NCBI GenBank assembly: GCA_003054695.1
Contig: QAZA01000050.1
Location: 186,001 to 250,000 of the forward strand
Direction: 5' to 3'
DNA length: 64,000 bases
DNA from: Verrucomicrobia bacterium LW23
Lineage (GTDB): Bacteria > Verrucomicrobiota > Verrucomicrobiia > Methylacidiphilales > UBA1321
Part shown: positions 1-64,000 of the stretch, one piece after another
How positions within the stretch are numbered: the stretch's first letter is position 1
Layout of the letters: each line of letters begins with the position of its first letter
Position numbers and translations under genes: made by a program
Notes under the pieces: generated by a model
Seen by the model: only the letters and a program-made list of their open reading frames with translations
What the model was told of the DNA's origin: nothing
Database searches by the model: none

Positions 1-1
1 G

Positions 2-3000
2 GAAACACGAGGCACCGTGGGGCAATCCCAGGTTATCGCCTTTGCGGTATCAGCGGCCGCGCCGCAAAAGAAGGTGTTTGACTTCTCAGTGCAACCTGCT
101 GAGGCCGTGGAGGTTCTGATGGCGCCCACAGTGTTGAACGGGGAGAAAACCGGCTTTGTGCGAATCGTTCCGCGACGCCCCGGCAAGTGCATTCTCAGTG
201 TGGGCAAAGCCAACATAGCGCTGGAAGTTTCTCCTGCCGCCGACATTGAGCGGGGGACTACGCCGCTGTTGCAACTCGTTGCGCCTCTGTCAGGTGCGCA
301 AATTTGGGGGCAGGTTACAGTAGGTGTCGAGTTTTTCGATGAGTCAGCCTCCAAGGACGTAAGCGGCACTGTTGACCTGGTGTTGCCTGGCGGTAAACGT
401 TATCGCCCCGAGGTCAGCCTGGGAACTGAATGGGGTCCGCATCGCCGATTCACCTTTACTATCGACGCGGACAAGCTTCCTGCCGGCCCTCTTGTGCTGG
501 CCGCCGAGGCCATCCTCTCGGATGGACGGCGGCTGCAAAGCCCGCCCATCCCTGTTCGGGTCATCCGCCCCTCGACGGCCGCAATTCTAAAGGGTGAATG
601 CGAAGATTTATTGGAAGGCCCTAAGCCTAAACGACTTGGCGAAAACGCCGTGACACCGGCCTCGCGCGATCGCACAGCCTCCGGCGGTGCGGCTGTCATC
701 AATCCCAATAATAACAAGGGAACCTGGGTGCTGCCGGTAAATGCCTCTCGTGCTGGCACTTACCAGCTTGCCATGCGCGTGCGCGGGGATTTCGCCTGCG
801 GCACGTTCCCTACGCTCGCCGTCGCGCTGGATGAGAACCAGCAACCGATCACGGCAGCGCGGCTGACGGATTCTGAATGGCGACGCGTTATAGTTGGACG
901 ACCTATCTATCTCACTGCCGGTGAGCACTTTATATGCGTGAGCCTTGCCAACTCCATGACGGTGTTTAACGAGACGCGTAATCTTAGCCTCGACACGTAC
1001 GAACTGGTGCGCCTCGACGACTCCGCAGTGCGCGCGGGTTCCGGTAAGGTGGCGAGTGAGGGCGGATCACCGATGATGGGAGGAGAAATGATGTCTGGCG
1101 GCGCGATGATGGCCGGTGATTCCATGATGTCGCCTGCGTCTCCCAAACCCGCCGACGCGATGATGGCTGCCCAACCGATGATGGCCGGGGGCGATGCCAT
1201 GATGTCGAAGATGGCCGCTGAGGAGGCCCCGCCCGGCAACGTTGGGCTGGAGCCGCCGCGTGTCGCATTTCAGCATGTGTTTGATATGCAACCTGTTACC
1301 GGGCCAGTGAGCTTGCGGGCGGCATGCTGGTGGCCGCGGCCGGAGGTCAATCGCGCTCCCAAAGTCACGCTCTTTCTTAACGGCAAAGCTGTTGGCTATC
1401 AGTACGGATCGCGTCCCGAGTTTCGGCTGGAGCCGCGCGATCTGCAGCAAGGCGTTAATACTGTGCATCTTACAGCGGTGGATTCGCAAGGCTACCTCAT
1501 CTCCAGCCCGGAGCAGCGAATTCTCTTTGCACCGCCCGGGCCGGCCAAGATGACAGCAAAACCGGTTGCGGCAACGGCCGTCGCCAAGCCGGTAGTCTCA
1601 CGCCTGCAAGTGTTTACAGCACAGGATGATCGCTGGGACGAGGCCATGCTGTCCCGCTGCACCACCAAGCCGACCGGACTTTTCATGGACGAAGCGGCTT
1701 TTTACTCAAACGGAGAAGTTCGCCTGAATCTTCCGGAAGAGCTTGAGGGCGAGTATGTTGTCACCGTCAACACCCGCGGAACGCCATGCGATGGCCCTCC
1801 GGAACTCCGCTTCCGCGTCGCCGATAACGCGAAGGTTGTGCCTGCCGAAGGCTCCGCTCCGGCCACAGCGGAAACTGCGGATGTGCTTGCGACTGTGGCG
1901 GTTGAGGATGCCAAGTATCACCAGAAGGATGTGGGCAAAATCCGACTTTCGCCCGGCAAAAAGGCGCTTTCGATGGCGTTTCTGAACGATCGTGCGGAGA
2001 AGAAGGACGGCAAACTGGTGCAGGATCGCAATGTGTGGGTCAAAAATGTCACGCTTCGGTCCACCGGAGGTGTGCCGGATACGGCGCCGATTATCACCGT
2101 TGCCTACCCGGACACGCGGCGCGAGGTGCAGGTGGCGGATGCCGATGCTGTTGTAGCAGAGATATTTGCACCACGCGGGATCAAGTGGGCCGATCTGATT
2201 ATCGATGGGGTACCGCAGGAGCTTAAGGTTGTGCGTGGCAACGGCTTCGGGCAGTTTTACTTTCCATTCTCGCTGGAGGGGCTGAGCGCGGGGCGGCACA
2301 AGGTTCGGGTGGTGGCCGAGGCGTGGGGCGGGAAGAAGACGGAGTCTCAGGAGTTCACGATAGTTGTTTCCGCACAACCACTTACGCAAAGGACGCCCTA
2401 CCAGCGCGCGCTTCATCTGGCCAGCCGATTTGGCTATGGGCCGGAGCCGGAACAGATGGCGGAGATTCTGACGCGGGGCGAGGTTTCCTGGCTGCGCACG
2501 CGCCTTGGCGAGGACAGCAGGAGCGCGGCGTTGCGGGCGCAGGCGGCGCGCGTTATGGTGGAGTACGCGGAGGATCGCGGTGAAGGGCAGGTTATCAATC
2601 CTGTGATGGCCCGGTTGCTCACGTCCCCCAACCCCGTGCGCACCCGCTTTGTTTTGTGGGCGCAAAACCACTTTTCCGTGTGGATTGGCAGGGTGCAGCC
2701 GCCGATGAAGGTGGACGAGGACGCGGCGTTTGATCGGCTGGGTGTGGCGAGTTTTCCGCAGCTGCTGTGGACCTCTGCGACGAGCCCGGCGATGTTGGTG
2801 TATCTTGATCAGGCGCGGAGCTTTGCGAAGAAAATCAACGAGAATTACGCGCGGGAGATCATGGAGCTGCACACGCTGGGCGTGCACGGCGGCTACACAC
2901 AGGCGGATGTGACGGAGCTGGCCAACCTGCTGAATGGCTGGACGGTGGCCGACGAGGCCGGCACGACCGCGTCGCAGGCGGGTCCGATCACCCGCACGTT

Positions 3001-3757
3001 CCGGTTCGATCCGTGGCTCAGCAACCCGTTGTCGCGCAGGGTGTTCGGGATGGAGTTCGGCACGGTGCCCGCCACGGCGCGGTACGATCGCGTGCGGCAG
3101 GCGCTGGAGATGCTCGCGGCGCACCCCGCCACGGCCCGGTATGTGTGCGGCAAGCTGGCGGGGCACTACGTGGGGCTGCCGGCGCCGGCGGCGCTGGTGG
3201 ATGAGCTTACGGCGACCTACATGCGCACGGGCGGCGATATGCAGGAGGTATTGGTGACGCTCTCGCGGCACCCGGATTTCTGGGCGTCGGTGGACCGACC
3301 GCGGCTGGCAACGCCGCTGGACTTCGCGTTGCGCGCGGCTCGCAGCAGCCGGTACGATTCGCCCGGCAAGGTGCTCGGCTTCCTGCGCACCAGCGGCACG
3401 GGGCTTTTCGACCGCGCGACGCCGGACGGGTACCCGGAGACGGATGACTCGTATGCGAGCTCCAACGCGCTGTTGCAACGCTGGCGCTTTGCGGGCGACA
3501 TGCAGGGCCCGCTCTTCGACACCCTGCCCAGGGAGTTGCGCGAGATGACCACCTTTGCGGACCCGGCGGCCGAGGAGGCCTGGCTGGCGCGCGTGCTTCG
3601 CATCCAGGCCATGCGCCTGTGCGGGCGCCCGCTCTCGCCGGCGTCAAAGGACGCGACGCTGAAGGTGGCGAACGCAGTGCCGGCGGGCGATCCTCAGGCA
3701 CGGGCGCGAGCGATAGGCAGCTTTCTTTTGCAGACGCCCGAGGCCAGTTTACGTTGA
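2..3757 (+). CDS. DUF1800 family protein with Ig/CBM-like N-terminal region (5' end cut by window)
   Basis: The frame is open from base 2, so the true start probably lies upstream; the first in-window start is a GTG at 17. The last ~450 residues (from about base 2395) have the DUF1800 hallmarks: LASRFGYGPEPEQM, then RFVLWAQNHFSV, then NYAREIMELHTLGVHGGYTQ. The upstream ~780 residues look like several beta-sandwich modules, including a stretch with GTWVLPVNASRAGTYQL that resembles carbohydrate-binding or Ig-like domains. Between them (about 1072-1215) is a methionine-pair-rich linker with many MM doublets among Gly, Ala and Ser. DUF1800 proteins are abundant in Planctomycetes and Verrucomicrobia and usually sit beside a DUF1501 gene; none follows here, and the upstream neighbour is outside the window. 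The biochemical function is unknown; an exported or surface role is an inference. Confidence 0.9.
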   Translation, partial: ETRGTVGQSQVIAFAVSAAAPQKKVFDFSVQPAEAVEVLMAPTVLNGEKTGFVRIVPRRPGKCILSVGKANIALEVSPAADIERGTTPLLQLVAPLSGAQIWGQVTVGVEFFDESASKDVSGTVDLVLPGGKRYRPEVSLGTEWGPHRRFTFTIDADKLPAGPLVLAAEAILSDGRRLQSPPIPVRVIRPSTAAILKGECEDLLEGPKPKRLGENAVTPASRDRTASGGAAVINPNNNKGTWVLPVNASRAGTYQLAMRVRGDFACGTFPTLAVALDENQQPITAARLTDSEWRRVIVGRPIYLTAGEHFICVSLANSMTVFNETRNLSLDTYELVRLDDSAVRAGSGKVASEGGSPMMGGEMMSGGAMMAGDSMMSPASPKPADAMMAAQPMMAGGDAMMSKMAAEEAPPGNVGLEPPRVAFQHVFDMQPVTGPVSLRAACWWPRPEVNRAPKVTLFLNGKAVGYQYGSRPEFRLEPRDLQQGVNTVHLTAVDSQGYLISSPEQRILFAPPGPAKMTAKPVAATAVAKPVVSRLQVFTAQDDRWDEAMLSRCTTKPTGLFMDEAAFYSNGEVRLNLPEELEGEYVVTVNTRGTPCDGPPELRFRVADNAKVVPAEGSAPATAETADVLATVAVEDAKYHQKDVGKIRLSPGKKALSMAFLNDRAEKKDGKLVQDRNVWVKNVTLRSTGGVPDTAPIITVAYPDTRREVQVADADAVVAEIFAPRGIKWADLIIDGVPQELKVVRGNGFGQFYFPFSLEGLSAGRHKVRVVAEAWGGKKTESQEFTIVVSAQPLTQRTPYQRALHLASRFGYGPEPEQMAEILTRGEVSWLRTRLGEDSRSAALRAQAARVMVEYAEDRGEGQVINPVMARLLTSPNPVRTRFVLWAQNHFSVWIGRVQPPMKVDEDAAFDRLGVASFPQLLWTSATSPAMLVYLDQARSFAKKINENYAREIMELHTLGVHGGYTQADVTELANLLNGWTVADEAGTTASQAGPITRTFRFDPWLSNPLSRRVFGMEFGTVPATARYDRVRQALEMLAAHPATARYVCGKLAGHYVGLPAPAALVDELTATYMRTGGDMQEVLVTLSRHPDFWASVDRPRLATPLDFALRAARSSRYDSPGKVLGFLRTSGTGLFDRATPDGYPETDDSYASSNALLQRWRFAGDMQGPLFDTLPRELREMTTFADPAAEEAWLARVLRIQAMRLCGRPLSPASKDATLKVANAVPAGDPQARARAIGSFLLQTPEASLR

Positions 3758-3796
3758 GTAACAGGCCATAGCTATAAGAAGGGGGCCTTTTATCTA

Positions 3797-4006
3797 TTGG
3801 TTATCTTCGCGGCCATTAGTATAACCGGGCTAAAGTTTGTACTTATATCCATTGGCTTATGGAGGTCGGTAGCATTTACTATCTCCTTCATAATATGCCT
3901 TCTCTTTATCGCAGGTGTGTATAGATTGCTTGTGATGAAAGCTCCCAACGAGTGCTTTCACGTCGTTCTGTCCCATGGACTTGCGCTCGGGCACCGCGTA
4001 AGCTAG
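3797..4006 (+). CDS. possible small two-helix membrane protein
   Basis: A 69-codon frame starting at TTG, with a purine-rich AAGAAGGGGG about 12 bases upstream. The first ~48 residues contain two hydrophobic stretches (ITGLKFVLISIGLW and FTISFIICLLFIAGVY), and the tail is polar. It lies between the DUF1800 gene and the nucleotidyltransferase gene and is in the same frame as the latter, separated by a TAG at 4004-4006 and three codons. No family is recognised. It could be a chance frame; the hydrophobic pattern and the ribosome-binding-site-like sequence are the only support. Confidence 0.25.
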   Translation: MVIFAAISITGLKFVLISIGLWRSVAFTISFIICLLFIAGVYRLLVMKAPNECFHVVLSHGLALGHRVS

Positions 4007-4015
4007 CTTTCGGAG

Positions 4016-4921
4016 ATGGGCCGCATTCTCTTTCTCATCAGCGCGCTGGGGGGCTCGCACGCGTATGGGCTTTCCACTCCGGCAAGTGATGTCGATTTTC
4101 GGGGCGTGTTTTTGAATGCTGACGTGGCGACGGCGGCCGGGTTGGATACCCGAGAGCATGTGACGCGGCGCGAGCCTCGCGACGAATCGTACCACGAGTT
4201 GCGGTATTTTATGCAGATGTTGCGCAAAGGCAATACGGGAGCCCTGGAGATATTGTTTAGCGATAATGCGCACTATCGGCATCCGTTGTTTGCTTTGCTG
4301 GCACACAACAGGCAGCGCTTTATCCATACAGTTCATCTCTACAAAACGCTTAAGGGCTATTTACATAGCGAGAGGCGGCTGGCAAACGGGGAGCGGACGG
4401 GGCTGTTAGGCGCCAGGCGCAAGCAACAGATTGATCGGCTGGGTTTTAGCCCCAAAAACTTTGTGCAGATGTTTCGCCTGGCACATTGTGGCATTGCTGT
4501 GTTTGAGCGAGGGGTGTTTCCTGTGGATTTAAGGAAAGATGATCCCTCGCTTGCGGATCGGTTGCTCGCCATCAAAGCCACGCCGGAACTCTATACAAAG
4601 GCCCGGCTTAATGAGGAAGCCGACCTCTGGATTGCCCGCCTGGATGCCGCGTTTGAGCATCGCCGGTACGAGTTCACCTTTGACGAGGCGCTTGCCCACG
4701 ATGTTTGCGCCGCCATTTACGCGCCGGTAATGCAGGCATTGTATGGGCAGATTGCGGCACGCAGGGACTTTCCCCCCACGCTTCACGCCTATTCACTGCA
4801 GACGCAACTGCTTGATTTTCAGCGGGATGCGGGCTGCGTGCTTGGCAATGACGAGGCGAATGAGCCGCGTTCTGTTACGGACGCGGTATGGCCGGAGATT
4901 CCTCCGCATGAATCCCGTTGA
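4016..4921 (+). CDS. YcgL-type nucleotidyltransferase-superfamily protein
   Basis: A 301-aa protein whose N-terminus carries GSHAYGLSTPASDVDFRG, the DNA polymerase beta-type nucleotidyltransferase signature with the paired Asp residues (DVD) that would bind metal. The rest is helical and matches the pattern of predicted nucleotidyltransferases of the YcgL group (COG3541), including a repeated LHSERRLANGER-type helix. The substrate of this group is not established. An in-frame TAG sits three codons upstream of the ATG, so the start cannot be moved further upstream. It is probably a monocistronic cytoplasmic protein. Confidence 0.8.
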   Translation: MGRILFLISALGGSHAYGLSTPASDVDFRGVFLNADVATAAGLDTREHVTRREPRDESYHELRYFMQMLRKGNTGALEILFSDNAHYRHPLFALLAHNRQRFIHTVHLYKTLKGYLHSERRLANGERTGLLGARRKQQIDRLGFSPKNFVQMFRLAHCGIAVFERGVFPVDLRKDDPSLADRLLAIKATPELYTKARLNEEADLWIARLDAAFEHRRYEFTFDEALAHDVCAAIYAPVMQALYGQIAARRDFPPTLHAYSLQTQLLDFQRDAGCVLGNDEANEPRSVTDAVWPEIPPHESR

Positions 4922-5104
4922 AAGCGCTGGCATAATTGTTGCATTTGCGGCATTTTATGAGCACGGACCTACTCGGTCGGAAGGGACTGCCCGCGCGGGT
5001 GGCGGCCCTGAGCTTTATCCTTTTCCGGACTGGCGGAGGCCGTCCATCCCTGGCACCTTGCGGGCAGGCTTTCTGCTAAGGCATTGTTGTCCAGGCTTTT
5101 ATGC

Positions 5105-5650
5105 ATGAGCGTTTCCTCAGATCATTTGCTGTGGTGGGTGTTACCCGGTAAGCTGGCGGGCATGCGCGTGCCTAGTCTGGACCGCACGCGGTACACCACG
5201 CACATTCACGCGGAGCCCGAATCGCTGCCGGACGATCTGGCGCATTTGTGGCGCGTGGGCATTCGCGCCGTTGTCAGCCTGCTTAACAGCGCGGGCGACG
5301 GGCCCGTATTTACCCGCGCGGGGATGGAGTATCTCTCTCTGCCTGTGCGGGATGGAGGTGCGCCGACCACTCACCAGGCGCTGCGCTTTTTGCATTTTAC
5401 CGACGAAGCGTTGCGCAACTCCAAGCCCGTTGCGGTGCATTGCGCCGCGGGGCGGGGCCGCACGGGCACGATGCTGGCGCTCTATCTCATCCATCATTTT
5501 CAGCTGGATCGCGCCGAGACCGCCGTGGAGGCGGTGCGCAAAGTTCGCCCCAGCGCTATCGAGACGTATACACAAGAGACTTTCCTGCAAGACTTTGCGA
5601 CGAATTACCCGCAGCTGATGGCCTCCTATCCCGGCGGGGGGCCAGGGTAA
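5105..5650 (+). CDS. dual-specificity/tyrosine phosphatase-like protein
   Basis: The protein contains HCAAGRGRTG, the C(x)5R phosphatase P-loop with catalytic Cys and Arg. An upstream WWVLPGKLAG stretch and the loop RDGGAPTT supply the usual N-terminal WxxPGKLAG-type motif and the general-acid Asp region. The total of 181 residues is normal for small cysteine phosphatases of the PTP/DSP fold. I chose the ATG at 5105 because it gives a compact N-terminus just before the conserved WVLPGKLAG; a TTG at 5084 is the alternative. Substrates could be phosphoproteins, phosphoinositides or nucleotides, and the sequence does not decide. No operon partner is evident. Confidence 0.87.
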   Translation: MSVSSDHLLWWVLPGKLAGMRVPSLDRTRYTTHIHAEPESLPDDLAHLWRVGIRAVVSLLNSAGDGPVFTRAGMEYLSLPVRDGGAPTTHQALRFLHFTDEALRNSKPVAVHCAAGRGRTGTMLALYLIHHFQLDRAETAVEAVRKVRPSAIETYTQETFLQDFATNYPQLMASYPGGGPG

Positions 5651-5858
5651 GTCCCGCCGCTTTTCGGCATTTTTCGGGCTGGAACATTGCGTTGCGCCAA
5701 GGGATGATGGGTGGCTCAAACGGAATGGTGAATCCCTTCGTGATTCGGCTGCATCCCGGCAGGACCTCACCACAGCCCCAACGGCCCGGCACTTTGCCGG
5801 AATCTCTAACTCCTTCTCTCTCACCACCATCCCCAGTCGCTTCGCCTTCTACCTTGCC

Positions 5859-6743
5859 ATGTGTTTCCGCTTCGCCATGCGCCGCGGTTTTCCGGCGGCC
5901 GTTCTGCTCGTCACGTTAATGGTTACGCTTGCGGGTGTTGCCGTCCTTGCGCCATCACCCGTTTGCGCGCAGCAACCGGCCGCGCCGGATGTTCCCGCGG
6001 AGCAGGTTCCTATCGAGGGCCGTATGGCAACGCTCAGCGATTTTGGCAGCGAGGACCTGGCCTACCTGGCCGTGCCGCGCACGCCGCCGCTGGGTGCCAT
6101 TATTATTCTGCACGATCGCTTTGGCATTAATAAGCAGATGAAGGCGATTACCAACAGCTTTGCGGAGCAAGGCTACATCGCCATCACGCCCGATCTCTTT
6201 AACGGCCAGATGGCGACGGACTCCAGCCGGGCGGACTCGCTAAGCGCCAACCTGCGCAATGAGTCCGCGCTGAAGACGCTGAACGCCGTGGTGAAGCTGC
6301 TGACCACAAGCCCCAAATTTAAGGTGGACCGCTTTGCGGTACTGGGCTGGGGCATGGGCGGCAAACTGGCGCTGGAGTCTCTGGCCGACCTGAAGAACCC
6401 CAAGGGGCTGCGCGCGCTGGCGGTGTTTTACCCGGCCGTGGGCAATATCCCCCGCAAGCTGGTGGGGAGGGTGCGGGTGCCCACCATTGCGTACTTTGGC
6501 TCGGCGGATACCCGTGTGCCGCCCATGCAGGTGCAGGAGTGGGAGCGCCGGATGAAGAGCGAGGGTGCGCGCCTTACCGTCTATACCGTGGAGGCCGGCA
6601 CCGATTTTGCGGACCCCAACAGCGCCACATACGCGCGTAATGTCTACTTTCAGTGCTGGGCCAATTGCGTGGAGTTTTTGCGATCCGAAATCGGCAAAGA
6701 CAAAAGCAATGTGCTGGATAAGATGAACAGACTATTCGATTAA
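5859..6743 (+). CDS. exported dienelactone-hydrolase-family protein, probable pseudoenzyme
   Basis: An N-terminal hydrophobic segment (about residues 8-32) followed by VCAQQPAA looks like a signal peptide. The remainder follows the dienelactone hydrolase alpha/beta-hydrolase fold: AIIILHDRFGIN, LGWGMGGKLALE, VPTIAYFGSADTRVP and a final AGTDFADP. In active family members the nucleophile elbow reads G-x-C-x-G-G (or Ser) and the last motif carries His. Here the nucleophile position is Gly (GWGMGG) and the His position appears to be Thr; only the Asp (SADTRVP) remains. It is therefore likely catalytically inactive, or uses other residues. The start ATG follows a strongly pyrimidine-rich leader. 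Confidence 0.85.
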   Translation: MCFRFAMRRGFPAAVLLVTLMVTLAGVAVLAPSPVCAQQPAAPDVPAEQVPIEGRMATLSDFGSEDLAYLAVPRTPPLGAIIILHDRFGINKQMKAITNSFAEQGYIAITPDLFNGQMATDSSRADSLSANLRNESALKTLNAVVKLLTTSPKFKVDRFAVLGWGMGGKLALESLADLKNPKGLRALAVFYPAVGNIPRKLVGRVRVPTIAYFGSADTRVPPMQVQEWERRMKSEGARLTVYTVEAGTDFADPNSATYARNVYFQCWANCVEFLRSEIGKDKSNVLDKMNRLFD

Positions 6744-6838
6744 GACTAAGCCCCCTTGGTTAAGACACACAGAATATAAAGCTTATGCTATTGCCGTGGC
6801 TTGTCCTTTGCATCCCGGCGTGCTTCTGTTCTTGGTAA

Positions 6839-8659
<1,821 letters not shown>

Positions 8660-8707
8660 GCGCCAAAGCTGAGGCGAACGCAGAAACCGCACCGATGAGG
8701 AAGTGCT

Positions 8708-8941
8708 ATGGAATCTTTTATCTTATCATACTTCTTATGGTTCTGGATCATTATCCCGATCATTGTGATCTTCGGCACCATCCTCTGGCTCTGGATGCTG
8801 ATTGACTGTATATCTAACGAGCCGTCCACAGGTAACGACAAAGTGGTGTGGCTGCTGGTGATTCTCCTTTTGCAAGGCTTTGGTGCTTTACTTTATTTCT
8901 TCCTCCGCCGGCCGCAACGGAGGCAGATGTTTGGAAAATAG
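8708..8941 (+). CDS. PLDc_N-like small membrane protein, paralogue 1
   Basis: A 77-aa protein with a first transmembrane helix, then the WMLIDCISNEPSTGNDKVVW motif, a second helix and the basic tail RRPQRRQMFGK. This is the phospholipase D N-terminal (PLDc_N) two-helix domain occurring alone, without a nuclease or lipase domain. A good Shine-Dalgarno (GAGGAAG) lies just upstream of the ATG. It follows the GH1-AraC gene by 48 bases and is the first of three paralogues in 2.2 kb. The function of stand-alone PLDc_N proteins is unknown. Confidence 0.85.
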   Translation: MESFILSYFLWFWIIIPIIVIFGTILWLWMLIDCISNEPSTGNDKVVWLLVILLLQGFGALLYFFLRRPQRRQMFGK

Positions 8942-8945
8942 ACCT

Positions 8946-9213
8946 TAGAGGCTGTCGACATTTCCGTGGATCCCCTTGGCGAAACTTTCCGTCCTTGGCG
9001 ATACTATCTGCCTTGGAGCTACGGACCTTCAGATAACATCGCCAAGGGCGGAAAGTTTCGCCAAGAGGGATGCTTCCACGATGTTCAACATTTCTTACGT
9101 TCTCCACTTTATCCCGTATTGCAGTACGGCTTCACAGATGTCTCGCTATAAGGGGGATATAAGCCTCTACGCAGGGGATAAAGGGGGAGGAGGCCAAATG
9201 TCGACAGCCTCTA
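8946..9213 (+). mobile_element. MITE-like element with 18-bp perfect terminal inverted repeats
   Basis: TAGAGGCTGTCGACATTT at 8946-8963 is repeated as an exact reverse complement at 9196-9213. Each end carries TA, consistent with a TA target duplication around a 264-bp element, as seen for IS630/Tc1-mariner and some IS5-group insertions. No transposase frame is present, so it would be non-autonomous. A large internal hairpin occupies the left half. It lies between two PLDc_N paralogues. The strand is arbitrary. Confidence 0.75.
8965..9076. repeat. nested long hairpin inside the MITE-like element
   Basis: The arm at 8971-9001 (CCTTGGCGAAACTTTCCG and following) pairs with 9039-9070 almost without mismatch, and CGTGGA at 8965-8970 pairs with TCCACG just outside the right arm. 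The loop is about 37 bases. Transcribed, it would form a stem of roughly 36 pairs. Confidence 0.8.
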
Positions 9214-9273
9214 GACCAATTCGCACACATGCTGTTATTATAAAGCATCAAAGCCGACCGATATAATAATACG

Positions 9274-9522
9274 ATGGAACTCATCATCTTTTTGTTCGCT
9301 TTCAGCTTCTTTTGCTTCATGTGGGTTATCATTCCCACCATTATTATCGTCGGGCTGGTACTTACGGTATGGATGCTGATTGACTGCATTACCAATGAAC
9401 CCGCGGAGGGCAATGACAAGATAGTATGGACGATCCTGATTATCCTTTTGCAAGGCGGCATCGGCGCTCTGCTCTATTACTTCGTCCGCAGGCCGCAGCG
9501 CATTCGGCAATTCGGCAAATAG
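9274..9522 (+). CDS. PLDc_N-like small membrane protein, paralogue 2
   Basis: An 82-aa protein with the same layout as its neighbour at 8708: hydrophobic helix, WMLIDCITNEPAEGNDKIVW, second helix, and basic tail RRPQRIRQFGK. Identity between the two is high in the central motif and tail and lower in the helices, so this is an older duplication than the MITE insertion between them. No partner domain is present. The function is unknown; a two-helix membrane hairpin is a safe structural reading. Confidence 0.85.
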   Translation: MELIIFLFAFSFFCFMWVIIPTIIIVGLVLTVWMLIDCITNEPAEGNDKIVWTILIILLQGGIGALLYYFVRRPQRIRQFGK

Positions 9523-9633
9523 CAACCTGCTCCATTCACACCTGTATTGTCACAGGGATTGCAGGGAGCGCGAAGGCCTCACTCCGCGCTTGCATCTCCG
9601 GCGCCACGCGTCCAACCTGTCCGCACATCCGCC

Positions 9634-10557
9634 ATGCACGCTCCCGCTCCTGCCACTGAAGACGCGCCCGCGCCGTCCCCCTCCGCGTCCCCGGGCCACG
9701 ACGCCGCCGCGATTGAAGCTGCCTACGCGCGCTGCACGCACCTGGCCACCACGCACTACGAGAATTTCCCCGTCGGCCGCCTGGTGCCCGCCCGCCTGCG
9801 CAAGCACGTGCACGCCGTCTACGCCTTTGCCCGCCACGCGGACGATCTGGCCGACGAAGGCTATGAACATGAAGGACTTGCGGAGAAAAAGCGGCTGGCC
9901 GCACTTAACGACTGGGAGGCGCAACTCCTCCAGCCCCGCGGTACCGCCACGGAGCCCATCTTTATTGCCCTGCACGAGACGATGCACGAGCTGGACCTGC
10001 CCGTCTCGCTCTTTACGGACCTGCTCTCCGCCTTCAAGCAGGACGTGGTGAAGCGCCGCTACGCCAACTTTGACGACGTGCTGGACTACTGCCGCCGCAG
10101 CGCCAACCCCATCGGGCGCCTGGTTCTGCTGCTGCACGGCTACCGCGATCCCCACCTGCACGAGCTCTCCGACCACATCTGCACCGCCCTGCAGCTTGCC
10201 AACTTTTGGCAGGATATCTCCGTCGACCTCATCAAAGATCGCATCTACCTGCCGCAGAACGACATGGAGTACTATGGCGTGACCGAGGAAGACCTCTTCG
10301 AAAAGCGCGCCACCGGCCCCTTCCGCCAGCTGGTGCAGTTTCAGGTCGATCGCACCCAGCACATCTTTAACGCCGGCGAGCCTCTGGTCGGCCACCTGAA
10401 ATCCGGACTGCGCTGGGAGATCCGCCTTACCTGGATGGGCGGCACCCGCATCCTCCAGATGATTCGCGACCAGAAGTTCGACACCCTCTCCCGCCGCCCC
10501 AAAATCACCAAATGGCAAATGCTGCCCATGCTTGTCAAAGCGTGGGTGTTTCGTTGA
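9634..10557 (+). CDS. hpnC: squalene/phytoene synthase family protein, HpnC-like
   Basis: The first Asp-rich motif HADDLADE and the second, QLANFWQDISVD, are the two diphosphate/Mg-binding motifs of trans-isoprenyl head-to-head synthases. YENFPVGRLVPARLRKHVHAVYAFAR at the N-terminus, given here only as family context, is of the HpnC type rather than plant CrtB. HpnC works with HpnD and HpnE to make squalene for hopanoids; neither partner lies in the window, so the product (squalene intermediate or a carotenoid precursor) is inferred. I chose the ATG at 9634; a TTG at 9547 would add a low-complexity Pro/Ala leader. The gene sits between PLDc_N paralogues 2 and 3, and paralogue 3 follows 59 bases downstream, possibly on the same transcript. 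Confidence 0.85.
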   Translation: MHAPAPATEDAPAPSPSASPGHDAAAIEAAYARCTHLATTHYENFPVGRLVPARLRKHVHAVYAFARHADDLADEGYEHEGLAEKKRLAALNDWEAQLLQPRGTATEPIFIALHETMHELDLPVSLFTDLLSAFKQDVVKRRYANFDDVLDYCRRSANPIGRLVLLLHGYRDPHLHELSDHICTALQLANFWQDISVDLIKDRIYLPQNDMEYYGVTEEDLFEKRATGPFRQLVQFQVDRTQHIFNAGEPLVGHLKSGLRWEIRLTWMGGTRILQMIRDQKFDTLSRRPKITKWQMLPMLVKAWVFR

Positions 10558-10616
10558 TTCCGTCGATATCCCTGATACTGAACACTTTAGCCAATTCACC
10601 AACCGCCCCCCTCGCC

Positions 10617-10883
10617 ATGGAAATATTCGCCACAGCTCCCGCCCTTCTCGCGGCTATCCCCGCCAGCGTGGAGCTGGCGATTAACCTCACGGTACTCTCG
10701 CTGGTGCTGCTCAGCTCCCTCCTCTGGGGCTGGATGCTCATCGATTGCCTGACCAAAGAGCCGCAGACAGAAAGCAACGAAAAGGTGCTCTGGATCGTCA
10801 TTATCGTCCTGGCGGGCTGCTTTGGCGCACTGGCGTACCTTATTATCCGCCGGCCGCAACGCATACGTCAGCATGGCAAGTAG
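10617..10883 (+). CDS. PLDc_N-like small membrane protein, paralogue 3
   Basis: An 88-aa protein: hydrophobic helix, WMLIDCLTKEPQTESNEKVL, second helix, and tail RRPQRIRQHGK. It is clearly the same family as the proteins at 8708 and 9274, but more divergent in the acidic loop. The ATG at 10617 is preferred; an upstream ATG at 10512 would overlap the hpnC-like gene. Proximity to the isoprenoid synthase suggests co-transcription. Function unknown. Confidence 0.8.
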   Translation: MEIFATAPALLAAIPASVELAINLTVLSLVLLSSLLWGWMLIDCLTKEPQTESNEKVLWIVIIVLAGCFGALAYLIIRRPQRIRQHGK

Positions 10884-10946
10884 CCCCCATCCATCTCGCT
10901 CACGGCTACCTTCCGCCTCCGAGTCAAAAGGCACGCCTTACATAGC

Positions 10947-10974
10947 TTGACACATCGCGCGGGCGCCCTAGAAT
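10947..10974 (+). promoter_or_regulatory. sigma70-type promoter of serA
   Basis: TTGACA (10947-10952), a 16-base spacer and TAGAAT (10969-10974) form a near-consensus promoter. The expected transcription start, about 6-7 bases after the -10, falls near 10981, leaving only about 6 bases before the serA ATG at 10987. Confidence 0.7.
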
Positions 10975-10986
10975 GGCCCCTTCCTT

Positions 10987-12582
10987 ATGAGCGATATTTT
11001 TCGGGTTTTGGCCCTCGACGGTGTTTCACCCACGGGCCTTTCGATGCTGGAGAGCACCGGGCGCATCTCGGTAACCGCCCAAAAAGGCGGCCTTAAAGAG
11101 CCAGAACTGCTCGCCGTCATTGCTGACTATGATGCCATCATTGTACGCAGCCAGACAAAGGTAACAGCCAAGGCTTTCGCCGCGGCGCCCCGCCTTAAAG
11201 TGGTGGGCCGCGCCGGCGTTGGCTACGACAACATCGACGTCGAGGCCGCCTCGGAGCGCGGCGTGGTGGTGATGAACACCCCCGGCGGCAACACCATCTC
11301 CACAGCGGAGCACACTTTCTCCCTCCTCCTCGCCCTCGCGCGATTCATCCCCCAGGCGCATGCCTCCGTGCAGGCCGGGCAGTGGGATCGCAAATCCTTC
11401 CAGGGCGTGGAGTTATGCAACAAAACACTCGGCATCATCGGCATGGGCCGCATCGGTGGCGAGGTCGCGCGCCGCGCCATCGGTTTCGGCATGCGCGTGA
11501 TGGCCTATGACCCGTACCTGGCCCACAGCCGCGCCCGCTCCATGCAGGTGGAGCTGGTCGACAACCTCGGGCCGCTGCTCGCCCAGTCGGATTTCATTAC
11601 CGTGCACATGCCGATGACGCCCGAAACCAAGGGCATCCTGAACGCCACGACCATCGCCCAATGCAAAAAGGGCGTGCGCCTCGTCAACTGCGCCCGCGGC
11701 GGCCTTATTGACGAAGCCGCACTTATCGAAGCCGTCAAGTCCGGCCACGTCGCCGGCGTCGCGCTCGACGTCTTCGAAACCGAGCCCCCGCCCGCCGACT
11801 TTGGCCTGCGCGGCCTGCCCAACGTCGTCTTTACCCCCCACCTGGGCGCCAGTACGGCGGAAGCGCAGGAAAGCGTCGGCATTGAAGTAGCCGAGCAGAT
11901 TCGCGACTACCTCGTCGACGGCGTCATCCGCAATGCCGTCAACGTGCCGAACGTCGACGTACGCGCGCTGGCTGTTCTTCGTCCGTATCTCTCTCTGGGC
12001 GAGAGACTTGGGCAGCTCATCAGCCAGCTGGCCCCGCCGCGGATCGATACGCTCACCGTCAACTACAGCGGCAAAGTGCGCGACTTCGACACCGGCCCGG
12101 TCACCCGCGCCGTCCTCCGCGGCCTGCTGCTGCACGCCGTAGGCCCCGTCAACGACGTCAGCGCCCCGCGCAAAGCTAAAGGCCTGGGCATCAACTACTC
12201 CGAGACGAAACTGAGCGAAGAAGGCGACTTTACCGAGCTCATCAGCGTCCAGGTCACCGCCGGCGACGTTAAACACGAAGTGGCGGGCACCTTCTTCGGC
12301 ACCCAGCCCCGCATCGTGCGCATCGACGGCCACACTCTCGACGCCAACCCCAACGGCATCCTCTTCATCATGGAAAACCGCGACCGCCCCGGCATTGTCG
12401 GCTGGATCGGCACCCTCCTCGGCAAACACCACATCAACATCGCCACCATGGCCCTCAGCCGCACCGAGCCCGGCAGCCGCGCCCTCAGCGTGCTTAACCT
12501 GGACTCCGCCCCCGGCGAAGAGGTGCTGAAGGAAATTACGGCCGATGAGGATATCTACTCGGTAAAAGTGGTTAAGCTGTAA
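10987..12582 (+). CDS. serA: D-3-phosphoglycerate dehydrogenase
   Basis: A 531-aa protein of the long SerA type, first step of the phosphorylated serine pathway (3-phosphoglycerate to phosphohydroxypyruvate, NAD). The Rossmann motif GIIGMGRIGGEVARRA is present, with the catalytic Arg in CARGGLIDE, Glu in VFETEPP and His in TPHLGAST. After residue ~320 comes the intervening (ASB-like) domain, and a C-terminal ACT domain begins near NRDRPGIVGWIGTLL, the serine-sensing module in many homologues. A strong promoter lies immediately upstream with almost no leader, and an intrinsic terminator follows, so it is probably a single-gene transcript. Confidence 0.96.
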   Translation: MSDIFRVLALDGVSPTGLSMLESTGRISVTAQKGGLKEPELLAVIADYDAIIVRSQTKVTAKAFAAAPRLKVVGRAGVGYDNIDVEAASERGVVVMNTPGGNTISTAEHTFSLLLALARFIPQAHASVQAGQWDRKSFQGVELCNKTLGIIGMGRIGGEVARRAIGFGMRVMAYDPYLAHSRARSMQVELVDNLGPLLAQSDFITVHMPMTPETKGILNATTIAQCKKGVRLVNCARGGLIDEAALIEAVKSGHVAGVALDVFETEPPPADFGLRGLPNVVFTPHLGASTAEAQESVGIEVAEQIRDYLVDGVIRNAVNVPNVDVRALAVLRPYLSLGERLGQLISQLAPPRIDTLTVNYSGKVRDFDTGPVTRAVLRGLLLHAVGPVNDVSAPRKAKGLGINYSETKLSEEGDFTELISVQVTAGDVKHEVAGTFFGTQPRIVRIDGHTLDANPNGILFIMENRDRPGIVGWIGTLLGKHHINIATMALSRTEPGSRALSVLNLDSAPGEEVLKEITADEDIYSVKVVKL

Positions 12583-12613
12583 AGAAGTCATCTATACCGA
12601 ATCCGTACATTCG

Positions 12614-12658
12614 AACGCCCGCATGCTGCCAGTTTCCTGGCGATGTGCGGGCGTTTTT
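12614..12658 (+). terminator. intrinsic terminator after serA
   Basis: AACGCCCGCA (12614-12623) pairs perfectly with TGCGGGCGTT (12646-12655) and is followed by a short T run. It lies 32 bases after the serA stop. Confidence 0.85.
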
Positions 12659-12681
12659 GTGCCGTCGAAGGCAGAGTTTGC

Positions 12682-13206
12682 TTAATCCCAGCCTTCCCCA
12701 ATAAGTATATAGTGAAAGATGCTCGGGTAGTCTCCAATGACTTTTCCTCCTGCAATTTCATAAATAACAGGATCGTGCTTTTTAACTCCAAACACATGAT
12801 CCCAATCTCTCATCACTATCATCATATCTCCAACAACTTTCTCCTGCTGTAAAAGCTGAGCAGATAATTCTGTTCCAGTTTCTTTAAACTGCACGCGCTC
12901 ATAGCATTGCAGGAAATTCCGGAGCCGCGGGTCCAGCAACTCCAGCTTCTCCTCCAGTTTTGAAGAAGGCTTGCCCGTGTAAGGAAAAAGCTCCGCAATT
13001 TCGGCAAGTCCATTCATGGCCTGCGCTTCTGCCTTCTCGTGTGTGAGTCTGCGAATCGCATTTTGCTGCTCCATAATGGATTCATACATAAGCCTTTGGC
13101 GCTTCATTGCATCAACCATTGCCCTGATCAACCGAATCGTCTGATACATCAGCAGACACGCCCCAACCAGCGCCACAGCGGCGACAAACCACGTTCCAGG
13201 ACTCAT
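12682..13206 (-). CDS. hypothetical protein with N-terminal membrane anchor
   Basis: A 174-aa protein with a transmembrane helix at residues ~6-24 (WFVAAVALVGACLLMYQTI), then a charged helical segment likely to form a coiled coil (MVDAMKRQRLMYESIMEQQ onwards), and a soluble C-terminal part ending FHYILIGEGWD. Its ATG overlaps the stop of the ankyrin gene by four bases (ATGA), so the two are translationally coupled. The C-terminal half has the feel of a SMI1/KNR4 or immunity-like domain, but I cannot support a family call. Confidence 0.65.
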   Translation of the reverse strand: MSPGTWFVAAVALVGACLLMYQTIRLIRAMVDAMKRQRLMYESIMEQQNAIRRLTHEKAEAQAMNGLAEIAELFPYTGKPSSKLEEKLELLDPRLRNFLQCYERVQFKETGTELSAQLLQQEKVVGDMMIVMRDWDHVFGVKKHDPVIYEIAGGKVIGDYPSIFHYILIGEGWD

Positions 13207-14495
13207 CTGGATCGCCCCCTCTCTTCCACCAGCGCCGCAGCCGCCCTGTTCACCCAGCGGCGTTCGTGAAATTGCGCCGCGTACTCCACGGGCGTAACGT
13301 TGTGGAATTCATGCACCGTCTCGTCGTCCACAAACCGCAATCCCTTGCGCAACGTGGTGCGGGTGTGAGGGTTAGCGCCGTTGTCCAGAAGCAGTTTTGC
13401 GAAGGAAACATCGTCCTTTCCGCCACCCAGATTCATCTGCGTCACCACTGCGTTAAAGAGCGGCGTGTGCCCGCCAAAGCCTTCGGCGTCCACCAGCGCG
13501 GGAGCATTGACATCCGCGCCCTTGCTAATCAGCCACTGTGCAATCTCCAGCTCGCCGAAATCGATGCACATGTGCAGCAACGTGCAGCCAGCAATCGGCG
13601 TTCCGTGCAGCCCAAGCGTCTCGTCCTCGTGACACCCCACCTCCAACGGATAAATCTCTCTGTACCCAAATCGCCGGTGCGGAAGCTCCGGATCAGCACG
13701 CAAGTGCTTCTCCAGCAAGTCCATACGGCCGCGGTGGAGAGCCATAACCGGCGTGTCCGGCAACGCCACCCCCTGCGCGGCGCATATCTCCAGGCACCCG
13801 TGCTTGCCCCTGGGATTGCGGCAATAGGTCTCCAGCAGCAGCGCCGTCGGCGCCAGCCGGTCCCCATCCTTGTCGCATAGCTCCAGCCCCAGGTCGACAA
13901 CCAGCATGCGCAGGCCGTCCGCATTCTGCGTCTCGCATGGCCCCATCACCTCGCCGCGTTCCGGCACGGCGCCGTTCGCCAGCAGCCAGCGCGCCGTCTC
14001 CAGCTTGCCCTGCAGGCAAACGCGGCCAAACGCGTGCTGATAATCCGTGGCGCCCAGCCCGGCCAGCATCTCGATCATCGGCAAATGCCCCAGGTTAGAC
14101 GCATAGGCCATCGGCGACCCCCAGTTTCCCGGTACACCACGTGCATCTTCGTGCAACAAGCTTGGGTTCTCGAGTACAAGTTGCCGAACTGCCGCGACAT
14201 CGTGTCGCATTAACCCGTCCGTCATCCGGCAAGCCAGCACCAGCCGCGGCCACGACGCAAGCCCGTACGCCCGTGCCAGCGCCAACTGCGCATCCGACAG
14301 CTTTGCATTCCGCGCCGGATCGGCGACCTCCCGCGGATGAAACGCGTTAAACTCCTCTACCGCAGCAACTTCCCCTCGCTGCACCGCTGCCAGCAAATCC
14401 TTGGCCTGGCGCTTCAGCTGCTCCAGATCCGGCCTCACCGGCATGTGACGGCTCGGCTTGCGCCCCTGCACCCGCGTCTCCTTCGACTCGCTCAT
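13203..14495 (-). CDS. ankyrin-repeat protein
   Basis: A 430-aa protein. After a basic N-terminus (RPDLEQLKRQAKDLLAAV) come several ankyrin-type helices: GSPMAYASNLGHLPMIEML, LQGKLETARWLLANGA, CTLLHMCIDFGELEIAQWL, SKGADVNAPA and HTPLFNAVVTQMN with LLLDNGANPH. It has no signal peptide or membrane helix, so it is probably a cytosolic protein-binding scaffold. The downstream gene starts within its stop codon, implying a two-protein module with a membrane-anchored partner. The target is unknown. Confidence 0.85.
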   Translation of the reverse strand: MSESKETRVQGRKPSRHMPVRPDLEQLKRQAKDLLAAVQRGEVAAVEEFNAFHPREVADPARNAKLSDAQLALARAYGLASWPRLVLACRMTDGLMRHDVAAVRQLVLENPSLLHEDARGVPGNWGSPMAYASNLGHLPMIEMLAGLGATDYQHAFGRVCLQGKLETARWLLANGAVPERGEVMGPCETQNADGLRMLVVDLGLELCDKDGDRLAPTALLLETYCRNPRGKHGCLEICAAQGVALPDTPVMALHRGRMDLLEKHLRADPELPHRRFGYREIYPLEVGCHEDETLGLHGTPIAGCTLLHMCIDFGELEIAQWLISKGADVNAPALVDAEGFGGHTPLFNAVVTQMNLGGGKDDVSFAKLLLDNGANPHTRTTLRKGLRFVDDETVHEFHNVTPVEYAAQFHERRWVNRAAAALVEERGRSR

Positions 14496-14705
14496 AGCAC
14501 TCTCCTTTCATTAGCGCCCATAATCCGCATGCAGGGCTGAAAGAAGGTTCATCGGCGAACCCGTCATGTATGTAGTGATTCAGGTGATCTCGGATCTTCC
14601 CGCGGACTGGCGGCGCCCTGAAAGCGCGCTGTTGTGAGCCTTAGCCGCTACCCTCCTCCAAGTCAAACGGAATCGCGCTTACATCTATAACCAGCTGATT
14701 TTAAG

Positions 14706-15686
14706 CTACTTATCGCTAGCGGCTTTCTCCGGCCCATTCTCCACAAACAGCTCCCTCATACGCCGGCGCACATGTTTGTCGCCTGGCAGATTCACCTTGG
14801 CCGGGCCGCCCACCGCCACCATTGCCGCCACCTCCTCCACATGGCGCCGCCGCAGCCCGGCAACGCCACGGGCCAGCAGCCAGGCCCATATAATGCGACG
14901 CAATGCGAACTCCGGCTGCGCGCGTAAGTCTTTCACGCTCAACTTCTCACACATGGCCCACGGCTTGCAGATCGCGTCCAGCCACTCCTGTTCATCGCGG
15001 CGCGTCGCCGCAAAATCCAGCAACTTGCCCCTGACATGCGGCCCGCCGATCGCCTCCAGCAGGGGCACCAGATCGTGGCGAAGCCGATTGCGCAGATGCG
15101 CGCCATCCAGATTCGTTGCATCCTCTTTCCAGTCAATGCGTTGCAGTTGCGCGTAGGCCTCAATTTCCCGACGCCACACCCCCAGCCACGGCCGGTGTAC
15201 ACGCAGGACAACTTCCCGTCCGTCCGTCGTCACCCGCATGGTCGAGGTTTCGCGCATGCCCACGGCGCCCGATCCCCCTCCTCGCAACATTTGCAGCAAC
15301 AATGTTTCCACCTGATCGTCGGCGTGATGGGCCAGCACCAGATCCTCGCAGCCCAGCTCCACCGCCTGCTGCGCAAAAAAGGCATAGCGTTGCCGGCGCG
15401 CCTCGTCCTCCCTTTGCCGCGCAGGCGCGGGATGAGCCGCGCCGGAGCGAAACTGCAGCCCCAGCCGGGCGGCCAGCTCCCCGACAAAAGCGGGATCTTC
15501 CGCGGCGGCCGGACCCCATCCGTGATCATAATGTGTGACAACCGGCCGCGAACCCGCAGCAACCAGCGCGTGCACTAATGTGCAGGAATCAATACCGCCG
15601 GAGACCCCCACCATGGCCGATACAGGCAGCGAACCTTTCTCCAATGCCTCTCGCAAAACGAGGACTAGCCGTGCCGAATCCCCCAT
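14706..15686 (-). CDS. tilS: tRNA(Ile)-lysidine synthase
   Basis: The PP-loop ATP-pyrophosphatase motif SGGIDS lies near the N-terminus, followed by LAHHADDQVETLLLQMLRGGG, the signature of TilS. The enzyme adds lysine to C34 of tRNA-Ile(CAU), converting it from an AUG to an AUA reader. I place the start at 15686 because AGAAGGATG precedes it as a ribosome-binding site; longer frames run back through a tRNA gene and cannot be protein. At 326 aa it is near the short end of the family, lacking an extended C-terminal domain. The CAU tRNA is on the same strand 83 bases upstream, so both may share one transcript. Confidence 0.93.
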   Translation of the reverse strand: MGDSARLVLVLREALEKGSLPVSAMVGVSGGIDSCTLVHALVAAGSRPVVTHYDHGWGPAAAEDPAFVGELAARLGLQFRSGAAHPAPARQREDEARRQRYAFFAQQAVELGCEDLVLAHHADDQVETLLLQMLRGGGSGAVGMRETSTMRVTTDGREVVLRVHRPWLGVWRREIEAYAQLQRIDWKEDATNLDGAHLRNRLRHDLVPLLEAIGGPHVRGKLLDFAATRRDEQEWLDAICKPWAMCEKLSVKDLRAQPEFALRRIIWAWLLARGVAGLRRRHVEEVAAMVAVGGPAKVNLPGDKHVRRRMRELFVENGPEKAASDK

Positions 15687-15769
15687 AAAATCGCATCCTT
15701 CTAACAAGCTGCCGCACAAATACTTATGGCCTGGCGCTTGCCAGCTTCCGGGAGACTCCGGACCACCCA

Positions 15770-15844
15770 TGGTACCAGGGGAGAGAATTGAACTCTCGAC
15801 CAAGGGCTTATGAGTCCCCTGCTCTACCTCTGAGCTACCCTGGC
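15770..15844 (-). tRNA. tRNA with CAU anticodon (Met or Ile2)
   Basis: The reverse strand folds into a full cloverleaf: acceptor GCCAGGG/CCCTGGT, D arm GCTC...GAGC, anticodon loop CTCATAA, T arm GAGAG-TTCAATT-CTCTC, discriminator A and an encoded CCA. The anticodon is CAU. It lacks the C1-A72 mismatch of initiator tRNA, so it is elongator Met or tRNA-Ile(CAU). The body around the anticodon fits both; the adjacent tilS gene argues mildly for Ile. Oddities are a G1-U72 terminal pair and an A31-G39 mismatch. Confidence 0.95.
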
Positions 15845-16162
15845 TTATGGAAAGAAACCTAAAATCCTCGAGACCGCCACGCAACGCCAACAATAGTCCG
15901 CGAACCTGTGCGACCGAGGAATTTCGACTCTATACTTTCCGGAGTTAAAGGCAAGCAGAAATCGCGCAATATTTTCCTGCGATAATTTGTCGCCAGCAAC
16001 CTCCGAACGCCCCATGCTGTTGGCACGGTCCCTCGCACGTCCGATGCAGGCACTTCCATAACAAAAGTCAGCTCAGGCCATTACATCTGGCACACATCTT
16101 TCTCTCTTCATTACCTCGCCACTGCACAGCAATCCTACCTGGAGACTCCGGACACCTGACTT
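15845..16162. other. intergenic region between the CAU tRNA and pfk
   Basis: These 318 bases separate divergent units. No convincing gene was found. It should contain the promoter for the tRNA/tilS unit (minus strand) and that for the phosphofructokinase gene, but I see no clear consensus boxes. Confidence 0.4.
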
Positions 16163-17476
16163 ATGAGTGAATTGAAAGCAGCCGACCTCATTATTCGCTC
16201 CCTTGGAGAGCGCACAATAACCTCTCCCCTGGAGAAGTTTTTCAGCCAGATGGGCTCCGACCACGCCTTTTACGAAGATGACAATCGCATCGCCGTATAT
16301 CACAGGCTGGGCAAAATAATGCAGGGCGACGAGATCCCATGCTTCGAATCCGCAGGACCACGCCGCAATATTTACTTCAAGCCCTCAGAGGTAAAGATCG
16401 GTATCATAACCTGCGGCGGCATTTGTCCGGGCCTTAACGATGTGATCCGCGCCCTGTTCATGCAGGCCCACTACCGGTACGGCGTGCCGGAGGTGTATGG
16501 CATACCCTATGGCTATGAAGGACTTGTGCCGGAATTTGGGCATCGGCTGATCAAACTGACGCCCGAGTACGTCAGCAGTATTCACACTTTTGGCGGCACG
16601 GCTATCGGCACCTCGCGCGGCCCGCAAAGTGTTAAAGTGATGGTGGATCGCCTGCAGGAAATCGGAATTAACATGCTGTTTGTTATCGGCGGCGATGGCT
16701 CCCAGCGCGGAGCCATGGCGATTGAGGCGGAAGCGACCAGCCGCGGTTGTAAAATGGTGGTCGTCGGCGTCCCCAAAACCATCGATAACGACCTGATTTA
16801 TATGGACAAAAGCTTTGGCTACGAGACGGCGTGTGCCGCCGCGGTCAACGCCATTCAATCCGCACACACCGAAGCTCGCAGCGCGCGCAACGGTGTTGGT
16901 CTTGTCAAGTTGATGGGGCGTCACTCCGGCTTTATCGCAAGCTCGGCAGCCATCGCCAGCGGCGATGTTAACTGCGTGTTGATTCCCGAAACACCCTTCG
17001 TCCTCGAAGGTGACAATGGGCTGCTGGAGTATATCCGTCAGCGCGTCAACAAGCGCCACCACGCTGTAGTGATTGTGGCGGAGGGCGCCGGGCAGGAGCT
17101 CTTCCAGAAATCGGGCGTAACGGACGCCTCAGGCAACACTAAGTTGCATGACATTGGCACCTTCCTCAAGGGGCAGATTGAGGACTACTTCCGCAAATGC
17201 AAGACGGAGCTGAATCTGAAGTACATCGACCCCAGCTACATCATCCGTTCCGTCGCCGCCTCGCCTCAGGATCGCATCTACTGCATGCGCCTGGGGCAGG
17301 CCGCGGTGCACGCCGCCATGGCGGGCAAAACCGGGCTGGTGGTCGCGCGGTGGCATGGCGCCTATGTGCACGTGCCCATGAATGTTGTTACCTCTCGCCG
17401 CCGCACCGTCGACCCCGGCGGAGATCTCTGGCTTTCCGTCCTGGAGTCCACAGGTCAGCCAGCCCGATTCTTCTAG
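16163..17476 (+). CDS. pfk: 6-phosphofructokinase, plant-type (ATP-dependent)
   Basis: A 437-aa protein. GIITCGGICPGLNDVIR begins the phosphofructokinase core, with a ~75-residue N-terminal extension. The nucleotide-binding loop reads GGDGSQRGA (about residue 176), and the catalytic segment is PKTIDND (about 204), followed by MGRHSGFIA. GGDG instead of GGDD points to ATP as phosphoryl donor, while PKTIDND is shared with plant-type PFKs and PPi-dependent enzymes. The remaining motifs (KYIDPSYIIRS, AVHAAMAGKTG) match plant ATP-PFKs best. It commits fructose-6-phosphate to glycolysis. The context is monocistronic. Confidence 0.92.
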   Translation: MSELKAADLIIRSLGERTITSPLEKFFSQMGSDHAFYEDDNRIAVYHRLGKIMQGDEIPCFESAGPRRNIYFKPSEVKIGIITCGGICPGLNDVIRALFMQAHYRYGVPEVYGIPYGYEGLVPEFGHRLIKLTPEYVSSIHTFGGTAIGTSRGPQSVKVMVDRLQEIGINMLFVIGGDGSQRGAMAIEAEATSRGCKMVVVGVPKTIDNDLIYMDKSFGYETACAAAVNAIQSAHTEARSARNGVGLVKLMGRHSGFIASSAAIASGDVNCVLIPETPFVLEGDNGLLEYIRQRVNKRHHAVVIVAEGAGQELFQKSGVTDASGNTKLHDIGTFLKGQIEDYFRKCKTELNLKYIDPSYIIRSVAASPQDRIYCMRLGQAAVHAAMAGKTGLVVARWHGAYVHVPMNVVTSRRRTVDPGGDLWLSVLESTGQPARFF

Positions 17477-17536
17477 CTTTTGCCCCAGGCGCGGCATCCG
17501 CAGCGCCGCCCGCCCAACCTCCACGCGCCACGTCGA

Positions 17537-18973
17537 TTAGGAGGTTGCGCCGGGATGCGCTGCGGTTTCCGCGCGATACGCCCTTGCCAGCAGGGAGATG
17601 GGATGCGCGACCTGCATGGTACTCCCCTCCTCACGTAACCCGTTGATAAGCTGAAGCATGCAGCCGGGATTGGCAGTCGCTACCACTGAGGCGCCGCTCG
17701 CCTTGAGATGACCCAGCTTTCTATCCAGAAGCTTCCGCGACATTTCGGGCTGAGTGATGTTGTAAATGCCAGCGCTGCCGCAACACCAGGTGGACTCGCC
17801 CAGTTCTCGCAGGTGGGTCCCGGGAATCGCTTTCAGCACCTCGCGAGGCTGCTTGGTAATCTTTTGCCCATGGCAAAGGTGGCATGCCTCATGATAAGTT
17901 ACACTGCTGCAGGAGGATGCGGAAACTTCCCCGGCCGGCGTCGCGCTCCGGGGCGTCCTGAATCCCGTCTCCGCCAGGTACTCGTGAATGTCCCTCAACT
18001 TTCGCGACCAGACGACGGCGCGTGCATAATATTGCGTATCTCCTTCCAGCAATCGGTCGTAGTGCTTCAGATGAGACCCACAGCCCGCAGCGTTCGTAAT
18101 AATAGCGTCAAGTCCTTCGACATCAAAGAGATCAATATTTCGCCTGGCAAGTTCTCGCGCTGTTTTCAGATCGCCATTGTGCCCGTGTAGCGATCCGCAA
18201 CAAAACTGTTCATTTGGCGTATACACTTCGCATCCATTGGCAAGCAAGACATCCGCCGTATCGCGATTAACCTCAGAAAAAATGACGTCCTGTACACAAC
18301 CCGTCAACAGTCCCACACGCCTCCGGCCCTTACCTTCGGCGCCAGCCTCCGAGAAAGGCCGCTCAACAGTAGCGATCAACTCGTCCGAAAACGCGTCGCG
18401 CACCTCCGGAGTTTGCTTCTCCAGATTACGATAGCGGAGGGGTAACAGCTTCGTAAGCCCCGCATTGCGAACGACTTGCTGAAGGCCGCTTTGCTGGTAA
18501 AAGCGCAGGGTCCGGCCCAGGGCACGAAGGAGCGGCGGCTGCGTAAAAAGAATTCGAAGTACGCTGTTACGAATCACTTCGCGCTGCGGGTTGGCAAGAA
18601 CTCCGCTGCGCTCCACCTCGGCACGCGCCACCTCAAACAGGTGCGTGTAGTCCACACCGGCGGGGCAGGCCGTTTCGCAGGCCAGGCAGCCCAGGCAAAA
18701 ATACATCTCGTCGCCAAACGCTTTTGTCGCATCGAGGTTGCCATCCGCAATGCTGCGCATCAACGAGATACGTCCACGGGGGCTGTTGCGCTCCAGTCGC
18801 GTCGCATCATACGTGGGACATGTCGGAAGACACATGCCACAATGCATGCACTGTTGCACCACCGCGTAATCAAGCTCGCGAAGCAGATTGCCGGCAGATT
18901 CCGCGAATCCGGGCTTAGCCGTTGATTGCAAGGGTGTTACACCAGGCGTGGCGTGGGTTGACGGTGCGTGCAT
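17537..18973 (-). CDS. glcF: glycolate oxidase iron-sulfur subunit
   Basis: The protein has two ferredoxin-type 4Fe-4S motifs near the N-terminus (CMHCGMCLPTCP and CLGCLACETACP) and two later cysteine-rich CCG domains (FCCGSLHG and WCCGSAG, with CHLCHG between). This is the GlcF/heterodisulfide-reductase-like architecture that passes electrons from a FAD subunit to the quinone pool. The flavin subunits GlcD and GlcE are not in the window, so the substrate (glycolate, lactate or another 2-hydroxyacid) is inferred. I chose the ATG at 18973 over upstream starts that would run into the divergent hemB leader. The hemB gene starts 100 bases away on the other strand. Confidence 0.85.
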   Translation of the reverse strand: MHAPSTHATPGVTPLQSTAKPGFAESAGNLLRELDYAVVQQCMHCGMCLPTCPTYDATRLERNSPRGRISLMRSIADGNLDATKAFGDEMYFCLGCLACETACPAGVDYTHLFEVARAEVERSGVLANPQREVIRNSVLRILFTQPPLLRALGRTLRFYQQSGLQQVVRNAGLTKLLPLRYRNLEKQTPEVRDAFSDELIATVERPFSEAGAEGKGRRRVGLLTGCVQDVIFSEVNRDTADVLLANGCEVYTPNEQFCCGSLHGHNGDLKTARELARRNIDLFDVEGLDAIITNAAGCGSHLKHYDRLLEGDTQYYARAVVWSRKLRDIHEYLAETGFRTPRSATPAGEVSASSCSSVTYHEACHLCHGQKITKQPREVLKAIPGTHLRELGESTWCCGSAGIYNITQPEMSRKLLDRKLGHLKASGASVVATANPGCMLQLINGLREEGSTMQVAHPISLLARAYRAETAAHPGATS

Positions 18974-19073
18974 CTTTATGATGCTACCGTTAAATCTACG
19001 CCAATGCATCTTTTTCTTTGCGTGGCCTCCCGCTAATTGGATTTGGCGGCACGGCATTTCCCGCTATATTTCC

Positions 19074-20105
19074 ATGTCTAACTCCATGTCGCAGCAACCG
19101 CTCCCCCTCATTCGCCGCCCTCGCCGTAACCGCCTGTTCCCTTCGCTACGCGACATGGTCCAGGAAACATGGCTGCGCCCGTCCGACTTCATCCAGCCGC
19201 TTTTTGTCCGCGCGGGCACGGGTGACCCGGAGCCCATTGCGAGCATGCCCGGCCAGTTTCGCTGGACGCTTGACGGCCTGTTGCACCAGGCGGAAGACCT
19301 TTGCGCCTCCGGTGTGCGGGGCATAGCGCTGTTTCCGCAAGTTGCTGCAGATCTTAAGGATACGCAAGGATCCTATTCCTCGCGCGACGAAGCCTGGCCA
19401 CTCAGGGTTATCGAGGCAATCCGACGCGAAGTTCCCGATCTCCTTGTTATTGCGGATGTTGCGTTGGATCCCTACACCAGCCATGGACACGACGGCATTC
19501 TGGACGCAAGCGGGCATGTAGACAACGACCAGACCGTCCACGCGCTTAGCCGGCTTGCTGTGTTGCAAGCGCAGGCGGGGGCGCAGATTGTAGCGCCCAG
19601 CGACATGATGGATGGACGCATCCTGGCGATTCGTAAAGCGTTGGATAGCAACGCCTTGTCCTCCACCGGCGTTATGGCTTACTCCGCCAAGTTTGCCAGC
19701 AGCTACTACGGCCCGTTCCGAGACGCCGTGGGAAGCGCCACAGCTGCAGGCACATGCTACCTTGACAAACGCACCTACCAGCTGAACCCGGCAAACGCCC
19801 GCGAAGCCCTGGTGGAAACCATGCTGGATGAGCAGGAAGGTGCTGATATTCTGATGGTTAAGCCGGCAGGCCTTTACCTGGACATCATAGCGCGCGTACG
19901 CCAAAGCACATTGCTCCCGCTGGCCGCGTATCAAATTTCCGGTGAATATGCGCAGATTCACGCAGCGGCTGAGCGCGGCTGGCTGGATTTGGAAAAGGCG
20001 CGGGACGAAAGCCTGATTGCAATCAAGAGGGCCGGTGCGGATATCATCCTCACTTACTTTGCGGGAGACGTAGCCAAGATGTTGCAAACCAAAGGTTTCC
20101 GATAG
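19074..20105 (+). CDS. hemB: delta-aminolevulinic acid dehydratase (porphobilinogen synthase)
   Basis: RRPRRNRLFPSLRDMVQET begins the protein as in other HemB enzymes. The Schiff-base lysine regions are MAYSAKFASSYYGPFRDA and ILMVKPAGLYLD. The metal-site segment reads DVALDPYTSHGHDG: the three zinc-binding Cys of the DxCxC type are replaced by Ala and Asp, so this is the Mg-dependent class. It condenses two 5-aminolevulinates to porphobilinogen in haem synthesis. The ATG at 19074 is chosen because it precedes the conserved core closely; a further Met lies four codons on. It is divergent to glcF. Confidence 0.96.
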   Translation: MSNSMSQQPLPLIRRPRRNRLFPSLRDMVQETWLRPSDFIQPLFVRAGTGDPEPIASMPGQFRWTLDGLLHQAEDLCASGVRGIALFPQVAADLKDTQGSYSSRDEAWPLRVIEAIRREVPDLLVIADVALDPYTSHGHDGILDASGHVDNDQTVHALSRLAVLQAQAGAQIVAPSDMMDGRILAIRKALDSNALSSTGVMAYSAKFASSYYGPFRDAVGSATAAGTCYLDKRTYQLNPANAREALVETMLDEQEGADILMVKPAGLYLDIIARVRQSTLLPLAAYQISGEYAQIHAAAERGWLDLEKARDESLIAIKRAGADIILTYFAGDVAKMLQTKGFR

Positions 20106-20143
20106 GACATAAATGCTGGAATTCCTTTGCCCCGTCCTTTCCA

Positions 20144-21250
20144 ATGCGATTAAGCCCTAACACACAACGCTATCTCATCGGTGCATTGTGTATATGTATC
20201 GTATTCTTGCTTGTTACAGGAGCGATATATGTTGGAATCGGGTTCGCCCAATGGGCGCGAGTGCCTCGGAAGCCTTTGGCAGAAGCTACACAAGCCCCTG
20301 CGCAAGAGATACTTGTACCCATAATACCGGGCGCAACTCCGGAGATGCCGCCGTTTCAGGTCAATCCTTTGCGAGGCGATTCATCATTAGCGGCAAAGGC
20401 CAAAAGCTGGACACCCGCACCGCTGGACCGAACCCGAGCAACGATCATTGCACTTCTGGACCGCGAGCAAGGCCCGGGCAGCGCACTTGAGGAGGTGCTT
20501 ATTAAAGTCCTGCGCTCCAAGGGGTTAAAGCAGGATGGCAAGGCCGGTTTTACCGTGCGGCGCTATGTGCTTCCTGCCGGGTCGGCCGAAACCAATGAGA
20601 GAATTGCCGCTATCGCCGGTGCCGAGAATGCGGATATCCTTGTGCCGCTGGATCTTAGCGCACTTTACGCATGCCTGGAGGCCGCGCCCGGAAAGCGCAT
20701 TTTGTATTGCACCAGTGGAGCGCCCTTGCTGCCACGCCTGCCTCAAGTCACAGGTATCGTATTACCAACGGTTTATGGAGGTCGCGAGGATCTTGGCCAG
20801 TTCATGCGCCTCGTCCTGCCTCCCGGCCGCAGGTTTGCCGTCATTTTTGAGCCGGGGGACTGGGCAAGCGTTGAGTATAAGGAACATATAGCGGAATTCC
20901 TCGGCTCCGAGAACCTCGAATTCGAATGCATCGGCATTGACGACTCCACCCCCATGATGGAGATTGCTGACTCCGTGCGCAATCGGGACGCGACGGCCGT
21001 CTGGCTCGCGCCCGGCCAGACTCTCTCGAGGGCGGGCGCCGAACTGATGAGCTACGTGCTGCTGTCCCGCACCCCCATTATTGGCTTTGCGCCCGGCCAA
21101 TCCGCGCAAGGCGCCTCGGTAGTCCTTGGGCCAGACTGGGTTACAGCAATTGAGGCGCTTGCGGATCCTATCACCAGGGTAATTCGCGGTGAGATGCCGG
21201 GCAGCATTCATCCTACTGTATCCAACAGCACTATAGTAATGAAGAAATAG
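20144..21250 (+). CDS. membrane-anchored ABC_sub_bind-like protein
   Basis: A 368-aa protein. An N-terminal hydrophobic helix (about residues 11-34) is followed by a Pro-rich linker and a globular domain with alternating beta/alpha segments: ENADILVPLDLSALYA, FAVIFEPGDWASVEYKEHI, ECIGIDDSTPMMEIADSV and TPIIGFAPGQSAQGASVVLG. This resembles the periplasmic-binding-protein-like family of COG2984 (ABC_sub_bind). No permease or ATPase gene accompanies it, so a transport role is unsupported. It begins 38 bases after hemB on the same strand. Confidence 0.6.
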   Translation: MRLSPNTQRYLIGALCICIVFLLVTGAIYVGIGFAQWARVPRKPLAEATQAPAQEILVPIIPGATPEMPPFQVNPLRGDSSLAAKAKSWTPAPLDRTRATIIALLDREQGPGSALEEVLIKVLRSKGLKQDGKAGFTVRRYVLPAGSAETNERIAAIAGAENADILVPLDLSALYACLEAAPGKRILYCTSGAPLLPRLPQVTGIVLPTVYGGREDLGQFMRLVLPPGRRFAVIFEPGDWASVEYKEHIAEFLGSENLEFECIGIDDSTPMMEIADSVRNRDATAVWLAPGQTLSRAGAELMSYVLLSRTPIIGFAPGQSAQGASVVLGPDWVTAIEALADPITRVIRGEMPGSIHPTVSNSTIVMKK

Positions 21251-21289
21251 TTACCTGACTATTACCTTTCTTCTCTTTCCTGTATCGCC

Positions 21290-22288
21290 ATGGAATGGAT
21301 TGTTGAGCCACACAATGGGATATTCCTGCCCCAGGCAGGCCTTCATCTCGATGGCAAGCTCAAGTCTCCACTCTCCTTCGTCTCTCACGCGCATTCCGAT
21401 CATATTGCGCGGCATAAGGTTATGCTTTGCACGCCGGCAACACATCAGCTTGTTGCCGCTCGCACAAGCCCGTCCCGCACCGTTATCGAAGCGGAATGGG
21501 GCAACGAGCAGGACCTCCCTGGCGTAACGGCGTTTGCGTGGTCGCTCCACTCGGCGGGGCACATCCTTGGCTCCTCGCAGATTCTTGTGCGGCACAAGGA
21601 CTCTGGAAGCAGCCTGCTGTATACAGGCGACTTTAAAACGCGGGCCGGCTTTTCCACGGAGTCGACCTCCATCCCCAAAGCCGACGTGCTGATTATGGAG
21701 ACGACCTTTGGGCTCCGCCGCTACCGCTTTCCTCCAGTCGAGGCCGTCGTGCGGCAGGTATCCGAGTTTTGCGCAGCTACGTTGGATGCGGGCGCCGTGC
21801 CCGTCTTGCTCGCGTACTCGCTGGGCAAAAGTCAGGAGATATTGGCTGGATTATGCGGCTCCGGCTTTCCCATCATGCTGCACGAGAGCACCCATCGCTT
21901 TACGGAAGTATATGCGCGCCTGGGTGTTACGTTAGCACCGTACTCACTGTTCGATCCCCGCCAGGCGCAAGGCCATGTGGTGATTGCTCCGCCCCAGGCT
22001 CTCGCCCGCGGCTCAGCGATGGCGCTTGCGTTGTCCCGCCGGCGCTCTGCGATATTGAGCGGTTGGGCCCTTGATCCGGGCGCAACCTATCGATATGGGT
22101 GCGACGCTGCGTTCCCGTTATCAGATCATGCTGACTATCAAGATCTTATGGACTTTGTGGACAAAGTCGCTCCACGGAGGGTCTATACCGTCCATGGCTT
22201 TGTGGATTCTTTTGCCCGTGATTTGAGGGCGCGCGGCTACGAGGCCTGGGCCCTGGGCAAAAGCAACCAGCTCGAGTTTCGCTTTTAA
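21290..22288 (+). CDS. metallo-beta-lactamase-fold exonuclease-like protein
   Basis: A 332-aa protein with the motifs of nucleic-acid-processing MBL proteins (beta-CASP/YSH1 group): HAHSDH, then GHILGSSQ, TGDFKT, and near the C-terminus FPLSDHADY and VHGF. Metal ligands for two zinc ions are all present. Homologues include ligase-associated DNA exonucleases and mRNA 3'-end nucleases; neither a ligase nor a helicase gene adjoins it here. The pyrimidine tract ACCTTTCTTCTCTTTCCTG precedes the start. Confidence 0.83.
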   Translation: MEWIVEPHNGIFLPQAGLHLDGKLKSPLSFVSHAHSDHIARHKVMLCTPATHQLVAARTSPSRTVIEAEWGNEQDLPGVTAFAWSLHSAGHILGSSQILVRHKDSGSSLLYTGDFKTRAGFSTESTSIPKADVLIMETTFGLRRYRFPPVEAVVRQVSEFCAATLDAGAVPVLLAYSLGKSQEILAGLCGSGFPIMLHESTHRFTEVYARLGVTLAPYSLFDPRQAQGHVVIAPPQALARGSAMALALSRRRSAILSGWALDPGATYRYGCDAAFPLSDHADYQDLMDFVDKVAPRRVYTVHGFVDSFARDLRARGYEAWALGKSNQLEFRF

Positions 22289-22367
22289 ATCATGCTGTGG
22301 CCCAAACAGAGTGCGCGACGATGCATCAGGATTCTATACGTGAAGATACGATGGAAGTTCCACAGCG

Positions 22368-24887
22368 TTGCCTTTTGTGATAACATCTCCGAAAGTGACG
22401 CAAGAAACTCCAGAACGTAAAATCCCCCAGGCGCCCGCCGATCAACGCGCCGGCTTTGGAGCGACGCTGCCTTCAGCAGCGTCGGACCATCCGACACGGA
22501 CTATGGATGGGATGAATACTCCTGACCCGGAACGCGAGATCGCGCCTACGATTCTGGAAGGCCCCGCCCCGACAATCCTTGAGGAAGGGGCAATCATGAT
22601 GTTGGATGGCCGAGATTCCACATTTGACGCTTTTGCACACGGGCAGTCACGTCCTCTGCCGGCAGCAACTTCGCTTGCTGGCCAAGTTATTGATGGTCAT
22701 ACGCTTGCAGAGCCAATAAGAGTGCTCTCCGCGGAAGCGGACTTGTGGAAGGTGACGCATACCGAAACCGGCGAAGCTCGCGTGCTTAAGCATTTCCGCT
22801 GGGGTGTTTCTCCAAAAGGCGATGTGACTGAGGCACTTGCAGCGACTGAGCTTCGCCACATCGTGCGCGTTTTTGCGCGCGGTATACATGACGGCCGCCA
22901 TTATGAGATTCAGGAGTATGTCGCGAACGGCTCGCTTGCCGACGTTTTGAAACGCGGCGAGCTTGATGCGACGCGGACAAACGATGTTGCTGCACAGCTT
23001 GCCGAGGGTATTCAGGAGCTGCACCAGCTGGACATTCTCCATCGCGATATTAAGCCTTCGAATATCCTTGTTCGGGCCCTCGAGCCGCTGGAGCTGCTGA
23101 TTACCGACTTTGGCATTTCCAGCGTGGCGGATGTATCGCTCCACCTCACGTCAGCCAGCCGCACGGCCTCTTACTCCGCCCCGGAGGCGCTGACGGGCGT
23201 TGTAACGCGTGGATCGGACTGGTGGAGCGCGGGGGTGGTGATACTGGAAGTTGCGACGGGGCGGCATCCGTTTTCGGGGCTTAGTGAGCAAGCTATTAAT
23301 TTTCAACTGGTTACGCGAGGTATCCCGATACCGGACGGGTTGTCGGATGACTTGCGGCTACTGCTGCGCGGCCTGTTGGCCAGGGATTATCGTCAGCGTT
23401 GGGGTTACGAAGAACTCCGGGGCTGGCTTGACGGCCGGCGGGATATGGCGGTGGCCGGCGATGCCGCTCCACAGGAGCCGGAGCCCAGGCCGTCTCCCGG
23501 TGTAACACGAGCGCACACGCCGCGTAGCTATAAGTTCCAGGGGGCTGACTACACGACCCCAGAGGAGCTTAGCCTGGCGTTGGCGGCAAGCTGGACAGAG
23601 GGAGTGAAGCATTTTGGCCGAGGCTTTATTACGGACTGGGTAAAGATGCAGATATTTGACCAGACGATGGCAAGCCTGCTTGTCGATGTATCTCTGGATA
23701 AAGATCTTACGGCGGACGAACGCCTGAGCGTGGCGCTGCTGGTTCTCAATCCCGACCTGCCGCTCATCTACAAGGGCGAGTGGATCGTACCCCAATGGAT
23801 GGCCGCCCACGCGGAGCAGGCGGCCTCCCTGATGCGGGGAACGCTGGGGCAGTGGCTGGCAGACCTGAGAAAGGACCGCTGGTTGCTGGACCTTCAGCAT
23901 CAAAGGCGGCGTCTGTGGGGAGAAGTGCGTGAGATGGCGATTCCTGTCAATGAGGAATTGCTTAAAGCCTTGGTGATCAGCGACATGGCATCTGTGATCG
24001 AGACGGCGACAGAGCATCGCAAGAAGTTTGCCAGCGCAAAGGACGAAAAATTACGCAACATACTGGCCAAGAAGGACTTAACACCTGGCGAGGCTGTAGC
24101 GATACTTGCGGCGGATCGTGGATGCTTTCTTACGGCGGAAGAGATTGAAGAGGCGGAAAAGCGGCAGCAGATCGAGGAGATCTCCAGCCGTTTTATGCAT
24201 CGCAAGATAGCCTTTAACCGGGGCGCCGTGGCCAGCGCCATGGCGATGAATCCGGATGAGGCGATTCGCCTGGCGAAGGAACGAATGGGGATGTACGTGG
24301 GCGCCTCACACGCCGCGTTGCAAAGGCTTTTTGATAAGCGAGATACGTTGACGCATCGCGAAGCAGCGGCCTTTCTCGCGGCGGACGCTGGGCAACTGTT
24401 GACGGCCGAGCGCGTTGAGCGCGAACGCGAACGGAAGAATCGCGAAGAACTGATTGCTCGGCTTAAGCTGGAGCAGTTTGACCTGGACTGGGACGTTGTC
24501 GATCAGGTACTGGACAATCGCGATCTACTGCCGGAGCTGCTGAGAAAGCGTCACGCGCAGTACGTAAGGGCGCGGCGCGAGTATCCCCTTCTGCGCGAAG
24601 TATTTGCGAAGGCCAAACCCGATTTTGAGGAGGGACTGCTGTTGGCAGCGGCGCACCCGCGTTACTTTGAATCATCGGCGCAAGCCGTTGTCGGGGTGCC
24701 ACTTGCGGCATGGAATGGCTTTCGGCTCGCCCTCGTTCGGTCGCCGTGGACGTCCTTCGCGATGATCACTGCGGTATGCGTCGCGGGGCACTGGCTCTAC
24801 GAAAGCATTATCTGGGGCATTCTGCTGGGGGCAATGGGTCTCCTGCTGTGGGTGCTCTGGTACCTGTCCCACTACTATCAGGAGTAG
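22368..24887 (+). CDS. Ser/Thr protein kinase with C-terminal membrane anchor
   Basis: An 839-aa frame. The kinase domain spans about residues 105-375: invariant Lys in RVLKHF, catalytic loop HRDIKPSNIL, DFGISS and SAPEAL. The glycine loop is degenerate (VLSAEADLWKV). Residues ~395-785 form a charged helical region with repeated LTPGEAVAILAADRG and LTHREAAAFLAADAG units, and the end carries one or two transmembrane helices. The N-terminal ~100 residues are disordered and hold APTILE twice, possible phospho-Thr motifs. The start is uncertain: TTG at 22368, GTG at 22377 or ATG at 22503. A convergent FHA-domain gene lies 62 bases downstream. Confidence 0.88.
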   Translation: MPFVITSPKVTQETPERKIPQAPADQRAGFGATLPSAASDHPTRTMDGMNTPDPEREIAPTILEGPAPTILEEGAIMMLDGRDSTFDAFAHGQSRPLPAATSLAGQVIDGHTLAEPIRVLSAEADLWKVTHTETGEARVLKHFRWGVSPKGDVTEALAATELRHIVRVFARGIHDGRHYEIQEYVANGSLADVLKRGELDATRTNDVAAQLAEGIQELHQLDILHRDIKPSNILVRALEPLELLITDFGISSVADVSLHLTSASRTASYSAPEALTGVVTRGSDWWSAGVVILEVATGRHPFSGLSEQAINFQLVTRGIPIPDGLSDDLRLLLRGLLARDYRQRWGYEELRGWLDGRRDMAVAGDAAPQEPEPRPSPGVTRAHTPRSYKFQGADYTTPEELSLALAASWTEGVKHFGRGFITDWVKMQIFDQTMASLLVDVSLDKDLTADERLSVALLVLNPDLPLIYKGEWIVPQWMAAHAEQAASLMRGTLGQWLADLRKDRWLLDLQHQRRRLWGEVREMAIPVNEELLKALVISDMASVIETATEHRKKFASAKDEKLRNILAKKDLTPGEAVAILAADRGCFLTAEEIEEAEKRQQIEEISSRFMHRKIAFNRGAVASAMAMNPDEAIRLAKERMGMYVGASHAALQRLFDKRDTLTHREAAAFLAADAGQLLTAERVERERERKNREELIARLKLEQFDLDWDVVDQVLDNRDLLPELLRKRHAQYVRARREYPLLREVFAKAKPDFEEGLLLAAAHPRYFESSAQAVVGVPLAAWNGFRLALVRSPWTSFAMITAVCVAGHWLYESIIWGILLGAMGLLLWVLWYLSHYYQE

Positions 24888-24900
24888 GGGAGGGCTGAAA

Positions 24901-24936
24901 CCGCCGAGCGCCGCGCCCCACTGCGGCGCGAGGCGG
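24901..24936. terminator. GC-rich hairpin between convergent kinase and FHA genes
   Basis: GCGCCGC at 24908-24914 pairs with GCGGCGC at 24923-24929, and CCGCC at 24901-24905 with GGCGG at 24932-24936. It lies between two converging genes and has no T run on either side, so it may act as a bidirectional pause or as a barrier to 3' exonucleases. Confidence 0.5.
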
Positions 24937-24949
24937 GAGCGCAAGGCGC

Positions 24950-25612
24950 TTACTTCCGCACGCCGCCGATAAACAGGCAGTGGACCCCGCCGAATTGCAG
25001 GCTGTCCTGCATGCTCAGCCAGCGCTCTTTCACCTGCTGTCCGGCCACGTAGGTGCCGTTCGTGCTGCCTAAGTCCTTGAGGAAGACACCGTTACGGGAG
25101 TACTCGATGCTGGCGTGGCGCTGGGATATTGTGGAATCCGGGATGACGATATCGTTGAGCGTGGAGCGGCCGACGTAGGCCAGGCCGGGGCGGATGGGGA
25201 AGGTCTTGATCTCGTTCCCCAGGGTAACACGCAGGTAGGGGTTGGTGGGCGCCAGGCGGATGGGCTCCGTGGGGCGCTCCGTCTCGGCCATCTCGTCCTT
25301 GATGCGTGCGGCCTCGCAGAGGATCTGCACGTAGGGCATGTCGATCGTCTGGCGCTGCGGCTTTTCGCCGACGATGAACTCGGTCTGCGGGTCCTTGAGA
25401 TTGATGAGGGCGATGGCCGCCTCCAGGCCGCTGCGCAGGCCAAACTGGGCGTCCACAATGGCGCCGTCGACCATATTGATGCGGGCCGGCGGGGGCACAT
25501 TTGTGACGTAGATCTCGCCCGTTTTCCTGCCCATGCAAAAGGCCTGAATCTGCTCGGCAATGCTGAGCAAGTTGCCGAGTCGAACGGTATCGCGCCTTAA
25601 GTCCGGGACCAT
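24950..25612 (-). CDS. PATAN (DUF4388)-FHA signalling protein
   Basis: A 220-aa protein. Residues ~1-115 match the PATAN/DUF4388 pattern: LLSIAEQIQAFCMGRKTGEI, then INMVDGAIVDAQFG and EAAIALINL. Residues ~130-220 are a forkhead-associated domain: YVGRSTLNDIVI, STISQRHASIEY and LGSTNGTYVAG hold the phospho-Thr-binding Gly-Arg, Ser-x-x-His and Asn-Gly residues. FHA domains read phospho-Thr made by Ser/Thr kinases; one is encoded convergently next door and is the obvious candidate partner. PATAN domains are usually found with receiver or signalling modules. Confidence 0.85.
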   Translation of the reverse strand: MVPDLRRDTVRLGNLLSIAEQIQAFCMGRKTGEIYVTNVPPPARINMVDGAIVDAQFGLRSGLEAAIALINLKDPQTEFIVGEKPQRQTIDMPYVQILCEAARIKDEMAETERPTEPIRLAPTNPYLRVTLGNEIKTFPIRPGLAYVGRSTLNDIVIPDSTISQRHASIEYSRNGVFLKDLGSTNGTYVAGQQVKERWLSMQDSLQFGGVHCLFIGGVRK

Positions 25613-25951
25613 AGCGTCAGTTTACTTCTTGTGTGGCCGAAGTCGATAAAAGGTTGGTGGCAAACGCAGGCTTTTTTTCCGGTCAGATGGTGGGGCTAAT
25701 GGCAGTGGGCCCCGCCCGCCCGGAAGGCTCAGGCGCGTCAACAGCACACCTAAGCTACCCAATTGTGGCGTGTAGCCAAGTACTTTACACAAAAAAACTG
25801 ATTTTCTTGTGAAAAGCGGCTATAGACGCGGCAAAAAACGGTATTTAGCGTGGCTTTTGATGTACTATGCAGCGAGAAGAGCATTTACGCCACCCAATTT
25901 TCTTGCGAATCAGAGAATCCGGGGTAGGGTGGACTATTGAAGATTGAAGCT
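25613..25951. other. intergenic region upstream of the FHA gene and tatA
   Basis: These 339 bases are AT-richer than their surroundings and separate divergent starts. CACCCAATT near 25890 echoes TACCCAATT near 25756. No gene is supported. Promoters for both flanking genes are expected here. Confidence 0.4.
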
Positions 25952-26197
25952 ATGACATCCCCTTTCCTTGCCTTTGTCCCTACCGGTTATGAGTGGTTTT
26001 ACATCATGATGATTGTCATCGTGCTGTTTGGGGCCAAGAAGCTGCCGGAACTGGCGCGCGGCCTGGGGCGCAGTGTCGGCGAATTCAAGAAGGCCAAGCA
26101 GGAGTTTGAGACGGAGCTGGATGATTCCTCCAAGCCGACGCTTGTTGATACCTCTAAGCCGGACCGGACGGGTGCCGAACAGTCCAGAAAGTCCTGA
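25952..26197 (+). CDS. tatA: twin-arginine translocase subunit TatA
   Basis: An 81-aa protein with a short N-terminus, a single transmembrane helix (about residues 11-27, YEWFYIMMIVIVLFGAKK) and the amphipathic helix LPELARGLGRSVGEFKKA, with the Phe-Gly hinge (LFGAKKLPEL) typical of TatA/E. A polar acidic tail follows. It forms the pore-building component of the Tat export system for folded proteins; tatC is not in the window. ATG at 25952 is chosen over TTG at 25937. The last 44 bases overlap the convergent MFS gene. Confidence 0.93.
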   Translation: MTSPFLAFVPTGYEWFYIMMIVIVLFGAKKLPELARGLGRSVGEFKKAKQEFETELDDSSKPTLVDTSKPDRTGAEQSRKS

Positions 26198-27581
26198 GCA
26201 GGTAGGGCAACAGCACAAAGCACGCCGCGGAGACGGCGATGAGACCGGTGCCGAGCCACGTGAAAAGGGCTGCGGCGCCTACGTATTTGAGCAGGGAGCC
26301 GTCGATGTGCGTGGCGAGCGCGAGCAGGCCGCACAGGGTCGTCCACATGTTGCGCAAGGCAAAGAGGCGGCCGCGATGGTGGTTGTCCACGTCGTTTTGA
26401 ATGCGCGCGTCGATAGGGATGGGAACGGACGTGGCCGCGATGCCCAGCAAAAACGCAAAGGGCAGTATGACAAAGAGTTGCGTTAGCTGGCCCAGGGCAA
26501 TCATGCCAGTGCCCAGCACAATTAGCCCGGCGAAGGGCAGGCCGCACCACTGGCCCAGCTTGCCGATGGCGCCGTAGATCCACGTGCCGATGAACATGCC
26601 GACGCCGAGGCAGACAAAAAGCAGGCCTACGGCAATCATTTGCAGGATTTTGGGCGTGAGCGGCTCGTACCGCATCGCGTCGACAATGGGCGCAAGCATG
26701 GATTGCAGGGTACTGTAGTCGAGCTGCTTGGTGGCGTAATCCATTACCAGCACCAAAAACATGAGGCTGGCGAATGCAAACAGGCCGTTGATAAAGACGA
26801 GTGGCAGAAGCGGAGGATGAGAACGAAGGGTGCGCCATCCGTCTGTCATTTCCCGCCATGACTTGTTGAGGGGCTGATGCTCCTTTACCTGCTTTTGAGT
26901 ATCCGGCCAAAGCTCTTTGGATATGGCCTGAATACATATGGCGGAAGCAATAAAGCACAACGCGTTGACGATATATGCATTCCACGGGCCGACGACGCCG
27001 ATGACCACCATGGCCAGGGGCGAGCCGAGGATGGTGCCGATCGGTCCGATGAGGGCAACCAGGCCGTTGGCGGTGAGAAGTCGCTCGGGCTCAACAATTT
27101 GGGGCAGAGCGGCCTGGCGGGCCGGGATAAAGAGACCGTTGAAGGTGCCCAGGGCGAAGAGAGCGGCGCAACCGAGTGTGTAGTCCGGGTTGTTGCCCGA
27201 TAATGCATAGATGAAAGTGAGGACAATAACGACACGGATGAGATCCGCGGCAATCATCACTTTCTTTCGCTCAAAGCTGTCGATAATCCAGCCGTAAAAG
27301 GGCGCAAATATTAAACCGGGCAGCATTCCTGCAAAGGAGAATTGTGCCGTATATTGCCCTACTTTATCTGTAGCAAAGACAAAAGAGATAAGGGCCACCA
27401 TGGTAAAGCGGTCGCCGATGGAGCTGATGAGCTGGCCCAGCCACAGGAAGAGGAAATTGCGGGCGGTGAGAACTTGCCAGGAGGTGGCGCGGGCTGTCGG
27501 TGCGGCGGGAGCGCTGCCCTGGCTGGTCTGGGGACTTTCCTGACCGGGGGTGGAGATGACGGAATCGGGCTGAGGTACCAT
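26154..27581 (-). CDS. MFS transporter
   Basis: A 475-aa protein with about 12 hydrophobic segments after a Pro/Ser/Thr-rich cytosolic N-terminus. NFLFLWLGQLISSIGDRF begins helix 1, and GWIIDSFERKKVMI is the inter-helix 2-3 basic loop of the major facilitator family. LFIPARQAALPQIV matches the MFS_3/enterobactin-exporter-like branch (FxPARxAxxP), which mostly contains drug or siderophore exporters. The substrate is not predictable. The 3' end overlaps tatA by 44 bases in antisense, so the two transcripts could pair. Confidence 0.88.
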   Translation of the reverse strand: MVPQPDSVISTPGQESPQTSQGSAPAAPTARATSWQVLTARNFLFLWLGQLISSIGDRFTMVALISFVFATDKVGQYTAQFSFAGMLPGLIFAPFYGWIIDSFERKKVMIAADLIRVVIVLTFIYALSGNNPDYTLGCAALFALGTFNGLFIPARQAALPQIVEPERLLTANGLVALIGPIGTILGSPLAMVVIGVVGPWNAYIVNALCFIASAICIQAISKELWPDTQKQVKEHQPLNKSWREMTDGWRTLRSHPPLLPLVFINGLFAFASLMFLVLVMDYATKQLDYSTLQSMLAPIVDAMRYEPLTPKILQMIAVGLLFVCLGVGMFIGTWIYGAIGKLGQWCGLPFAGLIVLGTGMIALGQLTQLFVILPFAFLLGIAATSVPIPIDARIQNDVDNHHRGRLFALRNMWTTLCGLLALATHIDGSLLKYVGAAALFTWLGTGLIAVSAACFVLLPYLLRTFWTVRHPSGPA

Positions 27582-27694
27582 GGATCGCCCACTTTGGCCG
27601 ATTGCGACGCAGCGTCAAGCACTCTTGCGTGCGATTGCGGGGAATCTTTGCACGGCAAAGAGATGCGGCAGGGAGATATGGCGACGAAGAGAAG

Positions 27695-27766
27695 AGCCGA
27701 CTGCGAGGATCGAACTCGCGACCGACAGTTTACAAAACTGCTGCTCTACCGCTGAGCTAAGTCGGC
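27695..27766 (-). tRNA. tRNA-Thr (TGT anticodon)
   Basis: The reverse strand folds as acceptor GCCGACT/AGTCGGC, D arm GCTC...GAGC, anticodon arm CAGTT-TTGTAAA-CTG with UGU, and T arm GCGAG-TTCGATC-CTCGC. The discriminator is U and CCA is not encoded. Confidence 0.96.
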
Positions 27767-27931
27767 ATAAACGGTGCCTGAAGAAGTGGCAGGATGACAC
27801 AGGGCGCGCGCAGAGGCAAGCGCAAAAGCGCGGCGCCTTTCGGAGGCGGTGATGAGTGCGTTTGCTTGCGGTGGGGGTGGGGCGGCGTGCAGGGTGCAAG
27901 GGCGGCAGGCAAAGTGCACGCGTGGGGACTA

Positions 27932-28102
27932 CTCAGACCAATTGTCGGAATAAACCGGTACATTGGTGGAGGCGATTTTGAGATGAGGGCAAGGCGAGGC
28001 TGAGGGAGTGCATTTGAAAAATGCATGACCGAAGACTCAACGGCGCCCTCGCTCAAAAGCGTCCCGCCAATGTACCGGTTTATTCCGATAATTGGTCTCA
28101 GA
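27932..28102. repeat. 171-bp imperfect palindrome (long hairpin or MITE-like repeat)
   Basis: The left arm 27932-27990 and right arm 28045-28102 are reverse complements with few mismatches, including a perfect 22-bp core around AATAAACCGGTACATTGG. The loop contains a second perfect hairpin, TGCATTT-GAA-AAATGCA (28009-28025). No coding frame is supported within it. The size and symmetry suggest a folded-back insertion element or a structured RNA. No clear target duplication is visible. Confidence 0.8.
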
Positions 28103-28803
28103 CGGAGCCAATGGCAGGCAGTTGTTGCCTGTGTGCACGACATATCCATCGGGAGTAGCAATATTTTCCCACGTAAATTCTTCTTTATCCCTCTGGACAA
28201 CCTGTTGGGAATAAGCTACATTCCTCTTTATCAGCCAGGGGTATGCCCCGAGAGGCCACGGCCGGCCCGGTAGCGGGCGCGATTTTGGTGGCTGAAGGCG
28301 GGTTTGAGCGGATGAGGCAGTGTGCGGTTGTTTTCTCCGGAAGTACGGTTTTGGGGAGACAACGCTTGGCACGCAAATCGCTCTTGCTCATTCTGGCGCG
28401 AGTCTGTAGGGATAAAGCCGCATTGAGTCAGGCGTTGGCCTGAGTGCCTCCCCCGCCCATTGGCAGGGCGCTTAGGGTGGCAGATGCAGCTGACTGTCCT
28501 GTCCGATCGGCCTCCAGAGCCATTCGCCCCTGTCCGATATGGCCCGGGCAGCGCCCCTTGGGTTCCGCTGCCAGGTTCGCTTGTTGCGCCGCCGGCGTTG
28601 ACCCGGAGCGTTGCGCAGCGCGGGCTTTGTTCTTTGCGGCGCCAGTTGTGTTCGTTGGCTCGGCAGCACGGCTAACGGCCAGGGCGCTGCGCAGAGGCCT
28701 TTTAATCAGCACTTTCCTGACACTATCATCTTCCGTTTTCAAGCTTCTTTCCTCACTACACATAGAGGAATTGCACATACACGGCAGCCTTTTACATCCA
28801 CAC
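28103..28803. other. 700-base stretch upstream of coaE without a supported gene
   Basis: Frames exist on both strands (for example 28037-28372 minus and 28428-28805 minus), but they overlap one another, lack family signatures, and one runs through the palindrome. The minus frame near 28140-28240 has coding-like composition and could be a gene remnant. Pyrimidine-rich sequence leads into the coaE start. Confidence 0.4.
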
Positions 28804-29442
28804 ATGCCACTTTATGCGCTCACAGGCGGAATTGCCTGCGGCAAAAGCACTTTTGCACAAATGCTACAGGAGCGTGGGGCTTATCTTATCGATACGGATA
28901 CCATTGCTCATCGCCTTATGGAACCCGGCCAGACGAATTGGAAGAAAATGATTGACGCCTTTGGGGATTCTATCCTAAATCCTGATCATTCGATCAATCG
29001 GTCTGTGCTGGGAGAGTTGGTCTTTGGCCAGCCTCGGTTGCAGCAAGTGCTCAACGAAATCACGCACCCGACGATCCGCCTGCAGTGGCAGAAGGAGGCT
29101 GACGCCCATCTTGCCGAGCATCCGCGTGATCCCGTCATTGTCATGATTCCCCTGCTGTACGAGAGCGCGGACGCCACCGGCGCCCCCCTTCCTCCGTTCG
29201 ATTCGATCGCCGCCATCGGCTGCGCGCCCGCCACACAAATGCGGCGCCTCGCCAGTCGCGGGCTTACGCCGGCGCAGGCGCAGCGACGCATGGGCAGCCA
29301 AATGCCTGTGCAGGAAAAGCTTGCGAGGGCCGATTATTCCATATGGAACGAGGGCTCGCGCGGGATGCTGAAGCGCCAGGCGCAGCTGTGGACCATTGCT
29401 CCCCAGCCCGCCAGGGAGCTTGCCGCCGCCCTCCCTGCCTGA
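28804..29442 (+). CDS. coaE: dephospho-CoA kinase
   Basis: A 212-aa protein that begins MPLYALTGGIACGKSTFAQ, placing the P-loop (GGIACGKST) at the very N-terminus as in other CoaE proteins. DTDTIAHRL is the conserved substrate-site segment, HPTIRLQW follows, and VIVMIPLLYES matches the family's (V)PLLFE motif. It phosphorylates dephospho-CoA in the last step of CoA synthesis. The frame is open 120 codons further upstream, but that portion has no similarity and is treated as leader. No Shine-Dalgarno is apparent. Confidence 0.94.
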   Translation: MPLYALTGGIACGKSTFAQMLQERGAYLIDTDTIAHRLMEPGQTNWKKMIDAFGDSILNPDHSINRSVLGELVFGQPRLQQVLNEITHPTIRLQWQKEADAHLAEHPRDPVIVMIPLLYESADATGAPLPPFDSIAAIGCAPATQMRRLASRGLTPAQAQRRMGSQMPVQEKLARADYSIWNEGSRGMLKRQAQLWTIAPQPARELAAALPA

Positions 29443-29457
29443 GGGAAGCAGGATTTT
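29434..29457 (+). terminator. possible intrinsic terminator of coaE
   Basis: CCTGC and GCAGG arms around the coaE stop codon are followed by ATTTTT. The stem is only about five pairs with an eight-base loop, so this is tentative. Confidence 0.4.
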
Positions 29458-30228
29458 TGCACGACTTAACGCCTTACCCTTGAATCCGGGCGTTCCTTTA
29501 ATCCATCCATTTAATCTTATTTCCGTCATCCCAACCTTCGTTTGGTGAGCCGTTTCCTCCGACGCATCGCGCGCGGCGGACCTTGATGCTTTGCATCCGC
29601 CCCCTCCCCGCTTCAGATTTCTGAGCTTCCGCCCGATACGTGTTTGGTGCGACCTGCCGCCGCCCCACAGTGCCGGCACTGCCATTTTTCATCTTTCCGC
29701 TGATTTTCTTCGCATTTTACCGATATCATGAGATCTGCTCCCGGCTTTCTCTCCCGCATCGTTACCGCGCAGGCGCTTTGCCCTGGCTCCGCAACCCGCC
29801 TCCGCCCACCCTCTATGAGGCGATGGCAAAGGTAACAGCGTAACAGCGCCCCGCGTTGTGCCATCGGGCTACCGGGCGTGCACGTACCCCGGTTTGCCTG
29901 CAACGCAATGGCGGCAACGGCCCGGCACCCCAGCTGTAGCCTTTGAGTTGCCGGCCGGCCCAGGCTGACTGGCCGCAAATGGGCGGCCCCTCCCGTCCGT
30001 TCTTTTCCTCTTTTTCCTCGCATCCCGCTTTTCTATTTTTTGTGACTTTTGCCTCAGGGCCTTATCCCGCGGGGCAATGGCGCATCGCTTCATCACCTCA
30101 CGCTTTCCGTTTCCTGACATCCCTTTCATTCGCTCCCAAGCTTTCCCCCATCGGTCGCGCCAGCCTGTTGTAGTGGCGTTACCAACCTTTTCAGTACTGC
30201 CTTGCTCCCCAACCCTTTGCCGCACTCC
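29443..30228. other. 786-base gene-free region upstream of rho
   Basis: No frame here has a recognisable domain or consistent start. Long C/T-rich runs occur throughout, for example near 29996-30015. A long leader would fit the known autoregulation of rho genes by termination in the leader, but I see no decisive structure. Confidence 0.4.
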
Positions 30229-33200
30229 ATGACTTCCGCTGACGACACCTCCCCCACGGCCCCGCGTAAAGTGACTCGTACCCGCCGCGCCAGCGGCGCC
30301 ACGACGCCCCCGGCCGTACCCACAACGGAAAAAGTGTCCGGCGCCGCCGATGTCAACGGCACCGCGCACCCGGCGTCCGGGTCCGCGGAAACCACCGCCA
30401 AACCTGTCCGCACCCGGGCCTCGCGCGCCACGTCGCGCATCAAGCCCGCAGTCTCCGCGACTACGAAAGCCCCTATGCCTGCAGATACCTCCTTTTCTTC
30501 CCCGGAAACCGCCAGCGCCCCCGCATCCAGCTCCGTCCCGGAGGCGGTGAGCAGCGTAACCGTGCCGCGCACCCGCAAGGCTCCGGTGCGCGCGCGCAAG
30601 GCCGCCACATCCACCGAGGTTCCCGAAACGGCCCCGACGCCCGCGCCCTCCGCCACCACGGAGGCCGCCCCGGCGAAGGCCCCCCGCCGTACCCGCGCTA
30701 AAGCTGCCGCGGAAAGCACTGCGGACGCCGCGCCCGCACCCGAGCCGGCCGCCGGACGCGCACGCCGCATCTCCACGGCCGCCGCGGTTCGCGAGGCCGA
30801 GGCCGCCGCCGCATCCGCCCCCGTGGCCGAGGCCGAGTCGGTCCCCGCCCGCACCACACGCGTCACCCGCCGCAGCAGCACCGCCAAGAAGGAGAGCAAC
30901 GCCGAAGCCCCCGGTTCCGTCGAGCAGCCGGAGCTTCCCATCGCCGTGGAGCAGCGGACCGCGCCCGCCGCCGAAGCCCCGGCCGAGCGCCGCTCCGTCA
31001 GCCGCCGTCGCGACGCTTCGCGCAGTGCCGAGCCCCTCCCCGCCGCCCCCGCGCCTGCCGCGGCGCAGCCGGCGGATCTGGGCCCCAATGCCTACCTGGG
31101 CCGCCCCGTGTCTGCCGATAAATCCCGCGTCTGGCCCCGCCACCGTAACGAGGAAGTGGACTGGACACCTTCCCCGACGTCCGCCGCCAGTGACGCTCCC
31201 TCGCAGGCTACAGCCCCTGCCTCGCAGCCGGATCGCCCGGCCGAGATTGCGCAAACGCCCGCCACGCCGCGCGTTACCTCCGCAGAAGTGCGCGCCGCCG
31301 CGTACGCCAAACCGCAGCGCCCCCCCGCTCCGGCGCCGGGGGCGGATGCAACGGGCCCGGTGGAATCGGCTTCGGCAGTCCCCGCCCCCGCAGCGCCCCT
31401 CTCCACCTCCCCCGGCGCCATGATTATCGAAAGCGCCCCGCGCCAGTTCTTCCGCGCGCCCAGGCACAATCGCCCCGCCCCGGCGGCAGCCGCTACAGCA
31501 TCCGCCACGGCGGAGAGCGCAGCGCCGGCCGCAACGCAGCCCCCCGCCGCGCAGCCCCAGCCGCAGCCCGCGCAGCCGCACACCCAGCATCAGCACGGTA
31601 GTGGCGGCGGCGGACACAACAACGGAGGCGGCAACAGCAATGACTCGCGACAGTTCTTTAAGAAGCAGAAGGGACAGCACGCTACGCGCGAGCATTTTGG
31701 CCACGGACCGCGCGAGGATCGTTTCGGTCGCCAGAACCGCCACGATCGCAACGCCAACCGCCACGGCAATCAGCAGGGCGGCGGCCAGGGTGGCCACGGC
31801 TACGACAAGCACGACCGCCAGGACCGCTTCTCCCGCAAGGATCGCGACCGCAACCAGCAGCACGGCAACGATCGCCACCAAAACGGCCACGCCCATGGCG
31901 GCACAAACAACGGCCACGTTAACGGCCATCATCACGAGGACGCCGCAGTCGCCGCCATCCAGGCCGAACCCGCGATCCCCGCAACGCCCGCCGTGCCCCT
32001 GCCCCCCGGCAAAACGCTGAACCTGCGCGAGCTGCAGCAGATGAATATTGTTGCGCTGCACGAGTTTGCAAAGGAATTCGTCGAGAACTCCCTCAACTTC
32101 AAAAAGCACGACCTCATCTGCGAGATCCTTAAGCGTAACGAAGCCCGCGGCGGCGAGATGATCGGCGAAGGCATCCTGGAGCTCCTGCCCGAAGGCTACG
32201 GCTTCCTGCGCGCCGCCTGCTTCAGCTACGCCACCTGCCCGGAGGACGTCTTCCTGACGCCCCAGCAAGTGCGCCGCTACGGCATCCGCAAGGGCGATCA
32301 CGTCACCGGCCTCGTCCGCGCACCCAAACCTAACGAGAAGTACTTTACCATGATGCGCGTGGACACCATCCACGGCATCCCGGCGGAGGAACCACGCGAA
32401 AAGGCTGTCTTCGACAACCTCACGCCCATCTTCCCCAACCGCCGCATTATCCTCGAGGGCAAGTCGCGCGACGTCTCCATGCGCGTGCTCGATTTGCTTT
32501 GCCCCATCGGCTTCGGCCAGCGCGGCCTCATCATCGCACCGCCGCGCGTCGGCAAAACCATCCTGCTCCAGAAAATCGCCTCCGCGATCATGGAGAACAA
32601 CCCGGACGTCCACCTCATCATGCTGCTCATCGACGAGCGCCCCGAGGAAGTGACCGACATGGAGCGCACCGTTAAAGGCGAGGTCATCTCCTCTACCTTC
32701 GACGAAAGCCCCGAGCGCCACATCCACGTGTGCGAAATGGTGGCCGAACGCGCCAAACGCCTGGTGGAGAACAAGAAAGACGTCGTCATTCTGCTCGACT
32801 CCATCACCCGCCTCAGCCGCGCGTACAACAACATGACGCAGGGCGGACGCACCGGCTCCGGCGGCCTCGACACCAACGCGCTGCAAAAGCCCAAACGCTT
32901 CTTCGGCGCCGCGCGCAACCTGGAGGAAGGCGGCAGCCTCACCATCATCGCCACCGCTCTGGTAGATACCGGCAGTCGCATGGACCAGGTCATTTACGAG
33001 GAGTACAAAGGCACCGGCAACCTCGATATCCAACTCGATCGCTCCCTTGCCGAGCGCCGCATCTTCCCCGCCCTCAACATCAACGCCAGCGGCACCCGCA
33101 AGGATGACGGGCTCTACCATCGCGACGAACTCGACCGCATCAACCTGCTGCGCAGGGCTTTACACCTGTTCACGCCTATAGAAGCGATGGAAGCGCTGAT

Positions 33201-33273
33201 CAAGAAGCTCATCCTTAGCGATACAAACATGGAGCTTCTCATGTCGCTCAAGCCCGACGGCATGCAGATGTAA
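30229..33273 (+). CDS. rho: transcription termination factor Rho with ~590-residue disordered N-terminal extension
   Basis: The C-terminal ~420 residues are canonical Rho: a Rho_N helix domain ([20 protein letters not shown]), RNA-binding cold-shock fold (EGYGFLRAA), Walker A PPRVGKT (about residue 770), Walker [11 protein letters not shown] (about 853) and R-loop [11 protein letters not shown]. Before it lie ~590 residues of low complexity: first Ala/Pro/Thr/Arg-rich (residues 1-445), then His/Asn/Gly/Arg/Asp-rich (about 449-571). Typical Rho is ~420 aa. Extended, disordered N-termini occur in Rho of several phyla, and one in Bacteroides drives condensate formation; a similar role here is inference. 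The ATG at 30229 follows a pyrimidine-rich leader. Confidence 0.96.
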
Positions 33274-33330
33274 CCGCGGCGGCGCCGGCAAAGCGTAGCG
33301 CCGTGCGGAGTATGCTATCTGTATAACAAA

Positions 33331-33374
33331 TGCCGCCCTTGCGCGAGGAACCGCCCCGCGCAAGGATGGCGGCA
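33331..33374 (+). promoter_or_regulatory. hairpin covering the ribosome-binding site of the CBM9-like gene
   Basis: TGCCGCCCTTGCGCG (33331-33345) pairs with CGCGCAAGGATGGCGGCA (33357-33374). The right arm holds the AAGGA Shine-Dalgarno (33362-33366) and reaches the A of the ATG at 33374, so folding would hide the start region. Confidence 0.55.
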
Positions 33375-34173
33375 TGCACGTTGTCATCGCAGCCATCGCC
33401 TCCGCAAAGTATCGGACAATCTCCGCCGTTGCGGAGAGGGCCAAGGCCGTGGCGGCACTGGCACTTGCTGTTGGCCCGTTGCTCGCGTGCGGCACAACTC
33501 GTTGCCTTGCACAAACTTCCGCGCCCGCGCCGGAGCCATCCCTGATTGCGCCGAGCACCGACGATAACCACCGCGACGGCGCAACGCCCGCCCGCACGTT
33601 TGCAATCGGCCGCACGGGCACCGATACGCCCAGGCTGGACGGCGAGCTGAGCGACTGGCCGGCAGACACCGCGCGCTTTTTGCTGGGTGCGCACACCCAA
33701 ACCGGTCGACGCTTCAGCTGGGGCGGTACCCAGGATATCAGCGGAGCCGTGCGGATGGCCTGGAACGAGACGCATCTCTTTCTCGCCGTTACGGTTACGC
33801 CCGCATTGCCGATCGCATCCCTCTCAAGTACGACGCCGGGATCTTTCGCCTTGGAGAAGCAACCGCAGCGGGCTCGGGCGCGGGTGCTTGCCTCATCCTT
33901 CCAAACCCCTTAATGCCAACCCGTTACGCTGTTATCCTCTCCGCCTTTGACGAGGATGGCTACGCTGTGTGGGCGGAGCGCAGAGTGGGTGGCGACTACG
34001 TGTTGGGGAGGACGTCGGAAGCCTCGCTGTCCATTCCTGGCAAGGCGCCTAAGAGGTCGTCCTTCACCGTAACGCACCGTGGCTGGTTTACCGACGCATG
34101 GGCCTGGTCGCCAACGCTTTGCATTGATTTGACCTCCATCCTCGGCGCAGCGGAAGCGGCGCCGGGCCGGTAG
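33374..34173 (+). pseudogene. frameshifted exported CBM9/DOMON-like protein
   Basis: The first frame (33374-33913) encodes a signal or lipoprotein-type N-terminus (GPLLACG resembles a lipobox) and then PRLDGELSDWP and VRMAWNETHLFLAVTV, the start of a CBM9-like sandwich. It loses sense after about base 33800. The frame one register away reads RIADRIPLKYDAGIFRL from about 33802 and continues through AVILSAFDEDGYAVWAERR to a stop at 34173, as expected for the rest of such a domain. One gene has therefore apparently been split by a single-base shift near 33795-33805. A true mutation and a sequencing error cannot be told apart here. Confidence 0.65.
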
Positions 34174-34246
34174 GTTGTTTTTCGGTTTGCGCTTCGGGGC
34201 GCGGGAGGGCACACTTGTCCTTTCGCACGTTTCCCTTACTTACTTT

Positions 34247-35140
34247 ATGCCCACAGCGCAACTTATTGATGGCAAGGCAATTGCCGAGCAAATCCATAGT
34301 GAGACCGGCGCCCGCGTTCAGGCGCTTGCCGCCCGCGGTGTTACGCCGGGCCTCATTTTTATTCGCGTGGGCGACGATCCAGCCTCGCAAGCCTATGTGC
34401 GCATGAAGGAAAAGAAGGCCGCCTCCCTGGGAATTCGCTCGCAGACGCTTGTTTATCCGGGCGATTTCCCTGAGGCTGAACTACTTGCGAAGATTCGCAC
34501 GCTTAATGCAGATGTGGATGTGCATGGCATTCTCGTGCAGGCACCCCTGCCCTCGCATATTTCGGAAACCCTTGTCTTTAGCACAGTTGCGCCGGAGAAG
34601 GACGTCGACGGCTTCAACCCGGTCAACGTCGGCAAGCTGCTGCTGGGCGCCGAGGACGGCTTTCGCTCCTGCACACCGGCCGGGGTGCACGAGCTGTTAA
34701 TTCGCTCCGGAATCCCGACCGCCGGTGCGGAGGTGGCGATTCTCGGCCGCGGTAACATTGTCGGTAAGCCGTTGGCAGCCATCCTGTTACAAAAGGCCAA
34801 GCACGCCAACGCGACAGTAACGCTGCTCCACTCGCGCAGCCGCAACATTGCGGAGCATTGCCGGCGTGCCGACATTGTGGTGGCGGCGATGGGCCAGGCG
34901 CATTTTGTGAAGGCGGATATGGTGAAACCTGGCGCGACTGTTATCGACGTTGGCGTTAACCGCATCGACGACCCGAGCGACAAACGCGGCTACCGCCTGG
35001 TGGGCGACGTGGAGTTCGACGCGCTGCTGGAGGTGGCCGGTCACATCACGCCTAACCCCGGCGGCGTCGGGCCGATGACGATTGCCATGCTTCTCTCCAA
35101 CACGGTTCTTGCGGCGGAAAAGCTGGCCGGCGCCCGATAG
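34247..35140 (+). CDS. folD: bifunctional methylenetetrahydrofolate dehydrogenase/cyclohydrolase
   Basis: A 297-aa protein with both FolD signatures: DDPASQAYVRMKEKKA containing the catalytic Lys and Tyr, and the NADP-loop GRGNIVGKPLA, ending with TPNPGGVGPMTIAM. QAPLPSHI and EKDVDGFNPVN are the usual substrate-pocket segments. It interconverts 5,10-methylene-, methenyl- and 10-formyl-tetrahydrofolate. The ATG at 34247 is preceded by TTTCCCTTACTTACTTT rather than a purine-rich site. Confidence 0.96.
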   Translation: MPTAQLIDGKAIAEQIHSETGARVQALAARGVTPGLIFIRVGDDPASQAYVRMKEKKAASLGIRSQTLVYPGDFPEAELLAKIRTLNADVDVHGILVQAPLPSHISETLVFSTVAPEKDVDGFNPVNVGKLLLGAEDGFRSCTPAGVHELLIRSGIPTAGAEVAILGRGNIVGKPLAAILLQKAKHANATVTLLHSRSRNIAEHCRRADIVVAAMGQAHFVKADMVKPGATVIDVGVNRIDDPSDKRGYRLVGDVEFDALLEVAGHITPNPGGVGPMTIAMLLSNTVLAAEKLAGAR

Positions 35141-35185
35141 ACGCCGCTCCACCGCCCTCGTTTCGGTTTTCGTATCTCCTTCTGC

Positions 35186-36241
35186 ATGAACTGGTTGCCT
35201 AATCCCAACGTTTCCGGCCATTCGCCCGGTCTGACTGCCCCCACCATGCCTGTTTCGCTTCACCGAATTGATGAGCTACTCGCCGCGTTTCGCAGCCGGT
35301 CCGTGCTGGTTATTGGCGATTTGATGTTGGATGAGTTTTTGTGGGGCAAAGTATCACGCATTTCGCCGGAGGCTCCCGTGCCCGTGGTGGAGGTGCAACG
35401 CTCGTCCAGCTACCCGGGCGGCGCGGCCAACGTGGCGCGCAATCTTTGCGATTTTGCGAAGGCGACGACGGTGGCCGGGGTGGTTGGCCAGGATGAGGCG
35501 GGTGATCGCCTCCTCGGTCTGCTTAAGGAAGAAGGCGTTGGCGTTAAAGGGGTTACGAAGGTTGCGGGACGGCCAACTACGCTCAAGACACGCATTATTG
35601 CCCGGCAGCAGCAGGTGGTGCGGGTGGACCGCGAGACGCGGCAAGTACTGAGCGAGGCGGAACGGCACGCGGTGATGCAGGAAATCGGCCAGATTTTGCC
35701 GGACTACGATGCCGTGATTGTGGAGGACTATGCAAAAGGCCTTATTGATCAGGCACTTGCCTCGTTTGTGATTGGCGAATGCACGCGGATGGGCAAGACG
35801 ATTACCATCGACCCGAACCCCACCAATCCGCTGGACTGGAGCCGGGCAACAGCCATTAAGCCAAACCGCTCCGAGGCGTTTCTGGCGGCGGGGATCCCCT
35901 CCGCGGACGGCATGGAGCCGCTGCTTCGGGCGGGTGAGATCCTGCGGAAGAAATGGCGTACGCACTTTCTGCTGATAACGCTGGGCGAGGAAGGTATGAT
36001 GTTGCTGGAAGACGGCGCACAGCCGTATCACACGCCCACACGCGCGCAAGAGGTCTTCGACGTTTCGGGCGCCGGCGATACCGCCATCGCCTTCTTTACG
36101 CTCGCGCTGGCATCCGGCGCGACGGGCGTGGAGGCTGCGGAGATTGCGAATCACGCGGCCGGGGTGGTGGTGGGCAAGCTGGGCACGGCCACGCTCACGC
36201 CGGCGGAGCTCCGCGAGAGCTTTGTACAGCACCTGGCCTAG
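35186..36241 (+). CDS. rfaE1: PfkB-family kinase, heptose-7-phosphate kinase (RfaE domain I) type
   Basis: A 351-aa protein. VLVIGDLMLDEFLWGKVSRISPEAPVPVV, cited here only in part, and YPGGAANVARNL are characteristic of RfaE/HldE domain I; DVSGAGDTAIAFF is the ribokinase-type catalytic loop with anion hole and base. It should phosphorylate D-glycero-beta-D-manno-heptose 7-phosphate for lipopolysaccharide core heptose. The fused adenylyltransferase domain of HldE is absent, so a separate RfaE2 is expected elsewhere. The ATG at 35186 has a strong pyrimidine leader; a second ATG at 35246 is also plausible. Confidence 0.87.
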   Translation: MNWLPNPNVSGHSPGLTAPTMPVSLHRIDELLAAFRSRSVLVIGDLMLDEFLWGKVSRISPEAPVPVVEVQRSSSYPGGAANVARNLCDFAKATTVAGVVGQDEAGDRLLGLLKEEGVGVKGVTKVAGRPTTLKTRIIARQQQVVRVDRETRQVLSEAERHAVMQEIGQILPDYDAVIVEDYAKGLIDQALASFVIGECTRMGKTITIDPNPTNPLDWSRATAIKPNRSEAFLAAGIPSADGMEPLLRAGEILRKKWRTHFLLITLGEEGMMLLEDGAQPYHTPTRAQEVFDVSGAGDTAIAFFTLALASGATGVEAAEIANHAAGVVVGKLGTATLTPAELRESFVQHLA

Positions 36242-36398
36242 TGCTGTATAGCACCGTACATCCTCATCGCAGCACTAGCCGGCTGCTACCGTGCTTCGAT
36301 GGGGGCAGCGCTGCCAATTCCTGCTTTGAGCCAGGGCCAGACTGGGTTAGCATGGCAACGTCCAGCCTTGCAGGCTCGCGACTCCGCCCTCTCTTGCC

Positions 36399-38345
36399 AT
36401 GCCGCCACTGCCTACTGTTTCGCCTCTTACGCGAATTCTGATTCGCGTGTTGATTTGTCTGTTTCCACTGTGTCTAACGCTTGATTTCTCCAATACGTTT
36501 ACCAACGATTGGTTTAATCATCTGTGGATTATGGAGTATTTCGGAGCGTATTTTTCCGATCACGGGCGGTTTCCCCTTGTTATTAATACGAAAGGTTTGG
36601 CGGGCATGAGCAACACGCTCTTCTATGCCCATTTCTTTTACTCAGTGTGTGGATTGTTCAGCATCTTTCTTGGCTCTGCAGTCACATTTAGGTTGCTTGC
36701 TTTTCTTGTACTATTGTTTCAGTTTTATCATGTGGAGCGGGCGATGCGAGAGATTGGCGGTCATCATGGTTATGCATTTCTTATAGCTCTTATTGTAACG
36801 TGGGCCACCTATCCGCTTACCAACATCTATTGCCGCGCCGCGATTACAGAGTTCTTTGGTGTCGCCTTACTATATTGCTCCTTTTCGTGTTTATTGGTGC
36901 TGCTTAAGAGACTGGTGGAAGGCAAGAGGAGCTGGTATGACGCTGTTTCCATCGGCTTTTTCTTTCTCGTGCTGTGCTTAACGCACACGTTGACAGGCCT
37001 TTACGGGGCAATGGCCATGGGATTGGTTGGCGTTTCCGGGCTTCTTTATGTGCGCAGCGGCTGGTTGCTTGGTGTTTACGGGATCAGCGCCGTACTGGGC
37101 GTGTGCGGGCTGGCTTCGTGGCTGTACCCTACCCTTCGCTTTGCCAGGTATTTGCCGATAAACGATCCGGACTACGTATCGCGCGACTGGTTCTGGACGG
37201 GCGACTACGGCTGGCGCCTTTTCCTTGAGGTCTTTGGCCCCGTCCCGCACGACCGCAATGCACTTCGCTTTGGCACTATTGCTGAGTCCGCGTACCTCGA
37301 GATTCAGTGCATGGTGCCGCTGCTGGTGCTGGGGGCTGGGTTGCTTTGGCTGTACGTTGCCTCGCGCAGCGTCGCCGCGACGGAGGAGGACGCCCCTGCT
37401 GCCGGGCCGCCGACGCGCTCCTTACGGGGTTTATGTCTGGCCTTGCTGCCGGCGATGCTTGTCATATTTCTTGTGGCGTCTGTGGTTGTGGTGCTTCCAT
37501 TTCTCTCCAATTACATGGGGCGTATCTTTCACGCTATGCAATATCCATATCGCCTGGTAAGTTATGTTAATTTCGGGCTGATCGGGTTGATATGGATTCT
37601 GCTTGGATTAGTAAGCAAACAGCTTACTAGTCCTTCCACTTTACGCCTGGTTCCGATGCATGTTATCGTGGCTATTGTAGTAACGCTTTGCATCACCTCA
37701 GTATCCACCAAGCTTTTGCACAGCACTCCTCTGCTCGACATGTACTATTATGATCGTACGGAGAAGGATATATGGAGGGCGCGCGTTATTCCGGCCAACG
37801 AGTGGAAGCCGGGCATCTTTCGCATTAACAAGAATGTGGATGATCTGCCGCATACCTTTTACAGCCAGGGCGACTTCGAAATCACTCACGGCACTTCGAC
37901 CGAAAAAACATCGGTTACGCGCACGGAGCTGGTGGCATTCCGCCCCCCGCCGGGGGGAGGGCCAGGCACGTTCGGGACTACCGCCCCGGTGACGATCGAC
38001 CTGCCTGAGGCCACCTGTGTCATCACGAATCTGAGCCCTTTCCCCTGGAACAAGCTGGTTATTGACGGGCATGTGGCTGATGTCTCGCGACTTACAACGC
38101 CCATGTTTACTCCCATGAAGTTCTCGCCTTATCACGATGTGTCATCCTACTCGGTGGTGCTGGGCCCGGGCAAGCATACGCTGGAGTACCGGCTGGAGCT
38201 GGATCCCCTTTGGCAAAAGCTTTACATTATGGCGTGGGTGGTGGCCGCAGGCTGGCTGGCGGTGTGGCTGGTGGTGGTCGCCATCCATCGCGGCGCCATT
38301 GCCGAGTTTATGCGGCAACCTCTTTTGCCAGGCGGCGCAGTTTAA
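36399..38345 (+). CDS. polytopic membrane protein, GT-C-like
   Basis: A 648-aa protein with roughly 10 hydrophobic helices in the first ~420 residues, one near the C-terminus and a soluble beta-rich domain between (about 440-590). The first extracytoplasmic loop reads TNDWFNHLWIMEYFGAY, and an Asp followed by a nearby His in that loop is common in GT-C glycosyltransferases and YfhO-like proteins. I cannot assign a specific family. Codon use around 36500-36750 is more AT-rich than in neighbouring genes, which fits the membrane-protein composition but could also reflect transfer. Confidence 0.72.
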   Translation: MPPLPTVSPLTRILIRVLICLFPLCLTLDFSNTFTNDWFNHLWIMEYFGAYFSDHGRFPLVINTKGLAGMSNTLFYAHFFYSVCGLFSIFLGSAVTFRLLAFLVLLFQFYHVERAMREIGGHHGYAFLIALIVTWATYPLTNIYCRAAITEFFGVALLYCSFSCLLVLLKRLVEGKRSWYDAVSIGFFFLVLCLTHTLTGLYGAMAMGLVGVSGLLYVRSGWLLGVYGISAVLGVCGLASWLYPTLRFARYLPINDPDYVSRDWFWTGDYGWRLFLEVFGPVPHDRNALRFGTIAESAYLEIQCMVPLLVLGAGLLWLYVASRSVAATEEDAPAAGPPTRSLRGLCLALLPAMLVIFLVASVVVVLPFLSNYMGRIFHAMQYPYRLVSYVNFGLIGLIWILLGLVSKQLTSPSTLRLVPMHVIVAIVVTLCITSVSTKLLHSTPLLDMYYYDRTEKDIWRARVIPANEWKPGIFRINKNVDDLPHTFYSQGDFEITHGTSTEKTSVTRTELVAFRPPPGGGPGTFGTTAPVTIDLPEATCVITNLSPFPWNKLVIDGHVADVSRLTTPMFTPMKFSPYHDVSSYSVVLGPGKHTLEYRLELDPLWQKLYIMAWVVAAGWLAVWLVVVAIHRGAIAEFMRQPLLPGGAV

Positions 38346-38430
38346 GCATTGATGAGGACCGGTGTGAAACTATATACTACGGGCTGACCAGCGCCACGTG
38401 GCGCTTCTGTTCCGGCACCCTTCCCAGGCT

Positions 38431-40185
38431 ATGAAGTCTCTCTCCATCAAGTGGCTCGTTTGGCTCGGTTTTTGTGCGGTGATCGCCGTGTGCGCCATCG
38501 TCTTTGTCATCGCGCTGTTCCTGCTCAGTCGCATCTCTGCGGAGTCGAACGAGATCATCAGCAGCATTTTGCCGCCGCTGCGGCAAATCAACGCCATTCA
38601 GTACAAAGTCGGCAAAAACCATGGCTTGCTGCTGCAACACATTAACGTGGGCACGCCCAGCCAGCCGCTGACGCCGGAGGAAATGGACGAAACGCGCAAG
38701 GTAAAGGGCGCGCTGGAGAACAATTCCGCCGAGATCGAGGACGATATCGTCAAGTTCCGCAGCTTTAGTGATGCCAGGGAGGAGAAGGAGGCATTGGGGC
38801 AGGCGGTCAAGGCGCAGTCTGCCTACAAGGATTTACGATCGCAGATACTTGTGCTGAGCGAGGGCCGCAAGACGACGGAGGCGCTCGCCATGTTTCGTGA
38901 GAAGCTGGAGCCCGCGTACGAGACTTACGTCAAGACGATCAAAGACCTTGTGGACAGCCAGGAGTTGCAGGCCGAAGCGATGGGCAAGACCATCAGCGCC
39001 GATGTTTCTACCACATACGCCTTTGTGGTGGCGGGGTTGCTGACAGCCATTGCTATATCGGCCGCTATAGCCTGGTACACGTCAGCCTCTATCTCGCGCC
39101 CCATGCAGCGGCTGGTGGCGGCGATGGACAGAGTGCGCACGGGTGATTTTACCCAGCCGGTGGAGGTGGTGGACGGCAACGAGTTTGGCCGCATCGGCTC
39201 CGGCATCAATGCGATGATTCGCGACCTGGGGGCGCTGGTGGCGCAGGTGCAGCGCTCGGGTATCCAGGTCAAGACATCGGTCACGGAAATTAGCGCAACG
39301 GCGAAGGAGCATCAGGCGACATCGACGGAAATTGCGACGACGACCTCGGAGATTACGGCGACGGCGCGGGAGATCTCCAACACCAGCCAGACGCTGCGTT
39401 CGGCCGCGGATCGCGTGTCGTCCGTCAGCGACGAGGCGGCGAGCCTGGCGACCGAGGGGCAGAAGGGGCTCACGCGCATGGATGAGTCGATGAAACAGAT
39501 CATGGAGGCCTCGACGAACATCACCAACAAGCTCGATATGATCAACGAGAAGGCCGGCAACATCAACAAGGTGGTGGGGACCATCACCAAGCTGGCCGAG
39601 CAAACCAATCTGCTGTCGCTTAACGCGGCGATTGAGGCCGAGAGGGCCGGCGAGTTTGGGCAGGGATTCTCGGTGGTTGCCACGGAGATCCGGCGCCTGG
39701 CGGACAAGACGGCAGATGCGACCTACGACATCGAGCAGATCATCAAGGAGATGGTTGCCGCCGTCTCCGCCGGTGTCATGAGCATGGATAAATTTGGCGA
39801 GGAAGTGCGGCGCGGCGCGCGCGAGGTCGAGACGATCGGCGGCCAGCTGGAGAGTGTGATTCACCAGGTGCGCTCGCTGGTGCCGGAGATTCGCGACCTG
39901 AAGGAGGGCGTGCACTCGCAGGCGGCCAGCTCGGTGGAGATTACGGAGGCGCTGACGCAGCTGGGCGAGGCGGCGAGCCAGACTTCGGAATCGCTGCGGC
40001 AGGCCAACAGTGCCATTGAGCAGCTGAACGAGGCGGCGCGGGGCCTCTACACGGGCATCTCGCGCTTTCGCGTGCGAGCGGTGGCGCCCGGGTCGGGCAT
40101 TCCGCAGGTACCGGCCGGGAGCGGGGCGGCGGGCGATGCGGGGATGGCCCCGGGCGCGGGCGTTGGCGAGCCGGATTTTGTGTAG
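38431..40185 (+). CDS. methyl-accepting chemotaxis protein, WspA-like
   Basis: Transmembrane helix 1 (about residues 7-34), a ~165-residue periplasmic helical bundle, helix 2 (about 190-215), a HAMP domain ([21 protein letters not shown]) and a cytoplasmic coiled coil. The signalling tip [20 protein letters not shown] and the following segment ([38 protein letters not shown]) closely follow the WspA pattern of surface-sensing receptors that control c-di-GMP synthesis. No cheA, cheW or response regulator lies nearby, so it is an orphan receptor in this window. An Ala/Gly/Pro-rich tail ends the protein. Confidence 0.9.
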
Positions 40186-40231
40186 CGGCAGCCCAGGCGG
40201 TTTTCTTTTTTGGGCCGGCAGGCGCTATAGC

Positions 40232-40534
40232 TTAGCCCTGGGCCGGGGGTGGAAGTGCTATACTTTCGCGCCAGCGGTACAGCATGCCCACAACAAAGCG
40301 GCGATCCACTTCCACGGCGCCGCGGGCCAGGGCAAGGGCGCGGAACTCGGCGTTGAGGTCGTAGTGCGGGAGATCCGGCCGCGGCTGAAAGGAGCGCCGC
40401 GGGATGCCCATGGCCTGCGCAAAGGCATGGAGCTTCTCCACCTCCCCAGGGGCCACAAACATGTGGCAGGCACGGCTGTAGGGCCAGCCTGGCGTGGGCG
40501 TGCATGCCATCAGGGCGTCGATGTAGATGCTCAT
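40232..40534 (-). CDS. DUF4031 domain protein
   Basis: A 100-aa protein beginning MSIYIDALMACTPTPGWPYS with HMFVAPGEVEKLHAFAQAMG and LPHYDLNAEFRALALARGAVEV, the full DUF4031 pattern. Biochemical function is unknown. It is convergent with the chemoreceptor gene (46 bases between the stops). Confidence 0.8.
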   Translation of the reverse strand: MSIYIDALMACTPTPGWPYSRACHMFVAPGEVEKLHAFAQAMGIPRRSFQPRPDLPHYDLNAEFRALALARGAVEVDRRFVVGMLYRWRESIALPPPAQG

Positions 40535-41111
40535 GAGAGGCGAATTGGGGGAAAGTTTGCGCGGGGCGGGGGAATCGGCGTGATGCTATATTAGCAGGGG
40601 CGGCAATGTGCCGATAGAATATACACGAACAAGGTCAGTCTTTCGCGACGCCCTTTGAGGCTGGTGTTCGGTAATCCGCTGCAAGGTGCGTTGGGCAAAG
40701 GGGTTGCGCCATATAGCGCAGCCGCGGCGACGGGGCGGGAGGCGAGGTGCCGGGAGGGCTTTGAGATATTTATGCTATGTTATTGCTAATTCGCTATGGA
40801 TTTGCCATTCTTTCCACATCCGCGGACGACTGGCGCATTTCCCTCTGGAACGCATGGGGATAAAAGTGCTTCTGACCGCGGGAGAAAGTCGCCGCAAATT
40901 GCTGTTTCAGAGAGGATTTTGTCGCTTGGGCGGAAAATCTCACAAATTGCAAATTAAAGCATTGACACAGCACATAGCAGCGTCCATTGTAATGGAAGCA
41001 ATCGCCAATACCGCCCCCTCTGCTTCGTCGCGAAAAGCGGAACTCCCCGGTAAGGCCACCCATCAGCCGCATCACGTAACGCCCTCCACTCTTTCACCTT
41101 TCCTACCTTTT
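40535..41111. other. 577-base intergenic region upstream of the Verru_Chthon cassette
   Basis: This region lies between the DUF4031 start (minus) and the first pseudopilin. It is AT-rich in places; a TTGACA at 40963-40968 is a candidate -35 without a convincing -10 at 17 bases. The last 30 bases before the pilin ATG are a C/T tract. No gene is supported. Confidence 0.4.
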
Positions 41112-41600
41112 ATGGTCACCTCTTTTCGCCGTACTGTTTCGCGATACCGCCGCACGCGTGGTTTTACGCTTGTGGAAGTAACCATGGCCGTGGCCATTAT
41201 AGCATTTGCGTTTATCCCGCTGTTCGGCCTGCTGCCGGTGGGATTCAGCGTATCCCGCGAGGCGATGGACATTTCCGTGACGGCGCAGATTGCGCAGCGC
41301 ATGACGACGATTGCGCTGCAGACCGATTTTTCGCAGCTCGACACTCTCCAGACCGCCGGCACTACGCTGTGCGATGACCAGGGCAACTCCACCACGGTCG
41401 CCGGCTCCGGCATCTACCGCGTGGCCTACAATGTCAGCGATACGACCGACCTGCCCGGCAGCGGTGCCACCACCCGCCTCAAGACGGTGACGATTTGCAT
41501 CCTTAATCCGACCTCCCTGCGCACCAGCAACGAAAGCGACCTGATGCTTAACCCCGATACCCGCAAGTTTGTTGTGCTGGTGCCGGACAACGGTCGCTAA
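41112..41600 (+). CDS. Verru_Chthon cassette protein B (pseudopilin-like)
   Basis: A 162-aa protein. After a basic leader comes the prepilin motif G-FTLVEVTMAVAIIAFAFIP, where cleavage after Gly and methylation of Phe are expected and Glu sits at +5. LLPVGFSVSREAMDIS and AQRMTTIALQTDF follow, the pattern of cassette protein B in Verrucomicrobia. It should be processed by a prepilin peptidase and assemble with the other pseudopilin-like members. It is the first gene of the B-C-A-D order; gene C starts 250 bases later on the same strand. Confidence 0.85.
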   Translation: MVTSFRRTVSRYRRTRGFTLVEVTMAVAIIAFAFIPLFGLLPVGFSVSREAMDISVTAQIAQRMTTIALQTDFSQLDTLQTAGTTLCDDQGNSTTVAGSGIYRVAYNVSDTTDLPGSGATTRLKTVTICILNPTSLRTSNESDLMLNPDTRKFVVLVPDNGR

Positions 41601-41612
41601 GATTCCCGCCGC

Positions 41613-41630
41613 CAGGGTGCTCGCACCCTG
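41613..41630 (+). repeat. intercistronic hairpin after cassette gene B
   Basis: CAGGGTG (41613-41619) and CACCCTG (41624-41630) form a perfect seven-pair stem 12 bases after the stop of gene B. No T run follows, so it may stabilise or attenuate the B transcript relative to C-A-D. Confidence 0.5.
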
Positions 41631-41850
41631 CGTGTTGCAGGGCCAGAGCGGAGCTACCGGGCCGGACGTACGCGAAGGGGGGAGGACGGAGAATAACCCA
41701 GGCTCCCTTCTCCTTTTCTCCCGGTCTTTTCTTTCCCCCCATAGCCGTTCTCCCAATCGCCTTTCCCGATTTATCCTGCAGGTGGCCGCCTGGCGTGCAG
41801 TCGGCTGTTTCGCCCTTTCGCTTCGCTCCTCATCCCTCTCCCTCTTCCGT

Positions 41851-43050
41851 ATGAGCAAAAGGCTGACTCCCAGGCAAAAGCAGCATCTGCAACGCCGCAG
41901 CGCGTTCTCGCTGGCCGAGTTGTTGATCTCCGCCACGTTTCTGCTGGTGCTCATCGGTTTTGTTGCCCACCTTACCGGGCAAACGAGCGAAATCTGGCGG
42001 TCGTCCAACGCCAGGATTCGCGCCTTCCAGGACTCCCGCGCGGCCTACGACTCCATGGCCCGCAAGCTCAGCCAGGCCACGCTCAACACGTACAACGAGT
42101 ACTACGACGACCAGAACCGCCCGCGCAGCCAGTTCTACAAGGGCACCAACGTGCAGGGCTTTACGCCGGTTACCTACAGCCGTTACTCGGACCTCCATTT
42201 TGTTACCGGCCAGGCCGCCACGCTGCTGGCCTCCAGCACACCGCCGGTGATTACCCAGACGCAGGCCGTGTTCTTTCAGGCGCCCCTGGGTTACTCCGTG
42301 GATTACCGCCAGCTGGATAGCAGCATGAACGCCTGCGGCTACTTCCTGCAGTTTGCCAATGCGGACTCCACGGTGCCGAACCACGTGAAGCTGACGCCCA
42401 GTTATGTGCCCCGCTACCGCTTCCGCCTGATGGAGCTGATGCAGACAACCGAGCAGTTTGCCGTATACTCCGACCCCGCCGCGACGCCGACGCCCGGCCC
42501 TAACGACTGGTTTACGAAAACCGCTGTATCCAACAGCCGCATTGTGGCCGAGAACGTGATTGCCCTGGTGGTGTTGCCGATGCTTTCGGAGCGCGAGGAC
42601 GTGCCGACCGGTGCGGGCAAGGGCGTCTCTATAGCACCCAACTATTGCTATAATTCCCGCGTCGGCTTTAATCAGGCCACGGATACCAACTGGCCTTCCG
42701 CAACGCCTCCGTTCCCTGGCGATTCCTTTACCCATTACCCGGCCTCCGGCGCGCCCGGCACGGCCTCGCGCCATCACCAGCTGCCGCCGCTGGTGCGCGT
42801 GGTTATGGTGGTGATCGACGAAGCCTCTGCGCTCAAACTGCAGGGCTCGCTCACCACCATACCGCCGGCCATCGATTTCCGATCCCTCGCCCTGTTCAGG
42901 GACGCCTCCAGGCTTCGGGAGGACATCCAGGCGGTGGAAGATATCTGCAACGCCAAACCGGGCAACCTCACCAACAATCGGCTTCGGCTCAACTATCGTG
43001 TCTTTACCAGCGACCTGATCATCCAGGCCGCCAAGTGGTCCAACAAATAG
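41851..43050 (+). CDS. Verru_Chthon cassette protein C (pseudopilin-like)
   Basis: A 399-aa protein with leader RLTPRQKQHLQRRSA, then FSLAELLISATFLLVLIGF (prepilin-type helix with Glu at +5) and GQTSEIWRSSNARIRAFQDSR, which matches the cassette C pattern of a tryptophan-bearing alpha helix after the membrane segment. The long C-terminal domain is rich in aromatic and Pro residues. The ATG at 41851 directly follows the pyrimidine tract CCCTCTCCCTCTTCC. Genes C and A are 43 bases apart. Confidence 0.85.
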   Translation: MSKRLTPRQKQHLQRRSAFSLAELLISATFLLVLIGFVAHLTGQTSEIWRSSNARIRAFQDSRAAYDSMARKLSQATLNTYNEYYDDQNRPRSQFYKGTNVQGFTPVTYSRYSDLHFVTGQAATLLASSTPPVITQTQAVFFQAPLGYSVDYRQLDSSMNACGYFLQFANADSTVPNHVKLTPSYVPRYRFRLMELMQTTEQFAVYSDPAATPTPGPNDWFTKTAVSNSRIVAENVIALVVLPMLSEREDVPTGAGKGVSIAPNYCYNSRVGFNQATDTNWPSATPPFPGDSFTHYPASGAPGTASRHHQLPPLVRVVMVVIDEASALKLQGSLTTIPPAIDFRSLALFRDASRLREDIQAVEDICNAKPGNLTNNRLRLNYRVFTSDLIIQAAKWSNK

Positions 43051-43093
43051 GCGGCGCGGGCAGCCATCCCCTCGCCGCGGGAGATTTCATCGT

Positions 43094-46000
43094 ATGTCCT
43101 TCCTTCGATCTATCCTCGGGTCGTTTCTCTCCAGCCCCCTTCTCCGCCCCCTTGCAGGGCGGCGCGGCAGGCGCGGCGTTACCCTGGTTGTGGTGCTGGG
43201 CATGCTGGCCCTTATGGCCGTGCTGATGATCTCTTACCTCACCAGCGCCTCCACGGAGCTGGCGGCAGCCAAGCGCTATAGCAGCGGGCTGGACGCGCGC
43301 AGCCTTACCGATTCCGCCGTCAACATCGTCAAGGCGCAGATTCAGGACGCGACCAGCCAGCCCAGCCTGGCGTGGGCCTCGCAGCCCGGCATGGTCCGCA
43401 CCTACGACAGCAGCGGTGAGCAGGTGATGGCCTACAAGTTGTACTCCAGCGAGCAATTGCGCGTAACGGGCGCCTTTAACCCGGTCGCCAGCGCCGGCTC
43501 CGAGGTCCCCGCCAACTGGTCCACCCGCAAGAATCTGTTTACCGACCTTAACCGCCCTGTCACGGTCGGCGGCGTCAAACATTACCCGATTATCTACCCC
43601 AGCGCGGTTGCCAGCGGCCCGTCGTCCACCACCGCGATGGACGGTGGCTCTCAGCCGATTGAAGGCTGTTACCTGGATACCGGCAATGGCGCCGTCGCCA
43701 CCACGTCCACGCAGACCAACCCGGTGCCCCTGCCCGTCAAATGGATGTACGTGCTGAAGAACGGCACGGTGGCGGCGATGGACCCCGCCACTGGAAAAGT
43801 GGCCGGCGCCGGCGCGATGCTGCCGGATGGCACGCCCAACATCATCACCGGGCGCATCGCGTTCTGGACGGATGACGAGAGCAGCAAGGTCAACGTCAAC
43901 ACGGCGTCCATCGGCACGTACTGGGAGCGCCCGGTTACCGCGTCGCCCGGCGATCTGTCCGGCATGTCCGACAAGATGCCGGTCCAGAATGAGTTTCAGC
44001 GGTATCCCGGCCATCCGGCGATGACTTCGCTGGGCGTCGTGTTCCCGCAAAAAGCTGCGGAGACACGCCTGGACTACCTGAACAGGATTTACAACATGGT
44101 ACCGCGCGTGGTGCCCGGCGGCAGCAATGGCGGGGAAACCGTTACGGCGGTCAAAAACAACTCCGCGTTGTGGATCGCCCCGGACGGCCAGCGCCTTTAC
44201 GCCTCCGTGGACGATTTCCTCTTCCAGGGCAAGTCCCCGGCGCAGACAGGGACTGGTGCCCGCAAGCCGCACGACGACGTGACGCAAAGCGATATGGAAA
44301 AGGCACGCTTCTTCATCACCACATCCAGCCGCGCGCCGGAGGTGAATATGTGGAACAAGCCGCGCGTTACGCTCTGGCCGCTGCAGGCCCATACGGCGGA
44401 TGTGAGCACGCCGACCGCTTCGACCGAGCGCAACGCCATGGACAAGCTCATCGCGTTCTGCTCCACCATCGGCAACACGCCCTACTACTTTCAGCGCTAT
44501 AACGTCTATTCCGCAGCCACGCCTGCGGTTAAGCCCAGCAGCCAGAGCCCGACGATGGACTGGACGGAGATTCCGCGCAACCAGCAGATTTACGCTTACC
44601 TGCAAAAGCTCACCAGCTCACCCATCCCCGGCCTGGGCGGTCGCCTTGCGGGCCCCGTTGGTGCCAAGTACCCGGAGCGGGTGCGAGATCAGACGCTGAC
44701 GCAGATGTGGGATTACCTGCGCAGCACCATCAATACCTACGCCACCTACTCCACGCCCAACTACTTCTACACTCCCTTCCACAAATCCAGCTTTATTGCC
44801 GCACAGGGGCAGGTTGTGCCGCTGAGCCTGCCAAACGGGACGCGTGGATTTGGCCGCTTCTCCACGGTGCAACAGGTTGCGCTTACGGTGTTTCGCAAAG
44901 ATAAGCGCACCATGCAGAGCGCCACCATTCCGAAACAGGTCATCCCTGGTGATCCCCCCTACACGCTCGATGGCGATGTGAGGACGGGCCCGAACGCGCT
45001 CAGCTTTCCCGCACCGGACCCTGGCGATCCCATTGAGCTTGGCGCGGTGTTTATCCTGCAGCCGTTTTCGGTAACGCCGGGATCACCCCCCTGGACGCAG
45101 AACATGCGTGTTGTTATCGAGGGCGCACGAGGTCTCACCTTTAACGACCAGTACATCTTCAAGGACCGAATGGTAAACAATATCAGCGCCATCAACTCCA
45201 CCATTAACTCGACCCCGTTTGCCGGGATGGAGGAATGGATGCAGAAGCCGGCTCGTGCCCCTAAGGTACTGGGCGAAACAAGTGAAATTAACCCGGAATC
45301 GGAATACTACCCGTTCTTCGCAAACGTGACCCTGCCTGCCCCCGCGATTTCGGGAGTGACGACTCTCTCGCTGGGCGCTGCCGATATCGTCGTCAAAGTG
45401 TACGCTGGGACTACCGGCCCTCTCAACAATGCAGATCTGATCCAGACGATAACGTTCCGGTTTCCGGCAATGAGTAACCTGCCGATGCCGACGGCGACGA
45501 CGCCTACGATGACGTATAACGCAACCACGGGCAAAACAAGCGTTTCTCACCAGAATCACTATACGAGTTTTAACGAGCGACTGAACGTTAACCAATACCC
45601 TGGCCGCTATGGTTATGCGGAGGACAACAAGCATAACCCCCTGCCACTCTTCATTGTTAACGGTGTCAGCACCGCCAACCCTACGGGAGCCGGAGATACC
45701 GTCCGCAGCGTCGAGCTTCGCTACGGAGGTCCCGCGAAAGGAGATGTGCGACTGATCGCCGGCTTAAAGGATGTTCCGCTCGAATACTTTGAGGCCCATG
45801 GGCAAAAGGATGTCCCCAGCAGCGATGGTAAGCTTTTTAGTGATACCGATCCGAAAACGTCCCGTGCTATCCACAGCGTCCGCATCCACTACCCCGGCTC
45901 TGGTGATACAAGCAATCAGAACGGATTCTACGCAGGCACCGGCGTCTCCGGAGACAAGCGCGGCAAGCTGGTGAAGAACGCCGCGTACCGAGATCCTAAC

Positions 46001-47197
46001 CGCGGCAATAACTCCCGCGATGCCCGCATGCCCTTTGCACCTCGCGGCATGACGGAGGCCCTGATGAGCGACGGCGTTACCCTGGGCGACTGGGACAACG
46101 GCCCCGGCAACCAGCCCGACGGCCCCTTCATCAACAAGGGTGACGAAGGCACCGCCAACGTTAGCCAGAGCGGCAGCGGCGCCTACTACGAGACCGGAGG
46201 CTATGTGAACGGCGCCGGCGTAGTGGAGAGCGGAGCCTCCTTCTCCCCCGCCCGCCAGCTCGCCTCGGCCGTTACCTTCGGCTCGCTGCCGTCGTATATC
46301 GACCAGAACGACTCCGCCACCACGCTCGCCCCCGCCTCCAAGCCGTGGCAGACGCTGCTATTCTGCAGAAACCCGCTGGGCGGCGACTCGCATCCCGGAT
46401 TCGGCTCCCCGATTTCCGGCCCGCCTTACGATATCCCGCCCGACCATGCCTTCCTGGATCTCTTCACCATGCCCGTTGTGGAGCCTTATGCGATAAGCGA
46501 GCCCTTCTCCACTGCCGGCAAGGTGAATATGAATTACCAGATTGTGCCCTTTACCTACCTGACCCGCAGCACGGGTATGCGCGCCGTCCTCAAGCCCGTG
46601 GAAATGATGGCCATCCCCTTTGCCGAAGCCGACCGCTACAAGGACAGCAATAAATCGCCGTCCGACTACCGCTACCTGCTCAATCTCAGCGAGACCACGG
46701 GCACGCTGAAGGGCTTTGAGAACCGTTTCTCCAGCGGCGATATCTTCCGATCTGCCTCGGAAATCTGCAGCATTTACCTCGTGCCAGGCACCAGCGCCCC
46801 CACCAACGTGGGTACAGCGGCTCCAATACCGCTGGCCACATACGACAACATGAATGACTGGTGGAAGGGATACACGATGACCGGCGATAATACCCGCGAG
46901 AGCCCGTACAACAGCATCTACCCCCGCGTTACCACCAAATCCAACACCTTTACGGTGCATGTGATGACCCAGGCGCTGAAGAAGAGCCGCAACACGCCGG
47001 TGGACGAGTGGGTGGAAGGTACCGACACGGTTAGCGGCGAGTTCCGTGGGTCCGTACTGATGGAGCGCTACCTCGATCCCAGCTCCGACAATCTTGTACA
47101 GGCGGATGGCCGCACCCCGGCCGGCGAGCTGGATGACAACGCCATGGTCGGCCCCTACAAGTGGCGCGAGATCAACGTGAAGCAGTTTGCGCCGTAA
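43094..47197 (+). CDS. Verru_Chthon cassette protein A (large GspK/PilX-like)
   Basis: A 1367-aa protein. A basic N-terminus and one hydrophobic helix (RGVTLVVVLGMLALMAVLM) are followed by STELAAAKRYSSGLDARSLTDSAV, a pilin-like arrangement comparable to GspK or PilX without a clear Glu at +5. The rest is a very large exported domain with motifs such as GRIAFWTDDESSKVNVNTAS, which resembles the GspK segment containing DESGKIN. GspK caps the type II secretion pseudopilus, so a tip or scaffold role in the cassette is an inference. Length is typical for cassette protein A. It overlaps the possible early start of gene D. Confidence 0.87.
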   Translation: MSFLRSILGSFLSSPLLRPLAGRRGRRGVTLVVVLGMLALMAVLMISYLTSASTELAAAKRYSSGLDARSLTDSAVNIVKAQIQDATSQPSLAWASQPGMVRTYDSSGEQVMAYKLYSSEQLRVTGAFNPVASAGSEVPANWSTRKNLFTDLNRPVTVGGVKHYPIIYPSAVASGPSSTTAMDGGSQPIEGCYLDTGNGAVATTSTQTNPVPLPVKWMYVLKNGTVAAMDPATGKVAGAGAMLPDGTPNIITGRIAFWTDDESSKVNVNTASIGTYWERPVTASPGDLSGMSDKMPVQNEFQRYPGHPAMTSLGVVFPQKAAETRLDYLNRIYNMVPRVVPGGSNGGETVTAVKNNSALWIAPDGQRLYASVDDFLFQGKSPAQTGTGARKPHDDVTQSDMEKARFFITTSSRAPEVNMWNKPRVTLWPLQAHTADVSTPTASTERNAMDKLIAFCSTIGNTPYYFQRYNVYSAATPAVKPSSQSPTMDWTEIPRNQQIYAYLQKLTSSPIPGLGGRLAGPVGAKYPERVRDQTLTQMWDYLRSTINTYATYSTPNYFYTPFHKSSFIAAQGQVVPLSLPNGTRGFGRFSTVQQVALTVFRKDKRTMQSATIPKQVIPGDPPYTLDGDVRTGPNALSFPAPDPGDPIELGAVFILQPFSVTPGSPPWTQNMRVVIEGARGLTFNDQYIFKDRMVNNISAINSTINSTPFAGMEEWMQKPARAPKVLGETSEINPESEYYPFFANVTLPAPAISGVTTLSLGAADIVVKVYAGTTGPLNNADLIQTITFRFPAMSNLPMPTATTPTMTYNATTGKTSVSHQNHYTSFNERLNVNQYPGRYGYAEDNKHNPLPLFIVNGVSTANPTGAGDTVRSVELRYGGPAKGDVRLIAGLKDVPLEYFEAHGQKDVPSSDGKLFSDTDPKTSRAIHSVRIHYPGSGDTSNQNGFYAGTGVSGDKRGKLVKNAAYRDPNRGNNSRDARMPFAPRGMTEALMSDGVTLGDWDNGPGNQPDGPFINKGDEGTANVSQSGSGAYYETGGYVNGAGVVESGASFSPARQLASAVTFGSLPSYIDQNDSATTLAPASKPWQTLLFCRNPLGGDSHPGFGSPISGPPYDIPPDHAFLDLFTMPVVEPYAISEPFSTAGKVNMNYQIVPFTYLTRSTGMRAVLKPVEMMAIPFAEADRYKDSNKSPSDYRYLLNLSETTGTLKGFENRFSSGDIFRSASEICSIYLVPGTSAPTNVGTAAPIPLATYDNMNDWWKGYTMTGDNTRESPYNSIYPRVTTKSNTFTVHVMTQALKKSRNTPVDEWVEGTDTVSGEFRGSVLMERYLDPSSDNLVQADGRTPAGELDDNAMVGPYKWREINVKQFAP

Positions 47198-47219
47198 CGC
47201 AATCGGATACCCCCCGAAG

Positions 47220-47927
47220 ATGAAGAACTGCCGCCCCTTGCACCACGTTACCGCTATGCTGCTCCCCATCCCCTCCTCCCCCGCATCCGCCCGGCGCCGC
47301 GCCACGGCCGGCTTCTCGCTGATGGAGCTGGTGGCGGTGATGGCCATTATGGCGGTGCTGGCCACCATCACCATCCCCGTCGTGGTGCCGATGATGCGCT
47401 CGTCCAGCCTCAACTCCGGCGCCGCCATGCTGGTGGACGAGTTTAACCTGGCCCGGCAAACGGCCATGACCGAGAACCGGGACGTGGAAGTGCGTATCTA
47501 CCGCACGGGCTCCGCATCCAACCCTGCGGACCTGCAGTATCGCGGCTTCCGCAGCCTTATCAAGGAGAGCGACGAGCCCTTGCAGTGGAAGGCGCTGACG
47601 CGTGTGCGTTACCTGCCCGATCCGGTCATCTTCTCGGCCGACCCGAATTTCTCCACACTGCTGGATGCCGGCAACGCCTCCCGCTCCGGGCTCACTTCCT
47701 CCTCGGAGACGCTGCCCAACGCGGCGACGCCCACGCCTTACATCAGCTTCCTGTTCCGCCCCACGGGCGGCACCAATCTGTCGCCGGTGGATCCGCCCGT
47801 CGGCAACTGGTTCCTCACGCTGCACAGCTCGGCCGATCCCCTCAATGCGACGACCGGCCTGCCCAACAACTACTTCACCTGCCAGGTGGAGCCCGTGACG
47901 GGACGAATCCGCACCTACCGGCCGTAG
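47220..47927 (+). CDS. Verru_Chthon cassette protein D (pseudopilin-like)
   Basis: A 235-aa protein. A basic leader (SARRRATAG) precedes FSLMELVAVMAIMAVLATI, a textbook prepilin helix with Glu at +5, then MLVDEFNLARQTAMTENRDVE, which is the GspH-like pattern of cassette protein D. I chose the ATG at 47220; another ATG at 47256 would give a shorter leader. It begins 22 bases after the stop of gene A, completing the B-C-A-D unit. The following gene is metabolic, so the operon probably ends here. Confidence 0.83.
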   Translation: MKNCRPLHHVTAMLLPIPSSPASARRRATAGFSLMELVAVMAIMAVLATITIPVVVPMMRSSSLNSGAAMLVDEFNLARQTAMTENRDVEVRIYRTGSASNPADLQYRGFRSLIKESDEPLQWKALTRVRYLPDPVIFSADPNFSTLLDAGNASRSGLTSSSETLPNAATPTPYISFLFRPTGGTNLSPVDPPVGNWFLTLHSSADPLNATTGLPNNYFTCQVEPVTGRIRTYRP

Positions 47928-48087
47928 CCGCCGCAGCAGCCGGGTTGGCTCCAGCACGCGCTGGATCGCAGTGTCCGCGGGGCCCACCAGCCTGGGATGG
48001 CCGGTCCCCGGAACTTTATCGACGTGCTTGCGCGTTTTGCAGCTTTAACGCTCGCCATGCGGCGCGATTTGGCGGATCTGTATTTCA

Positions 48088-49104
48088 ATGAGCCCCACTC
48101 TCACATATAAAGCAGCCTATTTTCGCTCTCCGGAGTCGGTCGTCCTCAAGGACACCACCCCCGGCGCTTTGCCGTCCACCGATGCCATGCTGCGCGTGGA
48201 CGCCTGCGGCATCTGCGGCACCGACATCAACGCCATCATGCGCGGCGCGGCGGAGGACACGCCCGTAGGCCACGAGGTGGCCGGGCGCGTCGTAGCCGCA
48301 GATGGCTCCGTCACCCATCGCCACGCCGTGCTGGAGAGCTCCAGTGCGTGCGGCCGCTGCATATCGTGCCGCAACGGGCAGCCGGAGTTGTGTCGCGACG
48401 TGAAGACTTTTTTCGCGCGGCCCTTCTTTGGAATTGCGGAGTACATGCCCGCGCCGGAGATCTCCGTGCTGGATTATGAGGGCATGAGCCCCGAAGTGGC
48501 GACGCTTTCCGAGCCGCTGGCCGTGGCGATCGACCTGGCCTCGACGGCGGAGATCACGCCTCAAAGCGTGGTGCTTGTCGCCGGGCTGGGGCCGATTGGC
48601 CTGATGGCGGTGCGCCTGGCCAAACTGGCCGGGGCAGCGTACATCTATGCCTCTACCTACCGCGGCCGCGACAAACGCAACGCGCTGGCGCAGGAGTTTG
48701 GCGCCGACGAGCTGATTTACGAGGACGAGACGCCGCTGGCCGATCGCAAGCTCGATCCCGCGCCGGACGTGATCCTGAGCACCGTTCCGCCCACCGCCAT
48801 TGGCGCATGCGTGGGGCCGGCGGCCAGAGGCGCGGTTATTGTCTACATCGGCGTCGGCCACGGCGACACCGATCATATCCATTTGCCGGCCAACGCCTTC
48901 CACTTCAAAAAGCTGCAGCTTCGCAGCTCCTTTGCATCCCCGGCGCTTCGCACCCCGCTGGCGCTGGATCTGCTGCGCACGCGGCGGGTGGACGGCGAGA
49001 AACTGATTACCCACCGCTACCCCCTGGCCGACGCCGGCGAGGCGATTCGTGTTGCCTGTCGCGATAAAGCGAATGCAATTAAGGTTGTCGTTGTCAACAA
49101 TTAG
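48088..49104 (+). CDS. zinc-dependent alcohol/sorbitol dehydrogenase-like oxidoreductase
   Basis: A 338-aa medium-chain dehydrogenase. Catalytic zinc ligands lie in DACGICGTDIN and VGHEVAGRV; the structural zinc site SACGRCISCRNGQPELC keeps four Cys. The Rossmann loop is AGLGPIGLMAVRL. It should oxidise an alcohol or polyol with NAD(P). It is followed after 18 bases by a Gfo/Idh/MocA gene, a pairing common in sugar and inositol catabolism. The substrate cannot be told from sequence. Confidence 0.88.
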   Translation: MSPTLTYKAAYFRSPESVVLKDTTPGALPSTDAMLRVDACGICGTDINAIMRGAAEDTPVGHEVAGRVVAADGSVTHRHAVLESSSACGRCISCRNGQPELCRDVKTFFARPFFGIAEYMPAPEISVLDYEGMSPEVATLSEPLAVAIDLASTAEITPQSVVLVAGLGPIGLMAVRLAKLAGAAYIYASTYRGRDKRNALAQEFGADELIYEDETPLADRKLDPAPDVILSTVPPTAIGACVGPAARGAVIVYIGVGHGDTDHIHLPANAFHFKKLQLRSSFASPALRTPLALDLLRTRRVDGEKLITHRYPLADAGEAIRVACRDKANAIKVVVVNN

Positions 49105-49122
49105 GCCGAAGCTGTACCCACT

Positions 49123-50229
49123 ATGTATCCCACGCCCGTCTTCGGCCTCATAGGCACCGGCCACATTGGCCGCATTCATCTCAAGGCGCTCCAAACCGCC
49201 GGACTCACCATCGGCGCCATCGCGGATCCCTCCGCCGACGCGCTGGCCGCCGCAACGCGCTTTGCACCCAACGCCAGGCAATACAGCGATTACAAAGAAC
49301 TGCTAGCCGATCCCGACGTTACCGCAGTTAACATTTGCACCATCAACAGCTTACACTTCCCCATCCTCAAAGCGGCTGTCGCTGCGGGCAAACACGTCTT
49401 TTGCGAAAAGACGATGACCGTGAGCACCGCCGAAGCGCTGGAAGCGGCCTCCCTGCGCCCCGCGCCCGGCCAGGTGGTGCAGATCGGCTACATGAAGCGC
49501 TGCTTCCCCGCCAGCGTGTGGGCCAGGGAGAACATGGAACGCATCGGCTACCCCATCACCGCCACGGTGCGCAGCTTCCAGGGAGGCCTGGTCAGCGACA
49601 AGATTTTTGACTCCCCCGACTGGCGCCCCGCCGCGGATGGCACGCCCAGCCGCACGCGCCGCTTTGCGAGCGGCGGCATGCTGAACATGGCCGGCAGCCA
49701 CATGCTGGACATGACGGCCTGGCTGCTGGGCGATCCCGCCTCCGTCACCTGCCGCACCTGGGCCCCCACAGGCTACGACGCCGACCTGCACACGCACGGC
49801 CTTTTTCTGATGAAGGGTGGCACGATTGTGCACTTTGAGGCCGCGCTGCCCCACTTTAGCAAAACCGGGGAGTACGGCAACGGCTGGGAGGAAGTCATCC
49901 AGATTAACGGCACGCTGGGCCGCATGGAAATTGTCTACCCGCTGTGGGATCGCCCCGCCGATTTCTCCGCCAGGGCACGCATCTATATCGAAGCAGACAA
50001 AGCCTGGGAGCAGCCCGACTTTCCGCATGCCGACGCGTTTATGCTGGAGCTGGAAGCCTTTGCGGCGGCCTGCAACTCCGGCGGCGCCGAGCCCGCACCT
50101 ACCGAGCTGATCTCCTGGCAGCGCCCCGGCATCCGCGAAGGCGCTGTGGTCGATTGCTGGATCGACACCTGCTACGCGAGCGCCGCAGCCGGCGGCAAAA
50201 CTCTGGACGTACCCCTGCCGCCCGCTTAG
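49123..50229 (+). CDS. Gfo/Idh/MocA family oxidoreductase
   Basis: A 368-aa protein. The N-terminal Rossmann fold has FGLIGTGHIGRIHLKAL; the family's EKP motif appears as CEKTMTVST with Thr in place of Pro; GYMKRCFPASVW and the C-terminal beta sheet (GGMLNMAGSHMLDMTAWLLG) complete the fold. These enzymes oxidise or reduce sugars and cyclitols with NAD(P). It is very likely co-transcribed with the alcohol dehydrogenase gene upstream (18-base gap), and the pair probably acts on one carbohydrate. Confidence 0.9.
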   Translation: MYPTPVFGLIGTGHIGRIHLKALQTAGLTIGAIADPSADALAAATRFAPNARQYSDYKELLADPDVTAVNICTINSLHFPILKAAVAAGKHVFCEKTMTVSTAEALEAASLRPAPGQVVQIGYMKRCFPASVWARENMERIGYPITATVRSFQGGLVSDKIFDSPDWRPAADGTPSRTRRFASGGMLNMAGSHMLDMTAWLLGDPASVTCRTWAPTGYDADLHTHGLFLMKGGTIVHFEAALPHFSKTGEYGNGWEEVIQINGTLGRMEIVYPLWDRPADFSARARIYIEADKAWEQPDFPHADAFMLELEAFAAACNSGGAEPAPTELISWQRPGIREGAVVDCWIDTCYASAAAGGKTLDVPLPPA

Positions 50230-50325
50230 CAGCGGCGCGCCCTGGTGGGGGAGATTATGCCTTTCAACCGCAGTACGAGCAACACGAGAACATCACGCAA
50301 CAGCCACACGCACGCACCCACCCCC

Positions 50326-52701
50326 ATGAAACACATCTCCCTCACCACCAGGCAGTTGCGCAGTCTCTGCGCGGCTATGGTGCTGATGACCGCCGGCGCG
50401 CTCGCCCCGGCGGCCATCGCCACGGGGCATGCGCAGGATAAGCCTGCCGCCCCTGTCGCCGCCACCGCCAACACCGCCCCCGCGGAGGCACCCAAGGCCG
50501 AAGCCAAGGCCCAAGCCAAGCCCGCCGACGCCCCCGCGCCTGCCCCCGCAGCACCCGGCAAGCCGCTTCTGGAGAACGGCGACATGAGCGCCGACTCCGA
50601 CAAGGACGGATGGCCTGACGGCTGGCCCAAACCCAAGGAAGGGCGCTGGATCACCGACGAAGGCAATCCGTTCATCCGTTTCTCCAGCACGACGCCCGGC
50701 GAGATGGTGATGATGTACCGCGAGTTTAACGTGCCGGAAGGCACAGAGGCCGTCGAGATCTCCTGGCGCCAGCGCATCACTGGCCTCACCGTCGGCAGCA
50801 AGGCGTGGTTCGACGCCCGCATCATCGCCGAGTTTACCGACGCCGAGCGCAAAAAGGTGGAAGGCCCTCAGCCCCGCATGCCCTACGCCCGTAAGGATAC
50901 CGCCGGCTGGGAAGAAAAGACCGTGCAGGCCCTCGTGCCCGAAGGCGCGAAGCTGCTGAAATTCATGCCCTCGCTCTTTCAGGTGGAGAGCGGCACGTTT
51001 GACATCGACGACGTGGTGATCCGCCCGATCGACGCCACCGCCCTGCGCGAGGAAAACAAGAAGGCCGAGGAAGAGAAAGCCGCCTCGCTGGCCAAAAACG
51101 CCGCCACCCGCCAGGAAAAGGCCGCCAAGAATCTCGGCGCCGACGGCTCCATCATCCCCAACGGCAATATGGAGGCCGACAGCAAAGGCAAGAGCTGGCC
51201 CGACGGCTGGGGTCACCCCAAAACCGGCAGCTATGAGAAGGAGGAAGGCAACAGCTTCATCCGCATCACCGCGCCCGAGCCGGACAAGATGAACATCATC
51301 TACCAGACCTACGATCTGCCCCCCGGCATCCAGGCGCTGGAGCTGAAATTCCGCACCCGCGTCACCAACCTCAAGAAGGGCAAGATGCCCTGGTTTGACG
51401 CCCGCATTATCACGGAGTTCAAGGACGCCGCCGGCAAGAAGATCTCCCAGGGTGGCGCGCCCAACATGGGTAGCAACACCAAGGGCTGGGTGGAAAAGAG
51501 CTCCATGTTCCTGGTGCCCGAAGGCGCTGTCTCCATCGTCATCATGCCCTCGCTGTTTCAGGTAACCAGCGGCACCATGGACCTTGACGACGTGACGCTG
51601 AAGGCGATCGACCCCGCCCCCATCTACGCCAAGAAGGAAGCCGACAAGAAGGCCGCGGAAGCCCGCTACGTGCCGCCGGAGGAGCCGAAGAAAGACAAGT
51701 GGCCCAAGATGCTCCGCGTTGTCGGCAACAAGGTGCTGGATTCCGACGACAAGGAAGTATGGCTGCAGGGCGTCAACGCCGGCGGTCTGGAGACTCTGCC
51801 GCACGACATGCAGGTCATCAAGTCGGTCGTCGTGGCCATTGACGAGTGGAAATCCAACTGCGTGCGCCTGCCCATCAACGAGACGTTCTGGTACGGCAAA
51901 AGCCCCTACCAGAAGGATGGCGGCAAGGAGTATCGCGACAAGATCGACCAGATTGTAACGCTGTGCGGCAACCGCGGCGCCTACCTCGTGCTGGATCTCC
52001 ACCGCTTCCGCGCCCCCAAGCAGGAGCACGCCGACTTTTGGAAAGACGCGGCCACGCACTACAAGGATAACCCCGTCGTGCTGTTCGACATCTTTAACGA
52101 GCCCTACGCCATTAGCTGGGAGATCTGGCAGAAAGGCGGCTTCGTCTCCACCAACAAGACGGGCGTGGACGAATCGCAATTCATCTCCGCCGAGGAGCGC
52201 AAGAAGCTGGAAGGCTTCGAGTCCATCGGCATGCAGGGCCTGATTGACGCCGTGCGTTCCACGGGCGCCAAGAACATCATCATCGCCGGCGGCATCTTCT
52301 GGTGCAACGACCTCACCGGCGTGCTGAAGGGCTACGCGCTGGACGACAAGGGCGGCAACGGCATCATGTACAGCTGGCACACCTACCACTGGCACCCGGG
52401 CTGGGAGCGCATCCCGCCGATCGCCGAGAAGTACCCGATCTTTCTGGGCGAAGTGGGCGCATCGCCAAAAGGCGTCATGGGCTTTATCCCGGAGAAGGAT
52501 CAGGAGGATCCCTACACCTTCTCGCCGGACATGCTCGGCTTTATCCAGAAATACAAGATTCACTGGACCGGCTGGTGCTTCCACCCCAAAGCCGCACCGT
52601 GCATGATCGAAGACTGGACCTACAAGCCCACCCCCTACTGGGGTGAGTTTGCCAAGCGCGCGCTGGGAGGCGAAGCGTTTGAGATGAAGAAGATGCGGTA
52701 A
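50326..52701 (+). CDS. exported GH5-type glycosidase with duplicated N-terminal binding module
   Basis: A 791-aa protein. A signal peptide (about residues 1-37, cleavage after HAQ) is followed by an Ala/Pro/Lys linker. Two homologous beta-sandwich modules follow (about 78-240 and 285-435); both contain WPDGW, GN-FIR, WFDARII-EF and a final LFQV-SGT-D-DDV. They are separated by a Lys/Glu/Ala-rich helical linker. The catalytic domain (about 465-785) has GH5 features: [12 protein letters not shown]-like helix, general acid Glu in FDIFNEPYA and nucleophile Glu in IFLGEVGAS. It probably cleaves a beta-glucan or mannan outside the cytoplasm. An ATG at 50245 upstream would place the signal peptide internally and is rejected. 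Confidence 0.87.
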
Positions 52702-52818
52702 GTATGCGCGATCTCCAGGCGCTTTGCCAGGCGCACCGCAAACGCACTGCAAGCGCGCTGCCAGCAGACTGCATCGCACTCCAGCGCAATGCCTTATGTG
52801 TTGCGCTCTATCCCGCAC

Positions 52819-52860
52819 ACAGGCGCCGGGCCCGCAAAGGTCCGGCGCCTGTTGTGTTGT
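52819..52860 (+). terminator. hairpin terminator after the GH5 gene
   Basis: ACAGGCGCCGG (52819-52829) pairs perfectly with CCGGCGCCTGT (52842-52852), followed by TGTGTTGT, a T-rich but interrupted tail. It lies 118 bases after the GH5 stop. Confidence 0.65.
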
Positions 52861-52970
52861 GTGGGGTTGACTCTCCCCCATCGATTGCGCAAAACAGTGG
52901 GGTCGCAGCGTCTGCCAGGTGTACCTCTTCGCGGTTCACAACCTTCGAATCGAAAGCACCCCGCCGCCCC

Positions 52971-54029
52971 ATGTCCAACCTCTCCCCCCTCAGCATCCAG
53001 ATTAAGGACGAAAAGCGCGCCTACTACCCGGGCGACGAGATTACCGGCACCGTCATCGCCAAGCCGCAGGCCGATACCATCTGCCGCAAGCTTACCATCG
53101 CGCTGAACTGGCGCACCGGCGGCATGGGCAATGTGGACGAGGGCAAACCACAGGGAGAGATCACTCTCTTCTCCGGCACCCTGCGCGCCGGCGTGCCCCA
53201 GGAGTTTCCCTTCAGCCTTACCGTACCGCCCGGGCCGCTGACCTACCACGGCAACATCGTCTACGTCAACTGGTACCTGCACGCCCAGGCGGACGTGCCA
53301 TGGGCGTTCGACCCTACAGTCCGCCGTGAGTTTATTCTGGCCTCGCCACAAGATCCGGTACCGCTGGACCTGGGCCCCAGCTACAAGCCACCCAAACACC
53401 CGTCATCCAACGAGCCCACGCCCTGGTGGCTGATCATCCTGCTCATCCTCGCCGCGGCCGTCGCCACGTGGTTTTTTCCGTGCTGCCTCTTTATCATCAT
53501 CCCGGCGGTGATATTCTGGGCCATACCGGAGTACCGTAAGTGGTTGCAGGTTAAGAAGCTGGGCAAGCGCGTGCTGCACATCGAGCCGCAGCAGGCCTAT
53601 GCGGGCGAGTCGATCGAAGTCAGCTTTCAGTACCAGGCCACCTCCAGGGTGGATCTGGAGTTTATCTCCGCCGAGCTGCTGGGCCAGGAGCGCGTGGAAA
53701 GCGGCTCGGGCAGCAATCGCAAAACGCACAAGCACAAGATCTTCGGCAATGAGGAGTTCCTGCTGCGCGACGCCATTGTAACCCCCGGCATCCCCGGCTC
53801 GCACCGTGCCACCCTGTGGTTTCCCAAGGATGCCGCGCCCACCTTTGCCGCCAGCAACAACTGGGTGGAGTGGAGCGTCATCTTTCGCCTGAAAGTGCGC
53901 GGCTACGGTGTGTGGGAGGAGACACATCCAGTCACCCTCTGGCCCACCCCCGGCGTCGAGCATTTCAAATCCCATCGCGATCCCGACGATTTCGATGAGC
54001 ACGAGGACACTGACGACGAAGACGTGTAG
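52971..54029 (+). CDS. arrestin-like membrane protein
   Basis: A 352-aa protein. The N-terminal ~140 residues show an arrestin-type beta-sandwich: IKDEKRAYYPGDEITGTVI, FPFSLTVPPGPLTYHG and WYLHAQADVPWA. Two adjacent hydrophobic helices at about residues 153-186 (PWWLIILLILAAAVATWFF and LFIIIPAVIFWAI) are inserted, then a second beta-rich half begins IEPQQAYAGESIEVSF, and the C-terminus is acidic (DEHEDTDDEDV). Eukaryotic arrestins bind receptors; bacterial arrestin-fold proteins such as Spo0M have unclear roles. The call rests on pattern, not motif identity. The ATG at 52971 is chosen because earlier frame sequence contains the terminator. Confidence 0.6.
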   Translation: MSNLSPLSIQIKDEKRAYYPGDEITGTVIAKPQADTICRKLTIALNWRTGGMGNVDEGKPQGEITLFSGTLRAGVPQEFPFSLTVPPGPLTYHGNIVYVNWYLHAQADVPWAFDPTVRREFILASPQDPVPLDLGPSYKPPKHPSSNEPTPWWLIILLILAAAVATWFFPCCLFIIIPAVIFWAIPEYRKWLQVKKLGKRVLHIEPQQAYAGESIEVSFQYQATSRVDLEFISAELLGQERVESGSGSNRKTHKHKIFGNEEFLLRDAIVTPGIPGSHRATLWFPKDAAPTFAASNNWVEWSVIFRLKVRGYGVWEETHPVTLWPTPGVEHFKSHRDPDDFDEHEDTDDEDV

Positions 54030-54069
54030 CGGACAGGATAGCCGCCGCGCCCCTGTGACGCCATGCCCC

Positions 54070-54723
54070 ATGCCGCTCTACGATTACCTCGCGCCCCTCT
54101 ACGATCCTGCCTTCCACCCCATCTACCTGCCCTACCGCACGCGCGCGCTGGCGGCACTGCCGTTAAAGCCTGGCATGCGTGTGCTGGATCTGGCATGCGG
54201 TACCGGGCAGAACTTCCCCCTCATCGCCCCGCGCCTGGCCCCTGGCGGCGAGATTACCGGCCTCGACATCTCCGCCGGAACTCTCTGGCACGCAGCGCGT
54301 TACGCACGCGCACAACAGCACTGCCGCATCCGCCTGGTGCATGCCGACGCCACCCGGACATCGCGTGCGCCAGGCGAAAGCAGCTCGCCGCGTGCGCTGA
54401 TTCCCGAGCACAGCATGGATGCGTGCATCTGCACCTACGGCCTCAGCAGTATTCCCGACTGGCAGGCCGCGCTCGATTTCGGCATCCGCACGCTGCGCCC
54501 CGGCGGCATCTTCCTGCTGCACGACATCCACGCCGATGCCACACATCCCCTCCCCCACACCCGCCTTGTGGAGCTCGCCACCTTTACAAACCTGCGCCAC
54601 AAGCTATGGCTCCCCCTGCAGCAGCACGCTCCCCGCTTCTCCCTGAAGTGGGAGGCGCCTCACACCCGCTGGATTTTCGGCGGCACGCTGTTTACGGCCA
54701 TGGCGGAGGTTTCGAGGCTGTAA
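54070..54723 (+). CDS. class I SAM-dependent methyltransferase
   Basis: A 217-aa protein. Motif I VLDLACGTGQN binds S-adenosylmethionine; TGLDIS is the acidic motif II, and CICTYGLSSIPDW plus LRPGGIFLLHD are motifs IV and V of the UbiE/MenG-like fold. The substrate is unknown. It begins 40 bases after the arrestin-like gene on the same strand and may be co-transcribed with it. Confidence 0.87.
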   Translation: MPLYDYLAPLYDPAFHPIYLPYRTRALAALPLKPGMRVLDLACGTGQNFPLIAPRLAPGGEITGLDISAGTLWHAARYARAQQHCRIRLVHADATRTSRAPGESSSPRALIPEHSMDACICTYGLSSIPDWQAALDFGIRTLRPGGIFLLHDIHADATHPLPHTRLVELATFTNLRHKLWLPLQQHAPRFSLKWEAPHTRWIFGGTLFTAMAEVSRL

Positions 54724-54763
54724 ACATTCGGCCTCGAATCGCACGCCAGGATATCACCCTCCC

Positions 54764-54850
54764 CTCCGTGCAATCCGTGTAATCCGTGGTTACATTTCCG
54801 TTAAAAGCGGAGGGAGTGTTTAACCACGGATACCATGGATTACCCGGATG
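54764..54850. repeat. intergenic inverted repeat with ATCCGTGG units
   Basis: AATCCGTGTAATCCGTGGTTA ends the left arm (54764-54792), and TAACCACGGATACCATGG begins the right arm (54820-54850). Short ATCCGTG units recur within each arm. Similar ATCCGTGG/CCACGGAT palindromes are scattered in many environmental bacterial genomes. Confidence 0.65.
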
Positions 54851-54922
54851 GGAAGGACGCCACCCCGTCACCCCGCACGAGGCTGGGGACGAGCTGCGCT
54901 TTCCCGCCTGCAGAGGCGTCAC

Positions 54923-55204
54923 TTACCAGTGACGATAGTGCCGGTGATAGTACCCGTTGCCCCGATAGTAACGGTACGGATAAGGCCGTCCATAGTAGTA
55001 GCCACCGCGGCGATAATAGCCGTACGGGCGATACGGGCGGTAGTACGGGCGCCCGTAGTAGTACCGGCGGTCATAGTAATCCCGCCCGCCGACAATGCGT
55101 ACGGGGCCGAGATCCACCACGATGCCTGCCTGGGCGGGCGTGGCCGTTACGGGGGCAAAGCCGAATGCCAGGCACGCCAAAAGGATAGCAAATGTAAGTC
55201 TCAT
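54923..55204 (-). CDS. small exported Tyr/Arg-rich protein
   Basis: A 93-aa protein. Residues 1-26 form a signal peptide (MRLTFAILLACLAFGF, cleavage after PAQA). A short segment IVVDLGPVRIVGGRD leads into ~50 residues made almost only of Tyr, Arg, Gly and Pro (YYGRPYYRPYRPYGYY and similar). Comparable short YR-rich exported proteins occur in several Gram-negative lineages. The function is unknown; a cell-envelope or adhesive role is speculation. The codon bias of the repeat makes a chance frame on the opposite strand unlikely. Confidence 0.7.
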   Translation of the reverse strand: MRLTFAILLACLAFGFAPVTATPAQAGIVVDLGPVRIVGGRDYYDRRYYYGRPYYRPYRPYGYYRRGGYYYGRPYPYRYYRGNGYYHRHYRHW

Positions 55205-55555
55205 AGTCGTAAAGACGTTGATACATATGCCGGCTTCCATCAAAGTGCACCACCTTGTCCATATTCCCTAAACTGCTGGCCGGCAACAGCTTGGCGCAGC
55301 GGAAAGCATTCCGCATTTCGCGCGACAGATGTACCGCACTGCGCCTGTGGCAGCTGGTGCGGCCGGCGTCCCGAAGGTCCGTCCGACTTTCGGCGCCGTC
55401 CCTGCGCGCCCATTGTATGTGAGAGGCCCCCCGGCGCCGTCCCCCCGCGTGGCGGCGGTGCGACGGCGGCCTGCAAAGGATCTCCTATAACTTCGCACCA
55501 AAATTGTAACTTCGCGAATTGTAATATCTACACGCCGGTTTAGGATGGGAAGGGT
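55205..55555. other. intergenic region between the YR-rich gene and glnD
   Basis: These 351 bases separate divergent genes. The end nearest glnD is AT-rich with AACTTCGC occurring twice (55491-55498 and 55509-55516). No gene is supported. Confidence 0.4.
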
Positions 55556-58312
55556 ATGCCGCCGATCCACCTCGATAAAGTCCTGCGCCATGCCGAGCGC
55601 GAGCTTGGCCAGCACGCCAGTGTGCGTCCGTCGGACATCCTGCAGTTATACGGGCGTTTCCTCAAGCAGGAGGAGCACCGTATCAAACTCGCCCACGCCA
55701 GCGGAGAAGGTGGCCGAAGCATCGTCGAAAAGCGCGCCGACCTCATCACCATTATGCTCCAGCACGTGTGGCAGGGCGCGTGCAACACCAGCATTCCCCG
55801 CATCGCCGGCAACGATGGCAAACCCAAGCTGGCCCTGGCAGCCGTAGGCGGCTTTGGCCGCGGCGAGCTTAACCCGCATAGCGATATCGACATCCTCTTC
55901 ATCTACGCCCGTGAGGCCGGCGCCCGCCCCAAGGTGGTGGACGAGATTGTGGAGCAGGTGCTTTACATGTTGTGGGACATGGGCTTACGCGTCGGCCACG
56001 CCTCCCGGACCCTCGAGGAACTCGTCGACGAAGCCAACGGCGAGCTCAAGACCAAAACCGCCCTGCTGGAATCCCGCTTCATCTCGGGCGACGTCGCTCT
56101 TTACGAGACGTTTGAGAAGCAGTTTGAGCGCTCCTGCATCAACGGCCACGAGAAGGAGTACATCGAGTGGCGCTTTGCCGACCAGGACGACCGCCACAGC
56201 AAGCACGGCAACACCGTGTTTGTGCAGGAGCCGCACGTCAAGAACGGCTGCGGCGGCCTGCGCGACTACCACAACATGATGTGGATCGCCCGCGTTCGCC
56301 GTAACATCCGCAGCACCATGGAGTTAATGGAGCTGGAGTACATCACCCCCAGCGAGCGCAAACAGATGGAGCGCGCCTACGACTTTGTGTTGCACATACG
56401 CAACCAGCTGCACTACCAGCAAAAGCGCAATGGCGATTTGCTCACGCTCTATCTCCAGGGCCAGATTGCCAACGCCCTGCACTACCCGCAACGCAACATC
56501 CTGCGCCGTACGGAGGCGCTGATGCGCGAGTACTACCAGCACGCGCAAAAGCTCTACTTCCTGTGCAACAGCCTCAGCAAACGCATTGCGCAAACCATTG
56601 CGGGCCAACGCGTTCGCTGGAACTTCCTTCCCTTCCACGCCGTCAAGACGGAGAAGATTGACGTGTTTGTGGTGCAAGAGGGCATGATCGAGGCGGTGGA
56701 AACGCCCGGCGTCTCCGTATTTACGGAGGATCCCTTCCGTCTCCTGCGCATTTTCCTCTACGCGCAGCAGCGCGACGTGGAGCTGGGGCCCAGCGTTAAG
56801 TTCCGCATTACCAGGCGTTTAGGGCTGGTGAACAAATCGTTCATCTACCACAAGACGACGCGCGAAATCATGCTCACCATCATGAGCAAAAAGGGGCAGG
56901 TCGGCCGCATCCTGCGCCGCATGCACGAGATCGGCCTGCTCGGCCGCATTTTCCCCGAGTTCGCGCCCCTCACCTGCCTGGTGCAGCACGAGTTTTTCCA
57001 TCGCTACACCGCCGACGAGCACACGCTTGTATGCCTCGAGATGCTCGACCGCATCATCGACGCCGAGGACCCGCCCTTCTCCAAATACAAGGCGCTTTTC
57101 CAAAGCATCGAGCGCCCGCAAATCCTTTATCTTGCGATGCTTCTGCACGATACAGGCAAATCCGACAACTCCCGCAACCACAGCGAGGACAGCGCCGTCA
57201 ACGCCATGCGCGTGGCCCGTCGCATGAAGCTGGCGCAGACCGACCTCTCCATGCTCATCTTCCTGGTGGATCACCACCTGACGATGTCCGAGACGGCCCG
57301 CCGCAAAAACCTGGACGACGACGAAACGATCATCGAATTTGCCCGCACCGTGCGCACCCAGGAACGCCTGGACATGCTGATGCTCCTGACCTTTGCCGAC
57401 TACCACGGCACCGATGCGCGCCAAACCGGCATGGACTGGAAGGAGTTGCTGCTGTGGCACTTGTACCACCGCACCGCCGCCGCGCTGCGCAGCCAGGACG
57501 AGTTCCTGGCCGCCGCCCGCGCAGAAATCGCCGGCCTGCAACAGCGGCTGACCGAGGAGCTCGGCAAGGAGATCGACAAGGGCGAAATCGACGCGCACTT
57601 TGAGAATCTGCCGGCCCGCTACTTCAACACGCTTCCGGAGCCGATGATCGCCACGCACATCCGCATCGTCCACGAGTTTTTGTGGCATCAAATCATGGAC
57701 GAAGAAGCCGCCCTGCGCCCCGTCATCCGCTGGATCGACTCACCCGAGCAGGGCTTCTCCACCGTGGTGATTGTGACGTGGGACCGCGCCAAAAGCTTCG
57801 CGCGAATCACAGGCGCCTTCTCGTGTTGTGGCATGGACATCCTTAGCTCCGACATCTTTACACGCGAAGACGACATCGTCATCGATACGTTCTGCGTCGC
57901 CAGCGAGGCGTTCGGCTCGCCCATCGACGACCGCGACAAAAAAGCGTTCCAGGATCTCCTCTACCGCGCCCTTTCCGCCTCCGCCTACGACTTCCCCGAG
58001 ATGGGCAAGACCAACCACCGCCGCCTCAGCGGCTTTGAAGACGCGGAGTTCCCCACCAAGATCTCCTTCGACCAGGCCAGCAGCCGCCAGTACACCCTGC
58101 TGGATCTGCAAACCGCCGACCAACCCGGCCTGCTGTACAAGGTCGCGCTCGTGCTTGTGGAGCTGAACATCCACGTCGTGTTTGCGCGGATTACCACGGA
58201 AAAAGGCGCCGCGCTGGATACCTTCTACCTCACGGACCACAACGATAAGAAGCTCAGCGACAGCATGATAGAGAAGCTCACCACCGCGCTGCAAAAGAAG
58301 ATTGCCTCCTAA
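55556..58312 (+). CDS. glnD: bifunctional [protein-PII] uridylyltransferase/uridylyl-removing enzyme
   Basis: A 918-aa protein with all GlnD domains in order: nucleotidyltransferase (GGFGRGELNPHSDIDILFIY; metal-binding Asp pair near residue 110), PII-UTase helical domain (KNGCGGLRDYHNM), HD hydrolase (LLHDTGKSD near residue 530) and two ACT domains (about 737-815 and 845-915), which sense glutamine. It uridylylates and de-uridylylates PII to signal nitrogen status. GGGAAGGGT immediately before the ATG gives it one of the clearer ribosome-binding sites of the window. No glnB or glnA adjoins it. Confidence 0.96.
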   Translation: MPPIHLDKVLRHAERELGQHASVRPSDILQLYGRFLKQEEHRIKLAHASGEGGRSIVEKRADLITIMLQHVWQGACNTSIPRIAGNDGKPKLALAAVGGFGRGELNPHSDIDILFIYAREAGARPKVVDEIVEQVLYMLWDMGLRVGHASRTLEELVDEANGELKTKTALLESRFISGDVALYETFEKQFERSCINGHEKEYIEWRFADQDDRHSKHGNTVFVQEPHVKNGCGGLRDYHNMMWIARVRRNIRSTMELMELEYITPSERKQMERAYDFVLHIRNQLHYQQKRNGDLLTLYLQGQIANALHYPQRNILRRTEALMREYYQHAQKLYFLCNSLSKRIAQTIAGQRVRWNFLPFHAVKTEKIDVFVVQEGMIEAVETPGVSVFTEDPFRLLRIFLYAQQRDVELGPSVKFRITRRLGLVNKSFIYHKTTREIMLTIMSKKGQVGRILRRMHEIGLLGRIFPEFAPLTCLVQHEFFHRYTADEHTLVCLEMLDRIIDAEDPPFSKYKALFQSIERPQILYLAMLLHDTGKSDNSRNHSEDSAVNAMRVARRMKLAQTDLSMLIFLVDHHLTMSETARRKNLDDDETIIEFARTVRTQERLDMLMLLTFADYHGTDARQTGMDWKELLLWHLYHRTAAALRSQDEFLAAARAEIAGLQQRLTEELGKEIDKGEIDAHFENLPARYFNTLPEPMIATHIRIVHEFLWHQIMDEEAALRPVIRWIDSPEQGFSTVVIVTWDRAKSFARITGAFSCCGMDILSSDIFTREDDIVIDTFCVASEAFGSPIDDRDKKAFQDLLYRALSASAYDFPEMGKTNHRRLSGFEDAEFPTKISFDQASSRQYTLLDLQTADQPGLLYKVALVLVELNIHVVFARITTEKGAALDTFYLTDHNDKKLSDSMIEKLTTALQKKIAS

Positions 58313-58387
58313 GCAAGCCGCGGCTACAACTGCCCGGTCTGCCCGATACGTATCGCCCCGCCCAACCACGCTTCGGCCTCTGGCGCT

Positions 58388-58841
58388 ATGCGAAAAGATC
58401 TCCCCTTCACCGCGCTCGGTACGGCGGAATCCCTCTGGCACATCAACACGCACCAGGGCGTTACCATCGCGCCCACCCTCGCCGCGGATGGCACCCTCTC
58501 CCTGGCCATCGCCAACACCCGCGGCGGCCAACTGGCACGGCGAGCTGACGTATGCGCCCTTCCCCGTCACGCTCGGCGATGCGATAGAGGTCTCCTTCGC
58601 CGCCAGGGCGGAAAAACGTTTCACCTTCTCCGTCTGGCTGGGCCAGTTCAACTCCCCCTGGGCCAGCCTCGTCGGCGCAAGCCACTTCCGCGAAGCCTGG
58701 CTGGAGCCCGAGTGGAAAACCTGGACCCACACCTGGCACGTGGAGACCACCGAGCCCGAAGCGAGATTGAACTTCGTGCTGGGGCAGATTGACACGACGG
58801 TGGAGATACGGGATGTAAAGCTGGAGTGGAAGGCGCGATAA
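58388..58841 (+). pseudogene. frameshifted CBM4/9-like binding-module protein
   Basis: From ATG 58388 the frame reads WHINTHQGVTIAPTLAADG and then LAIANTRGGQ, a typical start of a CBM4/9-type module. After about base 58530 sense moves by one base: the neighbouring frame reads NWHGELTYAPFPVTLGDAIE, continues through ARAEKRFTFSVWLGQ, and ends LEWKAR at 58841. Joined, the two halves form one ~150-residue carbohydrate-binding module of normal layout. It has no catalytic domain or obvious signal peptide. The break is a single-base indel or a sequencing error. It follows glnD by 75 bases. Confidence 0.65.
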
Positions 58842-59071
58842 ATCGTCTTCCCTCGGTCTTTCTTATCAGTAAAACACCTATCATCGAAGGCTCGGAATAT
58901 ATCCCCGCATATTCAAGCACGAGTCTACTACCCCAAAGCCTTGATACCACGAAGTTACACAGACAGTTCCACGTGCATCGCATAGCTCAGGTAAACCAAA
59001 GGTGCGGGGCTTTGAGAGGGCTGGTAGTAGATATTGCGACCTGCTTGTTGCTTTCATCTCTTCAGGCTTCC

Positions 59072-59176
59072 TCCGACGCGCCATAGGCGCGAAACATCTC
59101 GTAGCCCAGGGTAAGGTCCGCCGCCGCCCTGGGTCAGTGCACCCTCTGGACGCGTCCTGTAGGGACGCCCCATTCC
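59072..59176 (+). repeat. left inverted arm of the Y1 transposase element
   Basis: This arm matches the reverse complement of 59716-59821 with scattered mismatches and a small indel. It contains internal palindromes: GGCGCGAAACATCT follows GACGCGCCATAGGCGC, CCCAGGG is opposed to CCCTGGG, and GACGCGTCCTG to AGGGACGCCCC. Confidence 0.8.
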
Positions 59177-59239
59177 AAAGGCTGCAACATTATTACACTT
59201 TGCGTTTACTTTATATAGATCTATTTCTTAACATAGATC

Positions 59240-59692
59240 GTGCCACAATCGCTATCCCAACTACTGGTCCATATGATTTTCAGTACGAAAGGGAGACATC
59301 CCTGGATCGACAAATCTATCCAGCCAGAACTCTGGTCCTACCTCTCCGCAATTCCAAAACGATACGACGGATTCACCATCCAAACGGGAGGAACAGAGGA
59401 CCACATCCATATCCTCTTTACGCTTTCCAGAAAAATGTGCGTGGCAGACATGGCGATGCATTCCAAAACTGCGTCCTCTAAATGGCTAAAGTCGAGAGGA
59501 GATGCCTATGCCCCATTCCAATGGCAAAAGGGATACGGCGCATTCTCTGTCAGTAAATCGGAATCCCCAAAAGTTAAGCAATACATTCTCAATCAGGAAA
59601 CCCACCACAAGAAAATGACATTCCAGAATGAATTCATCGCTTTTCTCAAAAAGCACGAAATCGAGTACGACGAGCAATATATCTGGGACTAA
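59240..59692 (+). CDS. tnpA: REP-associated / IS200-like Y1 (HUH) transposase
   Basis: A 150-aa protein starting at GTG with MPQSLSQLLVHMIFSTKGR, a standard beginning for this transposase family. The HUH metal site is EDHIHIL, and the single catalytic Tyr lies in KQYILNQETHH. This is the Y1 transposase fold of single-strand transposition (PF01797 type). All key residues are present, so it may be active. It is AT-richer than the surroundings, consistent with recent arrival. Confidence 0.92.
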   Translation: MPQSLSQLLVHMIFSTKGRHPWIDKSIQPELWSYLSAIPKRYDGFTIQTGGTEDHIHILFTLSRKMCVADMAMHSKTASSKWLKSRGDAYAPFQWQKGYGAFSVSKSESPKVKQYILNQETHHKKMTFQNEFIAFLKKHEIEYDEQYIWD

Positions 59693-59715
59693 AGGCCATT
59701 CACGAACAGATCCTC

Positions 59716-59821
59716 ACGCCTGGGGCGTCCCTTCAGGACGCCTTCGGAGACACCGCTAACCCAGGGCTGCGGCAGACCTTACCCTGGGCTACAAGATGTT
59801 CCGCGCCATTGGCGCGTCGGA
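59716..59821 (-). repeat. right inverted arm of the Y1 transposase element
   Basis: Reverse complement of the left arm at 59072-59176. It starts just after the transposase stop with GGGGCGTCCCTTCAGGACGCC, cited as the palindromic end, and finishes with CGCGCCATTGGCGCG before TCGGA. Confidence 0.8.
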
Positions 59822-59947
59822 ACTTCTCTCTCACGCCTCCCAAAAAAGCTCCCCCTCCCCAAGTATTATACGCCGGTTCCACTCTTTCGCTTGTCCCCCC
59901 AGCCCCTTTCCGATAGCGTCCTCGTCGCACCAGAATCGCTTTGCTCT

Positions 59948-62191
59948 ATGCTCTCGCGCACTCGCCTTATTCTGCTCATCCTACTCGCGCTGTTTCTTGT
60001 TACGGCATCGGTCGTCGGCTTCGGCGTTTACTATGTGTTTAGCGGCCCCTCGGTACCGGTGGAGAAATATCTCCCAACCAGCACGGTGGCACTGGCTTAC
60101 GTCCCCAACGCCGCGTCATCCGGCGTGCGCATCTACAGCTCGCGCTTCCTTAAAGTGGTAAGCGACAAAAACGCGCAGGACCTCGGCACCCTCATCGCCG
60201 GCCTCATCATCGGCGGCGCCGGCGGGCCGGAAGTCAGCCCGGAGATGCAGAAAGAGCTGGAGCAGCTGGGCGAAAAACTCGGCCCGGCCATGTCCGGCGA
60301 GTCGTTCATCGCCATCACCGGCCTCAACCCGCACGCCGCGCGCATGATCGACATCACCCGCGGCCCCGCCTTCAACCCGGAGCAATTCGTCGCCGGCCAC
60401 CTCATTGCCGGCCTCAAGCCCAAGCAGGGCCCCTCCGCCTACGACGCCTTTGAGCAGCACATCCGCGAGAGATGGGAGCGCGACAAGCCCGAAGGCATCG
60501 AGATGGGCACCGGCACCGTCGAGGGCCAGCCCTACGAGTACCTCGTCGAGTCGCGAAACGCCTCCAACCCCAACTGCCGCTTCCTCCGCCTTAAGCTGGA
60601 TGGCTGGGTCCTCTTCAGCCTGGGCGAGGCCCCGATGGCCGATTTCATCAAGCGCTACCGCGGCACCTCCGGCCTTGCCCCGTCGCTTGCCGAGAACCCG
60701 CATTTCGTTGAGGTTAAACAACATCTGGATCCCAGCGCCGATGCCGTCACCTATGTGGGCATGGCCGAAATCGCCAAAACCGTCAAGGCCGCTGTCACCG
60801 ATCCCACCCACGCGCAACTTGCCGGCCTGGCCCTGGACTGGACCCCCGCCATGGGCATGAGCGCCACCGTGGATAACGGGATGATCAGCGACCGCTACTA
60901 CTACATCATGCCCGAGGAACGCCGCATCGACCTCGGCCAGTTTTACGCCCCCTGCGCCTACGAGACACTGCGCGCCACCCACCCCCAGCACACCCTCTTT
61001 TACATGGCGCAAGCCATTGACCTGAAGGCACTTGCGGCTCGCCTTCCCCAACTGGCCCGCCAGGCCGGCGCCACAGGAGAGGCCGCCGATCCCGTCCGGC
61101 AAATCGCCAAAACCGTCGCTCTTACCGGCCTGGATCTGGAAAAGAATATACTCGATGCCGTCGGCCACGAAATCGCCGCTTTTTCGGAGACGGGCGCCGA
61201 GATGGAAGTGGGCATCCCCTTCCTCCTCTCGCTCAAATTCCAGCGCCCCATCTCTGGCATGCTCATCACCCTCAAGGATCCCGCCGCCTTCGAGCCCACC
61301 GCCGCGCTTGTCATCAATATCCTCAAGGCGTTTGTCGGCAGCGGCGAGCACCGCGAGACCGTCAGCAACGGCTACGAGCTGACGACGCTCCAGGGCCGTA
61401 TCTCCCTGCGCGACTATGGGTTACCCGTCCCCCCCAGCATGACGGTCACGTACGAAGTCTCGATCATCTCCAAAGGCCCGATGTTCGGCATCATCACCAG
61501 CCGCGAGACCGCCCTGCGCGTGCTGAGTACCCCCAAAGGCGCACAGACATTCATGGACGGCCCCAACTACGCGCCGCTTAAAGGCATGAACACAAGTGGC
61601 TCCAGCGGAATGATTTATCTCAATACACCGCAGCTCGTCAACACCTACTACCCGGTCATCGCCAAACAAGCCCGCAGCGCCATCTCCATGATCGCCGCGC
61701 AGTACGGCGCCAACATTGTCCTGCCGGACAAGCTCGACTTCTTTGAGAACGCCACCGCCTGGGTCAGCACCATCAAAGTGGGCAAAACCGGGCTGGAAAT
61801 GACCTCGCTCTCCGGCGTCGGCAACCAGGGCGTCGTCGTCTACCCCGTGCTTGCCGTGCTTGGCGGCGTCGCCGTCAGCAAACTTTACGTCCCGCCCACA
61901 GCCGATGACGCCAGCGCGCCCGCCATTGTGGTGCTTAAGGACTTGCAGGCGGTGCGTCGCGCCATCAAAACCTGGGGCATCGCGCGCAATCCGCGCAGCG
62001 GTACAGTCCCCAAATGGACGGACATCCAGCCCTTTATCGACGACCCGGACGTTGCTAAAAGCAACGGTAAGGACCGCCTGGGCAACCCTTACGACCTCGG
62101 CGAATACCCCCGGCGCGCCGCCGACGTCTCCACGGCAACCAAGGCCGCGTATCCCGAAGAGTCGCGCAGCCGTGCCTTTTGGACTCAGTAA
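59948..62191 (+). CDS. large membrane-anchored exported protein with pseudopilin-like C-terminal tail
   Basis: A 747-aa protein. One N-terminal helix (residues ~7-32, LILLILLALFLVTASVVGFG) anchors a long exported region. YLPTSTVALAYVPNAASS near the start recalls the DUF3352-type opening, in which secreted proteins of unknown function are built from repeated beta-alpha units; I cannot confirm membership. The last ~90 residues (AVRRAIKTWGIARN, PKWTDIQPFI, GKDRLGNPYDLG, VSTATKAAYP) look like the C-terminal half of Verrucomicrobial type II pseudopilins, yet there is no prepilin helix. The start ATG at 59948 is the last of several and matches the hydrophobic segment. Confidence 0.65.
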   Translation: MLSRTRLILLILLALFLVTASVVGFGVYYVFSGPSVPVEKYLPTSTVALAYVPNAASSGVRIYSSRFLKVVSDKNAQDLGTLIAGLIIGGAGGPEVSPEMQKELEQLGEKLGPAMSGESFIAITGLNPHAARMIDITRGPAFNPEQFVAGHLIAGLKPKQGPSAYDAFEQHIRERWERDKPEGIEMGTGTVEGQPYEYLVESRNASNPNCRFLRLKLDGWVLFSLGEAPMADFIKRYRGTSGLAPSLAENPHFVEVKQHLDPSADAVTYVGMAEIAKTVKAAVTDPTHAQLAGLALDWTPAMGMSATVDNGMISDRYYYIMPEERRIDLGQFYAPCAYETLRATHPQHTLFYMAQAIDLKALAARLPQLARQAGATGEAADPVRQIAKTVALTGLDLEKNILDAVGHEIAAFSETGAEMEVGIPFLLSLKFQRPISGMLITLKDPAAFEPTAALVINILKAFVGSGEHRETVSNGYELTTLQGRISLRDYGLPVPPSMTVTYEVSIISKGPMFGIITSRETALRVLSTPKGAQTFMDGPNYAPLKGMNTSGSSGMIYLNTPQLVNTYYPVIAKQARSAISMIAAQYGANIVLPDKLDFFENATAWVSTIKVGKTGLEMTSLSGVGNQGVVVYPVLAVLGGVAVSKLYVPPTADDASAPAIVVLKDLQAVRRAIKTWGIARNPRSGTVPKWTDIQPFIDDPDVAKSNGKDRLGNPYDLGEYPRRAADVSTATKAAYPEESRSRAFWTQ

Positions 62192-62228
62192 GTGCTTCCG
62201 CACCTGCCAGTTGCGTATTTGCGAAACC

Positions 62229-63605
62229 ATGACCGCCTTCCTCCCCTCGTACGGCATTAACGTACGCCGCCCCGCTTCAGCAGGGCTCACCGCCGCCCGC
62301 GGCGACGGTATCAGCGACGACGCGCCCGCGCTTCAGCAGGCGCTCGACATTGCCGCGTCCGTCCGCGGTGCCGATCACCTCGTCGTCCTCCCGGCCGGCC
62401 AGTACAAGATCGGCACAACCCTGCGCATCCACTCCAACACGCGCCTCCAGCTGCATCCCCTTGCGCGCGTGTTTCTTGCAGATGGCGCGGGCGTGAACCA
62501 GAACGTCCATCTCATCACCAACGCCGGCTCGCGCGCCGCGGCCGATACGGGCACCGCCTCCGGAAATACTGCAGGGGCGGACGAGAACATTGAGATCGAA
62601 GGTGGCATCTGGGACGGCAACAATCCGGCCAATCCGCGTGGCCCCGACGCCCCCGGCAGCTACACAGGCGTCGCGCTTAACTTCCGCAATGTCAATGGCT
62701 TGTGCATTGCGGGGACACGCGATGTCCCTCTGCGCATTTGCGAGGCCGAGAGCTACAATATCCGCATTTCGGACATCCGTAACTTCACCATCCAGGACGT
62801 GCGTTTCGAAGCCCGGCACATTCGCCGCAACCAGGACGGCATCCACTTTTGCGGCGGCTGCGAGGACGGAACCGTGCGACGCATCCGAACCGGCGGAATG
62901 AAATGCACAAACGACGACCTCATCGCGTTTGTGGCGGACGACGCCATGCAGCGCGCGCAGAATCTCGGCGGCACCTGCGGCCCCATTCGTCGCGTCACCG
63001 TCGATGACGTCACCTCCGACGACTGCCACAGCTTTGTGCGTCTTGGCAGCGTATGGTCCACAATCGCAGACGTTTCCATCAGCAACGTGCGCGGCGGTTT
63101 CCGCTGCAACGCGGTAAATGCGGACGCCCTGCGCTACTGCGCCGTCCCCGTCTTCGACGCCACGGACCCGCAGTTTGCCAGCGGCGTGGGCCTGCTGGAG
63201 AACGTGACTCTCAGCGACTTTGATGTGTATCGCACGGAAGGTGCTCAGCCTGTGCTACTTCTGGAGACGCGGATGCGCAATTTCCGTATTCGTAACTTCC
63301 GCCGCGACGTTGCGCGCGACCTCGACCCAATCGGAAGCCCCACGGTCCGCATGCGTGGCATTGTTTCGCATAACGTTGTACTGGAAGGACTTGCCAAAGA
63401 AGATCTACCCTCGGCTCTCCCCTCTCCATCCGTCATGGCCCTTGCCTCGACAAACAACACCATCCGCTTTCGTCTGGAAACCGCGCTGGCGGAGTACGAC
63501 AGCCTCATGACGCATGCCTCCGAAATTGCACGACTCAGCGTGCCTTCGTGCCAGATGACTTCTGTCCCTGGCGAAGAGCTTCGGGATGGTAAGTATTTGA
63601 AGTAG
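62229..63605 (+). CDS. pectate-lyase-superfamily/GH28-like beta-helix protein
   Basis: A 458-aa protein. GINVRRPASAGLTAARGDGISDDAPALQQALD, abbreviated here as the GDGISDDAPALQQAL motif, is the N-terminal signature of pectate lyase 3/GH28 right-handed beta helices. Parallel coils follow (IEIEGGIWDGN, NVNGLCIAG, ISDIRNFTIQDVRFEA, QDGIHFCGG, TNDDLIAFVAD). The GH28 catalytic triple Asp is not complete in an obvious way; QDGIHF and NDDLIAF supply some acidic residues. No signal peptide is visible, unusual for an extracellular polysaccharide enzyme. It follows the preceding gene by 37 bases. Confidence 0.78.
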   Translation: MTAFLPSYGINVRRPASAGLTAARGDGISDDAPALQQALDIAASVRGADHLVVLPAGQYKIGTTLRIHSNTRLQLHPLARVFLADGAGVNQNVHLITNAGSRAAADTGTASGNTAGADENIEIEGGIWDGNNPANPRGPDAPGSYTGVALNFRNVNGLCIAGTRDVPLRICEAESYNIRISDIRNFTIQDVRFEARHIRRNQDGIHFCGGCEDGTVRRIRTGGMKCTNDDLIAFVADDAMQRAQNLGGTCGPIRRVTVDDVTSDDCHSFVRLGSVWSTIADVSISNVRGGFRCNAVNADALRYCAVPVFDATDPQFASGVGLLENVTLSDFDVYRTEGAQPVLLLETRMRNFRIRNFRRDVARDLDPIGSPTVRMRGIVSHNVVLEGLAKEDLPSALPSPSVMALASTNNTIRFRLETALAEYDSLMTHASEIARLSVPSCQMTSVPGEELRDGKYLK

Positions 63606-63622
63606 TCGGGGATATCTCCGTG

Positions 63623-63678
63623 CAGGGACATAACTTGTCCCTGCGGTTACAAGGCGCCAGGGACATTAATTGTCCCTG
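63623..63678. repeat. two tandem GGGACA hairpins
   Basis: CAGGGACATAACTTGTCCCTG... (63623-63643) and a second copy differing only in the loop (63658-63678) each form a perfect eight- to nine-pair hairpin. They sit between a beta-helix gene and the alr promoter. REP-type repeats or a dual stem terminator are both possible. Confidence 0.75.
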
Positions 63679-63735
63679 CCTGCGATCCCGTGCGGACCAG
63701 TACAGTTCTCCCCAAACTTTGTGATATCTTGTGAA

Positions 63736-63764
63736 TTGTATCGCCCGCGCTCCTGATTTATACT
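63736..63764 (+). promoter_or_regulatory. putative promoter of alr
   Basis: TTGTAT (63736-63741), a 17-base spacer and TATACT (63759-63764) resemble a sigma70 promoter. The predicted start near 63771 gives a ~50-base leader to the alr ATG. Confidence 0.55.
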
Positions 63765-63821
63765 AAAGGCGAAAACGTAAAAAACGCCGCAACTTTTCGA
63801 TCTCGCGGCGCCCCTTTCGCC

Positions 63822-64000
63822 ATGTTATCCCCCTCCCTACCGCGCCGCTGCTGGGCCGAGATTGACGGTAAAGCGTTGCGCCACAACATCCGCACCCTGC
63901 GCGCCCACGTCGCGCCCGGCACCCGCATTCTGGCGCCGGTCAAGGCCAACGCCTACGGCCACGGCATCGTGCCGATCGCGCGCGAGTTGGCCCATGCGGG
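63822..64000 (+). CDS. alr: alanine racemase (3' end cut by window)
   Basis: Sixty codons are visible. RRCWAEIDGKALRHNIRTL is the standard start of Alr, and ILAPVKANAYGHG contains the pyridoxal-phosphate-binding Lys in the VKANAYGHG motif. It supplies D-alanine for peptidoglycan. GGCGCCCCTTTCGCC precedes the ATG, with no purine-rich ribosome-binding site. The catalytic Tyr and the C-terminal barrel lie outside the window. Confidence 0.93.
   Translation, partial: MLSPSLPRRCWAEIDGKALRHNIRTLRAHVAPGTRILAPVKANAYGHGIVPIARELAHA

Follow-up and report, generated by a model that had tools for sequence, protein, structure and literature searches.

Three stand-alone PLDc_N mini-proteins around an hpnC gene in Verrucomicrobia bacterium LW23 have relatives in flotillin operons

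Several membrane-associated gene neighbourhoods bear on the locus described here and, as far as the accessible portions of the cited papers go, these include NfeD-SPFH operons such as yuaF-yuaG in B. subtilis and yqiJ-yqiK in E. coli (PMC2636767), band-7/flotillin, YqiJ/YuaF and PspC neighbourhoods (PMC11237479), CesT/Tir chaperones reported with PspA and band-7 operons (PMC11237479), and PspA noted together with band 7, FloT and NfeD (PMC9239133). Isoprenoids and flotillin domains have been reviewed together (PMC8144471, likewise in its accessible part). The term "PLDc" occurs 0 times in the accessible text of PMC11237479. Stand-alone PLDc_N mini-proteins span several phyla, and our literature search, which was mostly without subscription papers, returned no paper assigning them a function and no report of them with flotillin.

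Three such proteins (P1–P3) are encoded in the window, by which we mean the whole 64-kb stretch of DNA analyzed. All three exceed the curated Pfam cut-off for PLDc_N (PF13396, 23.3 bits), but each is a stand-alone product of 77–88 aa rather than the N-terminal domain of a phospholipase-D-type enzyme. Relatives of P1–P3 from the same class lie directly behind NfeD-like and flotillin genes, as in the flotillin-NfeD (SPFH2) operons, whereas the window itself gave no match to flotillin or NfeD queries by tblastn, and P1–P3 are not beside either gene. PspC (PF04024) is a small membrane protein like the mini-proteins and can hold the slot downstream of flotillin (82.3 bits at locus L224), but it is a different family and was not among the Pfam matches of P1–P3. 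Compared with the hpnC-hpnD-hpnE squalene synthesis genes, the window holds a gene whose product passes the HpnC equivalog cut-off, but which is split from the hpnD-like gene. The features of the locus are as follows:

8708–8941, forward strand: P1, a 77-aa PLDc_N mini-protein, predicted two-helix hairpin (PF13396, 50.5 bits; AlphaFold2)
8946–9213, no strand: palindromic repeat, MITE-like; its 18-nt terminal inverted repeats are perfect, and a 39-nt inverted repeat lies inside
9274–9522, forward strand: P2, an 82-aa PLDc_N mini-protein, sister of P1 (PF13396, 37.2 bits; tree support 100/94)
9634–10557, forward strand: hpnC, SQS_PSY family, HpnC equivalog (NCBIfam TIGR03464, 323 bits against a cut-off of 250.45)
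10617–10883, forward strand: P3, a PLDc_N mini-protein of 88 aa whose start was moved from 10512 by alignment (PF13396, 37.8 bits)
10947–10974, forward strand: promoter-like site before serA, TTGACA-16-TAGAAT, 11 of 12 positions (consensus match only)
10987–12582, forward strand: serA, downstream of P3

P2, hpnC and P3 are co-directional, with gaps of 111 bp (P2-hpnC) and 59 bp (hpnC-P3), and the promoter-like site, as a consensus match, indicates that serA may form its own transcription unit. The presence of three stand-alone PLDc_N proteins around an HpnC-type synthase, as put forward in a preliminary description of this DNA, is thus borne out by the profile scores, and the WMLIDC and RRPQR motifs it pointed to are found in P1, P2 and P3. 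The listed open reading frame for P3 begins at 10512, a start we rejected since the longer frame overlaps hpnC; the ATG at 10617 gives an N-terminus of "MEIF...", in line with P1 and P2, which likewise begin with "ME", and is most likely the start of P3. The G+C content is 46% in P1, 48% in P2, 59% in P3 and 64% in hpnC. The genome (6.6 Mb in 56 contigs) has four PLDc_N matches in all, one of them on another contig, and given that the other three lie in this one cluster, the clustering is not due to chance.

The two-helix module described earlier for these proteins agrees with the AlphaFold2 model of P1 (computed with 19 relatives), a two-helix hairpin with a mean pLDDT of 94.3 and helices at residues 2–37 and 44–75, the second being interrupted by a single residue at 56. 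Two hydrophobic stretches occur in each of P1, P2 and P3, and membrane topology is given here as a prediction only. P1 and P2 are laid out as a helix, a short conserved loop (NEP..GNDK), a second helix and a basic RRPQR tail. In an alignment of 22 homologues there are five invariant and ten nearly invariant columns, and the conserved columns include five residues of WMLIDC (W, M, L, D and C), four of the loop (E, G, N and K) and two tail arginines. Basic segments of membrane proteins tend to be placed on the cytoplasmic side by the positive-inside rule, and the P1–P3 loop would accordingly face outward with the tail in the cytoplasm. A PDB sequence search returned a single match (E 0.19), which we took as chance.

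The Pfam alignments of P1–P3 span 41–42 of the 42 positions of PF13396, and the frames stop nine residues past the domain, leaving the PLD catalytic domains of cardiolipin synthase absent. The proteins could in principle be detached N-terminal modules of cardiolipin synthase, acting in trans on a synthase that lacks the module: all four PLDc_N matches in the genome fall in frames of 80–170 aa with no PLDc_N-bearing synthase seen, matches in four other genomes (G001, G007, G012 and G018) sit in frames of 480–532 aa, and P1 weakly matches the bac_cardiolipin model (E 0.086). That match, however, scores 11.8 bits, far under the NCBIfam cut-off of 290, and the mini-proteins carry a loop and tail signature of their own that is common to stand-alone homologues in several phyla, such that we regard this as the least probable of the readings considered here.

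The local triplication proposed in the preliminary description is borne out in part. P1 and P2 are 62% identical and form sisters in the trees (support 88/91 with 74 rows; 100/94 with 69 rows, L119, L120, L127, L194 and L205 being omitted due to their long branches), while the identity of P3 to P1 is 43%, indicating that these are not three equal copies. In the 74-row tree, P3 groups instead with a Planctomycetota protein (97/75); the best 69-row tree also places P3 apart from P1 and P2, although the AU test does not reject a single clade of all three there (p 0.209). Dosage expansion, also suggested earlier, similarly fits P1 and P2 and leaves P3 outside. Tandem sets of mini-genes also occur elsewhere. 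A1-like mini-protein matches were found in 39 of 286 genomes of the class, and in six of these (G000, G125, G159, G204, G211 and G264) at least two copies lie within 1 kb of each other, as they do at three of 28 named loci (L056, L057 and L058). The PLDc_N proteins of a genus of the same family (g2) were set aside, as they fall into another subfamily (seven genomes, grouping with L114 in one clade); at one of their loci (L117), the gene adjoins apaG and a phosphomethylpyrimidine kinase gene.

The 268-bp palindromic element that separates P1 from P2 was absent from the preliminary description. It folds far better than shuffled versions of itself (z −14.5), and BLAST returned at least 105 matches in the same genome (40 of 156 candidates scored). 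Its terminal repeat, allowing up to two mismatches, occurs 76 + 75 = 151 times in the genome versus 0 + 0 for a backwards control. At another locus (L207), the same ends flank a frame that matches DDE_Tnp_1 (39.3 bits) over its readable C-terminal part. Six contig ends were read, each with the terminal repeat ~45 bp from the end; five (L210, L211, L213, L214 and L215) begin with letters from the end of the L207 frame and one (L212) with letters from its opposite end, indicating that the contigs break inside copies of such an element. Given the copies in the genome and the ends shared with the L207 frame, the window repeat is a mobile, MITE-like element, probably moved by a resident DDE transposase, and the TA with which its ends start and finish may represent a target duplication. 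The presence of this element within the cluster, and the appearance of P1 and P2 as a lineage-specific duplicate, would suit a view of P1–P3 as neutral leftovers of local duplication that lack any specific role. Each of the three frames, though, is open and retains most of the invariant and nearly invariant residues of the family, which makes this view very improbable.

HpnC-type matches were present in all 12 genomes of the family (this one included), 10 of them over the equivalog cut-off. At 13 of 14 hpnC loci in relatives, an hpnD-like match lies directly 3′ of hpnC, and at the remaining locus (L132) the contig ends there. In the present genome, hpnC and the hpnD-like match are on separate contigs (C50 and C45, respectively), and the hpnC-hpnD adjacency usual in the order is absent. 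Searching with the window HpnC by tblastn across 80 other PLDc_N loci (28 named, 19 from the same genome, family and order, and 33 from the class; flanks mostly 6–10 kb per side, shorter at contig ends) gave one match (L124, from a relative in the order). The fragment at this locus (3312–3884) covers only residues 116–307 of the window HpnC and lies ~350 bp from, and divergent to, a PLDc_N gene whose match is 24.7 bits and which lacks the WMLIDC signature. A second, full hpnC is present on another contig of the same genome, and the L124 piece is either a broken gene or the product of a mixed assembly.

These counts bear on the link to isoprenoid-lipid synthesis drawn in the preliminary description, for which conserved synteny of PLDc_N and isoprenoid genes in relatives was checked and not found. 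A cassette in which P1–P3 serve squalene- or hopanoid-containing membranes alongside HpnC, combining lipid synthesis with a scaffold, would suit the close co-directional spacing of P2, hpnC and P3, the divergent hpnC fragment beside the distant PLDc_N gene of L124, and the tie of flotillin microdomains elsewhere in bacteria to polyisoprenoids (accessible part of PMC8144471). We nevertheless hold it to be quite unlikely, as just 1 of 80 other PLDc_N loci has hpnC nearby, same-family relatives keep hpnC paired with hpnD and away from PLDc_N, and the L124 genome has its second, full hpnC elsewhere. The hpnC neighbourhood alone looks like ordinary genome rearrangement and the adjacency like an accident. 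We do not claim capture of hpnC via recombination between element copies: the copy located ~3 kb away from the hpnD-like gene is weak evidence given the 151 terminal-repeat matches genome-wide.

An all-against-all comparison of neighbours at 31 loci and the window revealed a shared gene set at seven loci (L063, L173, L174, L176, L179, L184 and L186). The order NfeD-like gene, flotillin gene, PLDc_N mini-gene, Pro_CA-like gene is seen at L173, L174, L179, L184 and L186, and at L063 with one extra open reading frame between the last two; tblastn added the flotillin/NfeD pair at L189, L191 and L193. In L174, the flotillin scores 108.2 bits for Band_7 and 31.9 bits for Flot, the carbonic-anhydrase-like protein 38.2 bits, and the NfeD-like protein 20.4 bits, which is below its cut-off. 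The mini-proteins of L173 and L174 carry NEPS.GNDK and RRP.R, nearly the same signature as P1 and P2.

As PF15975 (16 of 286 class genomes at 1e-8) was too strict for this type of flotillin, we used a profile of seven linked flotillins (A4-type), which identified 33 of 286 genomes at E 1e-100. The L176 flotillin was left out of the profile, being a different type (only 25% identical to its first row), and its genome (G209) is outside the counts that follow. Ten genomes have both an A1-like mini-protein and an A4-type flotillin (G077, G097, G105, G151, G159, G200, G204, G211, G239 and G273), and in eight of them (G077 and G200 being the exceptions) both genes are on one contig, 42–2776 bp apart, across six family codes. 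By simple arithmetic, two given genes would fall within 3 kb of each other in a 4–5 Mb genome with a chance of ~1/700. The profile may lean toward linked flotillins, as rows chosen for their linkage came from six of these eight genomes (G097, G105, G151, G204, G239 and G273); the other two (G159 and G211) belong to one genus. Approached from the flotillin side, a broad mini-protein profile matched at 7 of 30 loci with flanks of up to 1.5 kb (one truncated, L242), versus 0 matches to shuffled open reading frames; a 14-bit match in L224 was left out of this count, being PspC by Pfam. By eye, a Pro_CA-like start (MRLFEAI and similar) follows the A4-type flotillin in many loci, with or without a mini-protein. 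We also noted a putative PspC-like open reading frame in the slot downstream of flotillin at L237.

The presence of relatives inside flotillin operons suggests a role in organizing or protecting the cell membrane, and on this analogy P1–P3, predicted inner-membrane hairpins, may act as accessory subunits of flotillin/NfeD-type membrane-organizing or envelope-stress assemblies. We place this reading somewhat short of an even chance, given that no A4-type flotillin is present in 29 of the 39 class genomes that carry an A1-like mini-protein (the genome of the window included), that the flotillin of this genome is of another type, on C45, with no PLDc_N neighbour, and that many mini-proteins adjoin unrelated genes (IF3, signal peptidase, SufE, ApaG). 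Conversely, 23 of 33 genomes with an A4-type flotillin have no A1-like match. The membrane-scaffold idea of the preliminary description is favored indirectly by the operons of relatives. An accessory subunit of this kind would have its hairpin buried in the inner membrane with the loop outside, and its basic tail would lie at the cytoplasmic surface, binding either anionic lipid or the SPFH ring; hpnC would have become a neighbour of P1–P3 in this lineage after leaving its usual place before hpnD.

Small PLDc_N proteins are also known from other settings, such as YxlE in the sigY operon of Bacillus subtilis, and P1–P3 may instead be YxlE-like envelope-stress or transporter-linked regulators with no tie to flotillin. 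B. subtilis was among the control genomes matching PF13396 (a genome-level match), and four actinobacterial loci (L069, L072, L073 and L076) share two same-strand upstream open reading frames of 129–142 and 308–326 aa. No sigma factor, ABC transporter or PspC was among the neighbours scanned at the locus, however, and we judge this alternative unlikely. A bolder extension of the flotillin-accessory reading, which we consider a long shot, sees in the PLDc_N mini-proteins a general partner, in the form of a small hairpin, for bacterial membrane-domain systems, with PspC as an interchangeable alternative behind flotillin; the cluster would have captured hpnC in this lineage, coupling a raft hairpin to a local supply of squalene or hopanoids in one transcription unit. 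The linkage to flotillin makes it testable whether a small hairpin of this kind modulates SPFH membrane domains.

Within positions 7429–11630 of L109, the fourth and only PLDc_N mini-gene of this genome outside the cluster lies downstream of a FecR-domain open reading frame and two frames ahead of one encoding a CesT-like chaperone. Upstream of P1 in the window, a family-1 beta-glucosidase (6893–8659, 491.6 bits) is fused in-frame to an AraC-type DNA-binding domain at its C-terminus (73.2 bits). It contains TLNEP and ITENG, which we take to be motifs with catalytic meaning in this enzyme family, and the product is possibly an enzyme doubling as a sugar-sensing regulator. Further upstream are an RlaP-type nucleotidyltransferase (4016–4921, 49 bits) and, close by, a Tc-R-P-type DSP-PTPase phosphatase (5084–5650, 78.9 bits).

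Follow-up and report, generated by a model that had tools for sequence, protein, structure and literature searches.

How is a set of genes to be read when its families have names but no function? The question is raised by a stretch of 64,000 nucleotides (hereafter the window; G000:C50:186001-250000) from Verrucomicrobia bacterium LW23, whose genome (6.6 Mb, 56 contigs) is 95% complete. At 41112-47927 the window carries four open genes, all on the + strand and in the order B-C-A-D, and the first-pass annotation had taken these for an intact, strand-consistent Verru_Chthon set, a reading confirmed by the four + strand ORFs and their NCBIfam matches. Protein B (41112..41600, with an alternative start possible at 40686) has its cleavage site between TR and GFTLVE at nt 41160, and is followed after 250 bp by protein C (41851..43050), with a site between S and AFSLAE. 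Protein A (43094..47197), which begins 43 bp further on, is 1367 amino acids long, with a site between RR and GVTLVV and no glutamate at position 5 (Glu5). Protein D starts at either 47220 or 47256, less than 60 bp beyond A, and ends at 47927; its site lies between A and GFSLME. A scan for sigma-70 promoters and terminators over the cassette gave no signal clearly above that of shuffled sequences.

The cassette is the same four-gene set as the NCBIfam families Verru_Chthon A-D (TIGR02600, TIGR02598, TIGR02599 and TIGR02596, respectively). Protein A matches its model over positions 1-1296 of 1296 with 1126.5 bits (cut-off 332.3), C reaches 268.9 bits (cut-off 256.5) and D 170.5 bits (cut-off 70), all three passing. 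The best match of B is to TIGR02598 (E 8.4e-11) but its 42.3 bits fall below the cut-off of 51.4, and B is therefore termed a divergent relative of that family rather than a strict member. Outside its own family, D also matches GspH models, which give it its top NCBIfam score. Pfam detects the N-methylation motif alone in B and D, plus a weak GspH match in D. NCBIfam assigns none of the families a function, just as had been noted at first pass, and no paper naming Verru_Chthon families A-D was found in the literature searched.

Profile comparison with components of the type II secretion system (T2SS) offers a way out of this impasse. Using hhalign, the four proteins were compared with GspG, H, I, J and K from Klebsiella, Paracoccus, Bradyrhizobium, Kozakia and the genome's own T2SS (a pair of E. 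coli plasmid stretches, pO157 being the source of one, was excluded as unsuitable for reference). Expressed as E-values of single comparisons, the best partners were GspK for A (3e-6, the next being 4e-3), GspI for B (7.5e-8), GspJ for C (9.8e-8) and GspH for D (9e-13). The signal is confined to the N-terminal helix and the stretch that follows it, and once the helix is removed only the D–GspH pair retains a weak signal. For B it is restricted to the helix itself, such that the pairing with GspI, its best partner, draws on the helix, the gene order and the family set, whilst GspH is the best-scoring candidate counterpart of D. Protein A lacks Glu5, as does GspK, and B, C and D keep it, although the search pattern for these three demanded Glu or Asp at position 5 and their Glu5 score is thus partly by construction. 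The variant order D-B-C-A, seen both in relatives and among the genome's own divergent cassettes, corresponds to the canonical H-I-J-K. A sequence search of solved structures returned nothing for A or B, and matched C and D to pilin N-terminal regions alone. The earlier parts list had also included a major-like pseudopilin. This was not borne out: each of the four has a minor pseudopilin as its partner, D scoring better against GspH than against GspG (2e-10), and no GspG adjoins the named cassettes.

Predicted structures add to this picture for C and A. The AF2 model of the window C protein (pLDDT 88.8), compared with known structures by VIA, gave Z-scores of 10.7 to 9a1f_S, 10.4 to EpsJ and 10.3 and 10.2 to XcpW, the next unrelated structure scoring 5.6; across GspJ-type structures (XcpJ/XcpW, EpsJ, GspJ) the range was 9.7-10.7. 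At the level of the model, this confirms a GspJ fold for C. Because the window A protein was too long for the predictor, a homologue (L138; 1186 amino acids, 38% identical to window A, from a locus with the same B-C-A-D order) was folded in its place using 61 sequences (pLDDT 87.8). VIA matched this model to GspK (3ci0_K, Z 10.2, 255 of 280 residues) and to XcpX (Z 10.0 and 9.8), with the next unrelated structure at 3.5. These three GspK structures were the sole matches above Z 3.5, with alignments of 232-255 residues spread across model residues 30-1186, so A is modelled as a GspK that large insertions break up. With Foldseek by itself the A model could not be told from noise (GspK ranked 23rd), whereas VIA made the distinction. 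The first-pass description of A as GspK/PilX-like thus holds for GspK, whose fold appears complete in the model around a large insertion, but not for PilX, which is far smaller.

The main insertion, a predicted beta-sandwich region that breaks up the GspK fold, lies at 44819..45902 (+) in the window and at residues 486-830 in L138, where it resembles Ig/C2-type sandwiches weakly (Z 3.5 or less). It is much the most variable part of the protein: conservation is 1.47 bits compared with 2.4-2.5 in the remainder, and among the A paralogues of the same genome, which are 30-49% identical, the fraction of the top residue is 0.31 compared with 0.50. Taking these results together with gene order and family membership, we consider it very likely that the four genes encode a whole GspHIJK pseudopilus tip complex.

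A count of cassette copies, proposed at first pass and carried out here, reveals extensive amplification. The genome encodes 17 A proteins above the TIGR02600 cut-off, 15 C and 15 D proteins above theirs, 22 B proteins (that of the window included) and around 19 further cassettes of divergent type, partly in D-B-C-A order. Several of the divergent cassettes are followed by a gene in the same direction for a protein of 220-360 amino acids with a signal-like N-terminus and, in the one tested, no Pfam match (L042:14261-15037, L043:14627-15298, L044:4381-5208, L045:14868-15953, L046:4554-5345, L041:12578-13492 and L038:4538-5221); this small protein is possibly a fifth tip component or a chaperone. 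Within the phylum, eight of 388 sampled genomes pass the A cut-off, with 17 (this genome), 21, 12, 7, 4, 4, 2 and 2 loci each, and 208 of the 388 match A with E-values of 0.001 or below, for the most part in its first 60 residues. In public species genomes an alignment query found 439 stretches encoding relatives, of which 79 were kept, all from Verrucomicrobiota (Chthoniobacter flavus, for example), unlike a single-sequence scan of genome contigs, which confirmed no relative.

Complete loci with a single copy of each gene number 61 across this genome and other species, and all but one fit four recurrent orders: ABCD (20), BCAD (18), BCDA (16) and DBCA (6). The four-gene set is no chance arrangement, because the same set recurs both within the genome and in other species. 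Cassettes also evolve as units. Mantel correlations among the A, B, C and D distances over the 61 loci are 0.73-0.82 (none of 500 permutations exceeded 0.13), values that partly reflect species history. Within the genome itself (eight loci), correlations are seen for A-B (r 0.49, P 0.008), A-C (r 0.56, P 0.007) and C-D (r 0.50, P 0.03), the A-D value of 0.27 being non-significant. Some loci have A alone and others C or D alone. Lone A genes, with neither B, C or D nor sugar enzymes adjacent, are found at C11:369508, C56:218492, C17:14205 and C18:14057, and their neighbours include NusB, MutS and chlorite dismutase.

Which machine might such tips serve? The cassette had been described at first pass as a dedicated tip with no ATPase or secretin of its own that would have to borrow a core machine, and this proved right. 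A prepilin peptidase, the lack of which had been named at first pass as grounds for rejecting the idea, is encoded once in the genome (G000:C45:68028-68378) and also in each of the seven relatives that carry A. One complete T2SS operon, GspD-E-F-G-H-I-J-K in that order, lies elsewhere (locus L051; G000:C17, ~72-82 kb). GspG is found above cut-off once in this genome and one to three times in each of the seven relatives, and no GspD, F or G occurs within 10 kb of any of the 79 named cassette loci. The imbalance between many tip cassettes and one GspG suggests a single machine served by many exchangeable tips. In such a scheme B (GspI), C (GspJ) and A (GspK) would be processed by the peptidase to form an I-J-K tip, which D (GspH) would connect to a shaft built from GspG, the one major pseudopilin that all tips share, with shaft and tip driven by the one complete T2SS. 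The minor pseudopilins of the T2SS are known to form the pseudopilus tip, with GspK at the top and GspH at the base, and the tip has been described as critical for substrate recognition (PMC6211770).

The genome also encodes a type IV pilus machine (loci L050, L053 and L055), comprising a PilB-like pair, PilC, a PilM-like protein, two PilQ-like secretins and two PilT-like ATPases. This opens up a different role, in which the cassettes cap pili that bind extracellular polysaccharide, either for adhesion or for pulling it to the outer membrane or periplasm for internal digestion; pilus-aided polysaccharide uptake has reportedly been proposed for Planctomycetes. PilM is present in all eight genomes with A, and in one relative (L105) a PilB/GspE-like pair lies ~3 kb from a cassette. 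The type IVa minor pilins FimU-PilV-PilW-PilX, with PilY1, belong to the same superfamily and follow the same four-part logic. However, A is predicted to have the whole GspK fold, unlike the small PilX, the highest-scoring family for D other than its own is GspH, the cassette contains no pilus core genes, and PilY1 (PF05567) gave no match either in the four cassette proteins or in those neighbours of the window cassette that were scanned. All eight genomes have both machines, GspG included. On balance we regard pilus capping as unlikely, and use of the shared T2SS in preference to the pilus machine as reasonably probable.

In the window, D is followed on the same strand by genes for a zinc-type alcohol/polyol dehydrogenase (48088..49104; PF08240, PF00107), a Gfo/Idh/MocA oxidoreductase (49123..50229; PF01408), a GH5 (cellulase-family) enzyme (50245..52701; PF00150, E 1.2e-29) whose N-terminus resembles a secretion signal and whose catalytic domain is preceded by two repeats, and an arrestin-like protein (52704-54029; PF00339, PF02752), unusual in a bacterium. 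The gaps are 160, 18, 15 and 2 bp in turn, and these four genes possibly form one transcription unit with the cassette. The GH5 enzyme, although only third in line after D, with the dehydrogenase first, is a candidate substrate of the window tip. Very long antisense ORFs lie opposite coding genes at 50293-52881 (-, 862 amino acids) and 29869-33120 (-, 1083 amino acids); these are probably an effect of high G+C content.

Across the genome, a polysaccharide-active enzyme or binding protein stands directly beside the cassette at ten of 15 core loci (those with B and/or C) compared with two of 20 random loci of two genes each from the same genome (Fisher P 0.0007), a comparison made with home-made gene calls and unblinded classification; one of the two qualifying random loci itself adjoins a divergent cassette. 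Adding the four loci with A alone (L011, L017, L024 and L025), which have no adjacent polysaccharide enzyme, gives ten of 19 (P 0.005). The ten neighbours are of the types CE4, GH28, GH16, GH95, GH2, polysaccharide lyase, GH42, BNR/sortilin (GH74-like), CBM4/9 and GH78. Of 37 cassettes, 12 have a LacI regulator no more than 3 kb away, where 2.9 would be expected (P 2e-4). The commonest immediate neighbours in other species, for which there was no control set, are PATR repeats (8 of 107), LacI, GH130, GH2, GH16, GH28, acetyl xylan esterase and PEP-CTERM proteins. Two further families of large proteins recur near cassettes of this genome: giant exoproteins with a haemagglutinin-type TPS domain, scanned in the first of L014:1010-5755 and L020:14890-19929, and secreted proteins of 1100-1600 amino acids at eight loci (L022:6294-9710, L058:9616-14361 and L061:9816-13709, for example), with NHL repeats in the one scanned.

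We propose that the cassettes encode alternative, locus-specific pseudopilus tips that are loaded onto a shared T2SS, an explanation that fits best overall and to which we give an even chance of being correct. Each tip would probably dock secreted enzymes or surface proteins encoded at its own locus, since a variable insertion enlarges A, a predicted GspK, and the cassettes are found in loci that deal with different polysaccharides; which sugar is present would decide how the shared machine is re-tipped. Docking of substrate by the inserted domain of A and induction by sugar are inferred. That the tips choose substrates locus by locus is a tentative suggestion, rather less than evenly probable, and it is slightly more doubtful again that a single T2SS serves, by exchange of tips, as dozens of dedicated secretion channels, the variable domain of A selecting the enzymes of its own locus and regulation of the cassettes picking the tip. 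The literature hints at a link to polysaccharides: in Cytophaga hutchinsonii, T2SS genes are needed for cellulose use and adhesion, and T2SS mutants grow poorly on cellulose (PMC5553014).

The tips could instead be interchangeable and lack substrate specificity, acting as initiation complexes that boost or time T2SS assembly when a sugar locus is switched on. Minor pseudopilins GspI, J and K prime pseudopilus assembly, and the association of cassette loci with LacI-type regulators would suit such a role. Against this, the insertion in A is far more variable than the GspK core and the paralogues of a single genome have diverged more than dosage needs, which makes initiation alone fairly improbable. 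Inflation of a gene family with no specific role, its mobile or decaying paralogues kept by drift, might account for the incomplete loci and for copy numbers of 2 to 21 across relatives, but is very improbable given that no internal stops interrupt the A genes listed, that invariant motifs are kept across 61 sequences from many species, that 60 of 61 complete sets fall into four orders and that the four proteins show strongly correlated distances.

Returning to locus-specific tips on a shared T2SS, the closest known counterpart is the GspH-I-J-K tip itself (3ci0; Xcp, 5vtm and 6utu; Eps, 2ret and 3cfi), whose four minor pseudopilins pair one to one with the cassette proteins. The cassettes differ from it in lying outside any T2SS operon, in their many copies per genome and in having no GspG, whilst A, at 1200-1450 amino acids, dwarfs the ~300 of GspK, and C is about twice as long as GspJ. 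In another verrucomicrobial bacterium, Verruconatronum alginivorum, 67 pulG-like copies are present, one pseudopilin gene is over-expressed on alginate and a T2SS has been proposed to export enzymes (PMC13274419); these amplified pseudopilins are, however, PulG-like (major-type) and do not form a four-gene HIJK tip.

Substrate choice by the T2SS is a long-standing problem. In the present case, it seems, the machine is held fixed and the tip varied up to 17-21 times per genome, and with probable cargo adjoining the cassettes, tip swaps could directly test whether the tip sets substrate choice. Four families that were previously names only are also given a likely function. In the polysaccharide loci of Bacteroidota, SusC/SusD form a surface module repeated in each sugar locus and tied to its enzymes and regulators. 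The proteins are unrelated, SusC/SusD being uptake transporters and not a pseudopilus tip, but the analogy suggests that the cassette may be a polysaccharide-locus module of the Verrucomicrobiota, with a role comparable to that of SusC/D in Bacteroidota.
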